Shown piece by piece: positions 1 through 64,000 of a stretch of 64,000 bases of DNA. How positions within the stretch are numbered: position 1 is the stretch's first letter; each line of letters begins with the position of its first letter. Under the pieces are notes generated by a model. The model made no database searches. It saw only the letters and a program-made list of their open reading frames with translations, and was not told the DNA's origin. Position numbers and translations under genes: made by a program. The stretch comes from Arthrobacter luteolus NBRC 107841 (GTDB lineage Bacteria; Actinomycetota; Actinomycetes; Actinomycetales; Micrococcaceae), in NCBI RefSeq assembly GCF_001552075.1, contig NZ_BCQM01000005.1, positions 62,001-126,000 of the forward strand, given 5' to 3'.

Positions 1-78
1 AACGTCGGGATGCCGTTCTGCCAGGGCATCGAAGTCCTCACGGGACAACTGCTGGAAACGGTAGGGAGCGGGTGTCAC
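1..78 (-). CDS. N-terminal fragment of a protein running off the window; possibly FemAB-type aminoacyltransferase
   Basis: The reverse strand reads from a GTG at 78 into an open frame beginning M-T-P-A-P-Y-R-F-Q-Q-L-S-R-E-D-F-D-A-L-A. Only 26 codons are inside the window. The start overlaps the stop of the upstream glycosyltransferase by four bases (GTGA), so the two are probably co-translated. The opening resembles the start of FemA/FemB-like peptidoglycan-bridge transferases, but no diagnostic motif is visible. The family call is a weak inference from context and the first residues. Confidence 0.45.
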   Translation of the reverse strand, partial: MTPAPYRFQQLSREDFDALAERHPDV

Positions 79-1520
79 AGTGCTTCTTTCGCCGGGGCTT
101 CGTCCGTTTCCAAGGGTACCCGAGGGCGGCGCCGGAGCCTGATCCGCCAGCGGTCCGCTGCATGGTCGAAAGGCCCGCCCTGCGGGTCGTCGATGTCCAG
201 CCGGCGGACCGGATCTGTCCGCGGATCCAGGATGTCCGCCACGACGCGGCCCATCAGGTACAGGGTGGCGCCCATGTGTCCGATGACGGACAGGACGAAC
301 CACCCCGAGTCCAGGTTGTTCTCCGGCGGGCCGCCGCCGATCACTGCGGCCAGGTAGAGCCAGATGGCCCACCAGTGCATCACCTCGAAGAACTGCCAGA
401 TGAGGAAGTCGCGCCAGCGCGGCCGCGCCAGGGCCAGCAGGGGAACAAGCCACAGCACAAACTGTGGGGAATAGACCTTGTTGGTGAGGATGAACGCCGC
501 GACGATCAGGAAGGCGAGCTGGGCCAGCCGGGGCCTGCGCGGGGCGGCCAGGGCCAGGACGGCGATCCCCGCGCAGGCCAGGGCGAACAGGAAGTAGGCC
601 CAGAAGGTGATGAACTCCGGGCTGACGGCCCGCTCGGGAAAGGTGATGTCCCAGGCCTGCCAGACGCTGGAGTTCCCTGAGCCGCGGTCCCGGGAGAACT
701 CATAGAAATGTTTCCAGCCCGGATAGTCCCGCAGCATAAAGGGCACGTTCACCACCAGCCAGGTCACAGCGGTGGCAGTAAAGGCCAGGAGGGCGGCCCG
801 GAACTTGAGCGTCCGCAGCGCCAGCACCAGCACGGCTCCCAGGATCAGCACCGGATAGAGCTTCAAAGCCGTTCCCAGGCCCAGGAAGATCCCCGCTGCC
901 ACCGGCTTGTTCCGCGCGAACGCCAGCATTCCAAGGGCAGCGAGCATCACCGCCCAGATATCCCAGTTAATGAAGACAGACAGGATCACGGCCGGGGCCA
1001 CGGCCACCATGGCCGCGTCCCAGGGGCGCCGGTTGGCCATCCGCATGGTCGCCACGACCGTCACGATCCAGGCGATGGTGGCAAAAACGGCGTTCAGGTC
1101 GAAGTACAGCAGGCCACGGGATTCGGCGCCGGCCGGAACCAGCCAGGCCACGAAACCGGCCAGGAGACCAAGCAGCACCGGATACTCGAATTCGGAGCCG
1201 GCGCTGATGAACGGGTAGATCCCCTCCCCCAGGCCGCGTGCGCTGAACAGAGCAGGCCAGTCCGAATAACAGGCCATGTAGAACTGGTTGGACCAGCCGC
1301 TGAGCCGGCAGGGGGTTTTGGCCAGCAGGGCAACCAGGGCTGCCCCGGTGGTCAGGAGGATGAGCACCCGCTCCACGGTGAAGAAGCCCGGGGAAACGAC
1401 GCCCGGGGCGGTAAAGCGGCCCAGCGGCCCGCCGATACCTTCGGTGAAGCGGCGCAGCAGCCGGTCATTTCGGCTGGGGACGACGATGCGCAGCGGCCGC
1501 CGGCGGAGCTTGGGATCCAT
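75..1520 (-). CDS. GT87/DUF2029-type polytopic membrane glycosyltransferase
   Basis: A 481-residue, strongly hydrophobic protein with about ten likely membrane segments, for example around residues 50-65 (VLILLTTGAALVALLA) and a run of Leu/Ala/Val helices through the middle. It has the look of the GT87/DUF2029 family: integral membrane enzymes using polyprenyl-phosphate sugars (mannose or arabinose) to extend cell-envelope glycans on the outer face. An early acidic loop after the first helix, as in GT-C enzymes, is plausible. The frame is open to 1616, but that would overlap the neighbouring regulator. The ATG at 1520 (MDPKLRR), 25 bases below that regulator's stop, is the sensible start, although its ribosome binding site is poor. 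The substrate cannot be read from sequence. Confidence 0.75.
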   Translation of the reverse strand: MDPKLRRRPLRIVVPSRNDRLLRRFTEGIGGPLGRFTAPGVVSPGFFTVERVLILLTTGAALVALLAKTPCRLSGWSNQFYMACYSDWPALFSARGLGEGIYPFISAGSEFEYPVLLGLLAGFVAWLVPAGAESRGLLYFDLNAVFATIAWIVTVVATMRMANRRPWDAAMVAVAPAVILSVFINWDIWAVMLAALGMLAFARNKPVAAGIFLGLGTALKLYPVLILGAVLVLALRTLKFRAALLAFTATAVTWLVVNVPFMLRDYPGWKHFYEFSRDRGSGNSSVWQAWDITFPERAVSPEFITFWAYFLFALACAGIAVLALAAPRRPRLAQLAFLIVAAFILTNKVYSPQFVLWLVPLLALARPRWRDFLIWQFFEVMHWWAIWLYLAAVIGGGPPENNLDSGWFVLSVIGHMGATLYLMGRVVADILDPRTDPVRRLDIDDPQGGPFDHAADRWRIRLRRRPRVPLETDEAPAKEAL

Positions 1521-1545
1521 GCCTACCAGTATGCAGGCGTGCCGT

Positions 1546-1965
1546 TCAGCGCAGGGCCAGCCGGGTTTGGGTCTGAATGGCCCCGGAACCCGCCTTGAGC
1601 CGGTGCAGCAGCTCATCCAAGGCCTTCATGGTGGGCACCCCGACCCGCAGGAGGTAGTCATAGGGACCTGTCACATGCACTGCCTCCTGGACCGCCGGGT
1701 CATTCCGGGACCACTCCAGGAAGGAGCGTGAATCCGTCTCCGGCTTGAGCCGCACGTCGATGAAGGCCTGCAGTCCCGGGCCCGCGTCCGGGGCCTCCGA
1801 GCCGAGGATGGCCCGGTAGCCGAGAATGATGCCGCTGGCTTCCAACCGGCGGACGCGTGCTGCGGCCGCGTTGGTGCTCAGGCCGATCCGGCGCCCCAGC
1901 TCGCTGTACGTGATCCGCGCTTCGCTCTGCAGGATGCTGAGTATTTTGCTGTCTGTATCGTCCAC
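1546..1965 (-). CDS. Lrp/AsnC family transcriptional regulator
   Basis: A 139-residue protein with the standard Lrp layout: an N-terminal winged helix-turn-helix (residues about 2-60, with ILSILQSEARITYSELGRRI and the recognition-helix region LSTNAAAARVRRLEASGII) and a C-terminal AsnC/RAM ligand-binding domain (about 65-139). The start is GTG at 1965. It is divergent from a LysE-type exporter whose start lies about 70 bases away. Lrp-family regulators commonly sense an amino acid and switch on an adjacent exporter, so control of that gene is the likely job (inference). The ligand is unknown. Confidence 0.9.
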   Translation of the reverse strand: MDDTDSKILSILQSEARITYSELGRRIGLSTNAAAARVRRLEASGIILGYRAILGSEAPDAGPGLQAFIDVRLKPETDSRSFLEWSRNDPAVQEAVHVTGPYDYLLRVGVPTMKALDELLHRLKAGSGAIQTQTRLALR

Positions 1966-2033
1966 GCCGCGATTCTAACCACCCGACCGCTCAAAGTGAG
2001 GTGCTGCCCGGCGGTGAGCCGCACAGTGCAGGG

Positions 2034-2726
2034 ATGGACGTTCTCTCATCACTGGCAGCGGGTGTGATCGCCGGGTTTGGCGTGGCCGCACCGCTGGGCG
2101 CCATCGGCATCCTGCTGCTGCGCGAAGGGCTGGCGGCGGGCTTCCGGGCAGCCGCACCGGCGGCGTTTGCCGTCGCACTCGTTGACACGGTGTACTGCAC
2201 CCTGGCCGTCTTCGCCGGTGCCGCCGCCGCGCCCCTCGCCGCGTCCTGGGGCCACCTGCCGGCCGTGGCTGGCGGAACGGCGCTCATTCTGCTGGGCCTG
2301 GCCGGCATCCGGCAGACCTGCCGGGGCGTCCCCCGGCCGGCCGCCGCCGGTGCCGCGGCTCGGACGGAGGAGGCTCCGGAGGAGGCCGAAGGGCGTGCGG
2401 CCAAAGTCCTGACAGCCAAACACCGGCCAGCCCACCGGGGGCGTTTTGTGCTCTTCGTGGCATTAACCGCGGTCAACCCGGTGACCCTGCTGTATTTCGC
2501 GGCCCTGGCGGCCGGCCTCCGGGACCTCCTGGCACCGCCTGCCGGCCCTGCCGCGTTCATCACGGGAGTGGCGGCGGCGTCCCTCACCTGGCAGCTGGGT
2601 CTGGTCTTTTCCGGCGCATTCCTGCGGGGCCGGGCCAGCCCTGCGGTGCAGCGCGGCCTCTCGCTGGCAGGGCACTCGGCCGTCGCAGTCCTGGGGGCTG
2701 CCGCCGTCGTTATCCCGCTTCTGTGA
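2034..2726 (+). CDS. LysE/RhtB family amino-acid exporter
   Basis: A 230-residue membrane protein with about six hydrophobic segments. The first (DVLSSLAAGVIAGFGVAAPLG, then AIGILLLREGL) carries the small-residue and proline pattern found at the start of LysE/RhtB exporters, and a charged, low-complexity loop sits between helices three and four (residues about 105-140). These carriers export amino acids or related small molecules using the proton gradient. An upstream GTG at 2001 is in frame, but the ATG at 2034 starts directly at the first helix. It is divergent from an Lrp regulator. Substrate not predictable. Confidence 0.82.
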   Translation: MDVLSSLAAGVIAGFGVAAPLGAIGILLLREGLAAGFRAAAPAAFAVALVDTVYCTLAVFAGAAAAPLAASWGHLPAVAGGTALILLGLAGIRQTCRGVPRPAAAGAAARTEEAPEEAEGRAAKVLTAKHRPAHRGRFVLFVALTAVNPVTLLYFAALAAGLRDLLAPPAGPAAFITGVAAASLTWQLGLVFSGAFLRGRASPAVQRGLSLAGHSAVAVLGAAAVVIPLL

Positions 2727-2898
2727 CGTTGCCTCCTGCTTCGTGACCAGGCAGCCGCCGGGCAGCCTGCCGCGCCCTGGAGGGGCCAGCAGGCCAGGGC
2801 AGCTGGAAGCGGGCCGCATGTGACCAGATTAACAAAGTAGACTGAGGCAGTTGCCTGCGCCGCGTGCGGCGGCATATGAATGTCTTCAAAGGAGAACA

Positions 2899-3984
2899 GT
2901 GGCAAAGAATCCCATCCGGGTGGCAATCGTTGGTGTTGGAAACTGCGCTGCATCGCTGGTGCAGGGCGTCCGCTACTACCGCGATGCCGACCCGACAGCA
3001 ACCGTCCCGGGCCTGATGCATGTCCAGTTCGGCAAGTACCACGTCAACGATGTGCAGTTCGCGGCCGCATTCGACGTTGACGCGAAGAAGGTCGGTCTTG
3101 ACCTCGCGGACGCCATCGGCGCAAGCGAGAACAACACGATCAAGATCTGTGACGTCCCGGAGACGGGCGTCAAGGTCCAGCGCGGCCATACCCTCGACGG
3201 CCTGGGCAAGTACTACCGGGAAACCATCACCGAATCCGATGAGGAGCCGGTGGACATTGTGGCTGAGCTCAAGGCCGCCGACGTCGACGTGATGGTCTGC
3301 TACCTGCCCGTCGGTTCCGAGGCAGCGGCCAAGTTCTACGCCCAGTGCGCCATTGATGCCGGCGTCGCCTTCGTCAACGCGCTGCCCGTCTTCATTGCCG
3401 GGACCAAGGAGTGGGCGGATAAGTTCACGGATGCCGGCGTTCCGATCGTCGGCGATGACATCAAGAGCCAGATCGGCGCCACCATCACCCACCGGGTGAT
3501 GGCCAAGCTCTTCGAAGACCGCGGCGTCACGCTGGACCGCACCTACCAGCTCAACGTCGGCGGCAACATGGACTTCAAGAACATGCTGGAGCGGGAGCGG
3601 CTGGAATCCAAGAAGATCTCCAAGACCCAGGCTGTCACCTCCAATGTGGAGGCCGAGCTCTCCGAGAACGACGTGCACATCGGCCCGTCGGACTTCGTCG
3701 CCTGGCTCGATGACCGCAAGTGGGCCTTCGTCCGGCTCGAAGGCCGCAACTTCGGCGATGCACCGGTGTCCCTGGAATACAAGCTGGAAGTCTGGGACTC
3801 CCCCAACTCGGCCGGTGTGATCATCGACGCCGTCCGCGCGGCGAAGATTGCCCTGGACCGCGGTGTCGGCGGCCCGATCCTCTCGGCGTCGAGCTACTTC
3901 ATGAAGTCCCCGCCGGAGCAGTACAACGATGACATCGCCCGCGACAAGGTGGAGCAGTTCATCCGCGGCGAGGTCGAGCGCTAA
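2899..3984 (+). CDS. ino1: Inositol-3-phosphate synthase (actinobacterial type)
   Basis: A 361-residue enzyme that converts glucose 6-phosphate to 1L-myo-inositol 3-phosphate with catalytic NAD. The N-terminal Rossmann motif [13 protein letters not shown] (residues about 10-22) and the conserved block [14 protein letters not shown] match the short actinobacterial/archaeal Ino1 class. The GTG at 2899 has an AAAGGAG ribosome binding site eight bases upstream, which decides the start over the longer frame. The product feeds phosphatidylinositol and mycothiol; mshA, whose acceptor is this very product, lies 3 kb downstream on the other strand. An intrinsic terminator follows. Confidence 0.96.
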
Positions 3985-4010
3985 GCCCCGCTCCCCAAGC
4001 TCAACAAACC

Positions 4011-4053
4011 AGCAAAAAGGTGGCCCTCCCAGCGGGAGGACCACCTTTTTGCT
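4011..4053. terminator. Bidirectional terminator between ino1 and fhs
   Basis: An inverted repeat with arms AAAAAGGTGG-CCTCCC and GGGAGG-CCACCTTTTT around a short loop, with an A-tract on one side and a T-tract on the other. It can terminate both converging genes. Confidence 0.88.
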
Positions 4054-4075
4054 GTTCCGATCGGCGTCGGGAGGC

Positions 4076-5743
4076 CTAGAACAGGCCCGACGGCGTGCCG
4101 TCCGGCGCCACGCCCATCCGCAGTGCCGCCGGTGACTTCGGCAGGCCCGGCATGGTCATGACCGCCCCGGTCAGGGCCACGATGAAGCCGGCACCGGTTT
4201 TGGGCACCAGGTCCCTGACATGCACGGTGAATCCTTCGGGTGCACCGAGCTTCGTCACGTCGTCCGAGAAGGAGTACTGCGTTTTGGCCATGCAGACCGG
4301 GAAATGCTCCCAGCCGTTGGCCCTGATCTCCTCCAGCCGGCGCAGCGCGGGCACGGAGAACTCCACGCCGTCCGCACCGTAGATCTCCTGGACCACCGTG
4401 CGGATCTTCTCCTCAACGCTCATCTGCAGCGGATACAGCGGGCTGAAAGCGGACGGCTTCTCCAGGGCAGCCAGGACCTTCCCCGCAAGCTCATCCCCGC
4501 CCGGACCGCCGCCCCCGCCGGCCCACACATCAGCGACGGCCGCTTCCACTCCTTCCTGTGAACACCACTCCAGCAGCCAGTCCAGTTCCTGCTGGGTGTC
4601 GGAGGTGAAGCGGTTGACCGCCACCACGGGATTCAGCCCGAACTTGGCAATGTTGCGCAGATGCCGGCGCAGGTTGGCCGTCCCGGCCTCGAGGCCCGCC
4701 TGGTTGGCTTCGCCCAGCCGGTCCCGCGGCACACCTCCGTGCATCTTCAGCGCCCGGATGGTCGCCACGACCACCACGGCGTCGGGAGCCACGTCCGCTG
4801 CGCGGGAGGTGATGTCCATGTACTTCTCCGCCCCCAGATCGGCGCCGAAACCGGCTTCGGTCACGACGACGTCGGCCAGGTCCCGGGCCAGCGACGTGGC
4901 GATCACCGAGTTGCAGCCGTGCGCGATGTTCGCAAAAGGACCGCCGTGCACCAGGGCCGGCGTCCCCGCGATGGTCTGCACCAGGTTGGGCTTCAGCGCA
5001 TCCTTGAGCAGCAGAGCCAAGGCACCCTGGACCCCCAGGTCCGCTACGGTCACCGGCCGGCGGTCGTAGGTGTAGCCGACCGTGACCAGGGCGAGCCTGC
5101 TGGTGAGGTCCTCGATTCCCGTGGCAAGGCAAAAAATGGCCATCACCTCGGACGCCACGGTGATGTCGAACCCGTCCTCGCGCGGTGTGCCCTGGCCGGG
5201 ACCGCCGAGTCCGATCACCACGTTGCGCAGGGACCGGTCATTCATGTCCAGGACGCGGCGGAACGTGATGCGGCGGGGGTCGATCCCAAGCTCGTTGCCC
5301 TGGTAAATGTGGTTGTCCACCAAGGCGGCCAGAGCGTTGTTGGCGCTGGTGATGGCGTGGAAGTCCCCCGTGAAGTGCAGGTTGATTTCCTCCATCGGTA
5401 TGACCTGGGAATACCCGCCCCCGGTGGCGCCGCCTTTCATGCCCAGGACCGGACCCAGGGACGGTTCCCGCAACGCGATGACAGTCCGGCGGCCGGCACG
5501 CGCCAAGGCGTCGCCCAGGCCGACAGTGACCGTGGATTTGCCCTCCCCCGCCGGCGTTGGGCTCATGGCGGTGACCAGGACAACCTTCCCCTTTTCCTCG
5601 CGGGCCGGGATCAGGTGCGGATCCACCTTGGCCTTGTACCGGCCGTAGAGTTCAAGCGCCTCATCGGGAATGCCGGCGGCGGCGGCGATGGATGTGATCG
5701 GCTGCAGGGTCGCGGCGCGGGAAATATCGAGGTCGTTGGCCAT
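4076..5743 (-). CDS. fhs: Formate--tetrahydrofolate ligase
   Basis: A 555-residue cytosolic enzyme that makes 10-formyl-tetrahydrofolate from formate, THF and ATP, supplying one-carbon units for purines and initiator tRNA. The P-loop TPAGEGKST sits at residues 63-71, followed by the family signature around [17 protein letters not shown] and VRALKMHGG-like blocks (here [13 protein letters not shown]). Length is normal for the family. Start ATG at 5743. It stands alone between convergent ino1 and mshA, which is transcribed the same way but about 60 bases upstream, so mshA-fhs read-through is possible. Confidence 0.96.
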
Positions 5744-5802
5744 AGGACAACGCTCGCACCAGCCCCGTTGTGCGTCAATCCAAGCCGTGGCGCGTCGGAG
5801 CG

Positions 5803-7056
5803 TCAGTTTCGGACGGACTGCGCCGAGGCCTGACCGGCAGCCCGCCGGTAGCCCTGCGTGGTGAGCATCGCAGTGCGCTGCCAGCCGAACGCCCGGGCGT
5901 GCACGGCAGCTGAGCGGCCCAGTTCTGCCCGCCAGGACTGGTGGTCGTAAAGCGTTTCGAGCTCCGCTGCCCAGCGCGCCGGATCATGTCCCTGGACCAG
6001 GATTCCGGTCCGGCCGGAGCTGACCGCCTTGGGCAGCCCACCGACGTCGGCTGCGATGACCGGGGTCCCGCAGGCCTGGGCCTCGAGTGCCACCAGGCCA
6101 AAGGATTCGCTGTAGGAAGGCACCGCAACGACATCGGCGGAGCGGAACCAGCCGGCGAGCCCGCCCGCTGCGATGGGTGGACGCAGCTGCACCGTTCCCT
6201 CCAGTGCCAGGGATGCGACGGCGGCTTCCAAGTCCAGGACCTCGGACCCGCTGGGGGCACCGAGGATGCTGATCCGGAGCGGAATGTCCGGGCGGGCGGT
6301 CCGCAGTTTTGCAGCAGCTTCCACCAGCACCTGGGGCCCCTTCATCCGCTGGATCCGCCCGGCGAACACCACGTGGAACTCATCCCGGCGGATCCCGTGC
6401 AGCGGTTTCGCCAGCGCACGGCCGGCCGGGGAGAACACCTCAAGGTCGACGCCGGGCGCCACCACGTCGATGTCTGACTCGCTGGCCCCGTACCAGGTGG
6501 CAAGTTCCGAGGCTTCGGTGGTGGTGTTGGCGATCAGGCGGGCCGCGGAGTCAACAATGTCCTGCTCCCCCTGGATCCGCACCTGCGGTTCGGCACGCTC
6601 ACCGGGCTGCAGCTGGACGTTCTTCACCCTGGCCATGGTGTGCATGGTGTGGACCAGGGGGACGTCCCATTGGCGTGCCAGCGCCAGTCCGGCAATCCCG
6701 GAGACCCAGTAATGGGAGTGGAGGACGTCGTAGCGTCCATGCTCCTGCAGGCCGCGTGCAGCTGCACTGATCCCCTCGGCCAGCTCTTCAGCCAGCCCGG
6801 GCAGCACTTCCTTGGGGAGGCGGCGCCGGGGTCCGGCGGTGATGTGGCGAACGGTAGCTCCCGGAGCAATCTCCACTGCCGGCGGCTGGTCCGGGGCCGA
6901 GGCGCGGGTGAAAATGTCCACCTGCACGCCCATCTTGGCCATCTGGACGGCCACGGAACGAACGTAAACGTTCATCCCGCCTGCGTCGCCGGAACCAGGT
7001 TGTTCGAGTGGAGAGGTATGCAGCGAGAGCATGGCCACCCGGTTAACCTGGGGCAC
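5803..7056 (-). CDS. mshA: D-inositol-3-phosphate glycosyltransferase (mycothiol step 1)
   Basis: A 417-residue GT4-type retaining glycosyltransferase. It transfers GlcNAc from UDP-GlcNAc to 1L-inositol 1(3)-phosphate, the first step of mycothiol synthesis. The N-terminal acceptor-binding loop has the MshA hallmark GGMNVYVR (residues 26-33), then HSHYWVSG and MHTMARVKN. The C-terminal donor site has the E-x7-E motif in [21 protein letters not shown] start at 7056 with a GAAGGGAG ribosome binding site. Proximity to ino1 (same pathway) supports the call. Confidence 0.95.
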
Positions 7057-7184
7057 AGCACTCCCTTCGTCGCTGGCCTGTGTTCCCTACCTATCGACCA
7101 TACAACGCGAGAAGGCCCGGCTTTGTTTCCTGACCGGGTGGCCGCTGCCTGATGACAACGGCCACCGAGGCCTGGCAGGCACCG

Positions 7185-7475
7185 TCACAGCCTGCTGCGG
7201 CTGTTGACGTAGTGGGTGAGGAGGTTGAACTGGCGTTCTTCCTGCTCCTGCAGCGACTCCTGGCTTGCTGCAAGTTTGATAGCCAGAAGCTTGATGGCTC
7301 CGCGGCGGCGGAGGGCGCCGGCCACCCTGCGCGCCAGCCTGGCTGGCCCGGCACGGCGCGCATCCGTCCCGACGGCACGCCGGACTACTTTCCTCGAGGG
7401 CGGAGGCGGCTGCGCTGAAGCTTGAACAGACTTCTCGTCATTCAACCCTAAAAAGGGCAGGTTGATATAAGGCAT
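7185..7475 (-). CDS. Small basic protein of unknown function
   Basis: A 96-residue open frame starting ATG at 7475 behind a GGAG sequence, just inside an AT-rich leader. I do not recognise it. The first 15 residues (MPYINLPFLGLNDEK) are hydrophobic/neutral. The centre is very Arg-rich (KVVRRAVGTDARRAGPARLARRVAGALRRRG) and the C-terminus is a predicted amphipathic helix with Gln/Glu runs (ESLQEQEERQ). It could be a small nucleic-acid-binding or membrane-associated protein. The ordered ribosome binding site and leader favour a real gene, but it may be a chance frame in GC-rich DNA. Confidence 0.45.
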   Translation of the reverse strand: MPYINLPFLGLNDEKSVQASAQPPPPSRKVVRRAVGTDARRAGPARLARRVAGALRRRGAIKLLAIKLAASQESLQEQEERQFNLLTHYVNSRSRL

Positions 7476-8117
7476 GGGAATACTCCGAAAAATGGCGCGC
7501 TAAAAGCACGGAAATGAAAAGGCTAAGAAAGGAAAAGTGCAGTCCGATTCAATGGCCACTGAAATAGGTGATTGGGCTCCGCGTGCTGATCTGTGCCCGC
7601 ATTAATCGGGCAGGCACCGGAGACCGGGATTACCAGTCAGGGCCAGGAATCGAAACCGTGCGGTCCCCGAAAACCTGGGTGAGCTGCATGGAGTGCGGTC
7701 CCGCAGACCGGGACCCAGTGGAACCTGGCTGGCTACGCGGCAATCCGCGGATGCACAGCGGCTTCCCGGACTTGTCCGAAACCGCCGGGCTGCCTGCCGG
7801 CGCCAAGGAGCTGGCCGCAGGTCCGGTACTGCATTCCAAGCGGCAGGCCGGACATGGCTGCACGGAAATGGAACTGCGAATGGGACCGCCGGGATGTACC
7901 CGCAATATTCGTATCCATTTTCCACCTCCGTTGTTCGTCCGGGGCCACTGAAGGGCCGCTGCGCTGGGTTCTACAAGTACGGACTGCATGCACTTTGCTT
8001 AGCTCATGCACTTTGCTTATGCACTTTGCTGGGCGGCCGAGCCGGCCGCTGAAAAAAATATAGCCGACTTACCTGGGGATTGCCAAGCCCCAAAGTAAAA
8101 CTTTTTCGGAATTCTTT
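7476..8117. other. Gene-poor 640-base stretch
   Basis: No credible coding frame; the frames present are short and mutually overlapping on both strands. Both edges are AT-rich (7476-7570 and 8040-8117). The left edge looks like the leader of the small gene at 7475. The right edge lies downstream of the histidine phosphatase and holds a weak TGGGG/CCCCA hairpin but no clear terminator. A 13-base direct repeat is present near the right end. Confidence 0.6.
7988..8030 (+). repeat. Three direct copies of ATGCACTTTGCTT
   Basis: The unit ATGCACTTTGCTT occurs at 7988-8000 and 8006-8018 and, one base short, at 8019-8030. The spacing is uneven (5 bases, then none). Function unknown; it may reflect replication slippage. 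Confidence 0.8.
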
Positions 8118-8771
8118 CTAGATATTCCATTTCAGCAGGGCCGGAGTGTGCTTATCCCAGCCCAGGACGCAGACGGCCGCAGTTCCCAGCACCAGATGCC
8201 GCCCCTGATCGGGGGCAAGACCCAGCCAGCGGGCGGCGAGGATCCGCAGGAAGTGTCCGTGGGCCACCAGCAGTGCCCGCTGCAGCGGAACGGCGTCCGG
8301 GTCCTGGTCCATCGGCGTTCCGCAGCCGGCCTGGACGGTGGAGATAATGCGGTCGGCGCGGGCTGCGACGGCGTCCAGTGCTTCGCCGCCCGGAACACCG
8401 TCGTTCCAGATGATGTAGCCCGGGTTCTCCGCGCGCACCTCGGTGCTCTTCCGGCCTTCGTTCCGTCCGTAGTCCCATTCGTGGGCGTGGGGCAGGATCT
8501 CGGCGTCCGGGTAGCCCAGGAGTTCGGCAGTGCGCCGGGCCCTGACCAGCGGGGAGGTGAAAACCCGGTCGAAGCTGAAGTCGCCGATCTTTCCGCGCGC
8601 AGCGGCAGCCTGCGCTTCCCCTTCGGCAGTGAGGGGGATGTCGGTCAGTCCGGTGTAGTTTCCTTCCCGGGACCATTCAGTCTCCCCATGCCGGACCAGC
8701 CAAAGGATGGGCAGCGGAGTTCCGGCGGGGGTCAGATCCGGAACTGCCGGTCCAAAGTTCCCTGCGGTCAT
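8118..8771 (-). CDS. Histidine phosphatase family protein (phosphoglycerate-mutase-like)
   Basis: A 217-residue protein with the catalytic RHGE motif at residues 27-30 (LVRHGETEW) and the second catalytic histidine in VAHGHFLR, the layout of the acid-phosphatase/dPGM superfamily. Substrates range from sugar phosphates to nucleotides and cannot be told from sequence. The ATG at 8771 overlaps the stop of the CCA-adding enzyme gene in an ATGA, so translation is coupled. The frame is open further upstream, but those residues would lie inside the neighbouring gene. The fixed pairing suggests a role near tRNA or nucleotide phosphate metabolism (inference only). Confidence 0.88.
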   Translation of the reverse strand: MTAGNFGPAVPDLTPAGTPLPILWLVRHGETEWSREGNYTGLTDIPLTAEGEAQAAAARGKIGDFSFDRVFTSPLVRARRTAELLGYPDAEILPHAHEWDYGRNEGRKSTEVRAENPGYIIWNDGVPGGEALDAVAARADRIISTVQAGCGTPMDQDPDAVPLQRALLVAHGHFLRILAARWLGLAPDQGRHLVLGTAAVCVLGWDKHTPALLKWNI

Positions 8772-10258
8772 GACTGTTCCTCCGTCTCGTTGGGCTGCGC
8801 CGGCTGCTCCGCGCTCCCGGTGTCCTGCCGGCTTTCCGGCTGTTCCTGCCACCAGGCGCGCAGCTTGGCCGCCGCCTCTTCCGGATTCGACGGACCATTC
8901 TCCATCCGTTCCTCCAGGAGGAAACGGTAGGCACGGCCCACCACCGGTCCCGGCCGGATGCCAAGCAGTTCCATGATCTGGCTGCCGTCGAGGTCCGGAC
9001 GGATCGAAGCCAGTTCCTCCTGCTCGGCCAGCTTGGCGATCCGGGCTTCGAGGTCATCGTAGGCGAAGGCCAGGCGTTCGGCCTTGCGCCGGTTCCGGGT
9101 GGTGACATCGGAGCGGGTCAACCGGTGCAGGCGCTCCAGCAGCGGGCCGGCATCCGTGACGTACCGGCGCACCGCGGAGTCGCTCCAGCCTGCGTCGCCG
9201 TAGCCGTAGAAGCGCATGTGCAGTTCCACCAGGCGGGCGACGGCTTTGATCGTGTCATTGTCAAAACGCAGCGCCTTCATCCGTTTTGCGGTGAGCTTGG
9301 CGCCAACGACGTCGTGGTGCAGGAAGCTGACCGATCCAGCGGGTTCGAAGCGGCGGGTGGCGGGCTTCCCGACGTCGTGCATCAGCGCCGCGAAGCGCAG
9401 GATGAAGTCGGGGCCCGGCACCGGTCCGTCAGGGCCGGTTTCCTGTTCGCAGGCCTGCCGCAGCACGGTCAGCGAGTGCTGGTAGACGTCCTTGTGCCGG
9501 TGATGCTCGTCCATCTCCAGCTTCAGCGCGGCGACTTCGGGCAGCACATGGTCAGCCAGGCCGCTCTCCACGAGCAGGTCCATGCCCGCCGCCGGTGATT
9601 TGCCGTTGATCAGCTTCACCAGCTCATCGCGGACCCGTTCAGCCGAAATGATTTCGATCCGCCCGGCCATATCCTTCATGGCCGCGAACACCTCCGGCGC
9701 AACGCGCACGTCGAGCTGGGACGCGAACCGGGCCGCGCGCATCATGCGCAGCGGGTCATCGGAGAAGGACGACGACGGCGCGCCGGGGGTGCGCACCACT
9801 CCGGCCTGCAGGTCACGGACTCCGCCATAGGGGTCCACCAGTTCGAGCTGCGGCAGCCGCAGGGCCATCGCGTTCATGGTGAAATCCCTGCGGTACAGGT
9901 CATCCTCGAGCTTCTCGCCGAAAGCAACCACCGGCTTGCGGGAGTCCGGATCGTAGGCTTCGGCGCGGTAGGTGGTGATTTCGATCTGGAAGCCGTCCTT
10001 GCGCATCCCGATCGTGCCGAACTCCCGGCCGATCTCCCAGTACGCATCGCACCAGCCGCGGACCACGGCAAGGATGTCATCCGGCCGCGCATTCGTGGTG
10101 AAGTCCAGGTCCGGAGAGACCCGGCCCAGGAACAGGTCGCGCACCGGTCCGCCGACCAGGGAGAGTTCAAACCCGGCCGCCTGGAACTTCTCTCCCAGCT
10201 GCGGGATCACGCCAGGAAGCGGGGGATGCGGGACAGAGCTGTCAAAAAGGTGCGCCAT
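8768..10258 (-). CDS. cca: CCA tRNA nucleotidyltransferase with HD domain
   Basis: A 496-residue enzyme that adds or repairs the 3'-CCA of tRNAs. The nucleotidyltransferase head has GGPVR at 36-40 and the metal-binding DLD at 50-52, then the RRDFTMNAMA and DDPLRMMRAARFASQL blocks of class II enzymes. An HD phosphohydrolase domain follows in the middle (LMHDVGKPATR). The C-terminal tail is acidic and Gln/Glu-rich. Actinobacterial annotations often call it pcnA. It is divergent from the Nudix gene, and this pair opens the conserved oriC-left block. The CCA function matters here: none of the three tRNA genes in the window encodes its CCA. Confidence 0.95.
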   Translation of the reverse strand: MAHLFDSSVPHPPLPGVIPQLGEKFQAAGFELSLVGGPVRDLFLGRVSPDLDFTTNARPDDILAVVRGWCDAYWEIGREFGTIGMRKDGFQIEITTYRAEAYDPDSRKPVVAFGEKLEDDLYRRDFTMNAMALRLPQLELVDPYGGVRDLQAGVVRTPGAPSSSFSDDPLRMMRAARFASQLDVRVAPEVFAAMKDMAGRIEIISAERVRDELVKLINGKSPAAGMDLLVESGLADHVLPEVAALKLEMDEHHRHKDVYQHSLTVLRQACEQETGPDGPVPGPDFILRFAALMHDVGKPATRRFEPAGSVSFLHHDVVGAKLTAKRMKALRFDNDTIKAVARLVELHMRFYGYGDAGWSDSAVRRYVTDAGPLLERLHRLTRSDVTTRNRRKAERLAFAYDDLEARIAKLAEQEELASIRPDLDGSQIMELLGIRPGPVVGRAYRFLLEERMENGPSNPEEAAAKLRAWWQEQPESRQDTGSAEQPAQPNETEEQS

Positions 10259-10401
10259 AGTGCTTTAAGCGTGCCAGATAAACCGGCCGCAGCGGACAAC
10301 AGAGCCCGCCTGTGACCCGGACACGCCGGGGTTGGCGCGGCCGGGCGGGGGCGGGCTGGGAACAGTCATCATCGCTGGGGAAAGGTAGTTACAGTGGGGG
10401 T

Positions 10402-10932
10402 ATGGCCCATCCTGTCCCGAGTGCGCCCAAGCGGACCCCATTGACTGCGTCAATGGGCAGTTCCGGCGCGCACCCGGCGCATGCGGCCCTGCCCACCGTC
10501 GAAGAGGTGTCGGCCGGCGGCATTGTGGTGGATACCAGTGATTCCCAGCTGCCCGTGGCCATCATCGCGCGGCTTAACCGCGGCGGACGGCTGGAGTGGT
10601 GCCTGCCCAAGGGCCACCCGGAGAACGACGAGGACAATCAGCAGGCAGCCATCCGCGAGATTGCCGAGGAAACCGGCATCAGCGGCCGTATCCTCAGTCC
10701 GCTGGGCAGCATCGACTACTGGTTCACCGTCAGCGGCCACCGGGTGCACAAGACCGTGCACCACTATCTGCTGGTCGCCGTCGGCGGCGAGCTCACGATT
10801 GAGAATGATCCTGACCACGAGGCCGTTGACGTCGCGTGGGTACCCCTTTCAGTCCTGAGCCGGCGGCTTTCCTTCCCTAATGAACGGCGTATTGCGGACC
10901 TCGCCCGTGAGATCCTGCCCAAGCACCTGTGA
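10402..10932 (+). CDS. Nudix hydrolase (MutT4-like)
   Basis: A 176-residue protein with a perfect Nudix box, G-x5-E-x7-REIAEETGI, at residues 71-93. It hydrolyses a nucleoside diphosphate linked to another moiety. Position next to the CCA-adding enzyme and upstream of murJ is that of mycobacterial mutT4. Start ATG at 10402 behind a G-rich segment; the first 30 residues look like a disordered leader. In many actinobacteria a large membrane protein gene lies between this gene and murJ; here only 79 bases separate them. Confidence 0.9.
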   Translation: MAHPVPSAPKRTPLTASMGSSGAHPAHAALPTVEEVSAGGIVVDTSDSQLPVAIIARLNRGGRLEWCLPKGHPENDEDNQQAAIREIAEETGISGRILSPLGSIDYWFTVSGHRVHKTVHHYLLVAVGGELTIENDPDHEAVDVAWVPLSVLSRRLSFPNERRIADLAREILPKHL

Positions 10933-11011
10933 CCGGCGGCGGAGCCCGGCGGATGCCCGGACCTCCAGGTTTTGAGGGATTAGTGCGCGAAGGTGAGAGC
11001 ATAAGGACATA

Positions 11012-12679
11012 ATGGCCGCACAGAAAACCGCTCCCAGCACTGCCCGCTCCAGCGCCGTCATGGCAGCGGGAACCATGGTTTCCCGCGTACTCGGATTGGT
11101 CCGTACCGCGCTGCTGGCCGTGGCCATCGGCAATACCGGGCTGGTCACGGACATTTTCAGTTCCGCGAATGTCCTGCCCAACTTCATCTACCTCCTGGTG
11201 GCAGGCGGCGTCTTCAATGCCGTGCTGGTGCCGCAGATCATCAAGGCCAGCAAACGCGAGGACCGCGGGGCGGATTACGTTTCACGAATCCTGACCCTGA
11301 GCCTGGTGTTCCTGGCTGTCATCGCTGCCCTGGCCACCATCGCGGCGCCGCTGATCCTGCCCCTGGTGACAGCGCTCAACCCGGACCAGCTGCCGCTGGC
11401 CACCGTGTTTGCCTACTGGCTCTTCCCGCAGATCTTCTTCTACGGCGCCTACGCCGTGATTGGCCAGATCCTGAACGCCAACGGGCGGTTCGGTGCCTAC
11501 ATGTGGGCACCGGTGGTCAACAACCTGGTGGCCATCGCCGGCCTAATCGTCTTCATCACCTTCATCGGCCGGCAGGAGAGCGAACAGTTCTCTCCGGAAA
11601 CCTGGACCTCCACGGCAACCCTGATCCTTGCCGGCAGCACCACCCTCGGAATCGTGCTGCAGGCCGTTGTGCTGCTCTTCCCGCTGAAGAAGCTGGGGCT
11701 TGGGCTGCGTCCGTCCTTCGGGCTGCGCGGGGTCGGCCTCGGGCAGACCGGCAAGGTGGCCAAATGGACCGTCCTCACCATGCTCGTTGGCAACGGGGCC
11801 TACCTCGTCTACACCAAAGTCGCGACCATCGCCTCCGCGGCGCGGCCGGCCTACCAGGCCATGACGCCTCCCCAGGAAATCGCCGGTCACCTCAACCTGG
11901 AGACGGCGGCGATGCTCTACATCATTCCGCACTCGGTCATCACGCTTTCGCTCGCGACCGTCCTCTTTAACCGGATGTCCCACGCCTACGTGGAACAGGA
12001 CCTGGACGGCGTCCGGGACACCATTGCCCGCGGACTGCGGGCCATCGGCGTGGCAACCGTTTTCTGCGCGGCTGTCCTGGTGGTGCTGGCAGGTCCCATC
12101 AGCATGTGGTTCAGCGGCGGGTCCAACGCCTCGGCCGTGATCCAGGCGCAGGTGCTGGTCCTGCTGGCAGCCAGCGCCCCCTTCCTCAGCGCAACCTTCC
12201 TGATGAACCGGGCCTTCTACGCCAATGAAGACGCCAAAACGCCACTGATCATGCAGGTTGTCCTCTCCATCCTGGGCGTGTCCCTGGCCCTTGGGGCGGC
12301 CGCCCTTCCGGCGGACAGGATCGTTTTTGGCCTGGCCGTGGCCTACTCGATCGGCAACATTGCCGCCGTGGTGCTCAGCCACATCTTCCTGAACCGCAAA
12401 CTTGGCCACTACGGGGCCGGGCGGGTGTTCGATCTGCACGTCCGGTTGACCGTCGCAGCGCTCGGCGCCTCCGCCGTGGGAGCAGCAGCCCTGGCAATGC
12501 TTGGCGGCTACACCTCCGACGGGTTTGCCTGGAGCTCCCTGGCCAGCGCCGTCGTCGTCCTGGCGGTCTGCGGCACGCTGATGGCTGCGGCTTACGCCGC
12601 GATGCTGCGCGGGCTGAAGGTCAGGGAACTGGACGAGTTCATGGCGCCCATCCTCGCACGCCTCAAACGCGGGGCCTGA
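11012..12679 (+). CDS. murJ: Lipid II flippase MurJ
   Basis: A 555-residue polytopic protein of the MOP/MviN fold with about 14 hydrophobic helices. The N-terminus carries the family pattern SRVLGLVRTALLA followed by DIFSSANVLPNFIYLLVAGG. It flips lipid II across the cytoplasmic membrane for peptidoglycan synthesis. AAGGACAT lies upstream of the ATG. Unlike mycobacterial MviN, the protein stops after the last helix with about 12 basic residues; the pseudokinase and extracellular parts are encoded by the next gene. Confidence 0.94.
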   Translation: MAAQKTAPSTARSSAVMAAGTMVSRVLGLVRTALLAVAIGNTGLVTDIFSSANVLPNFIYLLVAGGVFNAVLVPQIIKASKREDRGADYVSRILTLSLVFLAVIAALATIAAPLILPLVTALNPDQLPLATVFAYWLFPQIFFYGAYAVIGQILNANGRFGAYMWAPVVNNLVAIAGLIVFITFIGRQESEQFSPETWTSTATLILAGSTTLGIVLQAVVLLFPLKKLGLGLRPSFGLRGVGLGQTGKVAKWTVLTMLVGNGAYLVYTKVATIASAARPAYQAMTPPQEIAGHLNLETAAMLYIIPHSVITLSLATVLFNRMSHAYVEQDLDGVRDTIARGLRAIGVATVFCAAVLVVLAGPISMWFSGGSNASAVIQAQVLVLLAASAPFLSATFLMNRAFYANEDAKTPLIMQVVLSILGVSLALGAAALPADRIVFGLAVAYSIGNIAAVVLSHIFLNRKLGHYGAGRVFDLHVRLTVAALGASAVGAAALAMLGGYTSDGFAWSSLASAVVVLAVCGTLMAAAYAAMLRGLKVRELDEFMAPILARLKRGA

Positions 12680-12846
12680 GACACCAAACTCAGGTTTGGC
12701 CGCCGCCGCGGGTAGCATGGAATAAGGCGGGCGGTACGGGAAAGTCCATGGTGGCGTGCGCGTACTGTGTTAACCGCACCGGCAGCCCCACGCCCGCCGG
12801 TGGCTACATCTTGCAGAAGTTACAGCCGTTTCCACGGGAGGAACAC

Positions 12847-14355
12847 GTGCCACAACCGGTAAACGTTGGTTCAGTGCTGGGCGGCCGATACAAGGTCACC
12901 GCCCAGGTACTGGCCTCGGCAGAGAACGACCTTGTCCTCGACGGCGTGGACCAGGTGCTGAACCGTGCCGTAAGCATCCTCGTTGCCGCACCGCAGAACG
13001 CCAGCCAGGTTAGTGCCAGCGCGCGGGAAATCGCCATCGGTGAGCGTCATTCCACCGTTCAGATCCTGGACCTGGGCGTCAGCGACGGCTGCACCTATCT
13101 GATTACCTCCACCGGCAACGCCGCGGACCTCCTTGACCTCGTCATTGAACGGGACGCCCCCTATGTGGAGCCCTTCTTCACCGACACGCTTGGCTCGGAA
13201 ATCTTTGGCGAACCGCGTTCGCGCGAACCCGAGACGGTCGAAGCAGACCGCTATGTCGAGGAATCCCCGGAACGGGACCGCAAACCTCTGCTCTCAGGCC
13301 TCTCCAAGCCCCAGCTCCCCCGCTTCGGCCGCGGTGCCGCAGCTTCCGGAGCGGCAGGTGCCTCCGCTGCTGCCAATGCTGAGCGTGACCTGGAGTTCGG
13401 CGGATCCCAGGGAGCCCCGGCGGAAGCGGCCACTGGCGCCGCAGCCGTTCCCCCGCCGCCCCGCCAGAGCCCGCGCACAGCCGCCTACTCCACGCCCACG
13501 CCGGAGACGGCCCCGGTTGCCGCCCCCAAGGTGAGCCGCTGGGAAGATGAGGATGACTTCCCTGCGGAGGGCTACCGGCCTGCCGGCGAGAACGAGCGCC
13601 GGGCCTCCAGCTTCCCGCGCACTGCCCTGGGTGCCGGCTATGAGTCCGATACCTACGAGGACTACGACCAGGAAGACGACGCCGAGCCCCGGGAAGGCGG
13701 CGACCGCAAGTACGGCCGGCTGCTGGTCGGCGGCTTCCTCAGCCTGGTGCTGATCGTCGCCGTGGTTCTCGCCTTTACCAACCTCGGCAAGGTCGGGGAC
13801 ATGTTCGCCTCCGACGAGGTCTCCACCTCCCCGGAGGCGGTAGTCCCGGCACCGGAAGAGGGTGCAGCCGAGGAAACCGGAGCCGCCCTGCCCGCTCCGG
13901 CGACCGCAGGTGTCACGCGTCTGGTTCCCGGCAACCAGTCCCTGGACTCGGTGAACGACGCCGCGCTGCCGCAGATCATCGACGGCAACCCGGCCAGCTA
14001 CTGGTCCAGCTACGTCTACGCTTCGGAGACCTTCGGCGGACTGGCGCCCAGCCTGGCGCTCGTCGTCGAACTTGAAGACGAATCTGCCATCAGCAAGGTG
14101 GACATCACGCAGCTGAACGGCAGCGGCGGCAGCTTCTCCGTGATGCTCAATGACCAGCCCACCCTGGAAGGCGCCTCCACCGTGGCCCAGTCCGGCTTCA
14201 CCGGACCCACCACCAGCATCACGGTGCCTAAGGTGGACGGTGAGCCGGCATCGGCCAGCTACGTCATCATCAACTTCACCCAGCTGCCCCGCCTCAGCGG
14301 AGTGCAGGCCGAATACCCCTGGGGCCTGCGCATCGCAGAGATCGCAGTGTCCTGA
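12847..14355 (+). CDS. Membrane protein with degenerate kinase N-lobe and discoidin-like outer domain
   Basis: A 502-residue protein from the GTG at 12847, which has a GGGAGG ribosome binding site. Residues about 9-105 follow the N-lobe pattern of Ser/Thr kinases (GRYKVTAQV, an ILVAA strand where VAIK would be, a helix, then LGVSDGCTYLIT), but have no glycine loop, no catalytic lysine, no HRD and no DFG. A long Pro/Ala/Glu linker follows, then one membrane helix (residues about 292-313). The last 145 residues (DSVNDAALPQIIDGNPASYWSS... VSKVDITQL... YPWGLRIAEI) resemble an F5/8 type C (discoidin) domain outside the cell. In mycobacteria these parts are the C-terminal half of MviN and bind FhaA. 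Here they form a separate gene 167 bases after murJ. Confidence 0.8.
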   Translation: MPQPVNVGSVLGGRYKVTAQVLASAENDLVLDGVDQVLNRAVSILVAAPQNASQVSASAREIAIGERHSTVQILDLGVSDGCTYLITSTGNAADLLDLVIERDAPYVEPFFTDTLGSEIFGEPRSREPETVEADRYVEESPERDRKPLLSGLSKPQLPRFGRGAAASGAAGASAAANAERDLEFGGSQGAPAEAATGAAAVPPPPRQSPRTAAYSTPTPETAPVAAPKVSRWEDEDDFPAEGYRPAGENERRASSFPRTALGAGYESDTYEDYDQEDDAEPREGGDRKYGRLLVGGFLSLVLIVAVVLAFTNLGKVGDMFASDEVSTSPEAVVPAPEEGAAEETGAALPAPATAGVTRLVPGNQSLDSVNDAALPQIIDGNPASYWSSYVYASETFGGLAPSLALVVELEDESAISKVDITQLNGSGGSFSVMLNDQPTLEGASTVAQSGFTGPTTSITVPKVDGEPASASYVIINFTQLPRLSGVQAEYPWGLRIAEIAVS

Positions 14356-14521
14356 TTCCAGCCATTTGAGCCGCCGGCAACCGGCCCGGCGGCTCAACGT
14401 GTGACGCAGGAGCCATTCGGAATAAGCTGTTCTCTGTCAGTGTTGTGCCGGGTGGTTAGAGTCCCCGAGCGTTCCATCACCGGATCACGCCCGTTTCTCC
14501 AAAGAAAGAGGTTCACAGCAC

Positions 14522-15556
14522 GTGAGCACCGAAATTCTCCCCGATGCCGCAGGTTCCGCGCCCGAAATCCGGGACGTCATCATCGTTGGTTCCGGGCCCT
14601 CCGGCTACACCGCTGCCGTCTACACCGCGCGGGCCAACCTGAAGCCGCTGCTGATCGCCAGCTCCGTCACCGCCGGCGGTGAACTGATGAACACCACTGA
14701 CGTGGAGAACTTCCCGGGCTTCCCTGAAGGGATCATGGGCCCGGATCTCATGGCCAACCTCGAGAAGCAGGCCGCCCGGTTCGGCACCGAGATCCTCTTC
14801 GAGGATGTCACCTCCGTTGACCTCACCGGGGACATCAAGAAGGTCACCATCGGCACCGGGGAGACCTTCCTGGCCCGCGCCGTGATCATTTCCACCGGAT
14901 CGGCTTACCGCGAGCTGGGCCTCGAGGACGAGAAGCGGCTGTCCGGCCGCGGCGTCAGCTGGTGCGCCACCTGCGATGGTTTCTTCTTCAAGGGGCAGAA
15001 CATCGCCGTCATCGGCGGCGGAGACTCCGCACTGGAGGAGGCGCTGTTCCTGACCAAGTTCGCTGATTCGGTGACCGTGGTGCACCGCCGCAACACGCTG
15101 CGTGCCTCGAAGATCATGCAGGACCGTGCGCTGGCCAATGAGAAGATCCGCTTCATCTGGGATTCCGAAGTTGTGGCGATCCATGGCGCGGACAAGGCCA
15201 CCGGACTGCGGCTGCGCAACACCGTCGACGGCTCCGAATCGGACCTCGAGGTCACCGGCATCTTCGTCGCGATCGGCAACGATCCGCGCATCGATCTGGT
15301 CCGCGGCCAGCTGGAGCTGACCGAAGCCGGCACCATCGCCGTCCAGGGACGCACCTCCAAGACCTCCCTGCCCGGTGTGTTCGCAGCCGGCGACGTTATT
15401 GACCCGACCTACCGCCAGGCCATCACGGCAGCGGGATCGGGCTGCGCTGCTGCCCTCGACGTCGAGCATTACCTGGCAGACCTTGGTTCAGCCGCCACTG
15501 CTGCCACCGTTCCCACCCCGGCGTCGGAAACTGTTTCCGAAAACGCCGCCGTCTAG
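14522..15556 (+). CDS. trxB: Thioredoxin reductase
   Basis: A 344-residue low-molecular-weight NADPH:thioredoxin reductase. An N-terminal FAD motif [10 protein letters not shown] is followed by the redox pair C148-A-T-C151 in WCATCDG, the NADPH motif [10 protein letters not shown] and the C-terminal FAD contact FAAGDV. GTG start at 14522 behind AAAGAGG. It is 21 bases upstream of its partner trxA, so they form an operon. The tail after residue 315 is an Ala/Thr/Val extension of no obvious function. Confidence 0.97.
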
Positions 15557-15577
15557 AGATCCACAAGGAGCAAAACC

Positions 15578-15904
15578 ATGAGCAATGCCAAGGACGTAAC
15601 GGATTCCTCGTTCAGCACCGATGTGCTGGCCGCAGACAAGCCGGTCATTGTGGACTTCTGGGCTGAATGGTGCGGTCCGTGCCGGATGCTTTCCCCGATC
15701 CTCGATGACATCGCCGCGGAGTACGCGGAGAAGGTCGACGTGGTGAAGGTCAACGTAGACGACAACCCTGCGATCGCAGCCAAGTACGGCATCACGTCCA
15801 TCCCTGCCGTCTACGTTTTCAAGGGCGGTGAGGTTGCTGCCACGTCGATCGGTGCGAAGCCGAAGCAGGTCCTCGAGCAGGAATTCGCGGCCTTCCTGAA
15901 GTAG
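15578..15904 (+). CDS. trxA: Thioredoxin
   Basis: A 108-residue thioredoxin with the WCGPC active site (C32 and C35) and the cis-proline segment TSIPAVYVFKGG. It reduces cytosolic disulfides using TrxB. The AAGGAG ribosome binding site is eight bases from the ATG. It is sandwiched between trxB and the CwlM-like gene, five bases away, the same order as mycobacterial trxB2-trxC-cwlM. Confidence 0.97.
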   Translation: MSNAKDVTDSSFSTDVLAADKPVIVDFWAEWCGPCRMLSPILDDIAAEYAEKVDVVKVNVDDNPAIAAKYGITSIPAVYVFKGGEVAATSIGAKPKQVLEQEFAAFLK

Positions 15905-15909
15905 GTTTC

Positions 15910-17103
15910 ATGACCATGCACTCGGCGGACGAAAGTCTGCGGAGACTGGATTCCAGCCGGCGCGTAGTAACGCTTCGCGAAGCACTGCTGCGCGCCGGCA
16001 TTTCCATGTCCTATCTCTCCCCGGACGCCGTTAACGATCCCACCGTCTTCGATGACCACGTCGATGCGGCGGTCCGTGCCTTCCAGCAGAGCCGCGGCCT
16101 GATCGTCGACGGCGTCGCTGGACCGGACACCCAGCGCGCCCTCGCCGAAGCCCAGTTCCGCTTCGGCGACCGCGCCCTGGCCTATGCCGAAGATGAGCCT
16201 GCCGTGCGGGGCGACGACGTCGCGGAACTGCAGCGCCATCTCTCCCACCTGGGCTTCTACTACGGGCACATTGACGGCGAATTCGGTGTCCGCACCCGCT
16301 ACGCCGTCGCCGAGCTGCAGCTGAACCTTGGGATCCCCGGGACCGGGGTATGCGACACCGATACGATGACGGCCATGCTGCGCGTAAACCGTGCCCTCTC
16401 CCCCAGCCAGGCCTTTGCGCTGCGCGATTACGAGCGGTTGGACCGTTCGACGGCAGCCCTGCGCGGACGGACCATCACCCTGAATATCGGCCGTTCGGAA
16501 ACCCCTTCCGCCCACGTCACGGAGCGCCTGACCGGCCAGCCGCTTACCGAAGTGCTGGTCGCCTCCGATGTCAGCGCACGGGTGGAACGCATCCTCAACG
16601 AATTCGGGGCAGAGGTGGTTGCCTACGACGCCGAAGCCAACGGCAACGACCCGGCCGGCAAGCTGCCGAGCCTGAACGTCAACATTCACTGCGACTGGCT
16701 GGACCAGCCGGCAGCCTCCGGCATAGCCGCCTATTACTGGGGCCTGCCCTCCTCCGGAGAGCCCCGCTCCCCCATCGGCCAGCGGGCTGCCATCCTGATG
16801 ATCAAGGAACTTGCGGCCCGGACCGATATGGGCAACCTCGGTATCCACGCCCGCACCTGGGACACACTGAAGCTGCCCGGCATCCCATCCGTGGGAATCG
16901 ATCTGGGCTACCTCAGCAACTTCCACGATGCACACCGGCTGGCCGATCCCGTCTTCCGGCAGACCGTCGCCGATTCCATTGTCATCGCGATCCAGCGGCT
17001 GTACCTGCTGGAAGAAGAAGACCAGCCGACCGGCACACTGGCTCTAGACGACGTCAGCCGCTTTAACCCGGACGCGGACGCCCGCAGGGTGTCCGGGCTC
17101 TAA
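15910..17103 (+). CDS. cwlM: CwlM-like cytosolic pseudo-amidase
   Basis: A 397-residue protein with two peptidoglycan-binding (PG_binding_1) repeats (about 20-77 and 95-150) and an amidase_3-like domain (about 187-375). There is no signal peptide, which fits a cytosolic regulator. At the first zinc-ligand site, where amidases have DPGHGG, it reads NIGRSE. The later NVNIHCD histidine is kept. The final Glu segment reads VGIDLGYLSN, with Asp where Glu is usual. It therefore probably lacks amidase activity (inference). In mycobacteria, CwlM is a PknB substrate that stimulates MurA and contacts FhaA and MurJ; all those partners except MurA are in this window. Start ATG at 15910; the alternative ATG at 15916 is equally possible. 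Confidence 0.87.
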   Translation: MTMHSADESLRRLDSSRRVVTLREALLRAGISMSYLSPDAVNDPTVFDDHVDAAVRAFQQSRGLIVDGVAGPDTQRALAEAQFRFGDRALAYAEDEPAVRGDDVAELQRHLSHLGFYYGHIDGEFGVRTRYAVAELQLNLGIPGTGVCDTDTMTAMLRVNRALSPSQAFALRDYERLDRSTAALRGRTITLNIGRSETPSAHVTERLTGQPLTEVLVASDVSARVERILNEFGAEVVAYDAEANGNDPAGKLPSLNVNIHCDWLDQPAASGIAAYYWGLPSSGEPRSPIGQRAAILMIKELAARTDMGNLGIHARTWDTLKLPGIPSVGIDLGYLSNFHDAHRLADPVFRQTVADSIVIAIQRLYLLEEEDQPTGTLALDDVSRFNPDADARRVSGL

Positions 17104-17120
17104 ATGCTTGACGGCTGATT

Positions 17121-18026
17121 CTAGGCGCTGGCGTACGGGTTTCCTGCTTCCTCCATCATCGCTTGTACCAATACCTCTACGGGCCCGGATTGGACCGCGG
17201 AAGGCCAGGTCACCCAGGTGCGCACAAGCATCTCCATGCCTTCTTCATCCAGGGCATCCAGCGGAACCCAGGGCCAGTCAGGGAAATTGATCGCCGCTGA
17301 CGCCTGAGTAGTCAGGGCGGCATCAGCGGATGCGAGATCCGCGATCAGCAGCGCGTGATGGCTGAACCGTCTAAAGACCCAGCGTGCCCTAATTCCCGCG
17401 GCGTCCGCAGCCGCACGCAGCTTGACCTCCTGGGCCTTGATCTCGCCGACGGCGTGTGCCATGACAGTCAGGGTGTCCAGGTCTGCCAACCTGAGGCTGC
17501 TTCGCCCGGCAAGGGGGGAGCCTGGGGGGAGGACGGCCCCCAGCGGCTGCGTCAGGACGTGCTTGGCATGCCCCTCACGCGGACGGGCGTGCAGGAGGCC
17601 CACATCCAACGCGCCGTTCCGCAGGAGCCTGCGCTGCTCATCGCTGCTGGCCTCGAATAGAGAGAGCTGCACCCTCTGGTCTGCCGCACGCACCCGGGTG
17701 GAGATCCGGCGGAACCAGTCGTGTGGCAACCCCGGAGGGGCTCCGATCCGCAGGACGCGGTTTCCCGATGCCGCAACCCGAACAATCTCGGGAATTTTCT
17801 CCATATGACCAATCAGCTGATGCGCATGGCTGTAGAGCGCTTCGCCAGCCTCCGTCAATGTGACCCCCTTGGCCGTCCGGACAAAAAGCCGGCTCCCGAC
17901 TTCCCGCTCCAACTCGGCAATCTGCCGGCTCAGCGCGGGCTGGGTCATGTGAAGCTCTGCGGCAGCGCTGCTCACCGAACCCGTTGACGCGGCCCGGACA
18001 AAATACTCGATCTGCCTGAACTCCAT
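17121..18026 (-). CDS. LysR-family transcriptional regulator
   Basis: A 301-residue protein with an N-terminal winged helix-turn-helix (residues 1-60; FVRAASTGSVSSAAAELHMTQPALSRQIAELE is the typical LysR signature) and a periplasmic-binding-like effector domain (about 90-295). I chose the ATG at 18026 because GGGAG lies just upstream and LysR proteins usually begin MEFRQ. An ATG at 18038 would add four residues. It is divergent from the FAD/SDR/ABC operon 139 bases away and most likely controls it. It converges on cwlM with a gap of only 17 bases. Confidence 0.92.
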   Translation of the reverse strand: MEFRQIEYFVRAASTGSVSSAAAELHMTQPALSRQIAELEREVGSRLFVRTAKGVTLTEAGEALYSHAHQLIGHMEKIPEIVRVAASGNRVLRIGAPPGLPHDWFRRISTRVRAADQRVQLSLFEASSDEQRRLLRNGALDVGLLHARPREGHAKHVLTQPLGAVLPPGSPLAGRSSLRLADLDTLTVMAHAVGEIKAQEVKLRAAADAAGIRARWVFRRFSHHALLIADLASADAALTTQASAAINFPDWPWVPLDALDEEGMEMLVRTWVTWPSAVQSGPVEVLVQAMMEEAGNPYASA

Positions 18027-18165
18027 TGCTACTCCCATGCCTGGTGGTAATGACTGAACAGCTTATTAGGCATTTGAATTATGACGCCCATCACAACGAG
18101 AATGAAATTCTACCGATGCCTTTTCTGGCAGGGTTATCAATTTCAAGCTTTAAGGAAATATCTCC
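18027..18165. promoter_or_regulatory. Divergent promoter/operator region of the LysR regulator and the FAD/ABC operon
   Basis: 139 AT-rich bases between two divergent starts. The hexamer ATGCCT (18036-18041, overlapping the possible upstream regulator start) and its complement AGGCAT (18068-18073) form an inverted repeat with 26 bases between, and GAATGAAATTC lies further in. LysR regulators bind interrupted palindromes, so these are candidate sites only. The operon start at 18166 is preceded by AAGGA. Confidence 0.5.
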
Positions 18166-19425
18166 ATGCCCCACACTCCGGGCCGTACAGCTTATGACGT
18201 TGTCGTTGTAGGAGGCGGAGCGGCTGGCGTGGCTGCGGCCGTCAGCGCAGCACGCAGTGGCGCTGCGGTTTGTCTTGTCGAACAGTACGGTTTCCTCGGC
18301 GGAGCGGCCACTAACAGCTCGGTGCTCGCGTACTGCGGTTTCTACGACCAGCAGGGTGAGCAGGTGGTCTACGGCTTCGGCGACGAGTTCCTCCAAGAAC
18401 TCCACCGCCATGACCTCTACCGCCGGGAAACCTTCAGCAACTCCGGCAACACGGTCGTCCTCCTCGACCTCGAAACCACCAAACTCATCCTGGACAAGCT
18501 CGTGGCCTCGGCCGGCATCGACGTCCTGTTCCACAGCACGCTCCACTCCGCACGCCGCGGTCCAGGCGGAATCGAAAGCGTCCTGATCTCCCACCGCGGA
18601 GGGAATCTGGAGCTCACGGCCAAGGCCTTCGTCGACTGCAGCGGCGACGGGGCGCTCCTGGCCGCCGCGGGCGCCGACCATCATCTCTCACCGACTGACC
18701 AGCGTCAGGCCAGCACTCTTGTGATGAGGGTTGGCGGGGTGGCGGAAGACGCCGAGACGTCGTCCCAGGCAATGGATGATGCACTGGCCCGCTATGCCGC
18801 CCGGACGGGCGTGGAACTCGGCCGCAGCAACGGTACCTGTGTACGGCTGCCCCTCTCCCGCGAATTGATGCTGCTCCTGGCTGACGAACACATCGACATA
18901 CTTGATGTCCAGCAGCTCAGCGGCGCGGAGAGCCGGGCCAGGGCACTGTGCCACGACTATCTGGACGCCTTCGTATCCTTCCTGCCTGGCTGGCGGGATG
19001 CCTACCTGGCAGCCACGGGCCCGCAACTGGGAATCCGCGAGGGACGCAGGCTTCTGGGACAGGAAACGGTGCGGGCCTCGGACGTGAGCGGAGCGCGGCG
19101 GCGCCCCGAGGATGCAATTGCCCGCTGTGGCTGGCCCATGGAGGATCACGCCGTAGCCGGATCCACTTCCTACCATCGGATTGCGGGGAAGAGCTGGTAC
19201 CACATTCCCTACGGCGCCCTGGCTTCCTCCGACGTGACGAATCTCTGGGCCGCTGGACGCCTGGTCAGCTCCGACAACCGGGCATTTGCTTCCCTCCGGG
19301 TCATGGGTACGTCCTTTGCGACCGGTCAGGCAGCCGGGCTCGCGGCGGCCCTCTACGTCCGGGACAGCACAGTTGATGTCCTGCGGCTGCAGGAAGCACT
19401 CGTCGGTCAGGGGGCACTGCTGTGA
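18166..19425 (+). CDS. FAD-dependent oxidoreductase, FAD_oxidored family, first gene of an ABC operon
   Basis: A 419-residue flavoprotein. The N-terminal dinucleotide-binding fingerprint GGGAAGVAAAVSAARSG (about residues 16-32) is followed by an EQYGFLGG-AATNS loop typical of the PF12831-type FAD-dependent oxidoreductases (relatives of succinate dehydrogenase and HdrA flavin domains). The C-terminal part has the second FAD contact (NLWAAGRLVSSDNRAFASLRVMG). There is no signal peptide, so it is cytosolic. The substrate is unknown. It begins a five-gene operon in which four junctions overlap or nearly touch; its stop overlaps the next start (GTGA). Probable role: oxidation of the imported compound. 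Confidence 0.85.
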   Translation: MPHTPGRTAYDVVVVGGGAAGVAAAVSAARSGAAVCLVEQYGFLGGAATNSSVLAYCGFYDQQGEQVVYGFGDEFLQELHRHDLYRRETFSNSGNTVVLLDLETTKLILDKLVASAGIDVLFHSTLHSARRGPGGIESVLISHRGGNLELTAKAFVDCSGDGALLAAAGADHHLSPTDQRQASTLVMRVGGVAEDAETSSQAMDDALARYAARTGVELGRSNGTCVRLPLSRELMLLLADEHIDILDVQQLSGAESRARALCHDYLDAFVSFLPGWRDAYLAATGPQLGIREGRRLLGQETVRASDVSGARRRPEDAIARCGWPMEDHAVAGSTSYHRIAGKSWYHIPYGALASSDVTNLWAAGRLVSSDNRAFASLRVMGTSFATGQAAGLAAALYVRDSTVDVLRLQEALVGQGALL

Positions 19426-20285
19426 GGGGGCCCTGGATCCAGCTGCCGCAGCGGGTCGCGCTGACCGGAGCCGCCGGCTCTCTGGCGTCCGACATCATCC
19501 CGGCGCTGCAGGACGCAGGGATAGAGCTGCGCTGCATCGACCGGGTCCGTCCCGAACGGGATTTCGGCGCTGACTGGGCGATCTGCGACGTCAATGACCG
19601 CTCGGCTCTCAGCACCGCTTTGTCAGGATGTGACGCCTTAATCCATCTCGCTGGTATACCGCTGGAGGACGACTGGGACCGGATCCTCCGGGCCAACATA
19701 GACGGCACCCAGGCAGTGCTTGAAAGCGCACGGCTGCAGGGCATCACCAAAGCAGTGCTGGCAAGTTCGATTCATGCCGCCGGCTTTACTCCGGTCCCCA
19801 CCGACGGCACAGCGGTCCCCGACGATACTCCGGTGCGCCCCAATACCTTTTACGGAGTCTCCAAAGCTGCATTGGAGGCCCTGGGCAGTTACTACCATGA
19901 CCGGCACGGCATGGACGTAATTTGCCTGCGTATCGCGTCGCGCTTCGAACAGCCCCGGGACGCCAGGATGCTGAGCACCTGGCTCTCCCCCGGAGATGCG
20001 GGTTCCCTGTTCCTCCATGCCCTGGATAAGCCCTCAAACGGTTACCGCATCATCTGGGGGGTCTCGGCCAACACCCGTGGCTACTTGTCCGCTACCGGCG
20101 GCTCCGCAATCGGCTACGAGCCGGATGACGACGCCGAACTCTGGGCACCGGGCCTGATCGGCCCACATGCCCCGGAATACCTGCAGGCCTCCGAATGGGA
20201 CCAGCAGTTCATTGGAGGGATCTTCTGCTCCCCACTCCCTCCCCGCCAACCCTCACAGTCCTCCGACATTCAGGAAACAAGATGA
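19422..20285 (+). CDS. NAD-dependent epimerase/dehydratase (SDR), uronate-dehydrogenase-like
   Basis: A 287-residue extended SDR. The N-terminal cofactor loop reads TGAAGSLASDI (an early Gly-x2-Gly-x-Leu variant), the catalytic Ser region is ASSIHAAGF and the Tyr-Lys pair is YGVSK. The ASS-x-HAAGF and YGVSKAALE patterns recall NAD-dependent uronate (hexuronate) dehydrogenases, which oxidise a cyclic uronic acid to a lactone. Substrate assignment is a guess. GTG start overlaps the previous stop, and its own stop overlaps the next ATG (ATGA). Confidence 0.82.
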   Translation: MRGPWIQLPQRVALTGAAGSLASDIIPALQDAGIELRCIDRVRPERDFGADWAICDVNDRSALSTALSGCDALIHLAGIPLEDDWDRILRANIDGTQAVLESARLQGITKAVLASSIHAAGFTPVPTDGTAVPDDTPVRPNTFYGVSKAALEALGSYYHDRHGMDVICLRIASRFEQPRDARMLSTWLSPGDAGSLFLHALDKPSNGYRIIWGVSANTRGYLSATGGSAIGYEPDDDAELWAPGLIGPHAPEYLQASEWDQQFIGGIFCSPLPPRQPSQSSDIQETR

Positions 20286-21073
20286 CCCCAGAAACTTCGA
20301 CGGACTATGCCTTCGAGGTCAACTCCGTACACAAGGTATTCCCCGGTTCCACCGGTGTCCATGCCCTCGATGACATCAATCTGAAGCTGAAGGAGGGCTC
20401 CTTCACTTGTATCGTGGGTCCTTCCGGCTGCGGAAAGTCAACCCTACTTCGCATCCTGGGCGACCTGGAAACAGCAACTTCCGGCCATATCTCCACAAGC
20501 CTTCGAGCAGACAAGGTTCCGACCTCAGCGTTCGTATTCCAGGAACACGGCGTGTTTCCCTGGTTCAACGTCCTGCAGAACGTCGCGTTCGGCGAGCAAA
20601 TGGCCGGTGTGGGCCGACGTGAACGCGAGGAGCACGCCCGGCACTGGATTGCCGAAGCCGGATTGACCGGGTTCGAGAACTCCTATCCGCATCAGCTGTC
20701 CGGCGGTATGCGCCAGCGCATTGCCATCGCCCGCGCGTTTGCCACCGGATCCCCCGCACTGCTGATGGATGAGCCGCTGGGTGCCCTTGACGCACAGACA
20801 CGGATGCTGATGCAGGAACAGCTGGTGAAGCTATGGGAGCTGGAGCGCAAAACGGTTGTTCTTGTCACCCACTCAATTGAAGAAGCGCTCCTGCTGGGCG
20901 ACCAGATCGTGATGATGTCCGCCCGCCCCGGCCGGGTCAAGGAAATCATTGACGTCCCGTTCGGACGCCCCCGCAGCATGCAGATCGAAGCAAGCCCCGA
21001 GTTCGCGTCAATGAAGCAGGATATCTGGGATTCATTGCGCGACGAAGTCCAAGCATCTCTGAGGTATTCCTAA
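20282..21073 (+). CDS. ABC transporter ATPase (nitrate/sulfonate/taurine-type)
   Basis: A 263-residue ATPase with Walker A GPSGCGKST (46-54), signature LSGGMRQR, Walker B LLMDEPLGALD and the switch histidine in VTHSIEEA. The EHGVFPW Q-loop form (FQEHGVFPW) and the ARPGRV segment are typical of SsuB/TauB/NrtD proteins. It energises import through the adjacent permease. The ATG at 20282 overlaps the previous stop by four bases; an upstream GTG frame is not needed. Confidence 0.92.
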   Translation: MTPETSTDYAFEVNSVHKVFPGSTGVHALDDINLKLKEGSFTCIVGPSGCGKSTLLRILGDLETATSGHISTSLRADKVPTSAFVFQEHGVFPWFNVLQNVAFGEQMAGVGRREREEHARHWIAEAGLTGFENSYPHQLSGGMRQRIAIARAFATGSPALLMDEPLGALDAQTRMLMQEQLVKLWELERKTVVLVTHSIEEALLLGDQIVMMSARPGRVKEIIDVPFGRPRSMQIEASPEFASMKQDIWDSLRDEVQASLRYS

Positions 21074-21074
21074 C

Positions 21075-21944
21075 ATGACTACAACCATCCACGACCAAAC
21101 CAAAGCCCCGGCCGACGTCGAACTTCAGGGTGCTATTCAGCGTGAGTTCTCCCGGGAGCAGCGGCTCCGCTTCCGTGACCTCTCCCTCTCCATCCTGACT
21201 CCGGTCCTGCTCCTTGCCCTCTGGGAACTGCTGGCCCGCAGCGGTGCCGTCGATGCACGACTGTTTACCCCGCCCACCCAGATCGCGGTACAGGCGTGGA
21301 GCATGATGGAAAGCAACGAACTCTGGAAGCACACAGGAGCCACCGTGGCGCGGCTGAGCGTTGGTTTCGCGTGTGGCGCCGTGGCAGGCATCGCCGTCGG
21401 CCTGTTGATGGGTGTCTGGCGGCCTCTGCGCGCCGCACTCGGCCCGACTTTCACGGCCCTCTACGCCCTGCCCAAGATCGCGATCCTTCCGCTGCTGCTG
21501 CTCATCTTCGGCCTCACCGAGACTCCTAAAGTGCTCAGCGTTGCCATTTCGGTATTTTTCGTCATCCAAATCAACACCCTCGCCGGCATTGTCCAGATCG
21601 ATGCGCGCGTGCTGGAAGCTGCCCGCGCCTACAAGGCCACCGGGTTTAAGTTGTTCCGGCATGTGCTGCTCCCTGGAGCAACGCCGGCGATTATCACCGG
21701 CCTCCGAGTCGCTGCTGGAATGTCCGTCATCGTTATTACCGCTGTGGAGTTTGTGGCGTCGAACGACGGTCTCGGTTACCTCATCTGGAATTCCTGGCAG
21801 CTGTTCCAGCCCGCCAAGATGTACGTCGGGCTGATTGTTGTTTCCCTCGTGGGCGCGCTGGTGACAGCACTGGTGCTTCTCCTCGAGCGGGCAGTACTTC
21901 CCTGGAAATATTCCAATGGATCAAAAAAGAAGGATAAGAAGTGA
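21075..21944 (+). CDS. ABC transporter permease (SsuC/TauC-like)
   Basis: A 289-residue integral membrane protein with about six helices and the cytoplasmic EAA loop EAARAYKATGFKLFRHVLLPGA that docks the ATPase. Residues 1-40 are hydrophilic. It starts one base after the ATPase stop. Its stop overlaps the start of the binding protein (GTGA). Confidence 0.93.
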   Translation: MTTTIHDQTKAPADVELQGAIQREFSREQRLRFRDLSLSILTPVLLLALWELLARSGAVDARLFTPPTQIAVQAWSMMESNELWKHTGATVARLSVGFACGAVAGIAVGLLMGVWRPLRAALGPTFTALYALPKIAILPLLLLIFGLTETPKVLSVAISVFFVIQINTLAGIVQIDARVLEAARAYKATGFKLFRHVLLPGATPAIITGLRVAAGMSVIVITAVEFVASNDGLGYLIWNSWQLFQPAKMYVGLIVVSLVGALVTALVLLLERAVLPWKYSNGSKKKDKK

Positions 21945-22948
21945 AAATCAGACTGAAACTTTCTGCCGCAATGGTGCTGGCAGCCCTCGTGACGACCGGA
22001 TGCAGCGCCGAATCCGGTGCGGAAGCCGAAGGACCCGAAATGACGGGGGTGAGCGTCGGCATCGTGCAGCTGCCCATCTTTGCTCCCATCTACGTTGCCG
22101 ATGCCAAGGGATACTTCGAAGACGAAGGCCTGGAAGTGACCCTGGAAACGGTTAAGTCCGGCCAGGATGCCATTCCTTTGGCTTCCAGCGGCAAGCTCGA
22201 CGTCGTAGCCGCCGGTTTCTCGGCTGGAATGTTCAGCGCCATCGAAACCGGCCTCGACATCAAGGTTGTAGGTTCGATGGGTGTTGCAGACGGTAATACT
22301 GAAGAGAGCCCTACCAGCCTGGTCGTTTCGAAGGCATTGGCCGATGACAACCAGATCAACGGAGTCGAAGACCTGCGTGACCGGAAGGTCGGCGCTGCCG
22401 GCGGTGCCGGTGGAACCGGCGCGTTCCTCCTGGCCTTGGCACTGGAGGAAGCAGGCCTGGGCATCAACGACGTCGAGGTCGTCAACCTCGGCAACCCGGA
22501 TATGCCTACGGCCATTGCCAACGGCAGCCTCGATGCAGGCTTGATCTCCGCTCCGTTCTCTACGCTGGCCATCAGCGACGAGACGGCTGTCCAGCTCAGT
22601 GTTCCCCCGGCAGGTACCTCCGGTACCGGAATGATCTTCGGCGGGCACTTCGCAGGCTCTGACAACGCGCAGAAGTTCTTTAATGCCGTAGCGCGCGCGG
22701 CCAAGGACCTCCAGGGTGATGATCGCTACTCGGACGAGAACCTGAAGATCATCGGTGACGCCACCGGACAGACTGCCGAGGAAGTCAAGGCCGTCCCGCT
22801 CTACACCTGGCTCCCCAACCTGGCACCCCTCCCTGAGCAGCTGGCCAAGATGGAGGAAGTGTGGATGGCGTCCGGCGCGATCGAGTACGCAGATCCGATT
22901 AAGCAGGACAGCTATGTCGACTCCAGCTTCTCGGAGAATGCGAAGTAG
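21941..22948 (+). CDS. ABC transporter substrate-binding lipoprotein (NMT1/SsuA type)
   Basis: A 335-residue lipoprotein with a short signal and lipobox LVTTGC (Cys21), anchoring it to the outer face of the membrane. The body has the SsuA/NMT1 fold pattern: VGIVQLPIFAPIYVADAKGYFEDEGLEV, a DAIPLASSGKLDVV loop and an AGGAGGTGAFLLALAL ligand-binding turn. This family binds sulfonates, nitrate, thiamine precursors and other compounds, so the substrate is open. GTG start at 21941. It is the last gene of the operon and is followed by a hairpin. Confidence 0.92.
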   Translation: MKIRLKLSAAMVLAALVTTGCSAESGAEAEGPEMTGVSVGIVQLPIFAPIYVADAKGYFEDEGLEVTLETVKSGQDAIPLASSGKLDVVAAGFSAGMFSAIETGLDIKVVGSMGVADGNTEESPTSLVVSKALADDNQINGVEDLRDRKVGAAGGAGGTGAFLLALALEEAGLGINDVEVVNLGNPDMPTAIANGSLDAGLISAPFSTLAISDETAVQLSVPPAGTSGTGMIFGGHFAGSDNAQKFFNAVARAAKDLQGDDRYSDENLKIIGDATGQTAEEVKAVPLYTWLPNLAPLPEQLAKMEEVWMASGAIEYADPIKQDSYVDSSFSENAK

Positions 22949-22967
22949 CTGACCTTTCTAGTTCATA

Positions 22968-22995
22968 GGGCGGGTTTCCATTCGGGGACCCGCCC
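22968..22995 (+). terminator. Hairpin terminating the FAD/SDR/ABC operon
   Basis: Arms GGGCGGGT (22968-22975) and ACCCGCCC (22988-22995) with a 12-base loop, followed by TCTTC rather than a long T-tract. It lies 20 bases after the stop. Confidence 0.7.
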
Positions 22996-23079
22996 TCTTC
23001 GCGCTTCATTCGGGGTCCGCAACGGCCCAATGCATGAGCAACAGCTTTTGATGTCGCTGTTGCCCCCCTCGCCCGTACT

Positions 23080-23130
23080 GTCAGGCCAGATGGGCTGACA
23101 GGCCAAATGGGCTGACAGGCCAAAGCAGCA
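23080..23130 (+). repeat. Three tandem 17-base units
   Basis: Units at 23080-23096, 23097-23113 and 23114-23130 share GACAGGCCAAATGGGCT with one or two changes in the first and a divergent end in the third. Non-coding. Confidence 0.8.
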
Positions 23131-23279
23131 CGGGTCAGATAAGTGCAGGAAATGCCTGCCCCAGGGAGGGGTGTCCGGCACACCCTTGCCTTTCGGATGG
23201 CAACATGAAAACTCTCAGGCGCGGAGCCTCGTTCTCCATACCAGGACTAATATGGGGCACCCGTGCAAAGGAGAGCCCC

Positions 23280-23861
23280 GTGGGCAAGGTGGTTATGTAT
23301 GCCTCCGTGTCGGTGGACGGTTTCATCGCGAACGAGCACGAACAGTCCGGACCACTGTTTGACTGGTTACTCAACGGTGACGTCCCGTTGGACGAGAGCG
23401 GCGTGGTGTTGGTCTCGCAGACGTCCTACGACTACATCCGGCCGTATTGGGACCAAATCGGGGCGACAATCGCCGGCCGCCGAGTCTTCGACCTGACGGA
23501 CGGCTGGGATGGGAAGCCTCCGGGCGGGGTCGCCCACGTGGTCGTCGTGACACACCGGCCGAAGCCTGAGGGCTGGGACCCCGAGGCGCCGTTTCACTTC
23601 GTAGACAGCATCAAGGCAGCCGTGGCCAAGGCGCAGGAGCTTGCGGGTGAGCGTATCGTTGAGGTTGCCGCGGGCGACGTCGGTGGCCAGGTGTTTGCCG
23701 CCGGCCTGGTCGACGAGGTGCGCATGGACGTTGTGCCCGTCGTATTTGGGTCGGGCAAGCGCTACTTCGGGTCGGTCCACGCACAGCACCTGCTGGAGGA
23801 TCCCGATGTCGTGATCCAGGGCAACCGGGTGCAACACATGCGCTATCGGGTTCGGCGCTGA
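23280..23861 (+). CDS. Dihydrofolate-reductase/RibD C-terminal-like reductase
   Basis: A 193-residue protein with the RibD-C/DHFR fold pattern: N-terminal VVMYASVSVDGFIA, a GRRVFDLTDGW cofactor loop, GDVGGQVFAAGLVDEV and a VPVVFGSGKRYFG strand. Family members are NADPH reductases, many of unknown substrate. The GTG at 23280 has an AAAGGAG ribosome binding site, better than the longer frame beginning at 23205. It is the last gene before the parS-rich, gene-free stretch, toward which it and parB both read. Confidence 0.88.
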   Translation: MGKVVMYASVSVDGFIANEHEQSGPLFDWLLNGDVPLDESGVVLVSQTSYDYIRPYWDQIGATIAGRRVFDLTDGWDGKPPGGVAHVVVVTHRPKPEGWDPEAPFHFVDSIKAAVAKAQELAGERIVEVAAGDVGGQVFAAGLVDEVRMDVVPVVFGSGKRYFGSVHAQHLLEDPDVVIQGNRVQHMRYRVRR

Positions 23862-24068
23862 CTGATCTCCAACCAACAGTCGAAAAGGCAAACGGAGCGT
23901 TGCAGTAATTGAGCTGCCGGATCATCGCCACAACCGCAGACCTGCCTAAAGGATGTTCCCGCACTCCCAGGCCGCTCCGTTCATTGCAAGTAGGCAACCA
24001 GTTAGCCGCGGAATTCTTGGGCTACGGTTACTGCCCCGGCACCAAGAGCCTGCTGTCTTAGGATTCCC

Positions 24069-24082
24069 GTTTCACGTGAAAC
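24069..24082. promoter_or_regulatory. parS site 1
   Basis: Perfect palindrome GTTTCACGTGAAAC, the consensus bacterial parS bound by ParB. It is the outermost copy from oriC in this window. Confidence 0.95.
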
Positions 24083-24326
24083 GACACCTCCCTTGATTGG
24101 GCACAACCATTCCCGGGGTCCACTACAGGTGGTGATTGGTGGGCTGGGTCTATCGAGCAGTCCGATCTTCGGTCCCGCTCTCCAGCTGCTCGCCGTCCGC
24201 ACCAGAAGTGCACTCACAACGGCTACCGGTATTCTCACTACCTCGGTGTAGTGTTTCTCCGGCGCAGCGGTCAGCCTGGGTGATGCGTGGGAAATCCTGT
24301 GGCGTGGAGTGCACGGCGGCCACCGT

Positions 24327-24358
24327 GTTCAAATGCAGTGGCGTTCAAATGCAGTGGC
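24327..24358 (+). repeat. Tandem duplication of a 16-base unit
   Basis: GTTCAAATGCAGTGGC occurs twice head to tail (24327-24342 and 24343-24358) in the gene-free region. It may be a slippage product. Confidence 0.85.
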
Positions 24359-25476
24359 CGCTCGGGTACCGTGCCTCGCAGAGCGAGTGAAGAGGGTTCC
24401 AGGAGGCCTTGCGCCAGCCCATGACGGCAACCCATCGAGAGGAGTACGGTCTCCGGCATCTTGAACCGGCGTCAGCCTGCGCCCGTTGAACATCTTGATG
24501 ACCATGTTGCCTGCTCCAAGGATTTGCCCTGAGTACCGATTCCACCAGCTGACAACCTCTTTCCTCCCGTTGCTGCGCTCTGGAAGCCTAGAACTCCCCA
24601 CAGCGCGGATGGTCCTCCGCTGCTTTTATGAGCTGACTTGCTCTGCGGCCTTGACCCCGACTCCCTCTCGGTCAGCATGGGACACCTTTAGAGATGGTTG
24701 ATGAGTCGCGAGATCATGACAGTGACGAGTGCTTTCTGAGACTGGGCGGCCGTTTCCCCTCCGATCCACCACGGCTGGCCTGACACCCCTAAATTCTCTC
24801 TCGGTCTATGGAATACTCCGCGGGGTCCATGCCGGATGCCACCGAGTAGGACAGTTATTCACCACTATCCGATATCCCTGGGCGACCGGTCCGTGAAAAG
24901 CTCAACCAGATGGCCTCAGCCCGCTGAGTCACTCTGGGACGACATCGGGACCACAAAGGATCTGCATATCGCTTGTTGCCAGCTTCCACCGCTACCCAGA
25001 ACCGTCGGCATGAACGCTGCCGGCCACGGCCACGTGCTTGCCTGCAGGACCCCACGTGCAGGCTGATCCCAAGCAAGGGCTGGCCTGGATGGTTAACCAT
25101 CGCCTCGTACCCGGCCATTTGCTCCCACGTGAATGCGACACCCATCGCAACAGTGCCCACAGCAAGGGATTCTCTTATGTCGAGTGCACCATTCCCCGAG
25201 GCTCCTCCGAGCCTGACTCGGGGGGGGTAGGTCGCCTCAGTATTCCAACACTTCGCTCCTCGCGATGTCGACGCACCCCTAGCACTCTCGCCCCCCCTGT
25301 TCGATAGCCCGCGGAAGCCGGAGGGGACAACCACCTGGCATCAGCCATACCTCCCGCCCCATGCCCCATATCTCCCCGCGTCCCCGCGTCCCCGCCCCTA
25401 CCAGTATCAAGTCGATCCCCGTTGTTACCCCGCTTTAACCGCCCCATCGCTAGAAGCGGCAATGCTGCCGCCAAGC

Positions 25477-25490
25477 GTTTCACGTGAAAC
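25477..25490. promoter_or_regulatory. parS site 2
   Basis: Perfect GTTTCACGTGAAAC in the gene-free region, just after a pyrimidine-rich patch. Confidence 0.95.
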
Positions 25491-25760
25491 ATTTGCCTGC
25501 TCAGTGAAACTCTGTGCTTTCAACTGAGTGCTCCTTATGGTGGTCAGCACGTGGGAGTCCAAGCCAATTCCCTACTCGCCGGCGCATATCCCCAGCGAGT
25601 AGACCTGGCAAACAACCTTGTGGTGGATTCTGCTTCCGGCGCAGGAGAATACGAAGGACGGTGATCCTGACAAGACGGTCGGTACAAGGTGGCGACCCTG
25701 GTCATAAGTGGTTTGTTGCGGAGCACTGGCCAGGGCAACGCCCGGACCAAGCGCGACAAT

Positions 25761-25774
25761 GTTTCACGTGAAAC
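25761..25774. promoter_or_regulatory. parS site 3
   Basis: Perfect GTTTCACGTGAAAC, 284 bases from site 2. Confidence 0.95.
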
Positions 25775-25910
25775 AGCGGGCAAACGCGGCGGTCCACAAT
25801 GCAGTGCACCCGTGGTCCAGCGTGGTGCGTCGGCTCACCCACACTCTGCTTTGCTCTGCTCCGCTCCGCTCCGCTCTCAACTGCTCTACTCCGCCGCACC
25901 GCACTGTCCT

Positions 25911-25950
25911 GCTCGGGACTGCGTGGGACTGCTCGGGACTGCTCGGGACT
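25911..25950 (+). repeat. Four tandem 10-base units in a CTCCG/CTGCT-rich patch
   Basis: GCTCGGGACT three times and GCGTGGGACT once, in tandem. The preceding 60 bases are built from short CTCTG/CTCCG steps. A simple-sequence patch between parS sites 3 and 4. Confidence 0.9.
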
Positions 25951-26398
25951 GCGCAGAAGCCTCAGTACACATCTCTGGCGGCAGGAAGGAATCCTTAGGC
26001 AGTGAACCCCAGGAGCATGCCTCGGCGATAATCGCCCCGCAGCCTTTGGCGGCACTGAGCCCCCGTACTGAGAAGGGAGCCACTTGCTACAGCGGTGGCC
26101 CAGACAAGCAGAGACTGGCGCGCAGGGCATCTCTGGAATCGAGGGCGGTCCTCCCACTCTTCAAGGTCAAGGCATTCCATCACTGATAGTCGTTCCTTGA
26201 ACAGCAACGGGAACGGTTTTTGTTTATGGACGATAAAGTGATGAAGTCTTTTAGATTTGCGTCCTGCGCGTCTACTGGACGGAGAGCCCAGTGGAATCCG
26301 GTGAGCCATGCTTCCATGCCCAAGGTTCCGCAGAATCTATGAGCGCGAGTTCTGGGAGCCCATGCTTAGTTTCGCCAAATCAGCGCCGAGACTTTCGT

Positions 26399-26412
26399 GT
26401 TTCACGTGAAAC
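26399..26412. promoter_or_regulatory. parS site 4
   Basis: Perfect GTTTCACGTGAAAC in the gene-free region. Confidence 0.95.
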
Positions 26413-26765
26413 TGAACTCTTTCTTGCCGTCATCCAAGCGCATGTAATGGCGACGGCAGTTTCCAGAGGGGCTTACTGTCAGGAACTTTGACTGCATGCC
26501 GATGCTCTGCATATTGGCTGACATTTCATACAGGGTCGCTTCATGGAACCGTACACTCCCGAGTGGGTAACCTGTAGCCAGAGACTTCTGCATCAAGCGG
26601 TGTTCTTAGGTGTTTAGCGATTGCTTATCAATAAGGGTTGATACCCAAGATAAGAGCTTCTAAGGCAAGCGCCTATTCTCCCTCCAGTAATCGGCTAGGG
26701 CCTCAAGACACCCCTAGTCTCCGCCCATCTCTTCGTTATGCCCCGCCGTACATGACCAGACACTT

Positions 26766-26779
26766 GTTTCACGTGAAAC
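26766..26779. promoter_or_regulatory. parS site 5
   Basis: Perfect GTTTCACGTGAAAC in the gene-free region. Confidence 0.95.
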
Positions 26780-27296
26780 GGGACAACGAATCGCACCCGT
26801 TCTCCAGTGATCATCAGACTCAACCCAAGCATCGATACTGCCTGTTCGACCGGTGAATCGGCTAGCTGAGAGCGCGGTACGTGGAGGATTATATGAAGGC
26901 GGTAAGTCTCCGCCTGGGCACTACGTCAAGCCCGTTGTCTACGCTGCAGCCCAGCCCACGATCCCTTGCCCGAGGTTCCACAGCTCCTTGCTTCTTTCTT
27001 GTTTCTTCTTGCAATTGCTCTTGTGTACCCCATTTTTCAATCGGGACAGCTGTTTTCGTTTGTACTAACGGTGCTTGTGGATTACCGGGCAGTCCTTTCG
27101 GGTAGCCGACGCCAGTCAAACCGGAACGGCCCGCGAGCAGAGAAGTTTGAGTAGCGTCCCCCTCCGCTATCGCCTGAGGGCGGCAGCGGACCTGCGAGAC
27201 TCTAAGAACGCAGTGCGCGGAGACGAGCGCTTCCCTGCGCAGAAGGCCGTCAGTATCTGACCCAACAACAAAGATTCGGATCGGTCACCCGTCCAT

Positions 27297-27310
27297 GTTT
27301 CACGTGAAAC
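27297..27310. promoter_or_regulatory. parS site 6
   Basis: Perfect GTTTCACGTGAAAC, 220 bases from the parB terminator copy. Confidence 0.95.
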
Positions 27311-27503
27311 GTCCGCAGTATGAACATGTTGTAATGCTGAACTCGCGTCTAGAGGCCTTCTGAAGTCTTCCAATTTGATTCGAATGCGAGGATCACGTCT
27401 GCAGCAGGTAGAAACTGATCGAATTCAGGACCGATATGGTCGAACCGAACCGCTTCACATCTCCAGACATAGAGCTGTCGTGGGTCTGCAGTGCCAAGAG
27501 ACG

Positions 27504-27541
27504 AAAAAGGCCGCCTGTTTCACGTGAAACAGGCGGCCTTT
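27504..27541 (-). terminator. parB intrinsic terminator built around parS
   Basis: Bases 27506-27541 form a 36-base perfect palindrome: AAAGGCCGCCT, the parS core, then AGGCGGCCTTT. It lies 10 bases after the parB stop, and on the transcribed strand it runs into TTTTT (complement of 27504-27508). RNA made from it would fold into a long stem with almost no loop. Confidence 0.88.
27517..27530. promoter_or_regulatory. parS site 7, inside the parB terminator
   Basis: Perfect GTTTCACGTGAAAC forming the centre of the longer palindrome that terminates parB. Confidence 0.95.
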
Positions 27542-27551
27542 CGAGTCAAAA

Positions 27552-28910
27552 CTACTCCGCTGGCGCGGGGTTCAGAACTCCCATGATCCGGTTCAGGTCC
27601 TCAACACTGGCAAACTCAATGCTGACTTTGCCCTTCCGTGCACCCAGAGTGATCTTCACGCTGGTATCCAGGCGGTCTGAGAGGGAATTTGCAAAGTAGT
27701 CGAGACGCTCATGCCGTGCGCCTGCTTTCGGCTTCGCTTCCTTTGCTGGCCGGCGGATACCGTCGGAAAGGGATACAACCTCTTCCGTCGCCCGAACAGA
27801 CATACCCTCAGCGACGATTTTCTGAGCGAGCTTCTCCATTTCGGCTGGGTCGTTGAGCCCCAGGAGCGCGCGGGCGTGGCCGGCAGACAGGACACCGGCC
27901 GCCAGGCGACGCTGCACGAGCGGAGGCAGCTTCATCAACCGGAGAGTGTTGGAGATCTGCGGACGGGAGCGTCCAATCCGTTCCGCCAGTTCTTCGTGCG
28001 AACACCCGAAGTCGTCCAGGAGCTGCTGGTACGCAGCGGCCTCTTCAAGCGGATTCAGTTGGCTGCGGTGCAGGTTCTCCAGAAGCGCATCACGAAGCAG
28101 ATCCACGTCCTGGGTGGAACGGATGATCGCAGGAACGAAATCAAGCCCAGCCTCGCGGCTGGCACGCCAACGCCGTTCACCCATAACAAGCTCATAGGGA
28201 TGATCGGCATCGCCTTCGGCGGACGGACGAACCACAATGGGCTGCAGGACGCCGATCTCACGGATAGAGTGCACCAGCTCGGACATGTCTTCTTCATCGA
28301 AGACGCTGCGCGGCTGCTTGCGGTTGGGATGAATGGAATCAATGGGCAGTTCAGCAAAGCGCGCGCCCGGAACTTCCAGAAGCGTTTCACGTGAAACGTC
28401 ATCAACGGACGTATCCGCTGCGGAAGGTACGTCGCCGGGCGTTGGTTCCACTATCTCAGCGACCGCTGCCGCGTCCCCTGTCGCCTCAGACGGCTCAGCT
28501 GGGGACCGGGTGGCTGCAGGGCGCTTAGATGCCGCTGCAGGGCGCTTGGCTGGCTTTGCAGCGGCTTTAGGTGCTTCCTTGGCCGTAACGGTGGAAGCCT
28601 CTGCAGCTTCAGGTGCCTCGGCTGGCTCGGCCGCTGCCTTGGCCCGGGCACTTGCCGACCGGGTTGCCGTGCCGCGGCCCGCAGACTTTTTGGGCACAGG
28701 AGCCCGTAGTGCATCCTTGTTGATTCCCGCACCCCGGCGGCTGCCGCCGGCACGTCCGGGAGCAACTTCATCACTCGCCGCCGCGAAGAACAGGTCTACA
28801 GGCCTCCCGGCACGGGATCCCTGCGCGGTTTCAGTTGTCTCAGAAGCCTCGGCAGTACTGGGAATCAACGCACCCAGACCCCGGCCCAAACCCCGACGCT
28901 TCTCGGTCAT
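27552..28910 (-). CDS. parB: Chromosome-partitioning protein ParB
   Basis: A 452-residue CTPase clamp that binds parS and spreads. The N-terminus has the ParA-contact motif [14 protein letters not shown] (residues 5-18). A long Ala/Glu/Pro-rich disordered linker (about 20-178) follows. The CTP-binding ParB domain (about 180-275) contains GERRWRAS; the helix-turn-helix (about 285-345) contains [23 protein letters not shown]; and a C-terminal dimer domain ends at 452. The linker is longer than in Bacillus ParB, as in other actinobacteria. ATG at 28910 with GGAAGG upstream. A perfect parS lies within the gene at codons 172-176, encoding VSRET. Confidence 0.96.
28384..28397. promoter_or_regulatory. 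parS site 8, inside parB
   Basis: Perfect GTTTCACGTGAAAC within the parB linker, read as V-S-R-E-T (residues 172-176). Confidence 0.95.
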
Positions 28911-29012
28911 GGGTAAGTCCTTCCCTTATGCACACAGCAAGCGGCATGGATTGATTGTGAGAGTATTCTACGGTTCGCCGGCAGGATCATCCGGCAACCC
29001 TGAAGGGGGTGT

Positions 29013-30149
29013 CTAAGAACGCTGAGCGATCTCAGCAGCGGCCTCGAGATACGAAAGAGCGCCGGTTGAGGACGGATCGTAGGTCATAACGGTCTGCTGG
29101 TAGCTGGGCGCCTCGGAAATTCGTACGGATCGCGGCACAACTGCAGCCAGGACCTGCTGCGGGAAATGCTCCCGGACCTCGGCAGCTACCTGGGCGGCCA
29201 GGTTGGTGCGGCCGTCATACATGGTGAGCAGGATCGTAGAAACAACCAAATCTGCATTCAGGTGTTTCTGGATCATCTCAATGTTCTTCAGCAGCTGGCT
29301 CAGCCCTTCCAGTGCGTAGTACTCGCACTGGATCGGAATCAGAACTTCCTTGGCAGCCACAAAAGCGTTGACAGTCAGCAGGCCCAGACTCGGCGGGCAG
29401 TCGATGAAGATGTAGTCCAGGCGCTCTTCACCGGCTTTTTTGCGTTCAGCAGCGTAGACGTCAATGGCGCGGCGGAGGCGCTGTTCCCGGGCAACCAACG
29501 AAACAAGTTCAATCTCCGCTCCGGCCAGGTGGATCGTCGCAGGCGCGCAGATCAGGTTCTGGATGTCCGGGCACTGCGCAACCACCCTGCCCAGCGGCAG
29601 GTCATCAATGAGCACATCGTAGATGCTCTCAACCTCTGCCCGGTGGTCAATGCCAAGGGCGGTGGAAGCATTTCCCTGCGGGTCAATGTCGATAACCAGG
29701 ACATTCAATCCGGCCGACGCCAGAGCGGCGGCCAGGTTGACGGTGGTGGTGGTTTTACCCACGCCGCCTTTCTGGTTGCTGACCGTCATAACGCGCGTTT
29801 CGGCCGGACGCGGCAGAACGCGTCCGCGGAGCCGTTCGCGCCGCCGGTTTTCACTGGCAAGCTCGCGGGCCAGTGGGGTGCTTTCATCCATCAGGTCCAT
29901 AACGTCTACCGACTCGGACGGAACGACCGCCTGGCCGGCTACACCACCTTCGCTGGTCTCGGAAACAGGCACATGGGATGCGCCGGCAGACAATGTTGCA
30001 ACAGCATGTCCTGTTTCACGTGAAACAGGCAAGGGCGGCTGTGGTTCTGCAACTTTTTCGGGTTGATTCCTTGAAAACGTGGATGAGAAGGCAGAACCCA
30101 GCGCAGCAAAGGGGGGAATTCGTTTTGCGGCAGAATCGCGCACACTCAC
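29013..30149 (-). CDS. parA: Chromosome-partitioning ATPase ParA
   Basis: A 378-residue Walker ATPase. The deviant Walker A KGGVGKTTTT follows SNQ at about residues 123-132, then IDIDPQGNAS and the Walker B FIDCPPSLGLLTVNA. It binds DNA non-specifically as an ATP dimer and moves ParB-parS complexes after replication. Residues 1-117 are a non-conserved extension; V42-S-R-E-T46 is encoded by a parS. The start is uncertain: GTG at 30149 has no strong ribosome binding site, and a GTG six bases further in is possible. parB follows after 102 bases, separate enough that it may have its own promoter. Confidence 0.95.
   Translation of the reverse strand: MSVRDSAAKRIPPFAALGSAFSSTFSRNQPEKVAEPQPPLPVSRETGHAVATLSAGASHVPVSETSEGGVAGQAVVPSESVDVMDLMDESTPLARELASENRRRERLRGRVLPRPAETRVMTVSNQKGGVGKTTTTVNLAAALASAGLNVLVIDIDPQGNASTALGIDHRAEVESIYDVLIDDLPLGRVVAQCPDIQNLICAPATIHLAGAEIELVSLVAREQRLRRAIDVYAAERKKAGEERLDYIFIDCPPSLGLLTVNAFVAAKEVLIPIQCEYYALEGLSQLLKNIEMIQKHLNADLVVSTILLTMYDGRTNLAAQVAAEVREHFPQQVLAAVVPRSVRISEAPSYQQTVMTYDPSSTGALSYLEAAAEIAQRS
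30013..30026. promoter_or_regulatory. parS site 9, inside parA
   Basis: Perfect GTTTCACGTGAAAC within a 20-base palindrome (CCTG...CAGG) near the 5' end of parA. It is the copy closest to oriC. Confidence 0.95.
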
Positions 30150-30211
30150 CTGGACATGCTCACTTTCACAACATAAGGCATTACAGCCACCAGCCTATCG
30201 GCTGCCCCGCC

Positions 30212-30232
30212 AAAACCCCGGATCGACCGGGG
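30212..30232 (-). terminator. rsmG terminator
   Basis: On the minus strand CCCCGG-TCGAT-CCGGGG is followed by TTTT. It lies between rsmG and parA, so parA is probably transcribed from its own promoter in 30150-30211. Confidence 0.75.
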
Positions 30233-30255
30233 TATGTACACAACGCGTTTAGTCC

Positions 30256-30885
30256 CTAAACCACAATCCGGACGACCGTGGTGTGTTCTTCCAGCACGTC
30301 CTCCCCAGCCGTCACCACTGAGGTTTCCTTCCCGCCGAGCTTACGGATCTGCTTGGCGGCCTTTTCGATCTCTTCCGCAGCACTGCGGCCCTTGATAGCC
30401 AGCACCTCGCCGTGGCCCTGCAGCAGCGGGATGGTCAGCCCGGCAAGACCGGACAGGGCGGAGACAGCCCGCGCCGTAACTACGTCGACCTTTACCTTGC
30501 CAACCACCTGCTCCGCGCGGCCGCGGATCACCTCGACGTTCTCCAGCCCCAGATCTTCAACAACCTCGTTGAGCCAGGTGACCCGGCGCTCCAGCGGTTC
30601 GATCAGCGTCATGTGCAGATCCGGCCGGGCAATGGCCAGGCACAGCCCCGGAAGGCCGGCGCCGGAACCGACGTCGGCCACCTTGCTTGAATCCGGGATC
30701 AGATCAGCGACGACAGCACAGTTCAACACGTGCCGGCTCCACAGGCGAGGAACTTCGCGCGGACCCAGCAGCCCGCGTTCCATGCCGGATGTGGCCAGGT
30801 GCTCCACATAGCGTTCCGCCAGCGGCAGCCGGGAACCGAATACCCTGACCGCTGCAGCATGCTCGGCAGGCGTAATTTCAACCAC
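30256..30885 (-). CDS. rsmG: 16S rRNA (guanine-N7)-methyltransferase
   Basis: A 209-residue SAM-dependent enzyme methylating G527 of 16S rRNA (GidB). The SAM motif VADVGSGAGLPGLCLAIARP and the block ERRVTWLNEVVEDLGLENVEVIRGRAE are diagnostic. It belongs to the leftward rpmH-rnpA-yidD-yidC-khpB-rsmG group and is separated from parA by a terminator. Loss of RsmG commonly gives low-level streptomycin resistance; here the gene looks intact. Confidence 0.95.
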   Translation of the reverse strand: MVEITPAEHAAAVRVFGSRLPLAERYVEHLATSGMERGLLGPREVPRLWSRHVLNCAVVADLIPDSSKVADVGSGAGLPGLCLAIARPDLHMTLIEPLERRVTWLNEVVEDLGLENVEVIRGRAEQVVGKVKVDVVTARAVSALSGLAGLTIPLLQGHGEVLAIKGRSAAEEIEKAAKQIRKLGGKETSVVTAGEDVLEEHTTVVRIVV

Positions 30886-30936
30886 GAAAACAGATCCTTG
30901 TCTTAGCGAGTCTGAGGGATGTTCCGGCCCGCAAGC

Positions 30937-31476
30937 CTAGGAATCGGCGAGGGAGACCACAATATGCCGGGAAGGACCTTCGCCCTCGGACTCGCTGATG
31001 AGGCCGAGCTCCGCAACGGCGTCATGGACGATCTTCCGCTCATAGGCGCTCATCGGCGCCAGCGCGATGTCCTTGCCGGCGGTCTTGGCCCGGGAAACGG
31101 CGTCTTCCGCAATCCGGTGCAGCTCTTCGCTGCGCTCCTTGCGGTAGCCGGAGATGTCCAGGACCAGCCGGGAGCGGTTATCCGTAGCCGTCAGCACCGA
31201 GAGCCTGGTGAGCTCCTGGAGGGCTTCCAGGACCTCTCCGTCCTGTCCCACCAGGGACTGCAGCCCGGAGTCGTCGCCTTCTTCGGAGACTACGGAAATG
31301 TAGGTCCGTCCGCTGCGTACCTCGATGTCGATATCGCCATCGATGTCGGCAATGTCCAGCAGTTCTTCCAGGTAGTCGGCTGCGACGTCGCCTTCTTCCT
31401 CGAGGCGGCCCGCTGCTCCGCTTTCCGCGGGCTCCGGCAGTTCTTCCACAGACTCTTCGACGTGCTCAGTGCTCAT
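30937..31476 (-). CDS. Jag/KhpB RNA-binding protein (KH + R3H)
   Basis: A 179-residue protein. An acidic N-terminal tail (1-35) is followed by a KH-like domain with GQDGEVLEALQEL (residues about 77-89) and a C-terminal R3H domain with MSAYERKIVHDAVAEL. Such proteins bind RNA and are linked to cell-wall growth control. The ATG overlaps the yidC stop (ATGA), so it is translated with yidC. It lacks the separate N-terminal Jag-N domain of Firmicutes. Confidence 0.92.
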   Translation of the reverse strand: MSTEHVEESVEELPEPAESGAAGRLEEEGDVAADYLEELLDIADIDGDIDIEVRSGRTYISVVSEEGDDSGLQSLVGQDGEVLEALQELTRLSVLTATDNRSRLVLDISGYRKERSEELHRIAEDAVSRAKTAGKDIALAPMSAYERKIVHDAVAELGLISESEGEGPSRHIVVSLADS

Positions 31477-32435
31477 CTTTTCTTCCTGTTCTTGCGCTGG
31501 GGCTGCTGGCGCTGGGCCTTGGACAGTGCGGGAACTTCTTCAACCGGCTCGGCCTTCTTCTCACCCAGCAGGGGAACCATCGGCAGTCCCTTCCGGGCAC
31601 GGCGCTCGGCGAGTGCCTTCGCTGCGGGGGAACCCGGTGTGGGCATCCGGCGGATGACAAAGAACTGCTGCGCCATGGTCCACAGGTTGGTGGTGGTCCA
31701 GTAGATGAGGACACCAATGGGGAAGTTGATGCCGCCGATGCCGAAGACCAGGGGCAGTACATAGAGCATCATCTTCTGCTGGCGCATGAACGGGCTCTGC
31801 AGCGCCTCTTCAGACATGTTCTTCGACATGATCTGCTTCTGCGTGATGAACTGCGACGCGGTCATGGCGATGATCATGATGACCGAGAGGACGACGACGG
31901 ATACGTGGCCTTCGGTGCCGAAGCCGTGAAGCAGCGAAGAGGAAAGCGGCGCGCCGAGGATGGTCGCTTCATCGAACTGCGTGATGGCCGCCGGAGTCAG
32001 GGCACCAATACCCTCTCCGCCTGCGCTGGCGCTGGAGACGCCGTTCAGTACCTGGAACAGGGCGAAGAAGAACGGCATCTGGATCAGCATCGGCAGACAG
32101 GCAGCAAACGGGTTGGTCCCGTGCTTCTTGTACAGCGCCATCTGCTCCTGCGTCATAGCCTGGCGCGAGAGCTGGTCAGTCTTGCCCTTGTACTTCTGCT
32201 GGAGCTTGCGCAGGTCCGGCTGCAGCGACTGCATACCGCGCTGCGCCTTGATCTGCTTGACGAAAACAGGAATGAGGGCGGCCCGGATGACAATCACCAG
32301 ACCGATGATGGACAGCGTCCAGGTCCAACCCGATGCGGCATCCATCCCGAGGAAAACGAATCCCTCGTGGAAGATCCACATGATCCATGACACCACCCAC
32401 TTGAAGGGGAACAGTATCGTGTCGAAGAAACCCAT
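31473..32435 (-). CDS. yidC: Membrane protein insertase YidC
   Basis: A 320-residue insertase with about five membrane segments and the positively charged loop AQRGMQSLQPDLRKLQQKYKG between the first two conserved ones, containing the groove side. It inserts and folds membrane proteins with or without SecYEG. The C-terminal tail is Lys/Arg/Gln-rich (QRQQPQRKNRKKR), fitting ribosome contact. No lipobox is visible. It starts nine bases after the yidD stop. Confidence 0.95.
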   Translation of the reverse strand: MGFFDTILFPFKWVVSWIMWIFHEGFVFLGMDAASGWTWTLSIIGLVIVIRAALIPVFVKQIKAQRGMQSLQPDLRKLQQKYKGKTDQLSRQAMTQEQMALYKKHGTNPFAACLPMLIQMPFFFALFQVLNGVSSASAGGEGIGALTPAAITQFDEATILGAPLSSSLLHGFGTEGHVSVVVLSVIMIIAMTASQFITQKQIMSKNMSEEALQSPFMRQQKMMLYVLPLVFGIGGINFPIGVLIYWTTTNLWTMAQQFFVIRRMPTPGSPAAKALAERRARKGLPMVPLLGEKKAEPVEEVPALSKAQRQQPQRKNRKKR

Positions 32436-32443
32436 TTACTCTC

Positions 32444-32833
32444 CTAAGCCGCCGAGCGGCTGTCTTCGTCTGCCGGAATCACGGGATGATTCAGCACAAT
32501 GATCCTGGGGACCGATTCCTGCGGCCACGTCCTGCGGCCTTCGGGCACGTGGTCCACTCCGCCGTCGTTCCACGGATGGCAGCGGACAAGCCGGCGCGCG
32601 GCAAGCCACGTTCCCTTGACGGCACCGTGAACGGTGACGGCTTCAAGGGCGTACGCCGAGCATGATGGAAAAAACCGGCACACCGGCCCGTAGAGCGGGG
32701 ACACCACCTTGCGGTAACCCATCAGAAGTCCAATCAGGACGTTCCGGGGAAGGTGCCAGAAAAAAAGCATGATGGGCAGGAAAAAGGCAGCGGGAAGAGA
32801 AGCCTTCGCCGGTTTGCTACCGGTTCGGCCCAT
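32444..32833 (-). CDS. yidD: Membrane protein insertion efficiency factor YidD
   Basis: A 129-residue small protein of the haemolysin/YidD family with the conserved VSPLYGPVCRFFPSCSAYA core and the RLVRCHPWNDGGVD signature. It helps YidC-dependent insertion at the inner face of the membrane. The frame extends to 32929, but the ATG at 32833 follows GAGGGG eight bases upstream and gives the usual length. It follows rnpA with a 26-base gap. Confidence 0.93.
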   Translation of the reverse strand: MGRTGSKPAKASLPAAFFLPIMLFFWHLPRNVLIGLLMGYRKVVSPLYGPVCRFFPSCSAYALEAVTVHGAVKGTWLAARRLVRCHPWNDGGVDHVPEGRRTWPQESVPRIIVLNHPVIPADEDSRSAA

Positions 32834-32859
32834 CTTTAGCCCCTCCCTCACCTTTGTGG

Positions 32860-33207
32860 TCACTGCCGCGAAAGCTTGCCTATGCATGCAGAGAGGGCAC
32901 CAGCGTAGTCGGCGCTTAATTGCGCCCACGATGCCGATGCCGCCGGCGGCAGTGCCCTGACCACAATGTCCAGCCCCGTAGGGTGGTCGGCCAGGCTCTG
33001 CGCTGCTGCTTCTCTCAGTCTTCTCTTAACGAGGTTACGTGTCACGGCGTTCCCGACCGCCTTCGACACAATGAACCCGACGCGCGTTGGCGCGGCCGGG
33101 TTAGACACTGCGTATAAGACTACGTTCCGGCGCCCGCAACGGGCACCGGAACGTACGGTATGGGAAAAATCCGCCGCCGAACGCACCCGGTTCCTCGCGG
33201 CCAGCAT
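32860..33207 (-). CDS. rnpA: Ribonuclease P protein component
   Basis: A 115-residue basic protein with the signature RNLVKRRLREA (residues about 57-67) and the N-terminal RVRSAADFSHTVRSG. It is the protein partner of the RNase P RNA that trims tRNA 5' ends. It lies between rpmH and yidD as in nearly all bacteria. Confidence 0.95.
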   Translation of the reverse strand: MLAARNRVRSAADFSHTVRSGARCGRRNVVLYAVSNPAAPTRVGFIVSKAVGNAVTRNLVKRRLREAAAQSLADHPTGLDIVVRALPPAASASWAQLSADYAGALSACIGKLSRQ

Positions 33208-33268
33208 TCAGGACGCCAGGAGGGTGGGACAGAGCTGCTGAGGCAGCATCGGCAAACCTAAGTCTGTT

Positions 33269-33406
33269 TTATGCCGACAGTTCGGTACGGCCCTTGCCAC
33301 GGCGTGCGGAAAGAATGGCACGGCCGGCACGGGTACGCATGCGAAGGCGGAAGCCGTGCTTCTTGGCACGACGGCGGTTATTCGGCTGAAAAGTCCGCTT
33401 GCTCAC
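33269..33406 (-). CDS. rpmH: 50S ribosomal protein L34
   Basis: A 45-residue highly basic protein: [20 protein letters not shown] then a Met/Arg-rich C-terminus, the L34 pattern. The frame is open further up, but the GTG at 33406 with a GGAG site gives the standard length. First gene of the leftward group and divergent from dnaA. Confidence 0.96.
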
Positions 33407-33866
33407 GGTGGTTACTCCAAGACAATCTGCGCTGGCGCTTGCTGCATCAAGGGGAAAGCACAAGCGGCGCTCTTTTCATGTGACTGACTACACTCAACCC
33501 GGACCTGGACCCTGATTCCCAGAACCCTGATGGGCATGAATGAGTGCAGATAGCAGACACAAAGGACTACTCAACGTTAGGTGAGACCCCGTTTGCAGTC
33601 AAACCGGGGGCCGCGGGGCCTGTTCATACAGAATTTTCCACACCTGTGGACAAGTTCCCGTATGGGCCTTTCACAGTCAAATGTGAGTCCCGCCCCAAGT
33701 CAAGCAGGGGCGCCGGATTCCGGCTACCGACAGCCGAACTGATGCTCTAGGCTTGGCGCTGGGTGTTTATCCACGACTGTGTATAACTCTGTGGATGACT
33801 CTTCCGGATCCAGGCCTGGATTCCGGTTTCTTAAACCGCCCCCTGCGGGCGTCACGAGAGGTTTTT
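33407..33866. promoter_or_regulatory. rpmH-dnaA intergenic control region with DnaA boxes
   Basis: 460 bases between divergent starts. A perfect DnaA box reads TGTGGACAA at 33645-33653 (reverse strand TTGTCCACA). One-mismatch boxes are TTATCCACG (33767-33775), TGTGTATAA (33778-33786) and TGTGGATGA (33790-33798). The cluster just upstream of dnaA fits autoregulation. Promoter elements are not clear enough to place. Confidence 0.8.
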
Positions 33867-35285
33867 GTGGGTACGGACGAAATCAACGACGTCGGCAGTT
33901 CCTGGCGCAAGGTCATCAGGACGCTGGAGACCGATGACAGGGTTTCACCCCGGCAGCGCGGATTCGTGGTTCTTGCCCAGGCCCAGGGCCTGATTGGCAC
34001 GACCCTGCTTGTGGCTGTTCCCAATGAGCTGACGCGCGAAGTGCTGCAGACCCAGCTCAAGAACATCCTTGACGAAGTCCTCAAGACTGTCTTCCAGGCG
34101 GACATCCAGTGTGCCTTCGTGATTGACGCGGATCTGACTCCCGTCGCCCAGGCCGAACCGGAGCCCGAGCCCGAAGAAGCAGCCCCCTCGCCCGTGCCGA
34201 CCGGCGAAAGCGCTCCGTCGCCCACACCGCCGAGCACCTCGCAGGAATTTGGCCGGCTGAACCCCAAATACGTTTTTGAGACATTTGTCATCGGATCCTC
34301 CAACCGGTTTGCCCACGCCGCTGCCGTTGCCGTGGCCGAAGCTCCGGCGAAGGCCTACAACCCGCTGTTCATCTACGGGGATTCCGGGCTGGGCAAGACC
34401 CACCTGCTGCACGCAATCGGGCATTACGCCCGCCACCTCTATACGGGGATCCGTGTGCGGTACGTGAACTCCGAAGAGTTCACCAACGATTTCATCAACT
34501 CCATCCGGTACGACGAGGGCGCCAGCTTCAAGCAGCTCTACCGCAACGTGGACATCCTGCTGATTGACGACATCCAGTTCCTGGCGAACAAGGACGCGAC
34601 GCAGGAGGAGTTCTTCCACACCTTTAATGCGCTCCACAACCACAACAAACAGGTGGTCATCACCTCCGACCTGCCGCCCAAGCAGCTCTCCGGGTTCGAG
34701 GAACGGATGCGCTCACGCTTCGAGTGGGGTCTGCTGACCGACGTTCAGCCTCCGGAACTGGAAACCCGGATCGCCATCCTCCGGAAGAAGGCGATTGGCG
34801 ATTCCCTGAGCGCCCCCGATGATGTGCTGGAGTACATCGCCTCAAAAATCTCCACCAACATCCGTGAGCTGGAAGGCGCCCTGATCCGGGTGACCGCCTT
34901 CGCCAGCCTGAATCGCCAGCAGGTCGACGTCGGTCTGGCTGAGATTGTGCTCAAGGACCTGATCACCGACGACGGCGCCCAGGAGATTACGGCCGCCTCG
35001 ATCCTCGGTCAGACGGCAGCCTACTTCCAGATCAGCCTCGAGGAGCTGTGCAGCAAGTCGCGGACGCGGACTCTGGTCACAGCCCGGCAGATCGCCATGT
35101 ACCTCTGCCGTGAGCTGACTGACATGTCGCTGCCGAAGATCGGGCAGGAGCTTGGCGGGCGGGATCACACCACTGTGATTCACGCGGACCGCAAGATCCG
35201 GGAACTGATGGCCGAGCGGCGGGCCATCTACAACCAGGTCACTGAGCTGACCAACCGAATCAAGCAGCAGCAGCGCGAGGCTTAG
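33867..35285 (+). CDS. dnaA: Chromosomal replication initiator DnaA
   Basis: A 472-residue AAA+ initiator. Domain I covers about 1-90, a Pro/Glu linker about 95-125, then the AAA+ core with Walker [10 protein letters not shown] (about 170-178) and Walker B LLIDDIQF. The C-terminal box-binding helix carries the signature [11 protein letters not shown]. It unwinds oriC and recruits the helicase. GTG start at 33867 with AGAGG upstream; the longer upstream frame is rejected because it runs into the promoter boxes. Confidence 0.97.
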
Positions 35286-35849
35286 ATCCGCGTCAGCGCG
35301 CGGATTAGAGGGCCCCGCAGGGGCTCGAAATTAACACGTGTGGACAAGGGTGTGGATAACTCGGTGGATAACACCTCTCAGCGGGTATTGCCCTGTGGAT
35401 ACGCGGAACTGCAAAATAGTTCCCAACAGCCCCGCCCTGCACGTAGGCTGAGCGTCCACAGGTTATCAACAGGCTTAAAACGCCGGAACGCCCGGCAGGG
35501 TCGAGTTATCCACAGTATCCACAGCAGTTATTAACACTACGAATCTTAAGAAATTGGGTTCCACCAAATAACATCCGACCTTCCGGACCAAACATCCGAT
35601 GTTCCATCTGCCTGCTCCGCAGGTCCTGGAACGGGTGGGGTGAACCCCTTTGGGCATTGGCACAATGCCCGCTGTGAACGGATCCTCGTCCCCCGGTAAA
35701 TGACAACCTGCCGGCGGTAAGCTGGCACAGGGTATTGTTGTGATTCCCAGCGGGCAGACCGGGCGTCCTGGCAGCCCGAAATGCTCCCTCACGTGTTCAT
35801 GAAAGTTCAGTAGTACTGATAAGTACGTTGTGAAAGGCGGCACCCTGCA
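35286..35849 (+). other. Chromosomal origin oriC
   Basis: The 564-base gap between dnaA and dnaN, the usual actinobacterial origin. Perfect DnaA boxes: TGTGGACAA (35339-35347), TGTGGATAA (35351-35359), TTATCCACA (35506-35514). Near matches: GGTGGATAA (35363-35371), TTATCAACA (35463-35471), GTATCCACA (35515-35523). An AT-rich stretch (TTATTAACACTACGAATCTTAAG, 35528-35550) may be the unwinding element. dnaN's promoter should lie in the right-hand half. Confidence 0.9.
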
Positions 35850-36974
35850 GTGAAGTTCAGAGTTGAGCGGGATGTCCTGGCCGAGGCGGTTACGTGGACA
35901 GCACGGTCCCTCTCACCCCGTCCGCCGGTTCCCGTCCTTTCCGGGCTGTTGATCAAGGCCGAAGCCGGTGCCTTGAGCATCGCCAGCTTCGACTACGAGA
36001 TCTCAGCCCGCCTCCAGATCCCGGCCGATATTTCCGACGAAGGAACCATCCTGGTCTCCGGACGCCTGCTGGCAGAGATCTGCCGCAGCCTCCCGTCAGC
36101 ACCGGTTGAAGTCGAAACCGACGGATCGAAGGTGACTCTCACCTGCCGCAACAGCCGTTTCAACCTGGCTACGATGCCGGTTTCGGAATACCCGGAACTT
36201 CCAGCCCTTCCCGACGTCAGCGGCGTCGTCGACGGCGACGCATTCGCCCAGGCAGTTTCCCAGGTGATCATTGCCGCCAGCCGCGACGACACCCTGCCCA
36301 TCCTGACCGGTGTCCGGATGGAAATCGAAGACGATCTCATCACCTTCCTGGCGACCGACCGGTACCGTCTCGCCCTCCGTGAGCTTTCCTGGAAGCCGGC
36401 AACGCCGGGGATTTCCACGAGTGCCCTGGTCAAGGCCAAGACCCTGAATGAGGTTGCCAAGACTCTCGGCGGCGGCGGAGACCTGAACATCGCGCTCTCC
36501 GAAGACAGCGAACTGATCGGGTTTGAAAGCGGCGGACGCCGCACGACCTCGCTGCTGGTCGACGGCGACTACCCCAAGATCCGCTCTCTCTTCCCGGAGA
36601 ACACGCCCATTCACGCAACGGTGGAAACCCACGCGCTGGTCGAAGCTGTCCGCCGCGTTTCCCTGGTTGCGGAACGCAACACCCCGGTGCGCCTCGCATT
36701 CACTGACGGACAGGTAACTCTCGACGCCGGAACCGGTGAAGATGCCCAGGCCTCCGAGGCCCTCGAAGCTTCCCTGGTCGGCGACGAGATCACCGTCGCC
36801 TTCAACCCGCACTATCTCAGCGAGGGCCTGGGGGCTTTCCCCAGCAAGTACGTCCGCTTTTCCTTCACCACCCCGCCGAAGCCTGCAGTAATTTCCGCGC
36901 AGGAAGAACTCACCGGAGATGACCAGGAAGACTACCGGTACCTTCTGATGCCGGTAAGGCTTCCGAACCAGTAA
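35850..36974 (+). CDS. dnaN: DNA polymerase III sliding clamp (beta)
   Basis: A 374-residue clamp of three similar domains; the start MKFRVERDVLAEAVTWTARSL and end YRYLLMPVRL are typical. It encircles DNA and holds the polymerase. GTG start with AAAGG upstream. Between dnaA and recF as in most bacteria. Confidence 0.97.
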   Translation: MKFRVERDVLAEAVTWTARSLSPRPPVPVLSGLLIKAEAGALSIASFDYEISARLQIPADISDEGTILVSGRLLAEICRSLPSAPVEVETDGSKVTLTCRNSRFNLATMPVSEYPELPALPDVSGVVDGDAFAQAVSQVIIAASRDDTLPILTGVRMEIEDDLITFLATDRYRLALRELSWKPATPGISTSALVKAKTLNEVAKTLGGGGDLNIALSEDSELIGFESGGRRTTSLLVDGDYPKIRSLFPENTPIHATVETHALVEAVRRVSLVAERNTPVRLAFTDGQVTLDAGTGEDAQASEALEASLVGDEITVAFNPHYLSEGLGAFPSKYVRFSFTTPPKPAVISAQEELTGDDQEDYRYLLMPVRLPNQ

Positions 36975-37040
36975 AGGCTTTCATCTGCATTTCGAGAGCC
37001 TTTCCGTCCACTGACGTGGACGACGGAGAGAGGAACCGAC

Positions 37041-38000
37041 ATGCATATTGGCCTTATCGGACTGGGAAAAATGGGTTTCAGCATGCGCGAGCGGCTGAGG
37101 CAGAACGGAATCCAGGTCACCGGCTTCGACCGGGACCCGGTAATCAGCGACGTCGGGTCCCTCGCGGAGCTCGCTGCTGAACTGCCGCCGCCGCGCATCG
37201 TATGGATCATGGTTCCCAGCGGCGAAACGACGGCTGCAGTCATCGGCGACCTCGCTGTACTGCTGAGCAGCGGAGACCTGGTGATCGAGGGAGGCAACTC
37301 CCGGTATACCGAGGACAGCCGGCACGCGGACCTGTTGGCGGCCAACGGGATCCGGTACCTCGACTGCGGGGTTTCCGGAGGGATCTGGGGCAAGGACAAC
37401 GGTTACGGGCTGATGGTCGGCGGTGATCCGGCAGATGTGGCTGAGGCCATGCCGGTTTTCGACGCGCTGCGGCCATCCGGACTGCGGGCCGACAGCTTCG
37501 TCCACGCCGGAGTCACGGGAGCCGGGCACTACGCCAAAATGGTGCACAACGGCATTGAATACGGCCTGATGCAGGCGTATGCCGAGGGTTATGAGCTGCT
37601 TGCTGCCCAGAAGATCATCGGCGATGTTCCGGGGGTCCTCCGCGCCTGGCAGGACGGAACTGTCATCCGCTCCTGGCTCCTGGAACTGGCAGTACGTGCT
37701 GTCGAGGAGGACCCGGGCCTGACCCGGATCACCGGGTTCGTGGAAGATTCCGGGGAAGGCCGGTGGGCCATCGAAGAAGCCCTGTCAGCTGAAGTCCCGG
37801 CGCCGGCGCTCACGGCCGCCGTTTTTGCCCGGTTTGCCTCCAGACAGGAGGATTCCCCAGCCATGAAACTGGTGGCAGCGCTGCGCGGACAGTTTGGCGG
37901 GCATGCCGTGAGGGCAGCCGATTCCGCGGCACCAGGACAAAACGGCGGGCCTCCGAACGCTGCCGAGCAGGCAGTAGGGGACGCGGGCGGGCCGGAATAG
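37041..38000 (+). CDS. gnd: 6-phosphogluconate dehydrogenase (decarboxylating), short form
   Basis: A 319-residue NAD(P)-dependent enzyme making ribulose 5-phosphate. N-terminal GLIGLGKMGFSM (residues 3-14), then the substrate-binding VSGGIWGKDNG and GAGHYAKMVHNGIEYG motifs. It is the ~300-residue NAD-type rather than the ~470-residue form. Between dnaN and recF, a location known in many actinobacteria. The C-terminal 30 residues are an Ala/Gly/Pro tail. Confidence 0.92.
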   Translation: MHIGLIGLGKMGFSMRERLRQNGIQVTGFDRDPVISDVGSLAELAAELPPPRIVWIMVPSGETTAAVIGDLAVLLSSGDLVIEGGNSRYTEDSRHADLLAANGIRYLDCGVSGGIWGKDNGYGLMVGGDPADVAEAMPVFDALRPSGLRADSFVHAGVTGAGHYAKMVHNGIEYGLMQAYAEGYELLAAQKIIGDVPGVLRAWQDGTVIRSWLLELAVRAVEEDPGLTRITGFVEDSGEGRWAIEEALSAEVPAPALTAAVFARFASRQEDSPAMKLVAALRGQFGGHAVRAADSAAPGQNGGPPNAAEQAVGDAGGPE

Positions 38001-38090
38001 CTGGGCGGTAGGCTGGGAACAGACCCGGAACGGCACCGGCAGGACAGGACTTGAGGACACTGACAGGACGGAAATACCAGGTGGAGCAGC

Positions 38091-39275
38091 GTGTACGTTG
38101 ATTACCTTTCGCTGACGGGATTCCGCAGCTACGGGCAGCTTGATCTGAGCCTGAAACCCGGAGTGAGCGTTTTTGTCGGCCCTAACGGCACCGGCAAAAC
38201 CAACATTGTCGAATCCATCGGCTACCTCGCTTCGCTCTCCTCCCACCGGGTGAGTTCGGATGCCCCGCTGGTGGCCTTCGACGCCGAACAGGCCCTGGTC
38301 CGGGCCCGCGTGGTCCGCGGAAACCAGGCCACGGCCCTGGAACTTGAAATCAATCCGGGCCGGGCGAACCGGGCCAGGATCAACCGGGCCAATCCCGTCC
38401 GCGCGCGGGACATCCTCGGCATCTGCCGCACGGTGCTTTTCGCACCCGAGGACCTGGCCCTGGTCAAGGGTGATCCCTCCGCCCGGCGCCGTTTCCTAGA
38501 CGACCTGATCGTGTCCCTGGTGCCGAGGCATGCTGCCACCCGCGCCGATTATGAGCGCGTGCTGAAGCAGCGGAACGCCCTGTTGAAATCGGCCAGGGCC
38601 AGCGGGCGGTTCACCTCTGCCCACGAGGCAACGCTGGATGTCTGGGACCACCACATGGCAGCTGCCGGAGCTCAGCTGGTGGCTGCACGCCTGCAGGCCC
38701 TGGACCAGCTCAGTCCGCATCTCGCCGGGGCTTACAAAGACCTGACCGACGGTTCAAAGGCTGCCCGCGGCATCTACCGCTCGACGCTGCTGGGGCAGGT
38801 GGACGACGACGGCGCCGCGGAGGGAGCCGCGGACGCCGCCGATCTGCTGGGGCTCAGCCAGGAGGAACTGCAGGAACGTTTCCTGCAGGCCTTCGCCGCA
38901 AACCGGAAACGCGAAGTGGAACGGGGGATTTCCCTGGTCGGACCGCACCGGGACGAAGTCGAGCTCGTCCTGGGACAGGCGCCGGCCAAAGGTTATGCCT
39001 CGCACGGGGAGACCTGGTCGCTGGCGCTGGCCATGCGGCTGGCTTCCTTCTACCTGCTGCGGGATGACGACGATTCTCCGGGCGCCGGGCCCATCCTGAT
39101 CCTGGATGATGTGTTCGCCGAACTCGATACCGGACGCAGGGAGCGGCTGTCGGCGATTGTTGCCGGCGCCGAACAGGTGCTGGTGACCGCGGCGGTCGCG
39201 GAGGACATCCCCGCTGCATTGGCCGGAGAGCAGATTCCGGTTATTCCGGGAGGCGTCAGTGTTGCCGCCGGATGA
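38091..39275 (+). CDS. recF: Recombination protein RecF
   Basis: A 394-residue SMC-like ATPase with Walker A GPNGTGKTN (residues 30-38), an RIxLFAPEDLALVKG-type block (VLFAPEDLALVKG) and a C-terminal signature and Walker B region LILDDVFAELD. It loads RecA at gaps and assists replication-fork repair. GTG start at 38091. It overlaps dciA by 17 bases. Confidence 0.95.
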   Translation: MYVDYLSLTGFRSYGQLDLSLKPGVSVFVGPNGTGKTNIVESIGYLASLSSHRVSSDAPLVAFDAEQALVRARVVRGNQATALELEINPGRANRARINRANPVRARDILGICRTVLFAPEDLALVKGDPSARRRFLDDLIVSLVPRHAATRADYERVLKQRNALLKSARASGRFTSAHEATLDVWDHHMAAAGAQLVAARLQALDQLSPHLAGAYKDLTDGSKAARGIYRSTLLGQVDDDGAAEGAADAADLLGLSQEELQERFLQAFAANRKREVERGISLVGPHRDEVELVLGQAPAKGYASHGETWSLALAMRLASFYLLRDDDDSPGAGPILILDDVFAELDTGRRERLSAIVAGAEQVLVTAAVAEDIPAALAGEQIPVIPGGVSVAAG

Positions 39276-39798
39276 GACCCCGCAGCCGGCCGGTTCCGGT
39301 GACGACCGCCCGGACGCCGCCAGGGAGCAGCTGAACCGGATGCGGCAGGCAGCCCAGGCCCGCGGCAACCAGCGGGCCCCGGTGAGCCGGCGCAAACCGG
39401 GCCAGCGCCGTCAGACCCCCTTCGTTCCCGGGGAATACACCGGGCGGGATCCCCAGGGACTCGGCAAGGTCTTCACCCGTTTCGTCAACGAGCGCGGCTG
39501 GAACTCCCCCGTGGCGGTGGGATCCGTGATTTCGCGCTGGGAGGAGCTGGTGGGCCCTGATGTCAGTGCGCACTGCAAGCCGGAGTCCTTCTCCGACACC
39601 ACCGTCCAGGTCCGCTGCGACTCCACCGCCTGGGCCACGCAGCTGCGGCTGCTCCGCTCCACGCTGATTGCCCGATTTGATGCCGAACTGGGGCCCGGCG
39701 TCGTCACCCGGATTGAGGTCATCGGTCCGGCAGCACCCAACTGGCGCAAGGGACTGCGCAGCGTCAAGGGCAGGGGACCGCGGGACACCTACGGCTAA
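39259..39798 (+). CDS. DciA/DUF721 family helicase-loader-like protein
   Basis: A 179-residue protein with a disordered basic N-terminus (about 1-70) and a C-terminal DUF721/DciA domain (about 75-170; WNSPVAVGSVISRWEELVGPDVSAHC and LRLLRSTLIARFD). DciA proteins load the replicative helicase in bacteria without DnaC/DnaI. GTG start at 39259 with GGGAGG upstream; it overlaps the end of recF. Confidence 0.9.
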   Translation: MLPPDETPQPAGSGDDRPDAAREQLNRMRQAAQARGNQRAPVSRRKPGQRRQTPFVPGEYTGRDPQGLGKVFTRFVNERGWNSPVAVGSVISRWEELVGPDVSAHCKPESFSDTTVQVRCDSTAWATQLRLLRSTLIARFDAELGPGVVTRIEVIGPAAPNWRKGLRSVKGRGPRDTYG

Positions 39799-40053
39799 CC
39801 TGCCCGGTGTTGCCTGAGGGAAAAAAGTTGTTGATATATAGCCGTATTTGTGCTCCCGTTCACACCCGCTGGGAGGTGCGTAGCGGGGTGAAAAACCCTC
39901 CGGACGTATCGGGCCTCATCGGACCGCAGGAAACTGGCTCAAAACCTGCTTTGGTGGCCGCTGGTAGGGTGTTTTGGCGCGCAAAGATACCCGCAGCACG
40001 GTAGAATTGGTACAGAGGCACCCTCTCCCGCTGGACAGGGTGCCAAATTCTGA

Positions 40054-42138
<2,085 letters not shown>

Positions 42139-42240
42139 TGCCTTCGGGCCGCTCCGGCGGCCCGGACGCAGCGGCAGCCGGAGCGAATTGTCCGGCCCAG
42201 GTAACGCACATGGACTTGAACTTAGAACGGAACAGAACCA

Positions 42241-44874
42241 ATGAGTGATGAGACCCCGGAAGTTCCCGGCGGCGAACTCGAACCCGTCAGCGGGAACGTC
42301 CTCTCCGACCGCGTAGAGCAGATCGACCTGCAGACCGAGATGCAGCGCTCCTACCTTGACTACGCCATGGCGGTCATCGTGGGGCGTGCGCTTCCGGATG
42401 TGCGCGACGGCCTGAAGCCGGTGCACCGCCGGGTGCTCTACGCCATGTACGACGGCGGCTACCGCCCCGACCGTGCCTTCAACAAATGCGCGCGCGTAGT
42501 CGGCGAAGTCATGGGCCAGTACCACCCGCACGGTGACTCGGCGATCTACGATGCGCTCGTGCGTCTCATCCAGGACTGGGTTATGCGTGCCCCGCTGGCG
42601 CTGGGTCAGGGCAACTTCGGTTCCCCCGGTAATGACGGCGCTGCCGCACCGCGTTACACCGAAACCAAGATGGCGCCGCTGGCCATGGAAATGGTCCGTG
42701 ACATCGACGAGGAAACCGTCGACTTCATGGACAACTACGACGGCCGCAACCAGGAACCCACGATCCTGCCGGCCCGTTTCCCCAACCTGCTAGTTAATGG
42801 TTCCTCCGGCATCGCCGTCGGCATGGCCACCAACATTCCGCCGCACAACCTGCGCGAGGTTGCTGACGGCGTGCAGTGGTACCTGCAGCATCCGGAGGCA
42901 TCGAACGAGGAACTGCTCGAAGAGCTGATCAAGCGGGTCAAGGGACCCGACTTCCCCACGGGTGCCACCATCCTGGGCCACAAGGGCATCGAAGATGCCT
43001 ACCGCACCGGCCGTGGGTCGATCACCATGCGTGCCGTGGTCAACGTCGAAGAGTTCCAGGGCCGCACCTGCCTGGTGGTGACGGAACTGCCGTACATGGC
43101 TAATCCGGACAACCTGGCCATCAAGATCGCCGAACTGGTGAAGGACGGGAAGATCACCGGCATCGCCGATATGCGCGATGAGACCTCCGGCCGCACCGGA
43201 CAGCGCCTGGTCATCGTGCTCAAGCGCGACGCCGTGGCGAAGGTGGTGCTGAACAACCTTTACAAGCACACCCAGCTGCAGGAAAACTTCGGCGCCAACA
43301 TGCTGGCGATCGTTGACGGTGTGCCGCGTACCCTGAGCCTGGACGCGTTCATCCGCCACTGGGTCACGCACCAGCTCGAAGTCATCGTCCGCCGCACCCG
43401 GTACCGGCTGCGCAAGGCCGAGGAAGTTGCGCACATCCTGCGCGGCCTGCTCAAGGCCCTGGACGCCCTGGACGAGGTTATTGCCCTGATCCGCCGCTCC
43501 TCCACGGTGGAGGAAGCCCGCAACGGCCTGATCCAGCTGCTCGATATTGATGAGCTGCAGTCCCAGGCCATCCTGGATATGCAGCTGCGCCGCCTCGCTG
43601 CGCTGGAACGGCAGAAGATCCAGGACCAGCACGCCAAGCTGGAACTCGAGATCGCCGAATACAACTCGATCCTGGCCTCCGAGGAGCGCCAGCGGCAGAT
43701 CGTCAGCGATGAACTAGCGGAGATCGTCGACAAGCACGGCGATGACCGCCGCACAAAGGTCCTGATGGGCTACGACGGCGACATGAGCATGGAAGACCTC
43801 ATTCCTGAAGAGGAAATGGTCATCACCATCACCCGCGGCGGCTACGTCAAGCGGACCCGGAGCGATAACTACCGGGCCCAGCACCGCGGCGGCAAGGGAA
43901 TCCGCGGCGCCCAGCTGCGCGGTGACGACGTCGTCGAGCACTTCTTCGTCACCACCACCCACCACTGGCTGCTGTTCTTCACGAACCTCGGCCGCGTCTA
44001 CCGCGCCAAGGCCTACGAACTGGCTGAAGCCGGCCGTGATGCCAAGGGCCAGCACGTGGCGAACCTGCTGGCCTTCCAGCCCGGCGAGCACATCGCCCAG
44101 GTGCTGGACCTGCCCGACTACGACGCCGCTCCCTACCTGGTGCTCGCCACCAAGCGCGGGCTGGTCAAGAAAACCCAGCTCCGGGACTACGACACGAACC
44201 GGTCCGCCGGTGTTATCGCCATCAACCTGCGTGAGGGCGACGAAGTTGTGTCAGCCCAGCTCGTCAGTGAGACCGATGACCTGATGCTCGTTTCCCGCAA
44301 GGGGCAGTCCCTGCGCTTCACCGCCACCGACGAGGCCCTGCGCCCGATGGGCCGCGCGACCTCCGGCGTGACCGGCATGAAGTTCCGGGAGGACGATGAG
44401 CTGCTCGCAGCGGATGTCATCACCGAGGACTCCTACGTGTTTATCGTCACTGAGGGCGGCTACGCCAAACGCACCAGCGTCGAGGAATACCGTGTGCAGG
44501 GACGCGGCGGCCTTGGCATCAAGGTTGGCAAGTACAACGAGGACCGCGGACACCTGGTCGGCGCAATGATTGTGCAGGAAGAGGACGAGGTCCTGGTGGT
44601 CATGCAGGGTGGCAAGGTTGTCCGCTCCGCTGTCGCCGGTGTTCCGGCCAAGGGCCGTGACACCATGGGCGTCATTTTCGCCAAGCCGGACAAGAACGAC
44701 AGGATCATCGCTGTGGCCCGGAACTCCGAACGGGACCTGCCGGTGGACGCTGCGGACGGCGAAGCCGGCTCCGGCGGCGAGTCTGTGGAGGCACCTGTGG
44801 ATGAAGTACCGTTGTCAACAGAGGAAATGGCTGGGCCCGACGCGCAGTCAGCAGACGATGGAGGTAGCGAGTGA
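42241..44874 (+). CDS. gyrA: DNA gyrase subunit A
   Basis: An 877-residue subunit. The catalytic Tyr139 is in APRYTE, and the quinolone pocket reads [10 protein letters not shown] with Ser100 and Asp104, the susceptible-type residues. A C-terminal beta-pinwheel starts near residue 520 with a GyrA-box-like QRRGGKG variant ([11 protein letters not shown]). It ends with an acidic Gly/Ala/Glu tail. Start ATG at 42241. Its stop overlaps the next gene (GTGA). Confidence 0.97.
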
Positions 44875-45374
44875 GCTCGACCAACTCAAATGCCAGGCCC
44901 AGCGGCGGCCCGCGGGTGAAGACCCCGGCACGGCCCGCGCAGCGGCCTGGAACGGGTCAGAGCGCGTCCGGCAACCGGCAGCCACTGGTTAAGCCGGCTC
45001 CCAAGGCCAAAGCCCGCAAGGCCCGCCTGCTGGTCAGCAAGATCGACCCGTGGTCGGTGCTGAAGATGTCCTTCCTGCTCTCCGTCGCCCTCGGCGTGGT
45101 TACGGTGGTCGCAGCAATCGTCCTGTGGACCGTCCTGGACCTCACCGGCATCTTTGACCGGGTAAATGACCTGCTGGGCGAAATTGCCGGGTCCGAGTCC
45201 GGTGGATTCGACCTTCGGGAGTTCGCCTCGCTGGGCCAGGTGGTGTCCTTTGCGACCATCATCGCCGTGGTCAACGTTCTGCTGCTGACGGCCCTGTCGA
45301 TGCTGTCAGCCGTGCTGTACAACATTGCCTCGACCCTGGTCGGCGGCATCGGCGTCACCCTCACCGACGACTGA
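44871..45374 (+). CDS. DUF3566 transmembrane protein
   Basis: A 167-residue protein with a disordered Pro/Lys/Arg N-terminus (about 1-50), then two membrane helices (about 65-90 and 120-145), the DUF3566 pattern found after gyrA in actinobacteria (mycobacterial Rv0007). GTG start overlaps the gyrA stop by four bases, implying coupled translation. Function unknown; associations with division or membrane proteins are inferences. Confidence 0.9.
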
Positions 45375-45386
45375 TTTTCCGGGTTT

Positions 45387-45413
45387 CCGGCGCAGGATCC
45401 TGTCCTGCGCCGG
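45387..45413 (+). terminator. Hairpin after the gyrBA-DUF3566 operon
   Basis: A perfect 11-base stem, CCGGCGCAGGA (45387-45397) against TCCTGCGCCGG (45403-45413), with a 5-base loop. There is no T-tract, so termination may be partial. Confidence 0.65.
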
Positions 45414-45485
45414 GGGCCCGAAGGGCCCGATTTGGGTTCCGGCCGGGGGTACGGTAAAGTCATATCTCGGCCCGGTGAGGTATCG

Positions 45486-45559
45486 GGGCGTATAGCTCAG
45501 GCGGTTAGAGCGCTTCGCTGATAACGAAGAGGTCCCAGGTTCAAGTCCTGGTACGCCCA
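45486..45559 (+). tRNA. tRNA-Ile (GAT anticodon)
   Basis: 74 bases with acceptor GGGCGTA/TACGCCC, D-arm AGCTCAGGCGGTTAGAGC, anticodon loop CTGATAA (GAT, Ile) and T-arm with GTTCAAGTC. Discriminator A at 45559; CCA is not encoded. Confidence 0.97.
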
Positions 45560-45604
45560 CGGACGATCATGAAAATTGATCGGCCACAACGGCAAGGAGA
45601 CACT

Positions 45605-45724
45605 GTGAAGAAGTTGTTCGCAATTGCAGCAGCCGCAGCAGCAGGCGTCTTCGTCTTCCGGAAATGGCAGGAAACTGCCGCGGAGAAATCCGTCTGGAAG
45701 GCTTCGACCGACAAGGTCGAATAG
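45605..45724 (+). CDS. DLW-39 family micropeptide
   Basis: A 39-residue gene: GTG start with AAGGAG eight bases before, then KKLFAIAAAAAAGVFVFRKW, QETAAEKSVWKASTDKVE and TAG. A single membrane helix (residues 3-18) is followed by a charged tail. Length and position between tRNA-Ile and tRNA-Ala match the actinobacterial DLW-39 family, named for a DLW motif. At that spot this protein reads S-V-W. Function unknown. Confidence 0.85.
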   Translation: MKKLFAIAAAAAAGVFVFRKWQETAAEKSVWKASTDKVE

Positions 45725-45790
45725 CTCCGCACGGACTGGATTGGTTTTGAACACCCCCGCGGGTGGGATATACTGAATCAGTTCCAATTC

Positions 45791-45863
45791 GGGGGCATGG
45801 CGCAATTGGTAGCGCACCTGCTTTGCAAGCAGGGGGTTCGGGGTTCGAGTCCCCGTGCCTCCA
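45791..45863 (+). tRNA. tRNA-Ala (TGC anticodon)
   Basis: 73 bases; the acceptor GGGGGCA/TGCCTCC includes the alanine identity pair G3:U70. Anticodon loop TTTGCAA (TGC, Ala), T-arm GGTTCGAGTCC. Discriminator A; CCA is not encoded. Confidence 0.97.
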
Positions 45864-45869
45864 CCGAAA

Positions 45870-45900
45870 GAAAGTCCCGGCCACAGCGGCCGGGACTTTC
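45870..45900 (+). terminator. tRNA-Ala terminator
   Basis: Perfect 13-base stem (45870-45882 and 45888-45900, GAAAGTCCCGGCC) with loop ACAGC, ending in TTTC. Confidence 0.85.
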
Positions 45901-45974
45901 TGCGTTAAAGAACCGGTCAGCCGACGGCCCCTGGGCTCCCGCCCCGACACGGCACCAAGCAATAACCTTTTCCC

Positions 45975-46907
45975 ATGACCTTTTTCCTTGCGGTGGTCGG
46001 CGTGCTCGGCGTCTCTGCCTCCGGCCCCATCATGGCGGCAACAGCAGCCCCCGCCCTGGCCATCGCTTTCTGGCGCAACGCCCTGGGCGCCGTCATCATG
46101 GGCGTACCCGCCGGCCTGCGGGACCGTAACAGCTTCCGCAGTCTCAGCCGCGCCGAGGTGAAGTGGGCAGCGCTGGCGGCCCTCGCCCTCGCACTGCACT
46201 TCGCCTGCTTCATCACGTCCCTGCGGCTCACATCCGTCGCGGCGGCCACCGCCCTTGTCTGCCTGCAGGCCGGATGGATCGCGCTCTTCGACGTATTCCG
46301 CGGAAGACGGGTCGCGCGGCAGACCCTCGCCGGCTTGCTGGTGGCCTTCACCGGCGTCGTGGTCATCACCGGCTTCGATGTGGCGCTCTCGCCCGAGGCC
46401 CTGATGGGTGATGCGCTGGCGCTGGCCGGCGGCGCCCTGGCCGGTCTGTACACCCTGGCCGGCGGCAAAGCCCGCCGGACCATGTCCACCGGTACCTACA
46501 CCACCCTCTGCTACGGTGCCTGTGCCGTGATTCTGCTGATTATGTGCGCGGTTTTCCAGGAGCCCCTGATTGGGTTCGAGCCGGCGGCCTGGGCCGGAAT
46601 CCTGGCAGTGACAGTGATGGCACAGCTGCTCGGCCACACGGTGTTCAACCATCTGCTTGCTGTCATCAGCCCCTTGGTGGTGTCGATGATCATCCTGCTT
46701 GAGATCCCCGGTGCCGCCATCCTGGCAGCTGTCTTCCTGGCAGAAGAGCTGCCCGGCGGCACATACGCCGGACTGGGGATCATTCTGGCCGGGCTCGCGG
46801 TCGTCCTCTGGGGACAGGCCCGGGGACGCTCCCCGGCCTCCCGGGGAGCGCCGGAAAACCAGCTTCCTCCGGCGCCGCCGGCGCTGGGCGGAGACATCGA
46901 AAAATAG
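45975..46907 (+). CDS. EamA/DMT superfamily transporter
   Basis: A 310-residue protein with about ten membrane helices in two EamA repeats (about 1-140 and 150-285), the drug/metabolite transporter fold. The first helices (FLAVVGVLGVSASGPIMA and FWRNALGAVIMG) are typical. Substrate unknown. It begins just after the tRNA-Ala terminator and ends before the hairpin shared with the convergent helical-repeat gene. Confidence 0.85.
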   Translation: MTFFLAVVGVLGVSASGPIMAATAAPALAIAFWRNALGAVIMGVPAGLRDRNSFRSLSRAEVKWAALAALALALHFACFITSLRLTSVAAATALVCLQAGWIALFDVFRGRRVARQTLAGLLVAFTGVVVITGFDVALSPEALMGDALALAGGALAGLYTLAGGKARRTMSTGTYTTLCYGACAVILLIMCAVFQEPLIGFEPAAWAGILAVTVMAQLLGHTVFNHLLAVISPLVVSMIILLEIPGAAILAAVFLAEELPGGTYAGLGIILAGLAVVLWGQARGRSPASRGAPENQLPPAPPALGGDIEK

Positions 46908-46934
46908 TGTCCGTCCAAGTGCGGAAACCGGCTT

Positions 46935-46969
46935 AAAAAGGAAGGACCCCGGATACCCGGGGTCCTTCC
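46935..46969 (-). terminator. Terminator for the helical-repeat gene (also opposes the DMT gene)
   Basis: Arms at 46940-46952 and 46957-46969 (GGAAGGACCCCGG and complement), loop ATAC. On the minus strand it runs into TTTTT (complement of 46935-46939). Confidence 0.9.
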
Positions 46970-46987
46970 GCTGCGCTGCCTGCGCTG

Positions 46988-47944
46988 TTACTTCTCCGGC
47001 TTCTCAGCCTTCGCCTCAGCGGAGGTATCCGCGTGGGCGCCCGGCTTCGCAGCCGTGGCTGCGGCGTCCTTGCTGTGCTTGGCGGCGTCGGCCACCTTTT
47101 CACCGGCCTTGGCCGCGGAAGAGGCGGCAGCCTCCTTCACACCCTGCGCGGCTTCCTTCGCCTTCTCAGCAGCCGTTGAGAGGCTCTCCTTGGCCTTCTC
47201 AGCGGGAGCGGTGGGCTTGGGAGCTGCGGGCTTGCTGCCCTCGGCCGGAGCAGCCGGTGCCGGTGCGGGGACCGGAACTGCGGCGGGCTTGGGCTGGGCA
47301 GGTGCGGGCGTCTTCCAGGGATCTTCGACCGGGCGGGAAGCCCGCCACGCAGCAACTGCCGCTACCACTGCTGAAGCGATGATGCCGAAGACCAGCCAGC
47401 CCTTGCCGCCGCTCTTCTGCTGCTTCTTCAGTTCCTTGGCAGCCTTGGCCGCGGCCTTCTGAGCCTGCTTCAGTGCCTTCTTGTTGCCGGTGGCTTTGGC
47501 CACGGCCGTCTGTACGGGCACAGAGGCATTTCCGAGTCCGCGGGAGACGGAGTCAGCGGCGTCGCCAAGCCGGGTGGAGATCGTGGGGATGTAGCTGTCC
47601 ACGACCTTGTCCTTGGCATGGGTCAGGGCCGGTGTCGCCTTGTCGAGGGTGGTCTGGATCCGCGGAGTGGCGTCGTCAACAACCTGGCTGATCCTGGGGC
47701 CGACCTTGTGGAGTCCGTCCTGGAGCCGGGGAGTCACGACTGCAACACCCTGAGCGATCTCGTCTGCAGCACGTTTGAGCCCGTCCTGAATTTTCGGTGA
47801 AGCGGTTTCGATCCCCTTTTCGATGCGGGGAACTGCCCAACCGACGGCGGCCTCTACCTTGGGGGTTGCCCAGTCACGTGCCGATTCCACGCCTGCGGTG
47901 ACATTCGCTTCGAAGTCACGGGCAATGCGGTCCTTCTTATTCAA
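46988..47944 (-). CDS. Amphipathic helical-repeat protein with one membrane segment
   Basis: A 318-residue protein I do not recognise. Residues about 1-150 contain a repeated 10-20 residue pattern (ATPKVEAAVGWAVPRIEKGIE..., TPRLQDGLHKVGPRISQVVDDATPRIQ...) resembling apolipoprotein/LEA-type amphipathic helices. A Lys-rich segment follows and then a membrane helix (WLVFGIIASAVVAAVAAW, about 184-201). The tail is a long Pro/Ala stretch ending in Ala/Lys/Glu helices (AKESLSTAAEKAKEAAQGVKEAAAS...). The composition suggests an envelope-associated stress or membrane-binding protein (inference). Confidence 0.8.
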   Translation of the reverse strand: MNKKDRIARDFEANVTAGVESARDWATPKVEAAVGWAVPRIEKGIETASPKIQDGLKRAADEIAQGVAVVTPRLQDGLHKVGPRISQVVDDATPRIQTTLDKATPALTHAKDKVVDSYIPTISTRLGDAADSVSRGLGNASVPVQTAVAKATGNKKALKQAQKAAAKAAKELKKQQKSGGKGWLVFGIIASAVVAAVAAWRASRPVEDPWKTPAPAQPKPAAVPVPAPAPAAPAEGSKPAAPKPTAPAEKAKESLSTAAEKAKEAAQGVKEAAASSAAKAGEKVADAAKHSKDAAATAAKPGAHADTSAEAKAEKPEK

Positions 47945-48095
47945 AACTACCTCCCGGGATAGTGACGGTTCAGCCTTAGCCTACGTGCAATGGCTGTTCT
48001 GTGCTATCAGCGGACCGCTGGGCCCGAAGTTTTCACTGTGCGCTGAACAGGCCGGTTTCCGCGCGCTCAAAGGGCTGCCGTGGAAGAATGAGGTC

Positions 48096-48638
48096 ATGAC
48101 TGCTATTCCTACCGCAAAAGCGACCCTCCATACCTCCAAGGGCGATATCCGGATCAATCTCTTCGGCAACCATGCCCCGAAGACGGTCAAGAACTTCGTC
48201 GGCCTGGCAACGGGTGAGATCGAGTGGACCGATCCGGCCACCGGCGAGAAGACCAGCCGGCCGCTCTACGACGGCACCATTTTCCACCGCATCATCAAAG
48301 ACTTCATGATCCAGGGCGGCGACCCGCTGGGCCGCGGCACCGGCGGACCGGGCTACCAGTTCGACGACGAGATCAGCCCCGACCTGGACTTCACCAGCCC
48401 GTACAAGCTGGCCATGGCCAACGCCGGCATCCAGATGGGCCGCGGCACGAACGGTTCCCAGTTCTTCATCACCTCCGTTCCCACCACCTGGCTGCAGGGC
48501 AAGCACACCATCTTCGGTGAAGTAGCCGACGATGAGTCCAAGGCCCTGGTCGACGAACTGAACGCAGTTGCCACTGACATGCGCGACAAGCCCACTGAAG
48601 ATGTTGTTATCAACAGCGTTACCGTGGAGCAGCTCTAA
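48096..48638 (+). CDS. ppiA: Cyclophilin peptidyl-prolyl isomerase
   Basis: A 180-residue cyclophilin. Core segments: FHRIIKDFMIQGGDPLGRGTGGPGY, GTNGSQFFIT and the trailing W-L-Q-GKHTIFGEV. It catalyses cis-trans isomerisation of proline bonds. The frame is open from 47823, but the ATG at 48096 gives the normal cyclophilin N-terminus and no signal peptide, so it is cytosolic. Position after gyrA/tRNAs matches mycobacterial ppiA. Confidence 0.94.
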   Translation: MTAIPTAKATLHTSKGDIRINLFGNHAPKTVKNFVGLATGEIEWTDPATGEKTSRPLYDGTIFHRIIKDFMIQGGDPLGRGTGGPGYQFDDEISPDLDFTSPYKLAMANAGIQMGRGTNGSQFFITSVPTTWLQGKHTIFGEVADDESKALVDELNAVATDMRDKPTEDVVINSVTVEQL

Positions 48639-48654
48639 CCTGTTTGGCAGTACA

Positions 48655-48682
48655 CCCCGGCCGGGCCTCCGGCCGGGGTTTT
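48655..48682 (+). terminator. ppiA terminator
   Basis: CCCCGGCCGG (48655-48664), loop GCCT, CCGGCCGGGG (48669-48678), then TTTT. Confidence 0.9.
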
Positions 48683-48711
48683 CCCATAAAAGCCCTGGAG
48701 CCCAACCCAAC

Positions 48712-49554
48712 ATGTCCTACGGAATTCCGGCCGGCCCGCCGGCCCCTGAAGTACCTGTCTGCCCGCGGCATCCCGACCGCGTCAGTTATATCCGCTGCCA
48801 GCGCTGCGGGCGGGCCGCCTGCCCTGAGTGCCAGCACAGCGCGCCGGTGGGCATCCAGTGCGTGGACTGTTTCCAGGACAGCCGCCGGAACACCCCCGCC
48901 TACCGGACTCCCTACGGCGGCGCCGCCCGGACCGGAAAACCGGTGGTCACCACAACGCTCATGATCCTGTGCGGAGTCGCCTACGCCCTTCAATGGCTGG
49001 TGCCGGGCTTCGCGGAGCAGTTCCTGTTCGCTCCCATCCTCGCAGCGTCCGAACCGTGGCGGCTGATCAGCGCTGCGTTCCTGCACTCCCCCGGGTTTAT
49101 CCTGCACATCGCGTTCAACCTCTATGCGCTGTGGCTCCTGGGCCGGACCCTGGAACCACTGCTTGGGCGGGTCCGGTTTATCCTCCTGTACCTGATTTCT
49201 GCGCTTGGCGGCTCTATCGGTGTCCTCATGCTGGCACCGGCCTTCCAAGCCGTGGTGGGCGCTTCAGGCGCCATCTTTGGGCTGTTCGGCGCACTGTTCG
49301 TCATACAGCGTCAGCGCGGCGGCGATGTTAAGGCACTGCTGATCCTCATTGGGATCAACCTCGTTCTGGGGTTCGTCTATCCGAGTATTTCCTGGCAGGC
49401 GCACCTGGGCGGATTGGTGACAGGTGCTGCATGTGCCGCGGTGCTGGCGTATGCGCCCAAGGGCCCGCGCAGGCCGCTGGTGCAGTTCGGCGGCCTCGCC
49501 GCGATCGCCCTGGTGCTGCTTGGCCTCGCCTTCTTCTGGACACCCAGCTTCTAG
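48712..49554 (+). CDS. Rhomboid intramembrane serine protease with N-terminal zinc-binding motif
   Basis: A 280-residue protein with six membrane helices. Catalytic Ser185 in GASGAIFG and His231 in WQAHLGGL, typical of active rhomboids that cut membrane helices. Residues about 16-45 hold a B-box-like cysteine/histidine cluster (CPRHPDRVSYIRCQRCGRAACPEC) before the first helix. Substrates unknown. A stem at 49574-49606 (CAGCAGGCC...GGCCTGCTG) follows the stop. It converges on crgA. Confidence 0.93.
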   Translation: MSYGIPAGPPAPEVPVCPRHPDRVSYIRCQRCGRAACPECQHSAPVGIQCVDCFQDSRRNTPAYRTPYGGAARTGKPVVTTTLMILCGVAYALQWLVPGFAEQFLFAPILAASEPWRLISAAFLHSPGFILHIAFNLYALWLLGRTLEPLLGRVRFILLYLISALGGSIGVLMLAPAFQAVVGASGAIFGLFGALFVIQRQRGGDVKALLILIGINLVLGFVYPSISWQAHLGGLVTGAACAAVLAYAPKGPRRPLVQFGGLAAIALVLLGLAFFWTPSF

Positions 49555-49573
49555 CTGCCCGCCGCGCTTCTCT

Positions 49574-49606
49574 CAGCAGGCCTCCGGTAAAGCCGGGGGC
49601 CTGCTG
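49574..49606 (+). terminator. Rhomboid gene hairpin
   Basis: CAGCAGGCC-T-CCGG pairing with CCGG-G-GGCCTGCTG around TAAAG, 20 bases after the stop; no T-tract. Confidence 0.65.
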
Positions 49607-49983
49607 CGGGTTAACCGCCTCATCCCTGCCCTGCCCCCCACAGCCGGATGGTTATCCACAGAGATACCCACATTGTTAATAACTTACAGGCGTGTAACTC
49701 AGCGCTCCGCAGGTGCCGAAACTGGCACCATTCGGGTCATTCTGTGGACCCGACCACGTTATCCACAGGCTTGGCTGAGAGTTATGCACACTCGGTGGGT
49801 AACTCTCTTCCGAAGTTATCCAGTGCTGTGTCTGAGTTACACACATGTAATTCCACAGCTGTGGATAACTATATTCCCCGTAAACACGGCAAATCTGCTC
49901 GAACTGACCACAGAGTTACCCACAGTTGTGGATAACTCTGTGCACATGGTGGGTACAACCTCGCCTTGGTTTCACTCAAGTTA

Positions 49984-50023
49984 TCCCCAGCTTTTCCACC
50001 TCGTCCTGTGGAAAAGCTGGGGA
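49984..50023. repeat. Perfect 16-base inverted repeat inside the DnaA-box cluster
   Basis: TCCCCAGCTTTTCCAC (49984-49999) pairs fully with 50008-50023 across an 8-base loop. There is no T-tract on either side, so a plain terminator role is doubtful. The left arm begins inside a near-match DnaA box. Confidence 0.85.
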
Positions 50024-50196
50024 TGGGGCGGCCGGAGTGGCTGCCAGTCAGCCGGCGCCGTTCTGAACAGCTTATGCACGCCTGTGGATAACGCCCTGTG
50101 GAGAAGTTGCCCCACTGTGGGTAAGGCTGTTTAAAACACGAAATCCCGGCAGGCGGAGGACCGCGTACCGGGAGTTCTGGTTAGTGTGTGGGAGGG

Positions 50197-50454
50197 TTAG
50201 CGCCAGCGGGTAGTCATCAGGAAGCCGACGATTGCGAGTCCGAAACCGACCAGGATGTTGCCTGATCCCAGTGCTGGGACCGGATACACGCCCTCGGAGA
50301 TGTAAAAGACGATGATCCAGATCAGTCCGATCAGCATCAGGCCGAACATCACCGGCTTGTACCAAACCGGATTGGGTTTCGGTGCGGTTTTTCCCTTGGC
50401 AGCAACGGGTGCCTCGGCGGCTGACGGCTTCTTGCGGGACTTTGACTCGGGCAC
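50197..50454 (-). CDS. crgA: Cell-division protein CrgA
   Basis: An 85-residue protein with a Lys/Pro/Ala N-terminus (1-28) and two membrane helices (about 34-54 and 64-80) framing a short outer loop, ending TTRWR. This matches CrgA, a septation regulator/divisome stabiliser of actinobacteria. GTG start at 50454 with AGGAGG five bases away. Confidence 0.95.
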   Translation of the reverse strand: MPESKSRKKPSAAEAPVAAKGKTAPKPNPVWYKPVMFGLMLIGLIWIIVFYISEGVYPVPALGSGNILVGFGLAIVGFLMTTRWR

Positions 50455-50670
50455 GGATCCTCCTAGCGGAACCGGCTCACTTCATGCCGGTGCGGTTATG
50501 GTCTGTGGGAAGGTCCGCGTGCCTCGCCCCTCAGACCGGTGCAGCGATATCCTGGCTGGGTATCGGCGGTGAGCTGGGTGGCTTGCAGGTTCCCCTCTGC
50601 CAATCGTAGCGAATGACCAGCACCAAAGTGCCCGGTACCACCGGCAGAGCAGAGAGAGGACCGGGACCGG

Positions 50671-51492
50671 TTGCACAGTTCAACGGATGACATCGCGGGA
50701 ATCGAAACCAGAGCGCCCGAAACCCGCCGGACACGGCGGAACTCCTTGAAGGGAGCTAAGCGAGGACGGGGCTCCCTGACAGTCCAGGTGATTGGCGAAC
50801 TGCTGATCACCGCAGGGTTGGTGCTGGTCCTGTTTGTGGTCTGGGAATTGTGGTGGACCAATATCGAGTCAGACCGCCGGCAGGAACAGGCGATGGAGCA
50901 ACTCTTTTCCGGGTTCGACACCCCGCCTGCCTCCGCCGGCGCGGCGGCTCCGGAAAACTACGGTGATCCGTCGGTGCTGCCCGTCCCCGGTGCTGAAGGC
51001 GATACCTTTGCCGCGATCTATATCCCCCGGTTCGGCCCGGAACATGCCAGGCCGGTTACCCAGGGCGTGGGAACGGAGGTCCTGGATACCCTGGGCCTTG
51101 GCCACTACCCGGAAACTGCCATGCCCGGCGAAGTCGGCAATTTCGCCCTGGCGGGCCACCGGCAAACCCACGGCCAGGTCCTTGACGCCGTCGACACCCT
51201 GGTTCCCGGGGATCGCATATATGTGCAGACAGCGGAGGGTTATTACACCTACGTCTACCGGAACAGCCAGATTGTCCTGCCGGACCAGGTGGACGTTCTG
51301 GCCCCGGTCCCCACTCAACCCGGCACAGCGCCCTCAGAACGGATCCTGACACTGACTACGTGTAACCCGCGGTTCGGCTCGCAGGAACGCTTTATTGCGT
51401 ACGCAGTGATGGAGTCCTGGCAGCCTGCGTCGGCGGGACCTCCGGCTGAGATAGCAGAAATTGCAGCCGCCAAGACAGGAGGACAAGGATAA
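50671..51492 (+). CDS. Class E sortase
   Basis: A 273-residue membrane-anchored transpeptidase with one helix (about 38-62) and an extracytoplasmic sortase domain. Catalytic His163 in LAGHRQTHG, Cys231 in TLTTCNP and an Arg at about 240. Class E sortases attach LAXTG-type proteins to the wall in high-GC Gram-positives. TTG start at 50671, GAGAGGA upstream. No LPXTG/LAXTG substrate gene is next to it, so it is probably the housekeeping enzyme. Confidence 0.92.
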   Translation: MHSSTDDIAGIETRAPETRRTRRNSLKGAKRGRGSLTVQVIGELLITAGLVLVLFVVWELWWTNIESDRRQEQAMEQLFSGFDTPPASAGAAAPENYGDPSVLPVPGAEGDTFAAIYIPRFGPEHARPVTQGVGTEVLDTLGLGHYPETAMPGEVGNFALAGHRQTHGQVLDAVDTLVPGDRIYVQTAEGYYTYVYRNSQIVLPDQVDVLAPVPTQPGTAPSERILTLTTCNPRFGSQERFIAYAVMESWQPASAGPPAEIAEIAAAKTGGQG

Positions 51493-51493
51493 A

Positions 51494-51664
51494 ATGTACG
51501 CTTGGATCTTCCGGCATCTGCCCGGCCCGCTGTGGGTACGCATCATCACGTCCGTAGTGCTGGCCGCGGGCGTGGTGCTGGCACTGATGGTCTATGTTTT
51601 TCCCTGGTTCTCGGAATTCAGTTTCCTGGGCCCACTGACGGATTCAACGATTGGCGGTTCCTGA
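51494..51664 (+). CDS. Small single-pass membrane protein next to the sortase
   Basis: A 56-residue protein: MYAWIFRHLPGPLWVRI, one membrane helix (about 17-38) and a short outer tail ending STIGGS. It follows the sortase stop by one base and its stop is four bases before the next gene, so all three are likely one transcript. AAGG precedes the start. Family not certain; it resembles the short membrane proteins seen beside trpG/pabA in this family. Confidence 0.8.
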   Translation: MYAWIFRHLPGPLWVRIITSVVLAAGVVLALMVYVFPWFSEFSFLGPLTDSTIGGS

Positions 51665-51668
51665 GGCA

Positions 51669-52313
51669 ATGAGCACGCGTATTCTCGTGGTCGATAACTA
51701 CGACAGCTTTGTCTATACCCTTGTGGGCTATCTGCAGCAGCTGGGCGCCCAGACAACTGTGGTGCGCAACGACGACCTGAGCCTGGCGGAAGCCAAAGAG
51801 CTGGCGGCAGCCCGGGACGGCGTGCTCGTCTCCCCCGGCCCCGGGGCCCCGGCGGACGCCGGGGTCTGCATCGACCTGATCCGCTGGTGCAAGGAGAACG
51901 CAAAGCCGATGCTGGGAGTTTGCCTGGGGCACCAGGCACTGGCCGAAGCCTTCGGCGGCACCGTCACCCACGCCCCGGAACTGATGCACGGAAAAACCTC
52001 GGAAGTGGAGCACCACGGGACGGATGTCTTCACCGGGCTGCCCAGCCCGCTGACGGCCACCCGCTACCACTCCCTGGCTGCAGTCGCGGACCGGATTCCG
52101 GCGGAGCTCGAAGTCACCGCACGGACCGCCAGCGGCATCATCATGGGACTGCGGCACCGGACAGCCCCGCTGTCCGGTGTGCAGTTCCACCCGGAATCGG
52201 TGCTCACCGAGGGCGGCTACCAGATGCTGGGCAACTGGCTGGAAGGCCTTGGCCTCGAAGGCGCCGCAGCACACGCAGCGACGCTGAGCCCGCTGATCAG
52301 TTCGGGTTCATAG
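51669..52313 (+). CDS. Glutamine amidotransferase subunit (anthranilate/aminodeoxychorismate synthase)
   Basis: A 214-residue class I glutamine amidotransferase with catalytic Cys85 in GVCLGHQAL and the closing QFHPESVLTE. It supplies ammonia to anthranilate or aminodeoxychorismate synthase (TrpG/PabA). The two cannot be separated here. Location after crgA and before pknB matches mycobacterial trpG. Start ATG at 51669. Confidence 0.93.
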   Translation: MSTRILVVDNYDSFVYTLVGYLQQLGAQTTVVRNDDLSLAEAKELAAARDGVLVSPGPGAPADAGVCIDLIRWCKENAKPMLGVCLGHQALAEAFGGTVTHAPELMHGKTSEVEHHGTDVFTGLPSPLTATRYHSLAAVADRIPAELEVTARTASGIIMGLRHRTAPLSGVQFHPESVLTEGGYQMLGNWLEGLGLEGAAAHAATLSPLISSGS

Positions 52314-52325
52314 CGCCTGCCGCTG

Positions 52326-54218
52326 CTAGTCGTCCCGCCGGTTACCGGAGCTCGACGGCGATGAAGACGAACTGGGCGACGCCGACGGCGACGGGCTCGC
52401 CGGCTCTTTGGCAACCGTCAACGTGATGATGCTGCCCTGCGGAACGTCCGATCCTGGCGGGGCGCTTTGAGCCGTGACAGTACCCGGTTTCACCACCGAG
52501 TTTTCGACTTCCTCCACTGTCACTTCCAGCCCGTAGGCAGGATCTGCCAGATAGGCCCTGGCCTCTTCGATGCTCACGTCCACGAGATTGGGAACGGTGA
52601 CCTTCCCGGAGGAGAGCACCAGGTCCACCGTGCTGCCGACCTGCACCGAGGTTCCGATTCCGGGCCTTGTTTCGATGACCCGCCCCTCGGGAACTACCGG
52701 GCTGTTAGCGGTGACGGTATTCCCGCCCTGCAGCCCCATAAGGCGCAGGACATCCCTGGCCTGGGCTTCGCTCATGCCAGGCAGGGTATCCGGGATCGCG
52801 ACCGCTGACGGCCCCTGGGACACGAACAGCGTGATATCGGCGTCGAACAGCGTGTTCGTGCCAGCAGAGGGAGAGGTTCCGATGGCCAGGCCCGATTCGA
52901 CCGTGTCGCTGTACTGCGGCTCGATTACGGGTGCCCGGAAGCCTTCACTGGTTATGGCGTTGATGGCTTCGGTCTGGGTCATGTTTTCCACGTCCGGGAT
53001 GCTCCCGGCCACGGGTGGAGGCGGCGGCTGGTTGGCCAGGTTGTAGGCGAAGATGCCTCCGGCCGTGAGAAGCAGCGCCAGGGCAAGGAACAGCGTGATC
53101 ATCCAGGCCCGGCGGCGCTTCTTCTGTTTGGGGTCGCGCTCCTGTTCATTGCCCACGGACAGCCGGGACGGCCCTTCTTCTTCCTGGAGGTCGTCGGCGG
53201 ACATGCTCGTCAGCGGCCCACCCTCCATGACCCGGGCCATGGCACGGGTCCGTGGTTCCTCGTCGGGCCAGGGCTGCACAGTCGTTTTGGGGATCTGGAT
53301 GGCCTCGGTGGCGCCGGTTCGTTCCGGTTCCAGCTGGCCACGGCGCGCGGCCTGCAGCGCCTCGCTGAAGGCATGGGCGCTCTGGTACCGCTCGTCGCGG
53401 TCCTTGGCCAGCCCGCGTTCCAGCACCGAATCCAGTGCCGGCGAAACCTCGTGGTTGAAGCTGCTGGCCTTGGGCGGCTGCTCACGTACATGCTGGTACG
53501 CCACAGACACCGGGCTGTCCCCCACAAAGGGCGGTCGTCCGGCCAGCATCTCAAAGAACAGGCAGGCTGCGGAATACAGGTCGCTGCGTGCATCGACAGT
53601 TTCGCCGCGCGCCTGTTCAGGAGAGAGGTACTGCGCGGTGCCAATGACCGCCTGGGTCTGCGTCATCGTCGCAGCCGAGTCAGCGATGGCACGGGCTATC
53701 CCGAAGTCCATGACCTTGACCCGCCCATCAGCGGCGACCATAACGTTGGCCGGTTTAATGTCGCGGTGCACAATCCCGGAGCGGTGGCTGTAATCGAGGG
53801 CAGCAAGGACACCCAGCGTGTAGTCCACAGCCGCATCAATGCTGATCTCGCCGGCTTTGATGAGGTCCCGGAGGGTGCGTCCGGAAACGTATTCCATCAC
53901 GATGAACGGCAGGCGGACCTCGTCGCGGGATCCGTCTTCCGCCTCCTGGTCACCGGTGTCATACACGGAGACGATGGAGGGGTGGTTCAAGCCGGCGACC
54001 GCCTGTGCTTCCCGCCGGAACCTGGACTGGAACAGCGGATCACGTGCCAGGTCCGGGCGGAGCACCTTAATCGCCACTGAGCGTCCCAGCCGGGAGTCAC
54101 GGCCGAGGTAGACATCAGCCATACCGCCGCGGCCGATGAGTTCACCTACCTCATACCGCCCGTTGAGGATACGGTCAGTGTTCAGTGTGGGGTGTCCTTT
54201 CAGGAAGTCCGCGCTCAT
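52326..54218 (-). CDS. pknB: Ser/Thr protein kinase PknB with PASTA repeats
   Basis: A 630-residue kinase. The cytosolic domain (about 20-285) has G-loop GRGGMADVYLG, catalytic Lys51 in VAIK, HRDIKPAN, DFGIAR and activation-loop threonines in TQTQAVIGTAQYLSPE. One membrane helix (about 370-393) is followed by three outer PASTA domains (about 403-470, 471-540, 541-606) that sense muropeptides or lipid II. It ends with a Ser-rich tail. Start ATG at 54218, five bases after the pknA stop. Targets known from mycobacteria (CwlM, FhaA, MurJ-linked pseudokinase) are in this window. Confidence 0.95.
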   Translation of the reverse strand: MSADFLKGHPTLNTDRILNGRYEVGELIGRGGMADVYLGRDSRLGRSVAIKVLRPDLARDPLFQSRFRREAQAVAGLNHPSIVSVYDTGDQEAEDGSRDEVRLPFIVMEYVSGRTLRDLIKAGEISIDAAVDYTLGVLAALDYSHRSGIVHRDIKPANVMVAADGRVKVMDFGIARAIADSAATMTQTQAVIGTAQYLSPEQARGETVDARSDLYSAACLFFEMLAGRPPFVGDSPVSVAYQHVREQPPKASSFNHEVSPALDSVLERGLAKDRDERYQSAHAFSEALQAARRGQLEPERTGATEAIQIPKTTVQPWPDEEPRTRAMARVMEGGPLTSMSADDLQEEEGPSRLSVGNEQERDPKQKKRRRAWMITLFLALALLLTAGGIFAYNLANQPPPPPVAGSIPDVENMTQTEAINAITSEGFRAPVIEPQYSDTVESGLAIGTSPSAGTNTLFDADITLFVSQGPSAVAIPDTLPGMSEAQARDVLRLMGLQGGNTVTANSPVVPEGRVIETRPGIGTSVQVGSTVDLVLSSGKVTVPNLVDVSIEEARAYLADPAYGLEVTVEEVENSVVKPGTVTAQSAPPGSDVPQGSIITLTVAKEPASPSPSASPSSSSSPSSSGNRRDD

Positions 54219-54223
54219 GGTCG

Positions 54224-56011
54224 TTACGGGCTGGCGGGGCCGGAGGCTCCCGCACCTGGTTGTGCGGTTTCAGCGGGAGGCCCGCTGGAAACCACGATTG
54301 TCACTGTCGATCCCTGGGCAACGGTGGCACCCTCACCTGGATTGACGCTGATGACGGTGCCCTCGGGCTTGGGATCCGGCTGGGTAACCCGGTTAGGAAC
54401 CAGCCCGGCATTCACGATTGCCTGGCTGGCAGCCGACGCCTGCGAATCCATCAGGCCACCGGGGACGGTAACCATTGCCGGGCCGCTGGAATAAGTGATG
54501 GCTATGGCATCGCCGCGGGACAGCGGGCCGACGGGGTTGACGTCGAGGACGGTGCCTTCCGGCTGGTCAGAGGCCACAGGGTTGCGGCTCACGGCCAAAC
54601 CGAGTGCGCTGAGTTCCTGCGACACGGCATTCACATCGCGGCCCTGGTATTGGGAGGCGTTGATGGTGATCTCCGGTGCCGTAGTGCTGGGGCTGCCGGA
54701 CGGAGTAGTCGGTGAGGGCGAGCTCGAGGTCGGTGACGCGCTGCTGCGCGGTGAACTGGCCGATGTGGACGGGGAGTTCGACGTCGAAGGTGACTTCGTG
54801 CTCTGGTTGTCGCCTGCCGGATCGGAGTTCAGGTTCACGGCGATCACGGCAATGATGGCGATCAGGACCAGGGACAGGAACACGATCAGCGGGATCAGCC
54901 ACTTCTTGCGGCGGGGCTGGTCATCATAGTCGTCATCGCTGCCGTAGCCGTCGCCGTCGTTATCGACGTCCTCGTCGGTCCATTCGCGGGACGCGGCCAG
55001 CGCGCCGGTTGCCTGGCCATTGGCTGCGGAGGCTGCCACCGGAAGCGCGGAGGTCGAGGGGGACGTGTCCACCACGCGGGTGGCGGAGGTATTGCCCGGC
55101 ATCGGAACCGGTGCCGTGACGGTGCTGGTGGCAGCTGTGCCGGCGGCACCGAAGAGGAGCATTCCCGGGACGGCTTGCTCTGCGGCGCCGATATCGCCGC
55201 GGCGGATGGCCGCGACGGCACGGGCCAGGGCCTCGGCGTCGGCCGGCCGGTCCGCCGGGTCCTTGGCCAGCATGGACATGATCAGGGCACGCACCGGAGC
55301 GGGGATGGATTCCGGCAGCGGAGGCGGGGTGTCATTGACCTGGGCCAGGGCAATGGCGATCTGGGATTCTCCGGAGAACGGACGGGTGCCGGCCAGCAAT
55401 TCATAACCGATGACACCGAGGGCGTAAATGTCGCTGGAGCCGGTGGCCTGCTGGCCGGTTGCCTGTTCGGGTGCCAGGTACTGGGCGGTCCCCATGACCT
55501 GGCCGGTGGCGGTGAGCGGCACCTGGTCGGCAAGGCGCGCAATGCCGAAGTCGGTGATCTTCACCCGCCCATCGGGCATGATCAGCAGGTTGCCGGGCTT
55601 CACATCGCGGTGTACCAGGCCCTGGCGGTGGGCAACAGCCAGTGCCGTGGCCGTCTGGCCAATGATGGAAAGGGTCCGGTCCGGGGAAAGGACCTTTTCG
55701 CGTTCGATAATGCTGGAGAGCGGCTGGCCCGGAACAAGTTCCATCACCAGGTAGGCCGATCCCTCCTCCTCGCCGTAATCGAACACGTTGGCGATGCCTT
55801 CGTGGTTCAGCAGGGCCGTGTGGCGTGCCTCGGCGCGGAAACGGTTCAGGAAACCCGGATCGCCGGTGTACTCCTCCTTGAGGATCTTGATGGCAACGAT
55901 CCGGCCGAGGACAAGGTCCCGGGCCTTCCAGACCTCGCCCATGCCGCCGATGGCTATACGATCGGTCAGCTGGAACCTGCCGCCTAAGGTGATACCCGAA
56001 GTAGGCCTCAC
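54224..56011 (-). CDS. pknA: Ser/Thr protein kinase PknA-type with PASTA repeats
   Basis: A 595-residue kinase. N-terminal catalytic domain (about 11-270) with G-loop [12 protein letters not shown], Lys in [20 protein letters not shown] and the [12 protein letters not shown] loop. A Thr/Ala/Pro linker leads to one membrane helix (about 369-391) and a Ser/Thr/Pro-rich outer stretch, then two PASTA-like repeats (about 455-580). Mycobacterial PknA has no PASTA, so this is an extended form. GTG start overlaps the pbpA stop (GTGA). Confidence 0.93.
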
Positions 56012-57450
56012 TTATTCAACACCGCCTCTAGGAGTTTTTGCGCGCTTGGAGTGGTCAATTGGGATCCGGTGGTCAGGTCAACGTCTTCCATGACGATTGA
56101 AATGGCCACCTGGGGGTCATCTGCCGGGGCGAAGCCGGTGAACCAGGCATTGTCGCCGCGTCCCTCGACTTCGGCGGTGCCGGTCTTGCCGGCCACCTTG
56201 AACCCCGGAACACGGGCGGCTGAGGCAGATCCGTTGTCCACAACGCTCACCATCCAGTCCGTCAGCTGGGCGGCAGTGCCCGGGCTGACAGAGGTGTTGA
56301 GCACCGTGGGTTCAGGCTCATCGATGATGGACAGGTCGGGCGCACGGACCGCCTTGATCAGGTTTGGGGTCATCTGCACGCCGTTATTGGCGATCGCCGC
56401 AGAGATCATGGCCACCTGCAGCGGGGTTGTAGTCACGCTGCCCTGTCCGATGGAGGACAGAGCGAGTTCGGCCTGGCCCTCCGTGTCGGGGAACTGGCTG
56501 GCAGTGACATCCGTCGGGATGTTCAGCGACTGTCCGAAACCGAACTTCTCCGCCTGCTGAGCCAGGGCGTCCTCGCCGACGTCCCAGGCGACCTGGGCGA
56601 AGACAGTGTTGCAGGACTGTTCGAGGGCGAACTGGAGGTCAGCTTCGCTGCGGGTTGAGCACAAACCGTTGGTGAAGTTCGGAAGCGAAATCGTGGTGCC
56701 CGGCAGGGGCAAGGCCGCAGGGTTCGGAATGACCGACTCCGCGTTGTACTTACCCGTTTCCAGCGCGGCTGCTGCGACCACCAATTTGAAGGTCGATCCC
56801 GGGGCCAGAAGGGACTGGGTTGCCGGATTTATGTAGGGGGAGAGCCCTGGAACACCCAGCAGCGCTTCCATGTTGGCCTCTACCTCGGCGGTGTTGTGCC
56901 CTGCCAGCAGATTTGTGTCATACGAGGGTTTCGACACCATGGCCAGGATATCGCCGGTCTTAGGATCCATCATCACGATCGAGCCCTTCTGGCCGTCGGG
57001 AATCAGGTCGTAGGCCATCTGCTGCAGGTCAGGATCGATGGTGAGCTCGACGGAAGCCCCCTCGGCCTGGGCGCCGGAGAGCAGCTGGACCAGGCGGTCG
57101 TAGAACTGCTGGTCGCTGTTGCCGGTCAGCTCGTCATTCATGGCCTGTTCCAGCTGGGTCACGCCATAGACCAGGGAGAAGTAGCCGGTGACGGCCGAGT
57201 AGAGCTCCGCATCGTTGTAGACCCGCTGGAAGTTGAACTGGTCGTTCGAGGGAACGGATTCAGCGATAGGGACACCGTCCACCAGGATGGACCCGCGGTT
57301 CTGGCCGAAGTCCTGGTAGAGGCTGCGGACGTTGATCGGGTTGTCGTTGAGCTCCTCGGCGGCAAAGAACTGGACATAGGTCAGCGACCCCAGGATGGCC
57401 AGGAACATGGCCAGGGCCACGACCCAGCTGTTGCGGATGGCCTGGTTCAT
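56008..57450 (-). CDS. pbpA: Penicillin-binding protein (elongasome transpeptidase)
   Basis: A 480-residue class B PBP with one N-terminal anchor helix (about 9-28), a dimerisation region (about 50-140) and a transpeptidase domain with GSTFK (the Ser nucleophile), SCN and KTGTAE. It cross-links peptidoglycan and pairs with the adjacent RodA. ATG overlaps the rodA stop (ATGA). Confidence 0.95.
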
Positions 57451-58871
57451 GCGCGCCTCACCTCTGTGGTGTCGGTGCTGGGGCGGCGCAGCGGGTTTCC
57501 GGTGCCGGCTGGAGAGGCCAGAGCAGGCTCCATATCATTCATCAGGCCGGTGGCGGCGGGGCGCCGGGCGGCGTTGGAGATCAGCAGCAGCAGGGCAACG
57601 ATGATCCAGTTGGCCAGCAGCGAGGAGCCGCCGGCAGACATAAACGGCGTGGTCAGGCCGGTCAGCGGGATAATCCGCGTGACTCCGCCGATCACCACGA
57701 AACACTGCAGGGCGATGGTGAAGGACAATCCGCAAGCCAGCAGCTTGCCGAACCCGTCCCGTGTGCCAAGCGCGGCCCGGAATCCACGCGAAACCAGCAG
57801 CACGAAGAGCAGCACGATCGCGAAAACGCCGATCAGCCCGAGTTCCTCGCCGAGGGCGGCGATGATCATGTCCGAGTTCGCATAGGTCACCAGGTCCGGG
57901 CGGCCCTGGCCGAGCCCGGTTCCGGTCATACCTCCGCTGGCCAGGCCGAAGAGTCCCTGCACCACCTGCCAGCTGCCGCCGGGATTACGGTCGATCACTT
58001 CAGGATTGAAGGCGTTGATCCAGCTGTCGATGCGCAGTGCCACATGGCTGAACAGCTGGACGGCGACGAGTCCGCCTGCTCCGATCAGCGCCAGGCCGAT
58101 CAGGACCCAGCTGACGCGGCTGGTCGCAACGTAGATCATGGCCATAAAAAGACCGAAGAACAGGATCGACGAACCCAGATCGCGCTGGAAGACGAGGACA
58201 CCGATGCTCACGCCCCAGGCAGCCATCATGGGCCCCAGGTCCTTGAACCTGGGGAACTGCAGCGGGCCGACCTTCCGGCCGGCGAGCAGGATCAGGTCCC
58301 GGTTCGTGGAAAGATACCCGGCAAAGAATATAGCAAGCGTGATTTTGGCAATTTCGCCGGGCTGGAAGGTTCCGAAGCCCACATTGATCCAGATCCGGGC
58401 ACCGTTGATGGTCAAGCCGAGCGGCGTGAGCGGCAGCAGGAGCAGGACGGCGCTGACAATCAGCGAGATGTACGTGTACCGCCGCAGGATGCGGTGGTCC
58501 TTGACCACAAACAGCACACCGATGGCCGCAGCGACGGCGACGGCGCTCCAGAGCAGCTGGCGGTCGGCGGCCGTGTCTCCCTCGACGATGTCCAGCCGGT
58601 GGATCATGGCCAGGCCGATGCCGTTCAGAGCCGTGACGATGGGAAGTATTACCGGGTCGGCATATTTGGCCCGGAACCGAAGGACTATGTGAAATGCCAG
58701 GACCAGGGCTACGAGTGTGCCCCCCTGGACCCAGAAATCTGAGTCGAAGGCACGGTCTTCGTCGATGCCGACCAGCATGTTGGCGCCTACACCCACGCCG
58801 AGGGCGAGGAGCAGGAGAACGGCCTCGACGTTGCGGCGGGACTTGGCGGGAGCGGCGAGTTCGGACATCAT
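57447..58871 (-). CDS. rodA: RodA/FtsW lipid II glycosyltransferase
   Basis: A 474-residue SEDS protein with about ten membrane helices and conserved blocks GARIWINVGFGTFQPGEIAKI and LGQGRPDLV...ALGEELGLIG. It polymerises glycan strands with PbpA. The start is either ATG at 58871, which overlaps the pstP stop (ATGA), or the next codon at 58868; the overlap favours 58871. Confidence 0.95.
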   Translation of the reverse strand: MMSELAAPAKSRRNVEAVLLLLALGVGVGANMLVGIDEDRAFDSDFWVQGGTLVALVLAFHIVLRFRAKYADPVILPIVTALNGIGLAMIHRLDIVEGDTAADRQLLWSAVAVAAAIGVLFVVKDHRILRRYTYISLIVSAVLLLLPLTPLGLTINGARIWINVGFGTFQPGEIAKITLAIFFAGYLSTNRDLILLAGRKVGPLQFPRFKDLGPMMAAWGVSIGVLVFQRDLGSSILFFGLFMAMIYVATSRVSWVLIGLALIGAGGLVAVQLFSHVALRIDSWINAFNPEVIDRNPGGSWQVVQGLFGLASGGMTGTGLGQGRPDLVTYANSDMIIAALGEELGLIGVFAIVLLFVLLVSRGFRAALGTRDGFGKLLACGLSFTIALQCFVVIGGVTRIIPLTGLTTPFMSAGGSSLLANWIIVALLLLISNAARRPAATGLMNDMEPALASPAGTGNPLRRPSTDTTEVRRA

Positions 58872-60424
58872 TCCTGTCCTCCGCACGGGTTGGTGACCGA
58901 GGGAACGGAATCCGGGTCCGCGGTAGCCTCCAGAGCATCGGCGAGCACGGTGGCCGACGGCGACGGCGCAGGTTCCGTTTCCGAGGGGGCCGGGCAGAGG
59001 ATCGCTTTGGCGGTGCCCCGAAGCTGGTCAACGATCTCTTCGGCATGGACGAGGTCCCGGGCAGGGACGGTGTCGTTCACCCGGCTGCGCCAGTACTCGG
59101 GCAGGCTGTCGACAGGAATGTTGGTTGTCTCCGTTACCTGCGAGAGCTTGATCGGCCCAAGTGTCTGCGAGACCCCATTGAAGATCGCGACGCGGTTATC
59201 CGAAGAACCGACGTAATAGCGGGTCTGGGTCCAGGCGTACCCCACCCACAGCACCGATGCCAACAGGGCAGCCAGGACCGCCAGCACTACCACGAGGATC
59301 CACCGCCTGCGCTTGGGCGGCGCCTCGGTTTCCACCGGAGTGTCCGGGGAACCGGCGTCGTCCGCCTTATGCATCAGCATGCGTGCAGCGCGGCGCTCCG
59401 CGGTCCGTTCGGTGACGATGGGGATCTGGCCGGTTTCCGTCGCCAGGGAGGCAGCGCCAACCAGGACATGCGGACGGGAGGCCAGGTCCTGGCGGATCAG
59501 CTCAGCCCGGACAGGATTGTCGACGTCTCGGTCCCCGTCATTCTCGGGAACCGACTTCGCCGGCCCGTCAGCTGCGGCCGGACCGGGGACAGCCGTGTTC
59601 CCTGACGCCTCGGCTGAGGAAGATGCAGCAGCGTGCTGGATAACTGTTCCGCCGGTGACCGGCGCGGGCTCCCGCTGCGGGTGCTTGACCTCAGCCGCGG
59701 TTTCCTCAGTAATCTCCACGATGGCCACCGTGACGTTGTCCGGAGAGCCGCCGGCAAGCGTCAGGTCCACCAGGGTGTCGACGGCGTCGTCAATGTCTGC
59801 CGATCCGCGGAGAACGGACTCGATGTCGCTGTCGCGCAGCACGGCGTTGAGTCCGTCCGAACAGAGCAGCCACTTTTCCCCGGCGGCGACCTCGAAGGTG
59901 GCCAGGTCAAGTTCCGGGCTGGCGTCAACGTCGCCCAGGACCCGCATCAGAACGTTCTTGTGCGGATGGATCTCCGCTTCCTCAGGCTTCAGCCGGCCTT
60001 CATCGATGAGCCGCTGGACAAAGGTGTGGTCAACACTGATCTGCTCGAAGACGCCGTCCTTGAGCCGGTACGCCCGGGAATCGCCGATGTGCGCAAGAGC
60101 GGCGCGGTTTCCCTGCAGGAGCATGGCGGTCACGGTGGTGCCCATGCCGGAAAGCTCCGGGGAGGTGGTGACAAGTTCGGACAGCAGCGAGTTGGCCGCC
60201 TGGATCTCGTCAGCCAGTACGGTCACGGCTTCGTCATCCAGGTCCGGCCGGTCCAGGTGGACGAGGTCCAGCACAGTGGAGGCAGAAGCAACGTTTCCAC
60301 CGGCGTGGCCGCCCATACCGTCTGCGACGACAGCGAGGTAGCGTCCGACGTAGGCCGAATCGTCATTCTTGAGCCGCACCATACCCACGTCCGAGCGGGC
60401 AGCGTATCGAAGGACCAAAGCCAC
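58868..60424 (-). CDS. pstP: PP2C-family Ser/Thr phosphatase PstP
   Basis: A 518-residue phosphatase. The PP2C domain (about 1-245) has metal-binding acids in RxxNEDS-like VRLKNDDS, VADGMGG, ALAHIGDSRAYR and GGSPDNVTV. A Pro/Ala/Thr linker, one membrane helix (about 370-395) and an outer domain of about 120 residues follow. It reverses phosphorylation by PknA/PknB. GTG start three bases after the fhaB stop. Confidence 0.95.
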   Translation of the reverse strand: MALVLRYAARSDVGMVRLKNDDSAYVGRYLAVVADGMGGHAGGNVASASTVLDLVHLDRPDLDDEAVTVLADEIQAANSLLSELVTTSPELSGMGTTVTAMLLQGNRAALAHIGDSRAYRLKDGVFEQISVDHTFVQRLIDEGRLKPEEAEIHPHKNVLMRVLGDVDASPELDLATFEVAAGEKWLLCSDGLNAVLRDSDIESVLRGSADIDDAVDTLVDLTLAGGSPDNVTVAIVEITEETAAEVKHPQREPAPVTGGTVIQHAAASSSAEASGNTAVPGPAAADGPAKSVPENDGDRDVDNPVRAELIRQDLASRPHVLVGAASLATETGQIPIVTERTAERRAARMLMHKADDAGSPDTPVETEAPPKRRRWILVVVLAVLAALLASVLWVGYAWTQTRYYVGSSDNRVAIFNGVSQTLGPIKLSQVTETTNIPVDSLPEYWRSRVNDTVPARDLVHAEEIVDQLRGTAKAILCPAPSETEPAPSPSATVLADALEATADPDSVPSVTNPCGGQE

Positions 60425-60426
60425 TG

Positions 60427-60912
60427 CTAAGGCCTCAATTCGATGACCGTTTTGCCGATGCGGATCGGCACGCCCGGGTCCACGGGCTGGGCACGGGTCA
60501 GCTGGGAACCACCCAGGAATGTTCCGTTGGTGGAACCGAGATCTTCAATGAACCAGCGGCTGCCCTGCGGGAAAAGGCGGGCGTGCCGGCCGGAAGCGTA
60601 GTCGTCCTCCAGCACAAGGGTTGCTTCCTGCGCACGGCCCAGCAGAATGGGGCTGGACGCGAGTTCCAGGGTTGTTCCGCGAAGCGGCCCTTCGGTGACA
60701 ACCATCTGGCGGGCCTGGACTCGCGCCGGCGCCGGAGCTTCACGTTCAAGCGCCGGATTCTTGCGGACCTGGCGTGCGGAGGGAGTTCCGGTGCGGTTCC
60801 GCAGGCCCAGCACCAGGTCGCGCCGGATCGCGCCGACGACACCCAGGACCATGGCCCACAGCAGAATCAGGAATCCATAGCGCAGCAGGGTCAATGTCAG
60901 GGAGCCGTCCAT
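60427..60912 (-). CDS. fhaB: FHA-domain protein FhaB
   Basis: A 161-residue protein with one N-terminal membrane helix (about 9-29) and a cytosolic FHA domain (about 80-158; ILLGRAQEATLVL, GRHARLF, DLGSTNGTFLGG) that binds phosphothreonine peptides. It links kinase signals to the division/elongation machinery. Its ATG shares one base with the fhaA stop (TGATG). Confidence 0.94.
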   Translation of the reverse strand: MDGSLTLTLLRYGFLILLWAMVLGVVGAIRRDLVLGLRNRTGTPSARQVRKNPALEREAPAPARVQARQMVVTEGPLRGTTLELASSPILLGRAQEATLVLEDDYASGRHARLFPQGSRWFIEDLGSTNGTFLGGSQLTRAQPVDPGVPIRIGKTVIELRP

Positions 60913-61640
60913 CAGCGCCCCCCGGGCCGGATCGGAAGGAGACGGAAGGTAATGCGCGTCCGTCCCATGGCAATGGTGGAGCCGTCGGTGAGGATGGTTT
61001 CTCCCTGTACTTTTTGGCCATTGACGTAGCTGCCGTTGGTGGAACCGAGATCCACGGCCCGGACGGTGCCACCCTCGGTCCGAATCTCGAGGTGGCGCCG
61101 GGAAACCCCGGTGTCGTCCACAAGGATGTCGGCTTCCGAGGATCGGCCGAGGACAACTGAGGCAGCATTCAGGGAATAGCGCTGGCCGTCTATGTCCAGC
61201 ACGGGCTGCATGCGGGTGGGGCTTTGCCGCGGCGCCGGAGGCTGGGGGTGGCGGGGGGCGGCTGCGCCGGACTTCTCCGTGGCGGAATCAACCTCGAGCG
61301 AACCGGGCTTAAGGGAAGAGTCCCTGGTGAAGGAAACCCGGACTGGACCCTGCAGCGTGTAGGTCTGGCTGCGTGCGTGCTTGATGACGACGTCGCAGAG
61401 CTCCTCGGCGAGCGGCGCGCCCCATTCCTGGGCGCGGGCAAAGTCTTCGTCGGAAAGGCGGGCGGTGAAGACATTCGGCGCGAGCGTGCGGCCCTGGCCC
61501 AGCGTCATGGACTTCTCGTCCAGTTCGCGGCGGAGGGCGATCGCCAGTTCGAGCGGTTCAACGCGCCCTGAGGAGCCGCTGGAAAACGCTCCCCGGACTA
61601 TCCGTTCAATGCCGCGTTCGACGTTGTCGAGTAGGCCCAT
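60912..61640 (-). CDS. fhaA: FHA-domain protein FhaA (DUF3662 + FHA)
   Basis: A 242-residue protein. The N-terminal DUF3662 domain (about 1-115; MGLLDNVERGIERIVRGAF) is followed by a Pro/Ser linker and a C-terminal FHA domain (about 150-235; VLGRSSEADI, SRRHLEIR, DLGSTNGSYVNG). It is much shorter than mycobacterial FhaA because the middle Pro/Gln linker is missing. AGGAGG precedes the ATG at 61640; the longer upstream frame lacks any ribosome binding site. First gene of the kinase/elongasome operon. Confidence 0.94.
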   Translation of the reverse strand: MGLLDNVERGIERIVRGAFSSGSSGRVEPLELAIALRRELDEKSMTLGQGRTLAPNVFTARLSDEDFARAQEWGAPLAEELCDVVIKHARSQTYTLQGPVRVSFTRDSSLKPGSLEVDSATEKSGAAAPRHPQPPAPRQSPTRMQPVLDIDGQRYSLNAASVVLGRSSEADILVDDTGVSRRHLEIRTEGGTVRAVDLGSTNGSYVNGQKVQGETILTDGSTIAMGRTRITFRLLPIRPGGR

Positions 61641-62112
61641 CTCCGCCTCCTTCCCTATGCCTAGAGTTTGCACTGCCTGCTGAAGACCTGGTCCTGCCCT
61701 GCTTCCGACCCAATCTCCCGGTGGTGATCCGTAAACGTATCTGCGCCATGCCCTGCCAACCCGCCGGAATGCAGGCGTGCAGACAGGACCCATGTCTATC
61801 CAATCCGATACTACTGGGGTCAGCTGATAAATGTCTTAACACCCTAGCGGTGTCCCGGAGCGTTGATTTCCGGCTTCCCGGACGGTGGCCCTGGCCGGTG
61901 CGGGACCAACGGGGCGCCGGAGCCCGGATTTTCGGCGGACTTCCGGGCCCGCTGCGCCCCCGGGGAAGGGCCATGGAGACCCGTCGGAGCCCCGTTTAGG
62001 TGTTTGGCGCAAATGCCGGTATGCTTGATTCTGCTGTTCCCGAGGAATCGGAATGCTGAATCTCATCTTTGAAGGTGACATTCACCGCATTACCTCCACG
62101 GGAAGACACTTT
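61641..62112. other. Upstream region of the fhaA operon and of tRNA-Leu
   Basis: About 470 bases between divergent transcripts. No coding frame is convincing. It must hold promoters for fhaA (leftward) and tRNA-Leu (rightward; a TTGAAG at 62069-62074 could be the -35, but no good -10 is seen). Confidence 0.6.
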
Positions 62113-62195
62113 GCGCGAGTGGCGGAACGGCAGACGCGCTGGCTTCAGGTGCCAGTGTCCGAAAGGGCGTGGGGGTTCAAATCCCCCCTCGCGCA
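62113..62195 (+). tRNA. tRNA-Leu (CAG anticodon)
   Basis: 83 bases. Acceptor GCGCGAG/CTCGCGC; anticodon loop TTCAGGT (CAG, Leu); a long variable arm typical of class II tRNAs; T-arm with GTTCAAATC. Discriminator A; CCA is not encoded. The position beside fhaA matches mycobacterial leuT. Confidence 0.96.
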
Positions 62196-62202
62196 CGTTA
62201 TG

Positions 62203-62239
62203 AAAATCACCCCGGTCAATTGGCCGGGGTGATTTTTTT
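62203..62239 (+). terminator. tRNA-Leu terminator
   Basis: AAAATCACCCCGG (62203-62215) pairs with CCGGGGTGATTTT (62224-62236) across an 8-base loop, continuing into a run of seven T. Confidence 0.92.
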
Positions 62240-62624
62240 GTGTCCGCTGCCGGGCCCGTTGCCTGGGCTAACTTGGTGACCCGGGGCCCGGGGCCCGGGG
62301 TCCGGGAGACCCGGAACGGCGGCAACGAAATTCCTTGCTCGCAGAGCTCGCCGGAATATTAAAGCCGCCTAACCCGGGCCTCCCGGTCCCCTGCTTTCCC
62401 GGAAACTTGCGGGGCAAGGACAGGGGCAGGGACTTGGTGACGGGCGTTGGAGCCGCCTAACCCGGGCCTCCCGGCCCCCTGGTTTCCCGGCAACTTGCGG
62501 GGCAGGGACAGGGTGACAGGGCTTGAAGCCGCCTAACCCGGGCCTGCCGGCCGCACACCTGGGAGAGTTCCGCAGAGAGAGACAGCAGAGACAGAGACAC
62601 AGGCGGCGGCCGGGAGAGGGAGCG
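62240..62624. other. GC-rich intergenic segment with imperfect tandem repeats
   Basis: 385 bases with no credible gene. It starts with a GC-palindromic patch (CCGGGGCCCGGGGCCCGG, about 62281-62298). The tandem block described separately occupies the rest up to the DUF5997 gene. Confidence 0.7.
62363..62560 (+). repeat. Imperfect tandem repeat, units of 88 and 76 bases plus a partial third
   Basis: Each unit opens AGCCGCCTAACCCGGGCCT (at 62363, 62451 and 62527) and continues with CCCGG...CCCTG...TTTCCCGG...AACTTGCGGGGCA. Units one and two agree closely; the third is cut after about 30 bases. Confidence 0.85.
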
Positions 62625-63011
62625 CTAGGCGCTGGGCTTCTTGGCTGCTTCTTCCTTGACCCGCTTGGCTTCGGCACGGACCGCAGCGAAGCTGGCACGC
62701 TCGGCGACGAGCCACTGGGGCGGCGCTGCAAGCAGTTCGGTGATCTGCGCGGTGGTCAGCGGATCAGTGATGCCGCCCCGGGCCAGGCCGCCGATGGAGA
62801 TGTTGAGCTTCTGGGCTACCACCGGACGGGGATGCGGCCCGTTGCGGCGGAGTTCCGTCAGCCATTCCGGAGGCGTGGCCAGTAGTTCGTCGAGTTCGGC
62901 GCGGGTAACAGGGTTCTCCTGGAACTCCTTGGGCGCGGCGGGAAGGTAAATGCCCAACTTCTTGGCAGCCGTCTCAGGCTTCATGGATTGGGAAGATTTT
63001 TGGGGCGTCAT
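62625..63011 (-). CDS. DUF5997 family protein
   Basis: A 128-residue protein resembling the actinobacterial DUF5997 group: MKPETAAKKLGIYLPAAP, then a duplicated TRAELDELLATPPEWL/TTAQITELLAAPPQWL motif (residues about 36-50 and 86-100) and a basic tail. Start ATG at 63011. Divergent from the next gene with a 52-base gap, so one control region may serve both. Function unknown; the repeats may form helical pairs. Confidence 0.85.
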   Translation of the reverse strand: MTPQKSSQSMKPETAAKKLGIYLPAAPKEFQENPVTRAELDELLATPPEWLTELRRNGPHPRPVVAQKLNISIGGLARGGITDPLTTAQITELLAAPPQWLVAERASFAAVRAEAKRVKEEAAKKPSA

Positions 63012-63063
63012 GGCTTAAGGGTATCCGGCGTCCCCGCGGGTGGTGGTGGGCTAGTGTGAACAG

Positions 63064-63846
63064 GTGTCCCAAGAGTCCCCGCAGCCGTCCGGTTCGGCAG
63101 CCCCGCCGCTGAAAATCGCCTATGTTCCCGGAGTGACCCCGGGCAAATGGATCTCTCGCTGGATGGAACGCCGCCAGCGGAGCCTCGAAGCCGAACAGGT
63201 TGACGAAACAGCTGTTCTGGCGCGTCTGGAAAGCGCTTCAGCGGACCTGGTGTTCCTTCGGATCCCGGAAGCTGGATTCCAGCGGCCGGAGGGCCGGCAC
63301 GCAATTCCGCTTTACCTCGAGCAGCCGGTCGTGGCAGCACCCAAAGACCATCCTGTGGCCGCGTTCGAAGAGGTGGAGCTGGCCGACCTCGCCGGCGAGA
63401 ACCTCATGGATGCAGCAGAACTGGGTGGAACCGCAATGGCACTGGAGGTTGTGGCTTCCGGAGCCGGATTGCTGATCCTGCCCATGCCCGTGGCGCGGAT
63501 CCACTCGCGCCGGGACATCATCAGCCGGCCGGTGCATGGCGTGGAAGGGACCCGGATTGCCGTGGCCTGGCGCGAGGACGCCGAGGACCCGGACATTGAG
63601 GAGTTCATCGGGATAGTCCGCGGACGCACGGCTAACAGCTCCCGCCAGCCTTCGGCACAGTCAGAGCCGGCGAAGACCCGGAAAGCCAAGGCCGGAAAGT
63701 CTGCCGAGGGAAAGTCGGCTCCCAGAACCACCGGAGGCCGGCCCGGAGCAGGCAAGCCCGCTAAGAAAAGCGGGAAGAACCAGCACGGCACATCGGATAA
63801 GGCCGGCAGCAGGTCCCGGCGCCGCCCGGGGAAGGGACGCAGTTAG
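63064..63846 (+). CDS. LysR-type substrate-binding-domain protein without helix-turn-helix, basic tail
   Basis: A 260-residue protein. Residues about 16-185 follow the effector-binding domain of LysR regulators (LKIAYVPGVTPGKWISRWMERR, a short ADLVFLRIP strand, IPLYLEQPVVAAPKDHPVA, GAGLLILPMPVAR), but the N-terminal DNA-binding helix-turn-helix is missing. The last 70 residues are Lys/Arg/Ser-rich (AKTRKAKAGKSAEGKSAPR...) and could bind nucleic acid. GTG start at 63064. Known as a partner of DUF5997 in arthrobacters (from memory). Role unknown. Confidence 0.82.
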   Translation: MSQESPQPSGSAAPPLKIAYVPGVTPGKWISRWMERRQRSLEAEQVDETAVLARLESASADLVFLRIPEAGFQRPEGRHAIPLYLEQPVVAAPKDHPVAAFEEVELADLAGENLMDAAELGGTAMALEVVASGAGLLILPMPVARIHSRRDIISRPVHGVEGTRIAVAWREDAEDPDIEEFIGIVRGRTANSSRQPSAQSEPAKTRKAKAGKSAEGKSAPRTTGGRPGAGKPAKKSGKNQHGTSDKAGSRSRRRPGKGRS

Positions 63847-63878
63847 CGCGCCCTGTCCCGGACTTTCCTGCCCGGTTC

Positions 63879-64000
63879 CTAGGTCAGCCACCCGCGGAGC
63901 GAAGTGAACCCGGCTTCAATGACCCCGTAGATGGCATAAACGGAGACCGGAACCATGATTGCCCATTCCCGCCAGGAACCGGCGCGGCCGATGATCGGCA
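63879..64000 (-). CDS. C-terminal end of a membrane protein cut by the window
   Basis: Reverse-strand frame ending in TAG at 63881-63879, with residues ...GSWREWAIMVPVSVYAIYGV-IEAGFTSLRGWLT. The hydrophobic stretch suggests a final membrane helix. The family cannot be named from 40 residues. Confidence 0.5.
   Translation of the reverse strand, partial: PIIGRAGSWREWAIMVPVSVYAIYGVIEAGFTSLRGWLT

Follow-up and report, generated by a model that had tools for sequence, protein, structure and literature searches.

The non-coding gap between the convergent rhomboid and crgA genes of Arthrobacter luteolus NBRC 107841 is probably an old control site for the timing of DNA-replication start. It appears very likely that this gap is a DnaA-binding control locus of some kind. 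For the whole proposal, namely an inherited, crgA-linked DnaA control locus acting mainly as a high-affinity sink that delays the next start, we estimate a probability of about 0.55, and for titration as the main action of the gap we would put the odds somewhat below even. The E. coli sites datA and DARS, which switch DnaA off and on, have been worked out; to our knowledge, the tuning of DnaA after initiation is much less clear in actinobacteria.

The window, that is the whole stretch of 64 kb analysed here from contig C5 (62001–126000), contains a gap of 642 bp into which both neighbouring genes end, with five perfect and six one-mismatch DnaA boxes inside it. This agrees with a preliminary description of the same DNA, which had reported a dense box cluster in a convergent gap of about 640 bases, about 14 kb from oriC. 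The three perfect boxes that it gave for the dnaA–dnaN origin were actually two (35351 and 35506). The features used below, with positions in the window, are as follows.

33767–33798, no strand: unit of the same layout as in the gap, upstream of or at the dnaA start (boxes 33767+, 33778−, 33790−)
35339–35523, no strand: oriC boxes between dnaA and dnaN, two perfect and five one-mismatch, for comparison
48712–49554, plus strand: rhomboid gene (PF01694), ending into the gap, start picked by eye
49555–50196, no strand: convergent non-coding gap with the DnaA-box cluster, from ORFs, Pfam, box counts and shuffles
49574–49606, plus strand: 15-bp hairpin directly behind the rhomboid gene, terminator-like, without a T-run (z −3.9)
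49652–49660, plus strand: perfect DnaA box, alignment column perfect in 25 of 29 genus genomes
49759–49767, plus strand: perfect DnaA box, less conserved (genus mean identity 0.39)
49782–49790, plus strand: one-mismatch DnaA box TTATGCACA, genus mean identity 0.80
49860–49868, minus strand: perfect DnaA box, without a mismatch in 28 of the 29 genus genomes
49916–49924, plus strand: one-mismatch DnaA box TTACCCACA, facing the 49927 box at 11 bp start to start, mean identity 0.89
49927–49935, minus strand: perfect DnaA box, without a mismatch in 27 of the 29 genus genomes
49939–49947, minus strand: weak tandem box ATGTGCACA, 8/9 to TTRTNCACA, completing [+ 11 − 12 −] with 49916 and 49927
49981–49989, plus strand: one-mismatch DnaA box TTATCCCCA, left arm of the 17-bp hairpin
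50007–50015, minus strand: one-mismatch DnaA box TTTTCCACA, right arm of the 17-bp hairpin
50072–50080, plus strand: weak box TTATGCACG, 8/9 to TTRTNCACA, facing 50083 at 11 bp
50083–50091, minus strand: perfect DnaA box
50097–50105, minus strand: one-mismatch box TTCTCCACA, completing [+ 11 − 14 −] with 50072 and 50083
50116–50124, minus strand: one-mismatch DnaA box TTACCCACA
50144–50173, minus strand: terminator-like hairpin behind crgA, on the crgA strand (z −4.3)
50197–50454, minus strand: crgA (PF06781), ending into the gap

A chance origin of these boxes was rejected, since shuffles of both the window and the gap stayed far below the observed numbers. The perfect box TTATCCACA occurs seven times across the window, five of them inside the gap, against a mean of 0.14 and a maximum of 2 in 100 window shuffles. 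For the gap itself, 1000 dinucleotide-preserving shuffles gave a mean of 0.001 and a maximum of 1 for perfect boxes (5 observed), and a mean of 0.12 and a maximum of 2 for boxes with at most one mismatch (11 observed). A genome-wide count, proposed with the preliminary description, showed the gap to be the largest group of perfect boxes. The whole genome (3.92 Mb, 32 contigs) contains 27 perfect boxes versus 4 for the reversed control, and 347 versus 180 when one mismatch is allowed. Besides the 5 perfect boxes of the crgA gap, 3 are located upstream of dnaB, 2 at oriC and 17 elsewhere, none of the last within 10 kb of one another.

Data on the composition of the gap qualified some earlier details. 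The perfect hairpin is present as described, its arms being 17 rather than 16 bases long (49983–49999 and 50008–50024). They contain or overlap one-mismatch boxes whose mean identity in the genus is just 0.45–0.50, which places this hairpin outside the conserved skeleton. The AT-rich patches also exist, with a GC content of 0.43–0.55 in the middle of the gap (49640–50030) except for 0.63 at 49700–49759; GC is 0.63–0.78 at the rhomboid end and 0.50–0.63 in crgA, and in view of the latter value the AT-richness is modest. A scan for terminators with T-runs called neither of the flanking hairpins and found one terminator-like match inside the cluster, at 49948–49965 (1 found, 0.5 expected). No RNA family reached threshold at 49500–50500. 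The convergent neighbours and the count of promoter-like sites in the gap (0 versus 0.3 expected) support, for A. luteolus, the earlier view that promoter control is unlikely. In addition, a GTG-start ORF of 236 codons (49424–50134, plus strand) spans the whole box cluster; we regard it as spurious, given its out-of-frame overlap with the rhomboid end and the fact that the boxes account for the sequence.

The alignment of the rhomboid–crgA gap in relatives, likewise proposed earlier, found the boxes conserved in the genus. For these comparisons a strong box was defined as TTRTCCACA and measured behind the crgA stop against a reversed control. All 29 genus genomes have crgA, and in all 29 at least three strong boxes lie within 1 kb behind it (reversed control 0). 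Mean identity to the window was 0.64 in box columns of the genus gap alignment versus 0.40 in the other gap columns. Beyond the genus, crgA is present in 112 of 118 class genomes; with the own family left out 110 remained, and 100 loci were read. In the 1 kb that follows the crgA stop, these 100 loci carry 102 strong boxes (reversed control 0), 100 of them in the first 400 bp and 71 in the first 100 bp. At least one strong box was found at 65 of the 100 loci and none at 35, and 55 of the 65 box-bearing loci have just one or two. When one mismatch to TTRTCCACA is tolerated, a box is seen within 350 bp behind crgA in 33 of 34 families.

Density comparisons gave a similar picture at more distant loci. 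A set of named genomes comprised 80 loci, of which 2 were dropped because the contig ends early and 78 were counted over 400 bp each. At these loci 94 strong boxes lie in 31.2 kb inside versus 17 in 1387 kb outside, i.e. 3.0 per kb versus 0.012 per kb (control, 2 and 2 boxes), with at least one strong box at 55 of the 78 and 2–4 within 400 bp behind crgA at the Streptomyces loci of the set. Outside the class Actinomycetes, crgA was present in 37 of 91 genomes, and the 20 loci read of these 37 had 10 strong boxes in 8 kb inside versus 0 in 75 kb outside; a strong box was found at 8 of the 20 and a box with at most one mismatch at 15.

Other genera of the own family, for which 34 of 58 genomes were read, seemed at first to lack the site in 21 cases, there being no strong box within 1 kb of crgA. 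Wider reading overturned this for most of them: when 19 of the 21 loci were read over 7 kb, a cluster (at least five boxes within 600 bp, one mismatch allowed) was found 1.3–6.8 kb from crgA in 14, and 13 of these 14 displaced clusters have a rhomboid gene adjoining or within about 0.7 kb. The position of the displaced clusters next to the rhomboid gene suggests that crgA and the site were separated by inserted genes and that the site remained with the rhomboid gene. The other 5 of the 19 had neither cluster nor rhomboid gene within 7 kb of crgA. The remaining two of the 21 genomes were G037, with three one-mismatch boxes at 0.7–0.8 kb, and G056, where the contig ends. crgA is followed by a rhomboid gene in convergent orientation in 28 of 29 genus genomes, at 66 of the 100 class loci and at 76 of the 80 named loci (search reach 2 kb for genus and class loci, 8 kb for named loci where available), and among genus, class and named loci none was found behind crgA in the opposite orientation. 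The distance between crgA and dnaA was 7.7–131 kb with a median of 21 kb, and at most 60 kb in 55 of the 63 genomes with both genes on one contig (6 of them cross the record start, and a circle was assumed). Extra ORFs were seen between crgA and the DnaA-box cluster at L178, L179 and L185, from other genera of the family; those of L179 and L185 resemble, by eye, a LysE-type exporter and a LysR-type regulator.

The boxes behind crgA are also laid out in a recurrent way. Pairs of boxes no more than 40 bp apart at the 100 class sites were facing in 51 cases, tandem in 47 and back to back in 2, with spacing peaks at 10–11 and 23–24 bp for facing pairs and at 12–13 bp for tandem pairs. Among the 34 families, 25 have facing pairs at 9–30 bp, 24 tandem and 4 back-to-back pairs. 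Offsets counted from a strong box, as means of 21 families, favoured an opposite box at +10 (z 11.8) and +23 (z 12.9); for boxes of like orientation the favoured offsets were +12 (z 9.9) and −13 (z 8.3), with z values taken against 30 shuffles and the next offsets at z 4.0–4.8. Thus the recurrent unit is [+ 10 − 13 −] or its mirror image, a facing pair plus a third tandem box. The gap contains two three-box units, 49916+/49927−/49939− and 50072+/50083−/50097−. The unit is not universal, the 11-bp facing pair being present in 12 of the 29 genus genomes. Under loose scoring (7/9) the gap gave 8 facing, 12 tandem and 3 back-to-back pairs at 9–15 bp; with so many loose pairs, single weak boxes prove little. 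A terminator as the reason for facing pairs was considered and not favoured, the hairpins flanking the boxes, though uncalled by the T-run scan.

The most stringent form of the pair is confined to two neighbourhoods. The exact facing pair TTNTCCACA-N(1-2)-TGTGGANAA occurs at 11 places in 10 of 118 class genomes (control 0): 7 are behind crgA, 3 lie up to about 1.1 kb upstream of dnaA and 1 is about 3 kb downstream of dnaA, with none away from crgA or dnaA in the 118 whole genomes. The downstream case (G116:C126:23180-23199) is a perfect palindromic pair, and another lies upstream of dnaA in the same genome. In the window, five one-mismatch boxes around the dnaA start (33634–33798) form two facing pairs 11 bp apart, one of them with a tandem third. 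On the dnaA–dnaN side, 24 of 30 dnaA loci, those with full or nearly full flanks, gave 10 tandem pairs and no facing or back-to-back pair, with any box in just 13 of the 24. L285, one of the six loci left out for incomplete flanks, by which its offsets were shifted, has a facing arrangement on that side. The contrast in layout between the crgA site and oriC is weaker than it appears.

A second group apart from oriC is located beyond the window, some 52 kb to the left of oriC (G000:C5:44874-45109; L096:2875-3110). It has three perfect and two one-mismatch boxes about 160 bp upstream of the dnaB ORF (PF03796), with ssb further upstream, and corresponds to the dnaB-upstream DnaA site of M. tuberculosis. 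Three perfect boxes each, with similar spacing, were also seen in G045 (C4:28078-28300) and G073 (C19:34441-34663).

We take Rv0011c of M. tuberculosis to be crgA. The preliminary description knew of no described equivalent at this locus, and this was wrong, since the syntenic gap binds DnaA in two mycobacteria according to the portion of Hicks et al. 2020 used here (PMC7738170). In that study DnaA was mapped in vitro for M. tuberculosis and by ChIP-seq for M. smegmatis, and the five bound regions named are oriC, rpmH–dnaA, Rv0057 upstream of dnaB, Rv3843c–RVnc0040 and Rv0010c–Rv0011c (PMC7738170). The last is described as a palindrome of two box-like sequences, for which the authors considered both titration and nucleotide exchange and, in this portion of the paper, saw no correspondence in other species (PMC7738170). 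Variants of the palindrome had longer cells at an unchanged initiation rate, like dnaA variants, which the authors likened to hypomorphs; both neighbours of the site are described as unchanged in expression in M. tuberculosis dnaA mutants (PMC7738170). By this description, Rv0010c–Rv0011c and the gap studied here are both non-coding, near oriC and at the crgA 3′ end, with a DnaA-box cluster that has a facing pair (here 49916+/49927− and 50072+/50083−). The gap in A. luteolus is larger and has more boxes. The mycobacterial site, as described, lies upstream of the Rv0010c gene start instead of between convergent genes, and hence convergence is not universal.

In A. luteolus, the counterparts of three other mycobacterial DnaA regions (oriC, dnaA-upstream and dnaB-upstream) carry boxes too, and by this analogy DnaA binding at the crgA gap is likely. 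From the portions of the source cited, a lone box is not bound by the DnaA of M. tuberculosis and is bound weakly by that of S. coelicolor (PMC4285127), which would fit a site built of pairs.

According to the proposed model, the gap has been passed down together with its crgA neighbourhood within the class Actinomycetes; it is also found next to crgA in further classes of the phylum. High-affinity boxes would hold DnaA, in many cases as a facing pair with a tandem third. The site, 14 kb from oriC, would be duplicated soon after each initiation, and this early duplication would change the amount of free or active DnaA; as a high-affinity sink, it would delay the next initiation by titration. 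Judged from the DNA sequence, the gap may control initiation in A. luteolus in this way. Two points stand against the proposed control site, namely the 35 of 100 class loci without a strong box and the 5 of 19 family loci without a cluster. The earlier suggestion of a titration or reactivation site gains support from boxes that recur in genus, class and phylum and from DnaA binding at the mycobacterial gap, while the choice between the two actions is left undecided. Two features point to a sink, the count of perfect boxes in the genus and the closeness to the origin; the layout together with the mycobacterial phenotype favours reactivation. Most box-bearing class loci, with one or two strong boxes, are small sinks, which argues against titration; the long cells of M. 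tuberculosis, as far as the source describes them, also speak against it, since loss of a sink should rather raise DnaA activity.

For comparison with E. coli MG1655, DARS1 and DARS2 were presumed to lie beside bioD and beside mutH, where both cores were read as [+ 14 − 12 −], start to start. Three equally spaced core boxes, the first opposite to the others, are also given for both in the part of the review drawn on here (PMC5742627). The crgA unit thus shares their order [+ − −], its first box likewise facing two tandem ones, so that there is a facing and a tandem pair in each. On a reactivating reading, facing pairs would make ADP-DnaA lose its ADP, supply ATP-DnaA and promote initiation; this is possible and rather doubtful. 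The commonness of facing pairs (51) and the rarity of back-to-back pairs (2) at class crgA sites argue for it, as does, from what the source describes, the phenocopying of dnaA variants with longer cells by mycobacterial pair variants (PMC7738170). However, the spacing shared by the DARS cores is not found here, with 10–11 bp for facing pairs (14 in DARS) and 12–14 bp for tandem pairs (12 in DARS), and only 25 of 34 families have a facing pair at 9–30 bp, as do 12 of 29 genus genomes at 11 bp. DARS2 of E. coli, as described, has IHF and Fis sites (PMC5742627). Boxes for which E. coli DnaA has a preference, in the cited part of another report, are pairs 2–3 bp apart (PMC11317965), close to the 12–13-bp tandem step of the crgA site. 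Moreover, the same layout is present upstream of dnaA, where the usual role of DnaA boxes is autoregulation. Inactivation in the manner of datA, in which DnaA on the boxes would hydrolyse its ATP once the site is replicated, seems improbable. Non-coding DnaA-box clusters are common to datA, to the crgA gap and to S. coelicolor and B. subtilis, where clusters near oriC repress untimely initiation and are likened to datA in the portions of the sources available (PMC5742627, PMC4585315), and the near-origin place of the crgA gap is similar. The layout thus speaks for DARS and the place is more like these clusters. By contrast, the essential datA boxes of E. coli are all described as pointing in one direction (PMC5742627), whereas the crgA gap, counting all boxes, essential or not, has both directions, and facing pairs are as common as tandem ones. 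A high-density DnaA-box region near oriC of E. coli is thought to favour titration in the part of the source cited (PMC12371093); unlike the crgA gap, it is described as a regional trend and not as one conserved locus with a set layout.

Two further readings place the function outside DnaA tuning. DnaA or hairpins may halt or modulate the transcription of either neighbour, crgA or the rhomboid gene; the class site is close behind crgA (the first 100 bp hold 71 of the 102 strong boxes), any facing pair forms an inverted repeat as well, and the terminator-like match at 49948–49965 is inside the cluster. We regard such an effect as quite improbable, since separate hairpins flank the box cluster at either end, gene insertions parted the cluster from crgA but not from the rhomboid gene, and the neighbours' expression, as described, was unchanged in M. 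tuberculosis dnaA mutants (PMC7738170). An auxiliary replication origin, another earlier candidate, would be in keeping with the many boxes and AT-rich patches in the genus. It found no support and is very improbable, given a box-bearing dnaA–dnaN region 14 kb away and one or two strong boxes at 55 of the 65 box-bearing class loci.

What is new here is the phylum-wide spread of the site and the recurrent DARS-like layout; DnaA binding at the mycobacterial locus is known. In a literature search mostly without subscription papers, we found no description of the crgA gap as a phylum-wide DnaA site and no DARS named in actinobacteria. One S. coelicolor cluster, from a 2006 paper, is by our guess the crgA gap.

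Our results can help to place the mycobacterial site, since that 'cryptic' DnaA site would become a case of a phylum-wide element. A non-coding site behind crgA in most sampled families also offers a discrete DNA segment that can be deleted, relocated and assayed. We think it unlikely that the crgA gap is a DnaA reactivation site of Actinomycetota, at which facing DnaA pairs about one helical turn apart would exchange ADP for ATP. If true, the DARS type would extend far beyond the relatives of E. coli, in an element of distinct geometry near the origin and tied to a division gene. The link to a division gene raises the question of whether replication and division may be coupled at the crgA gap.
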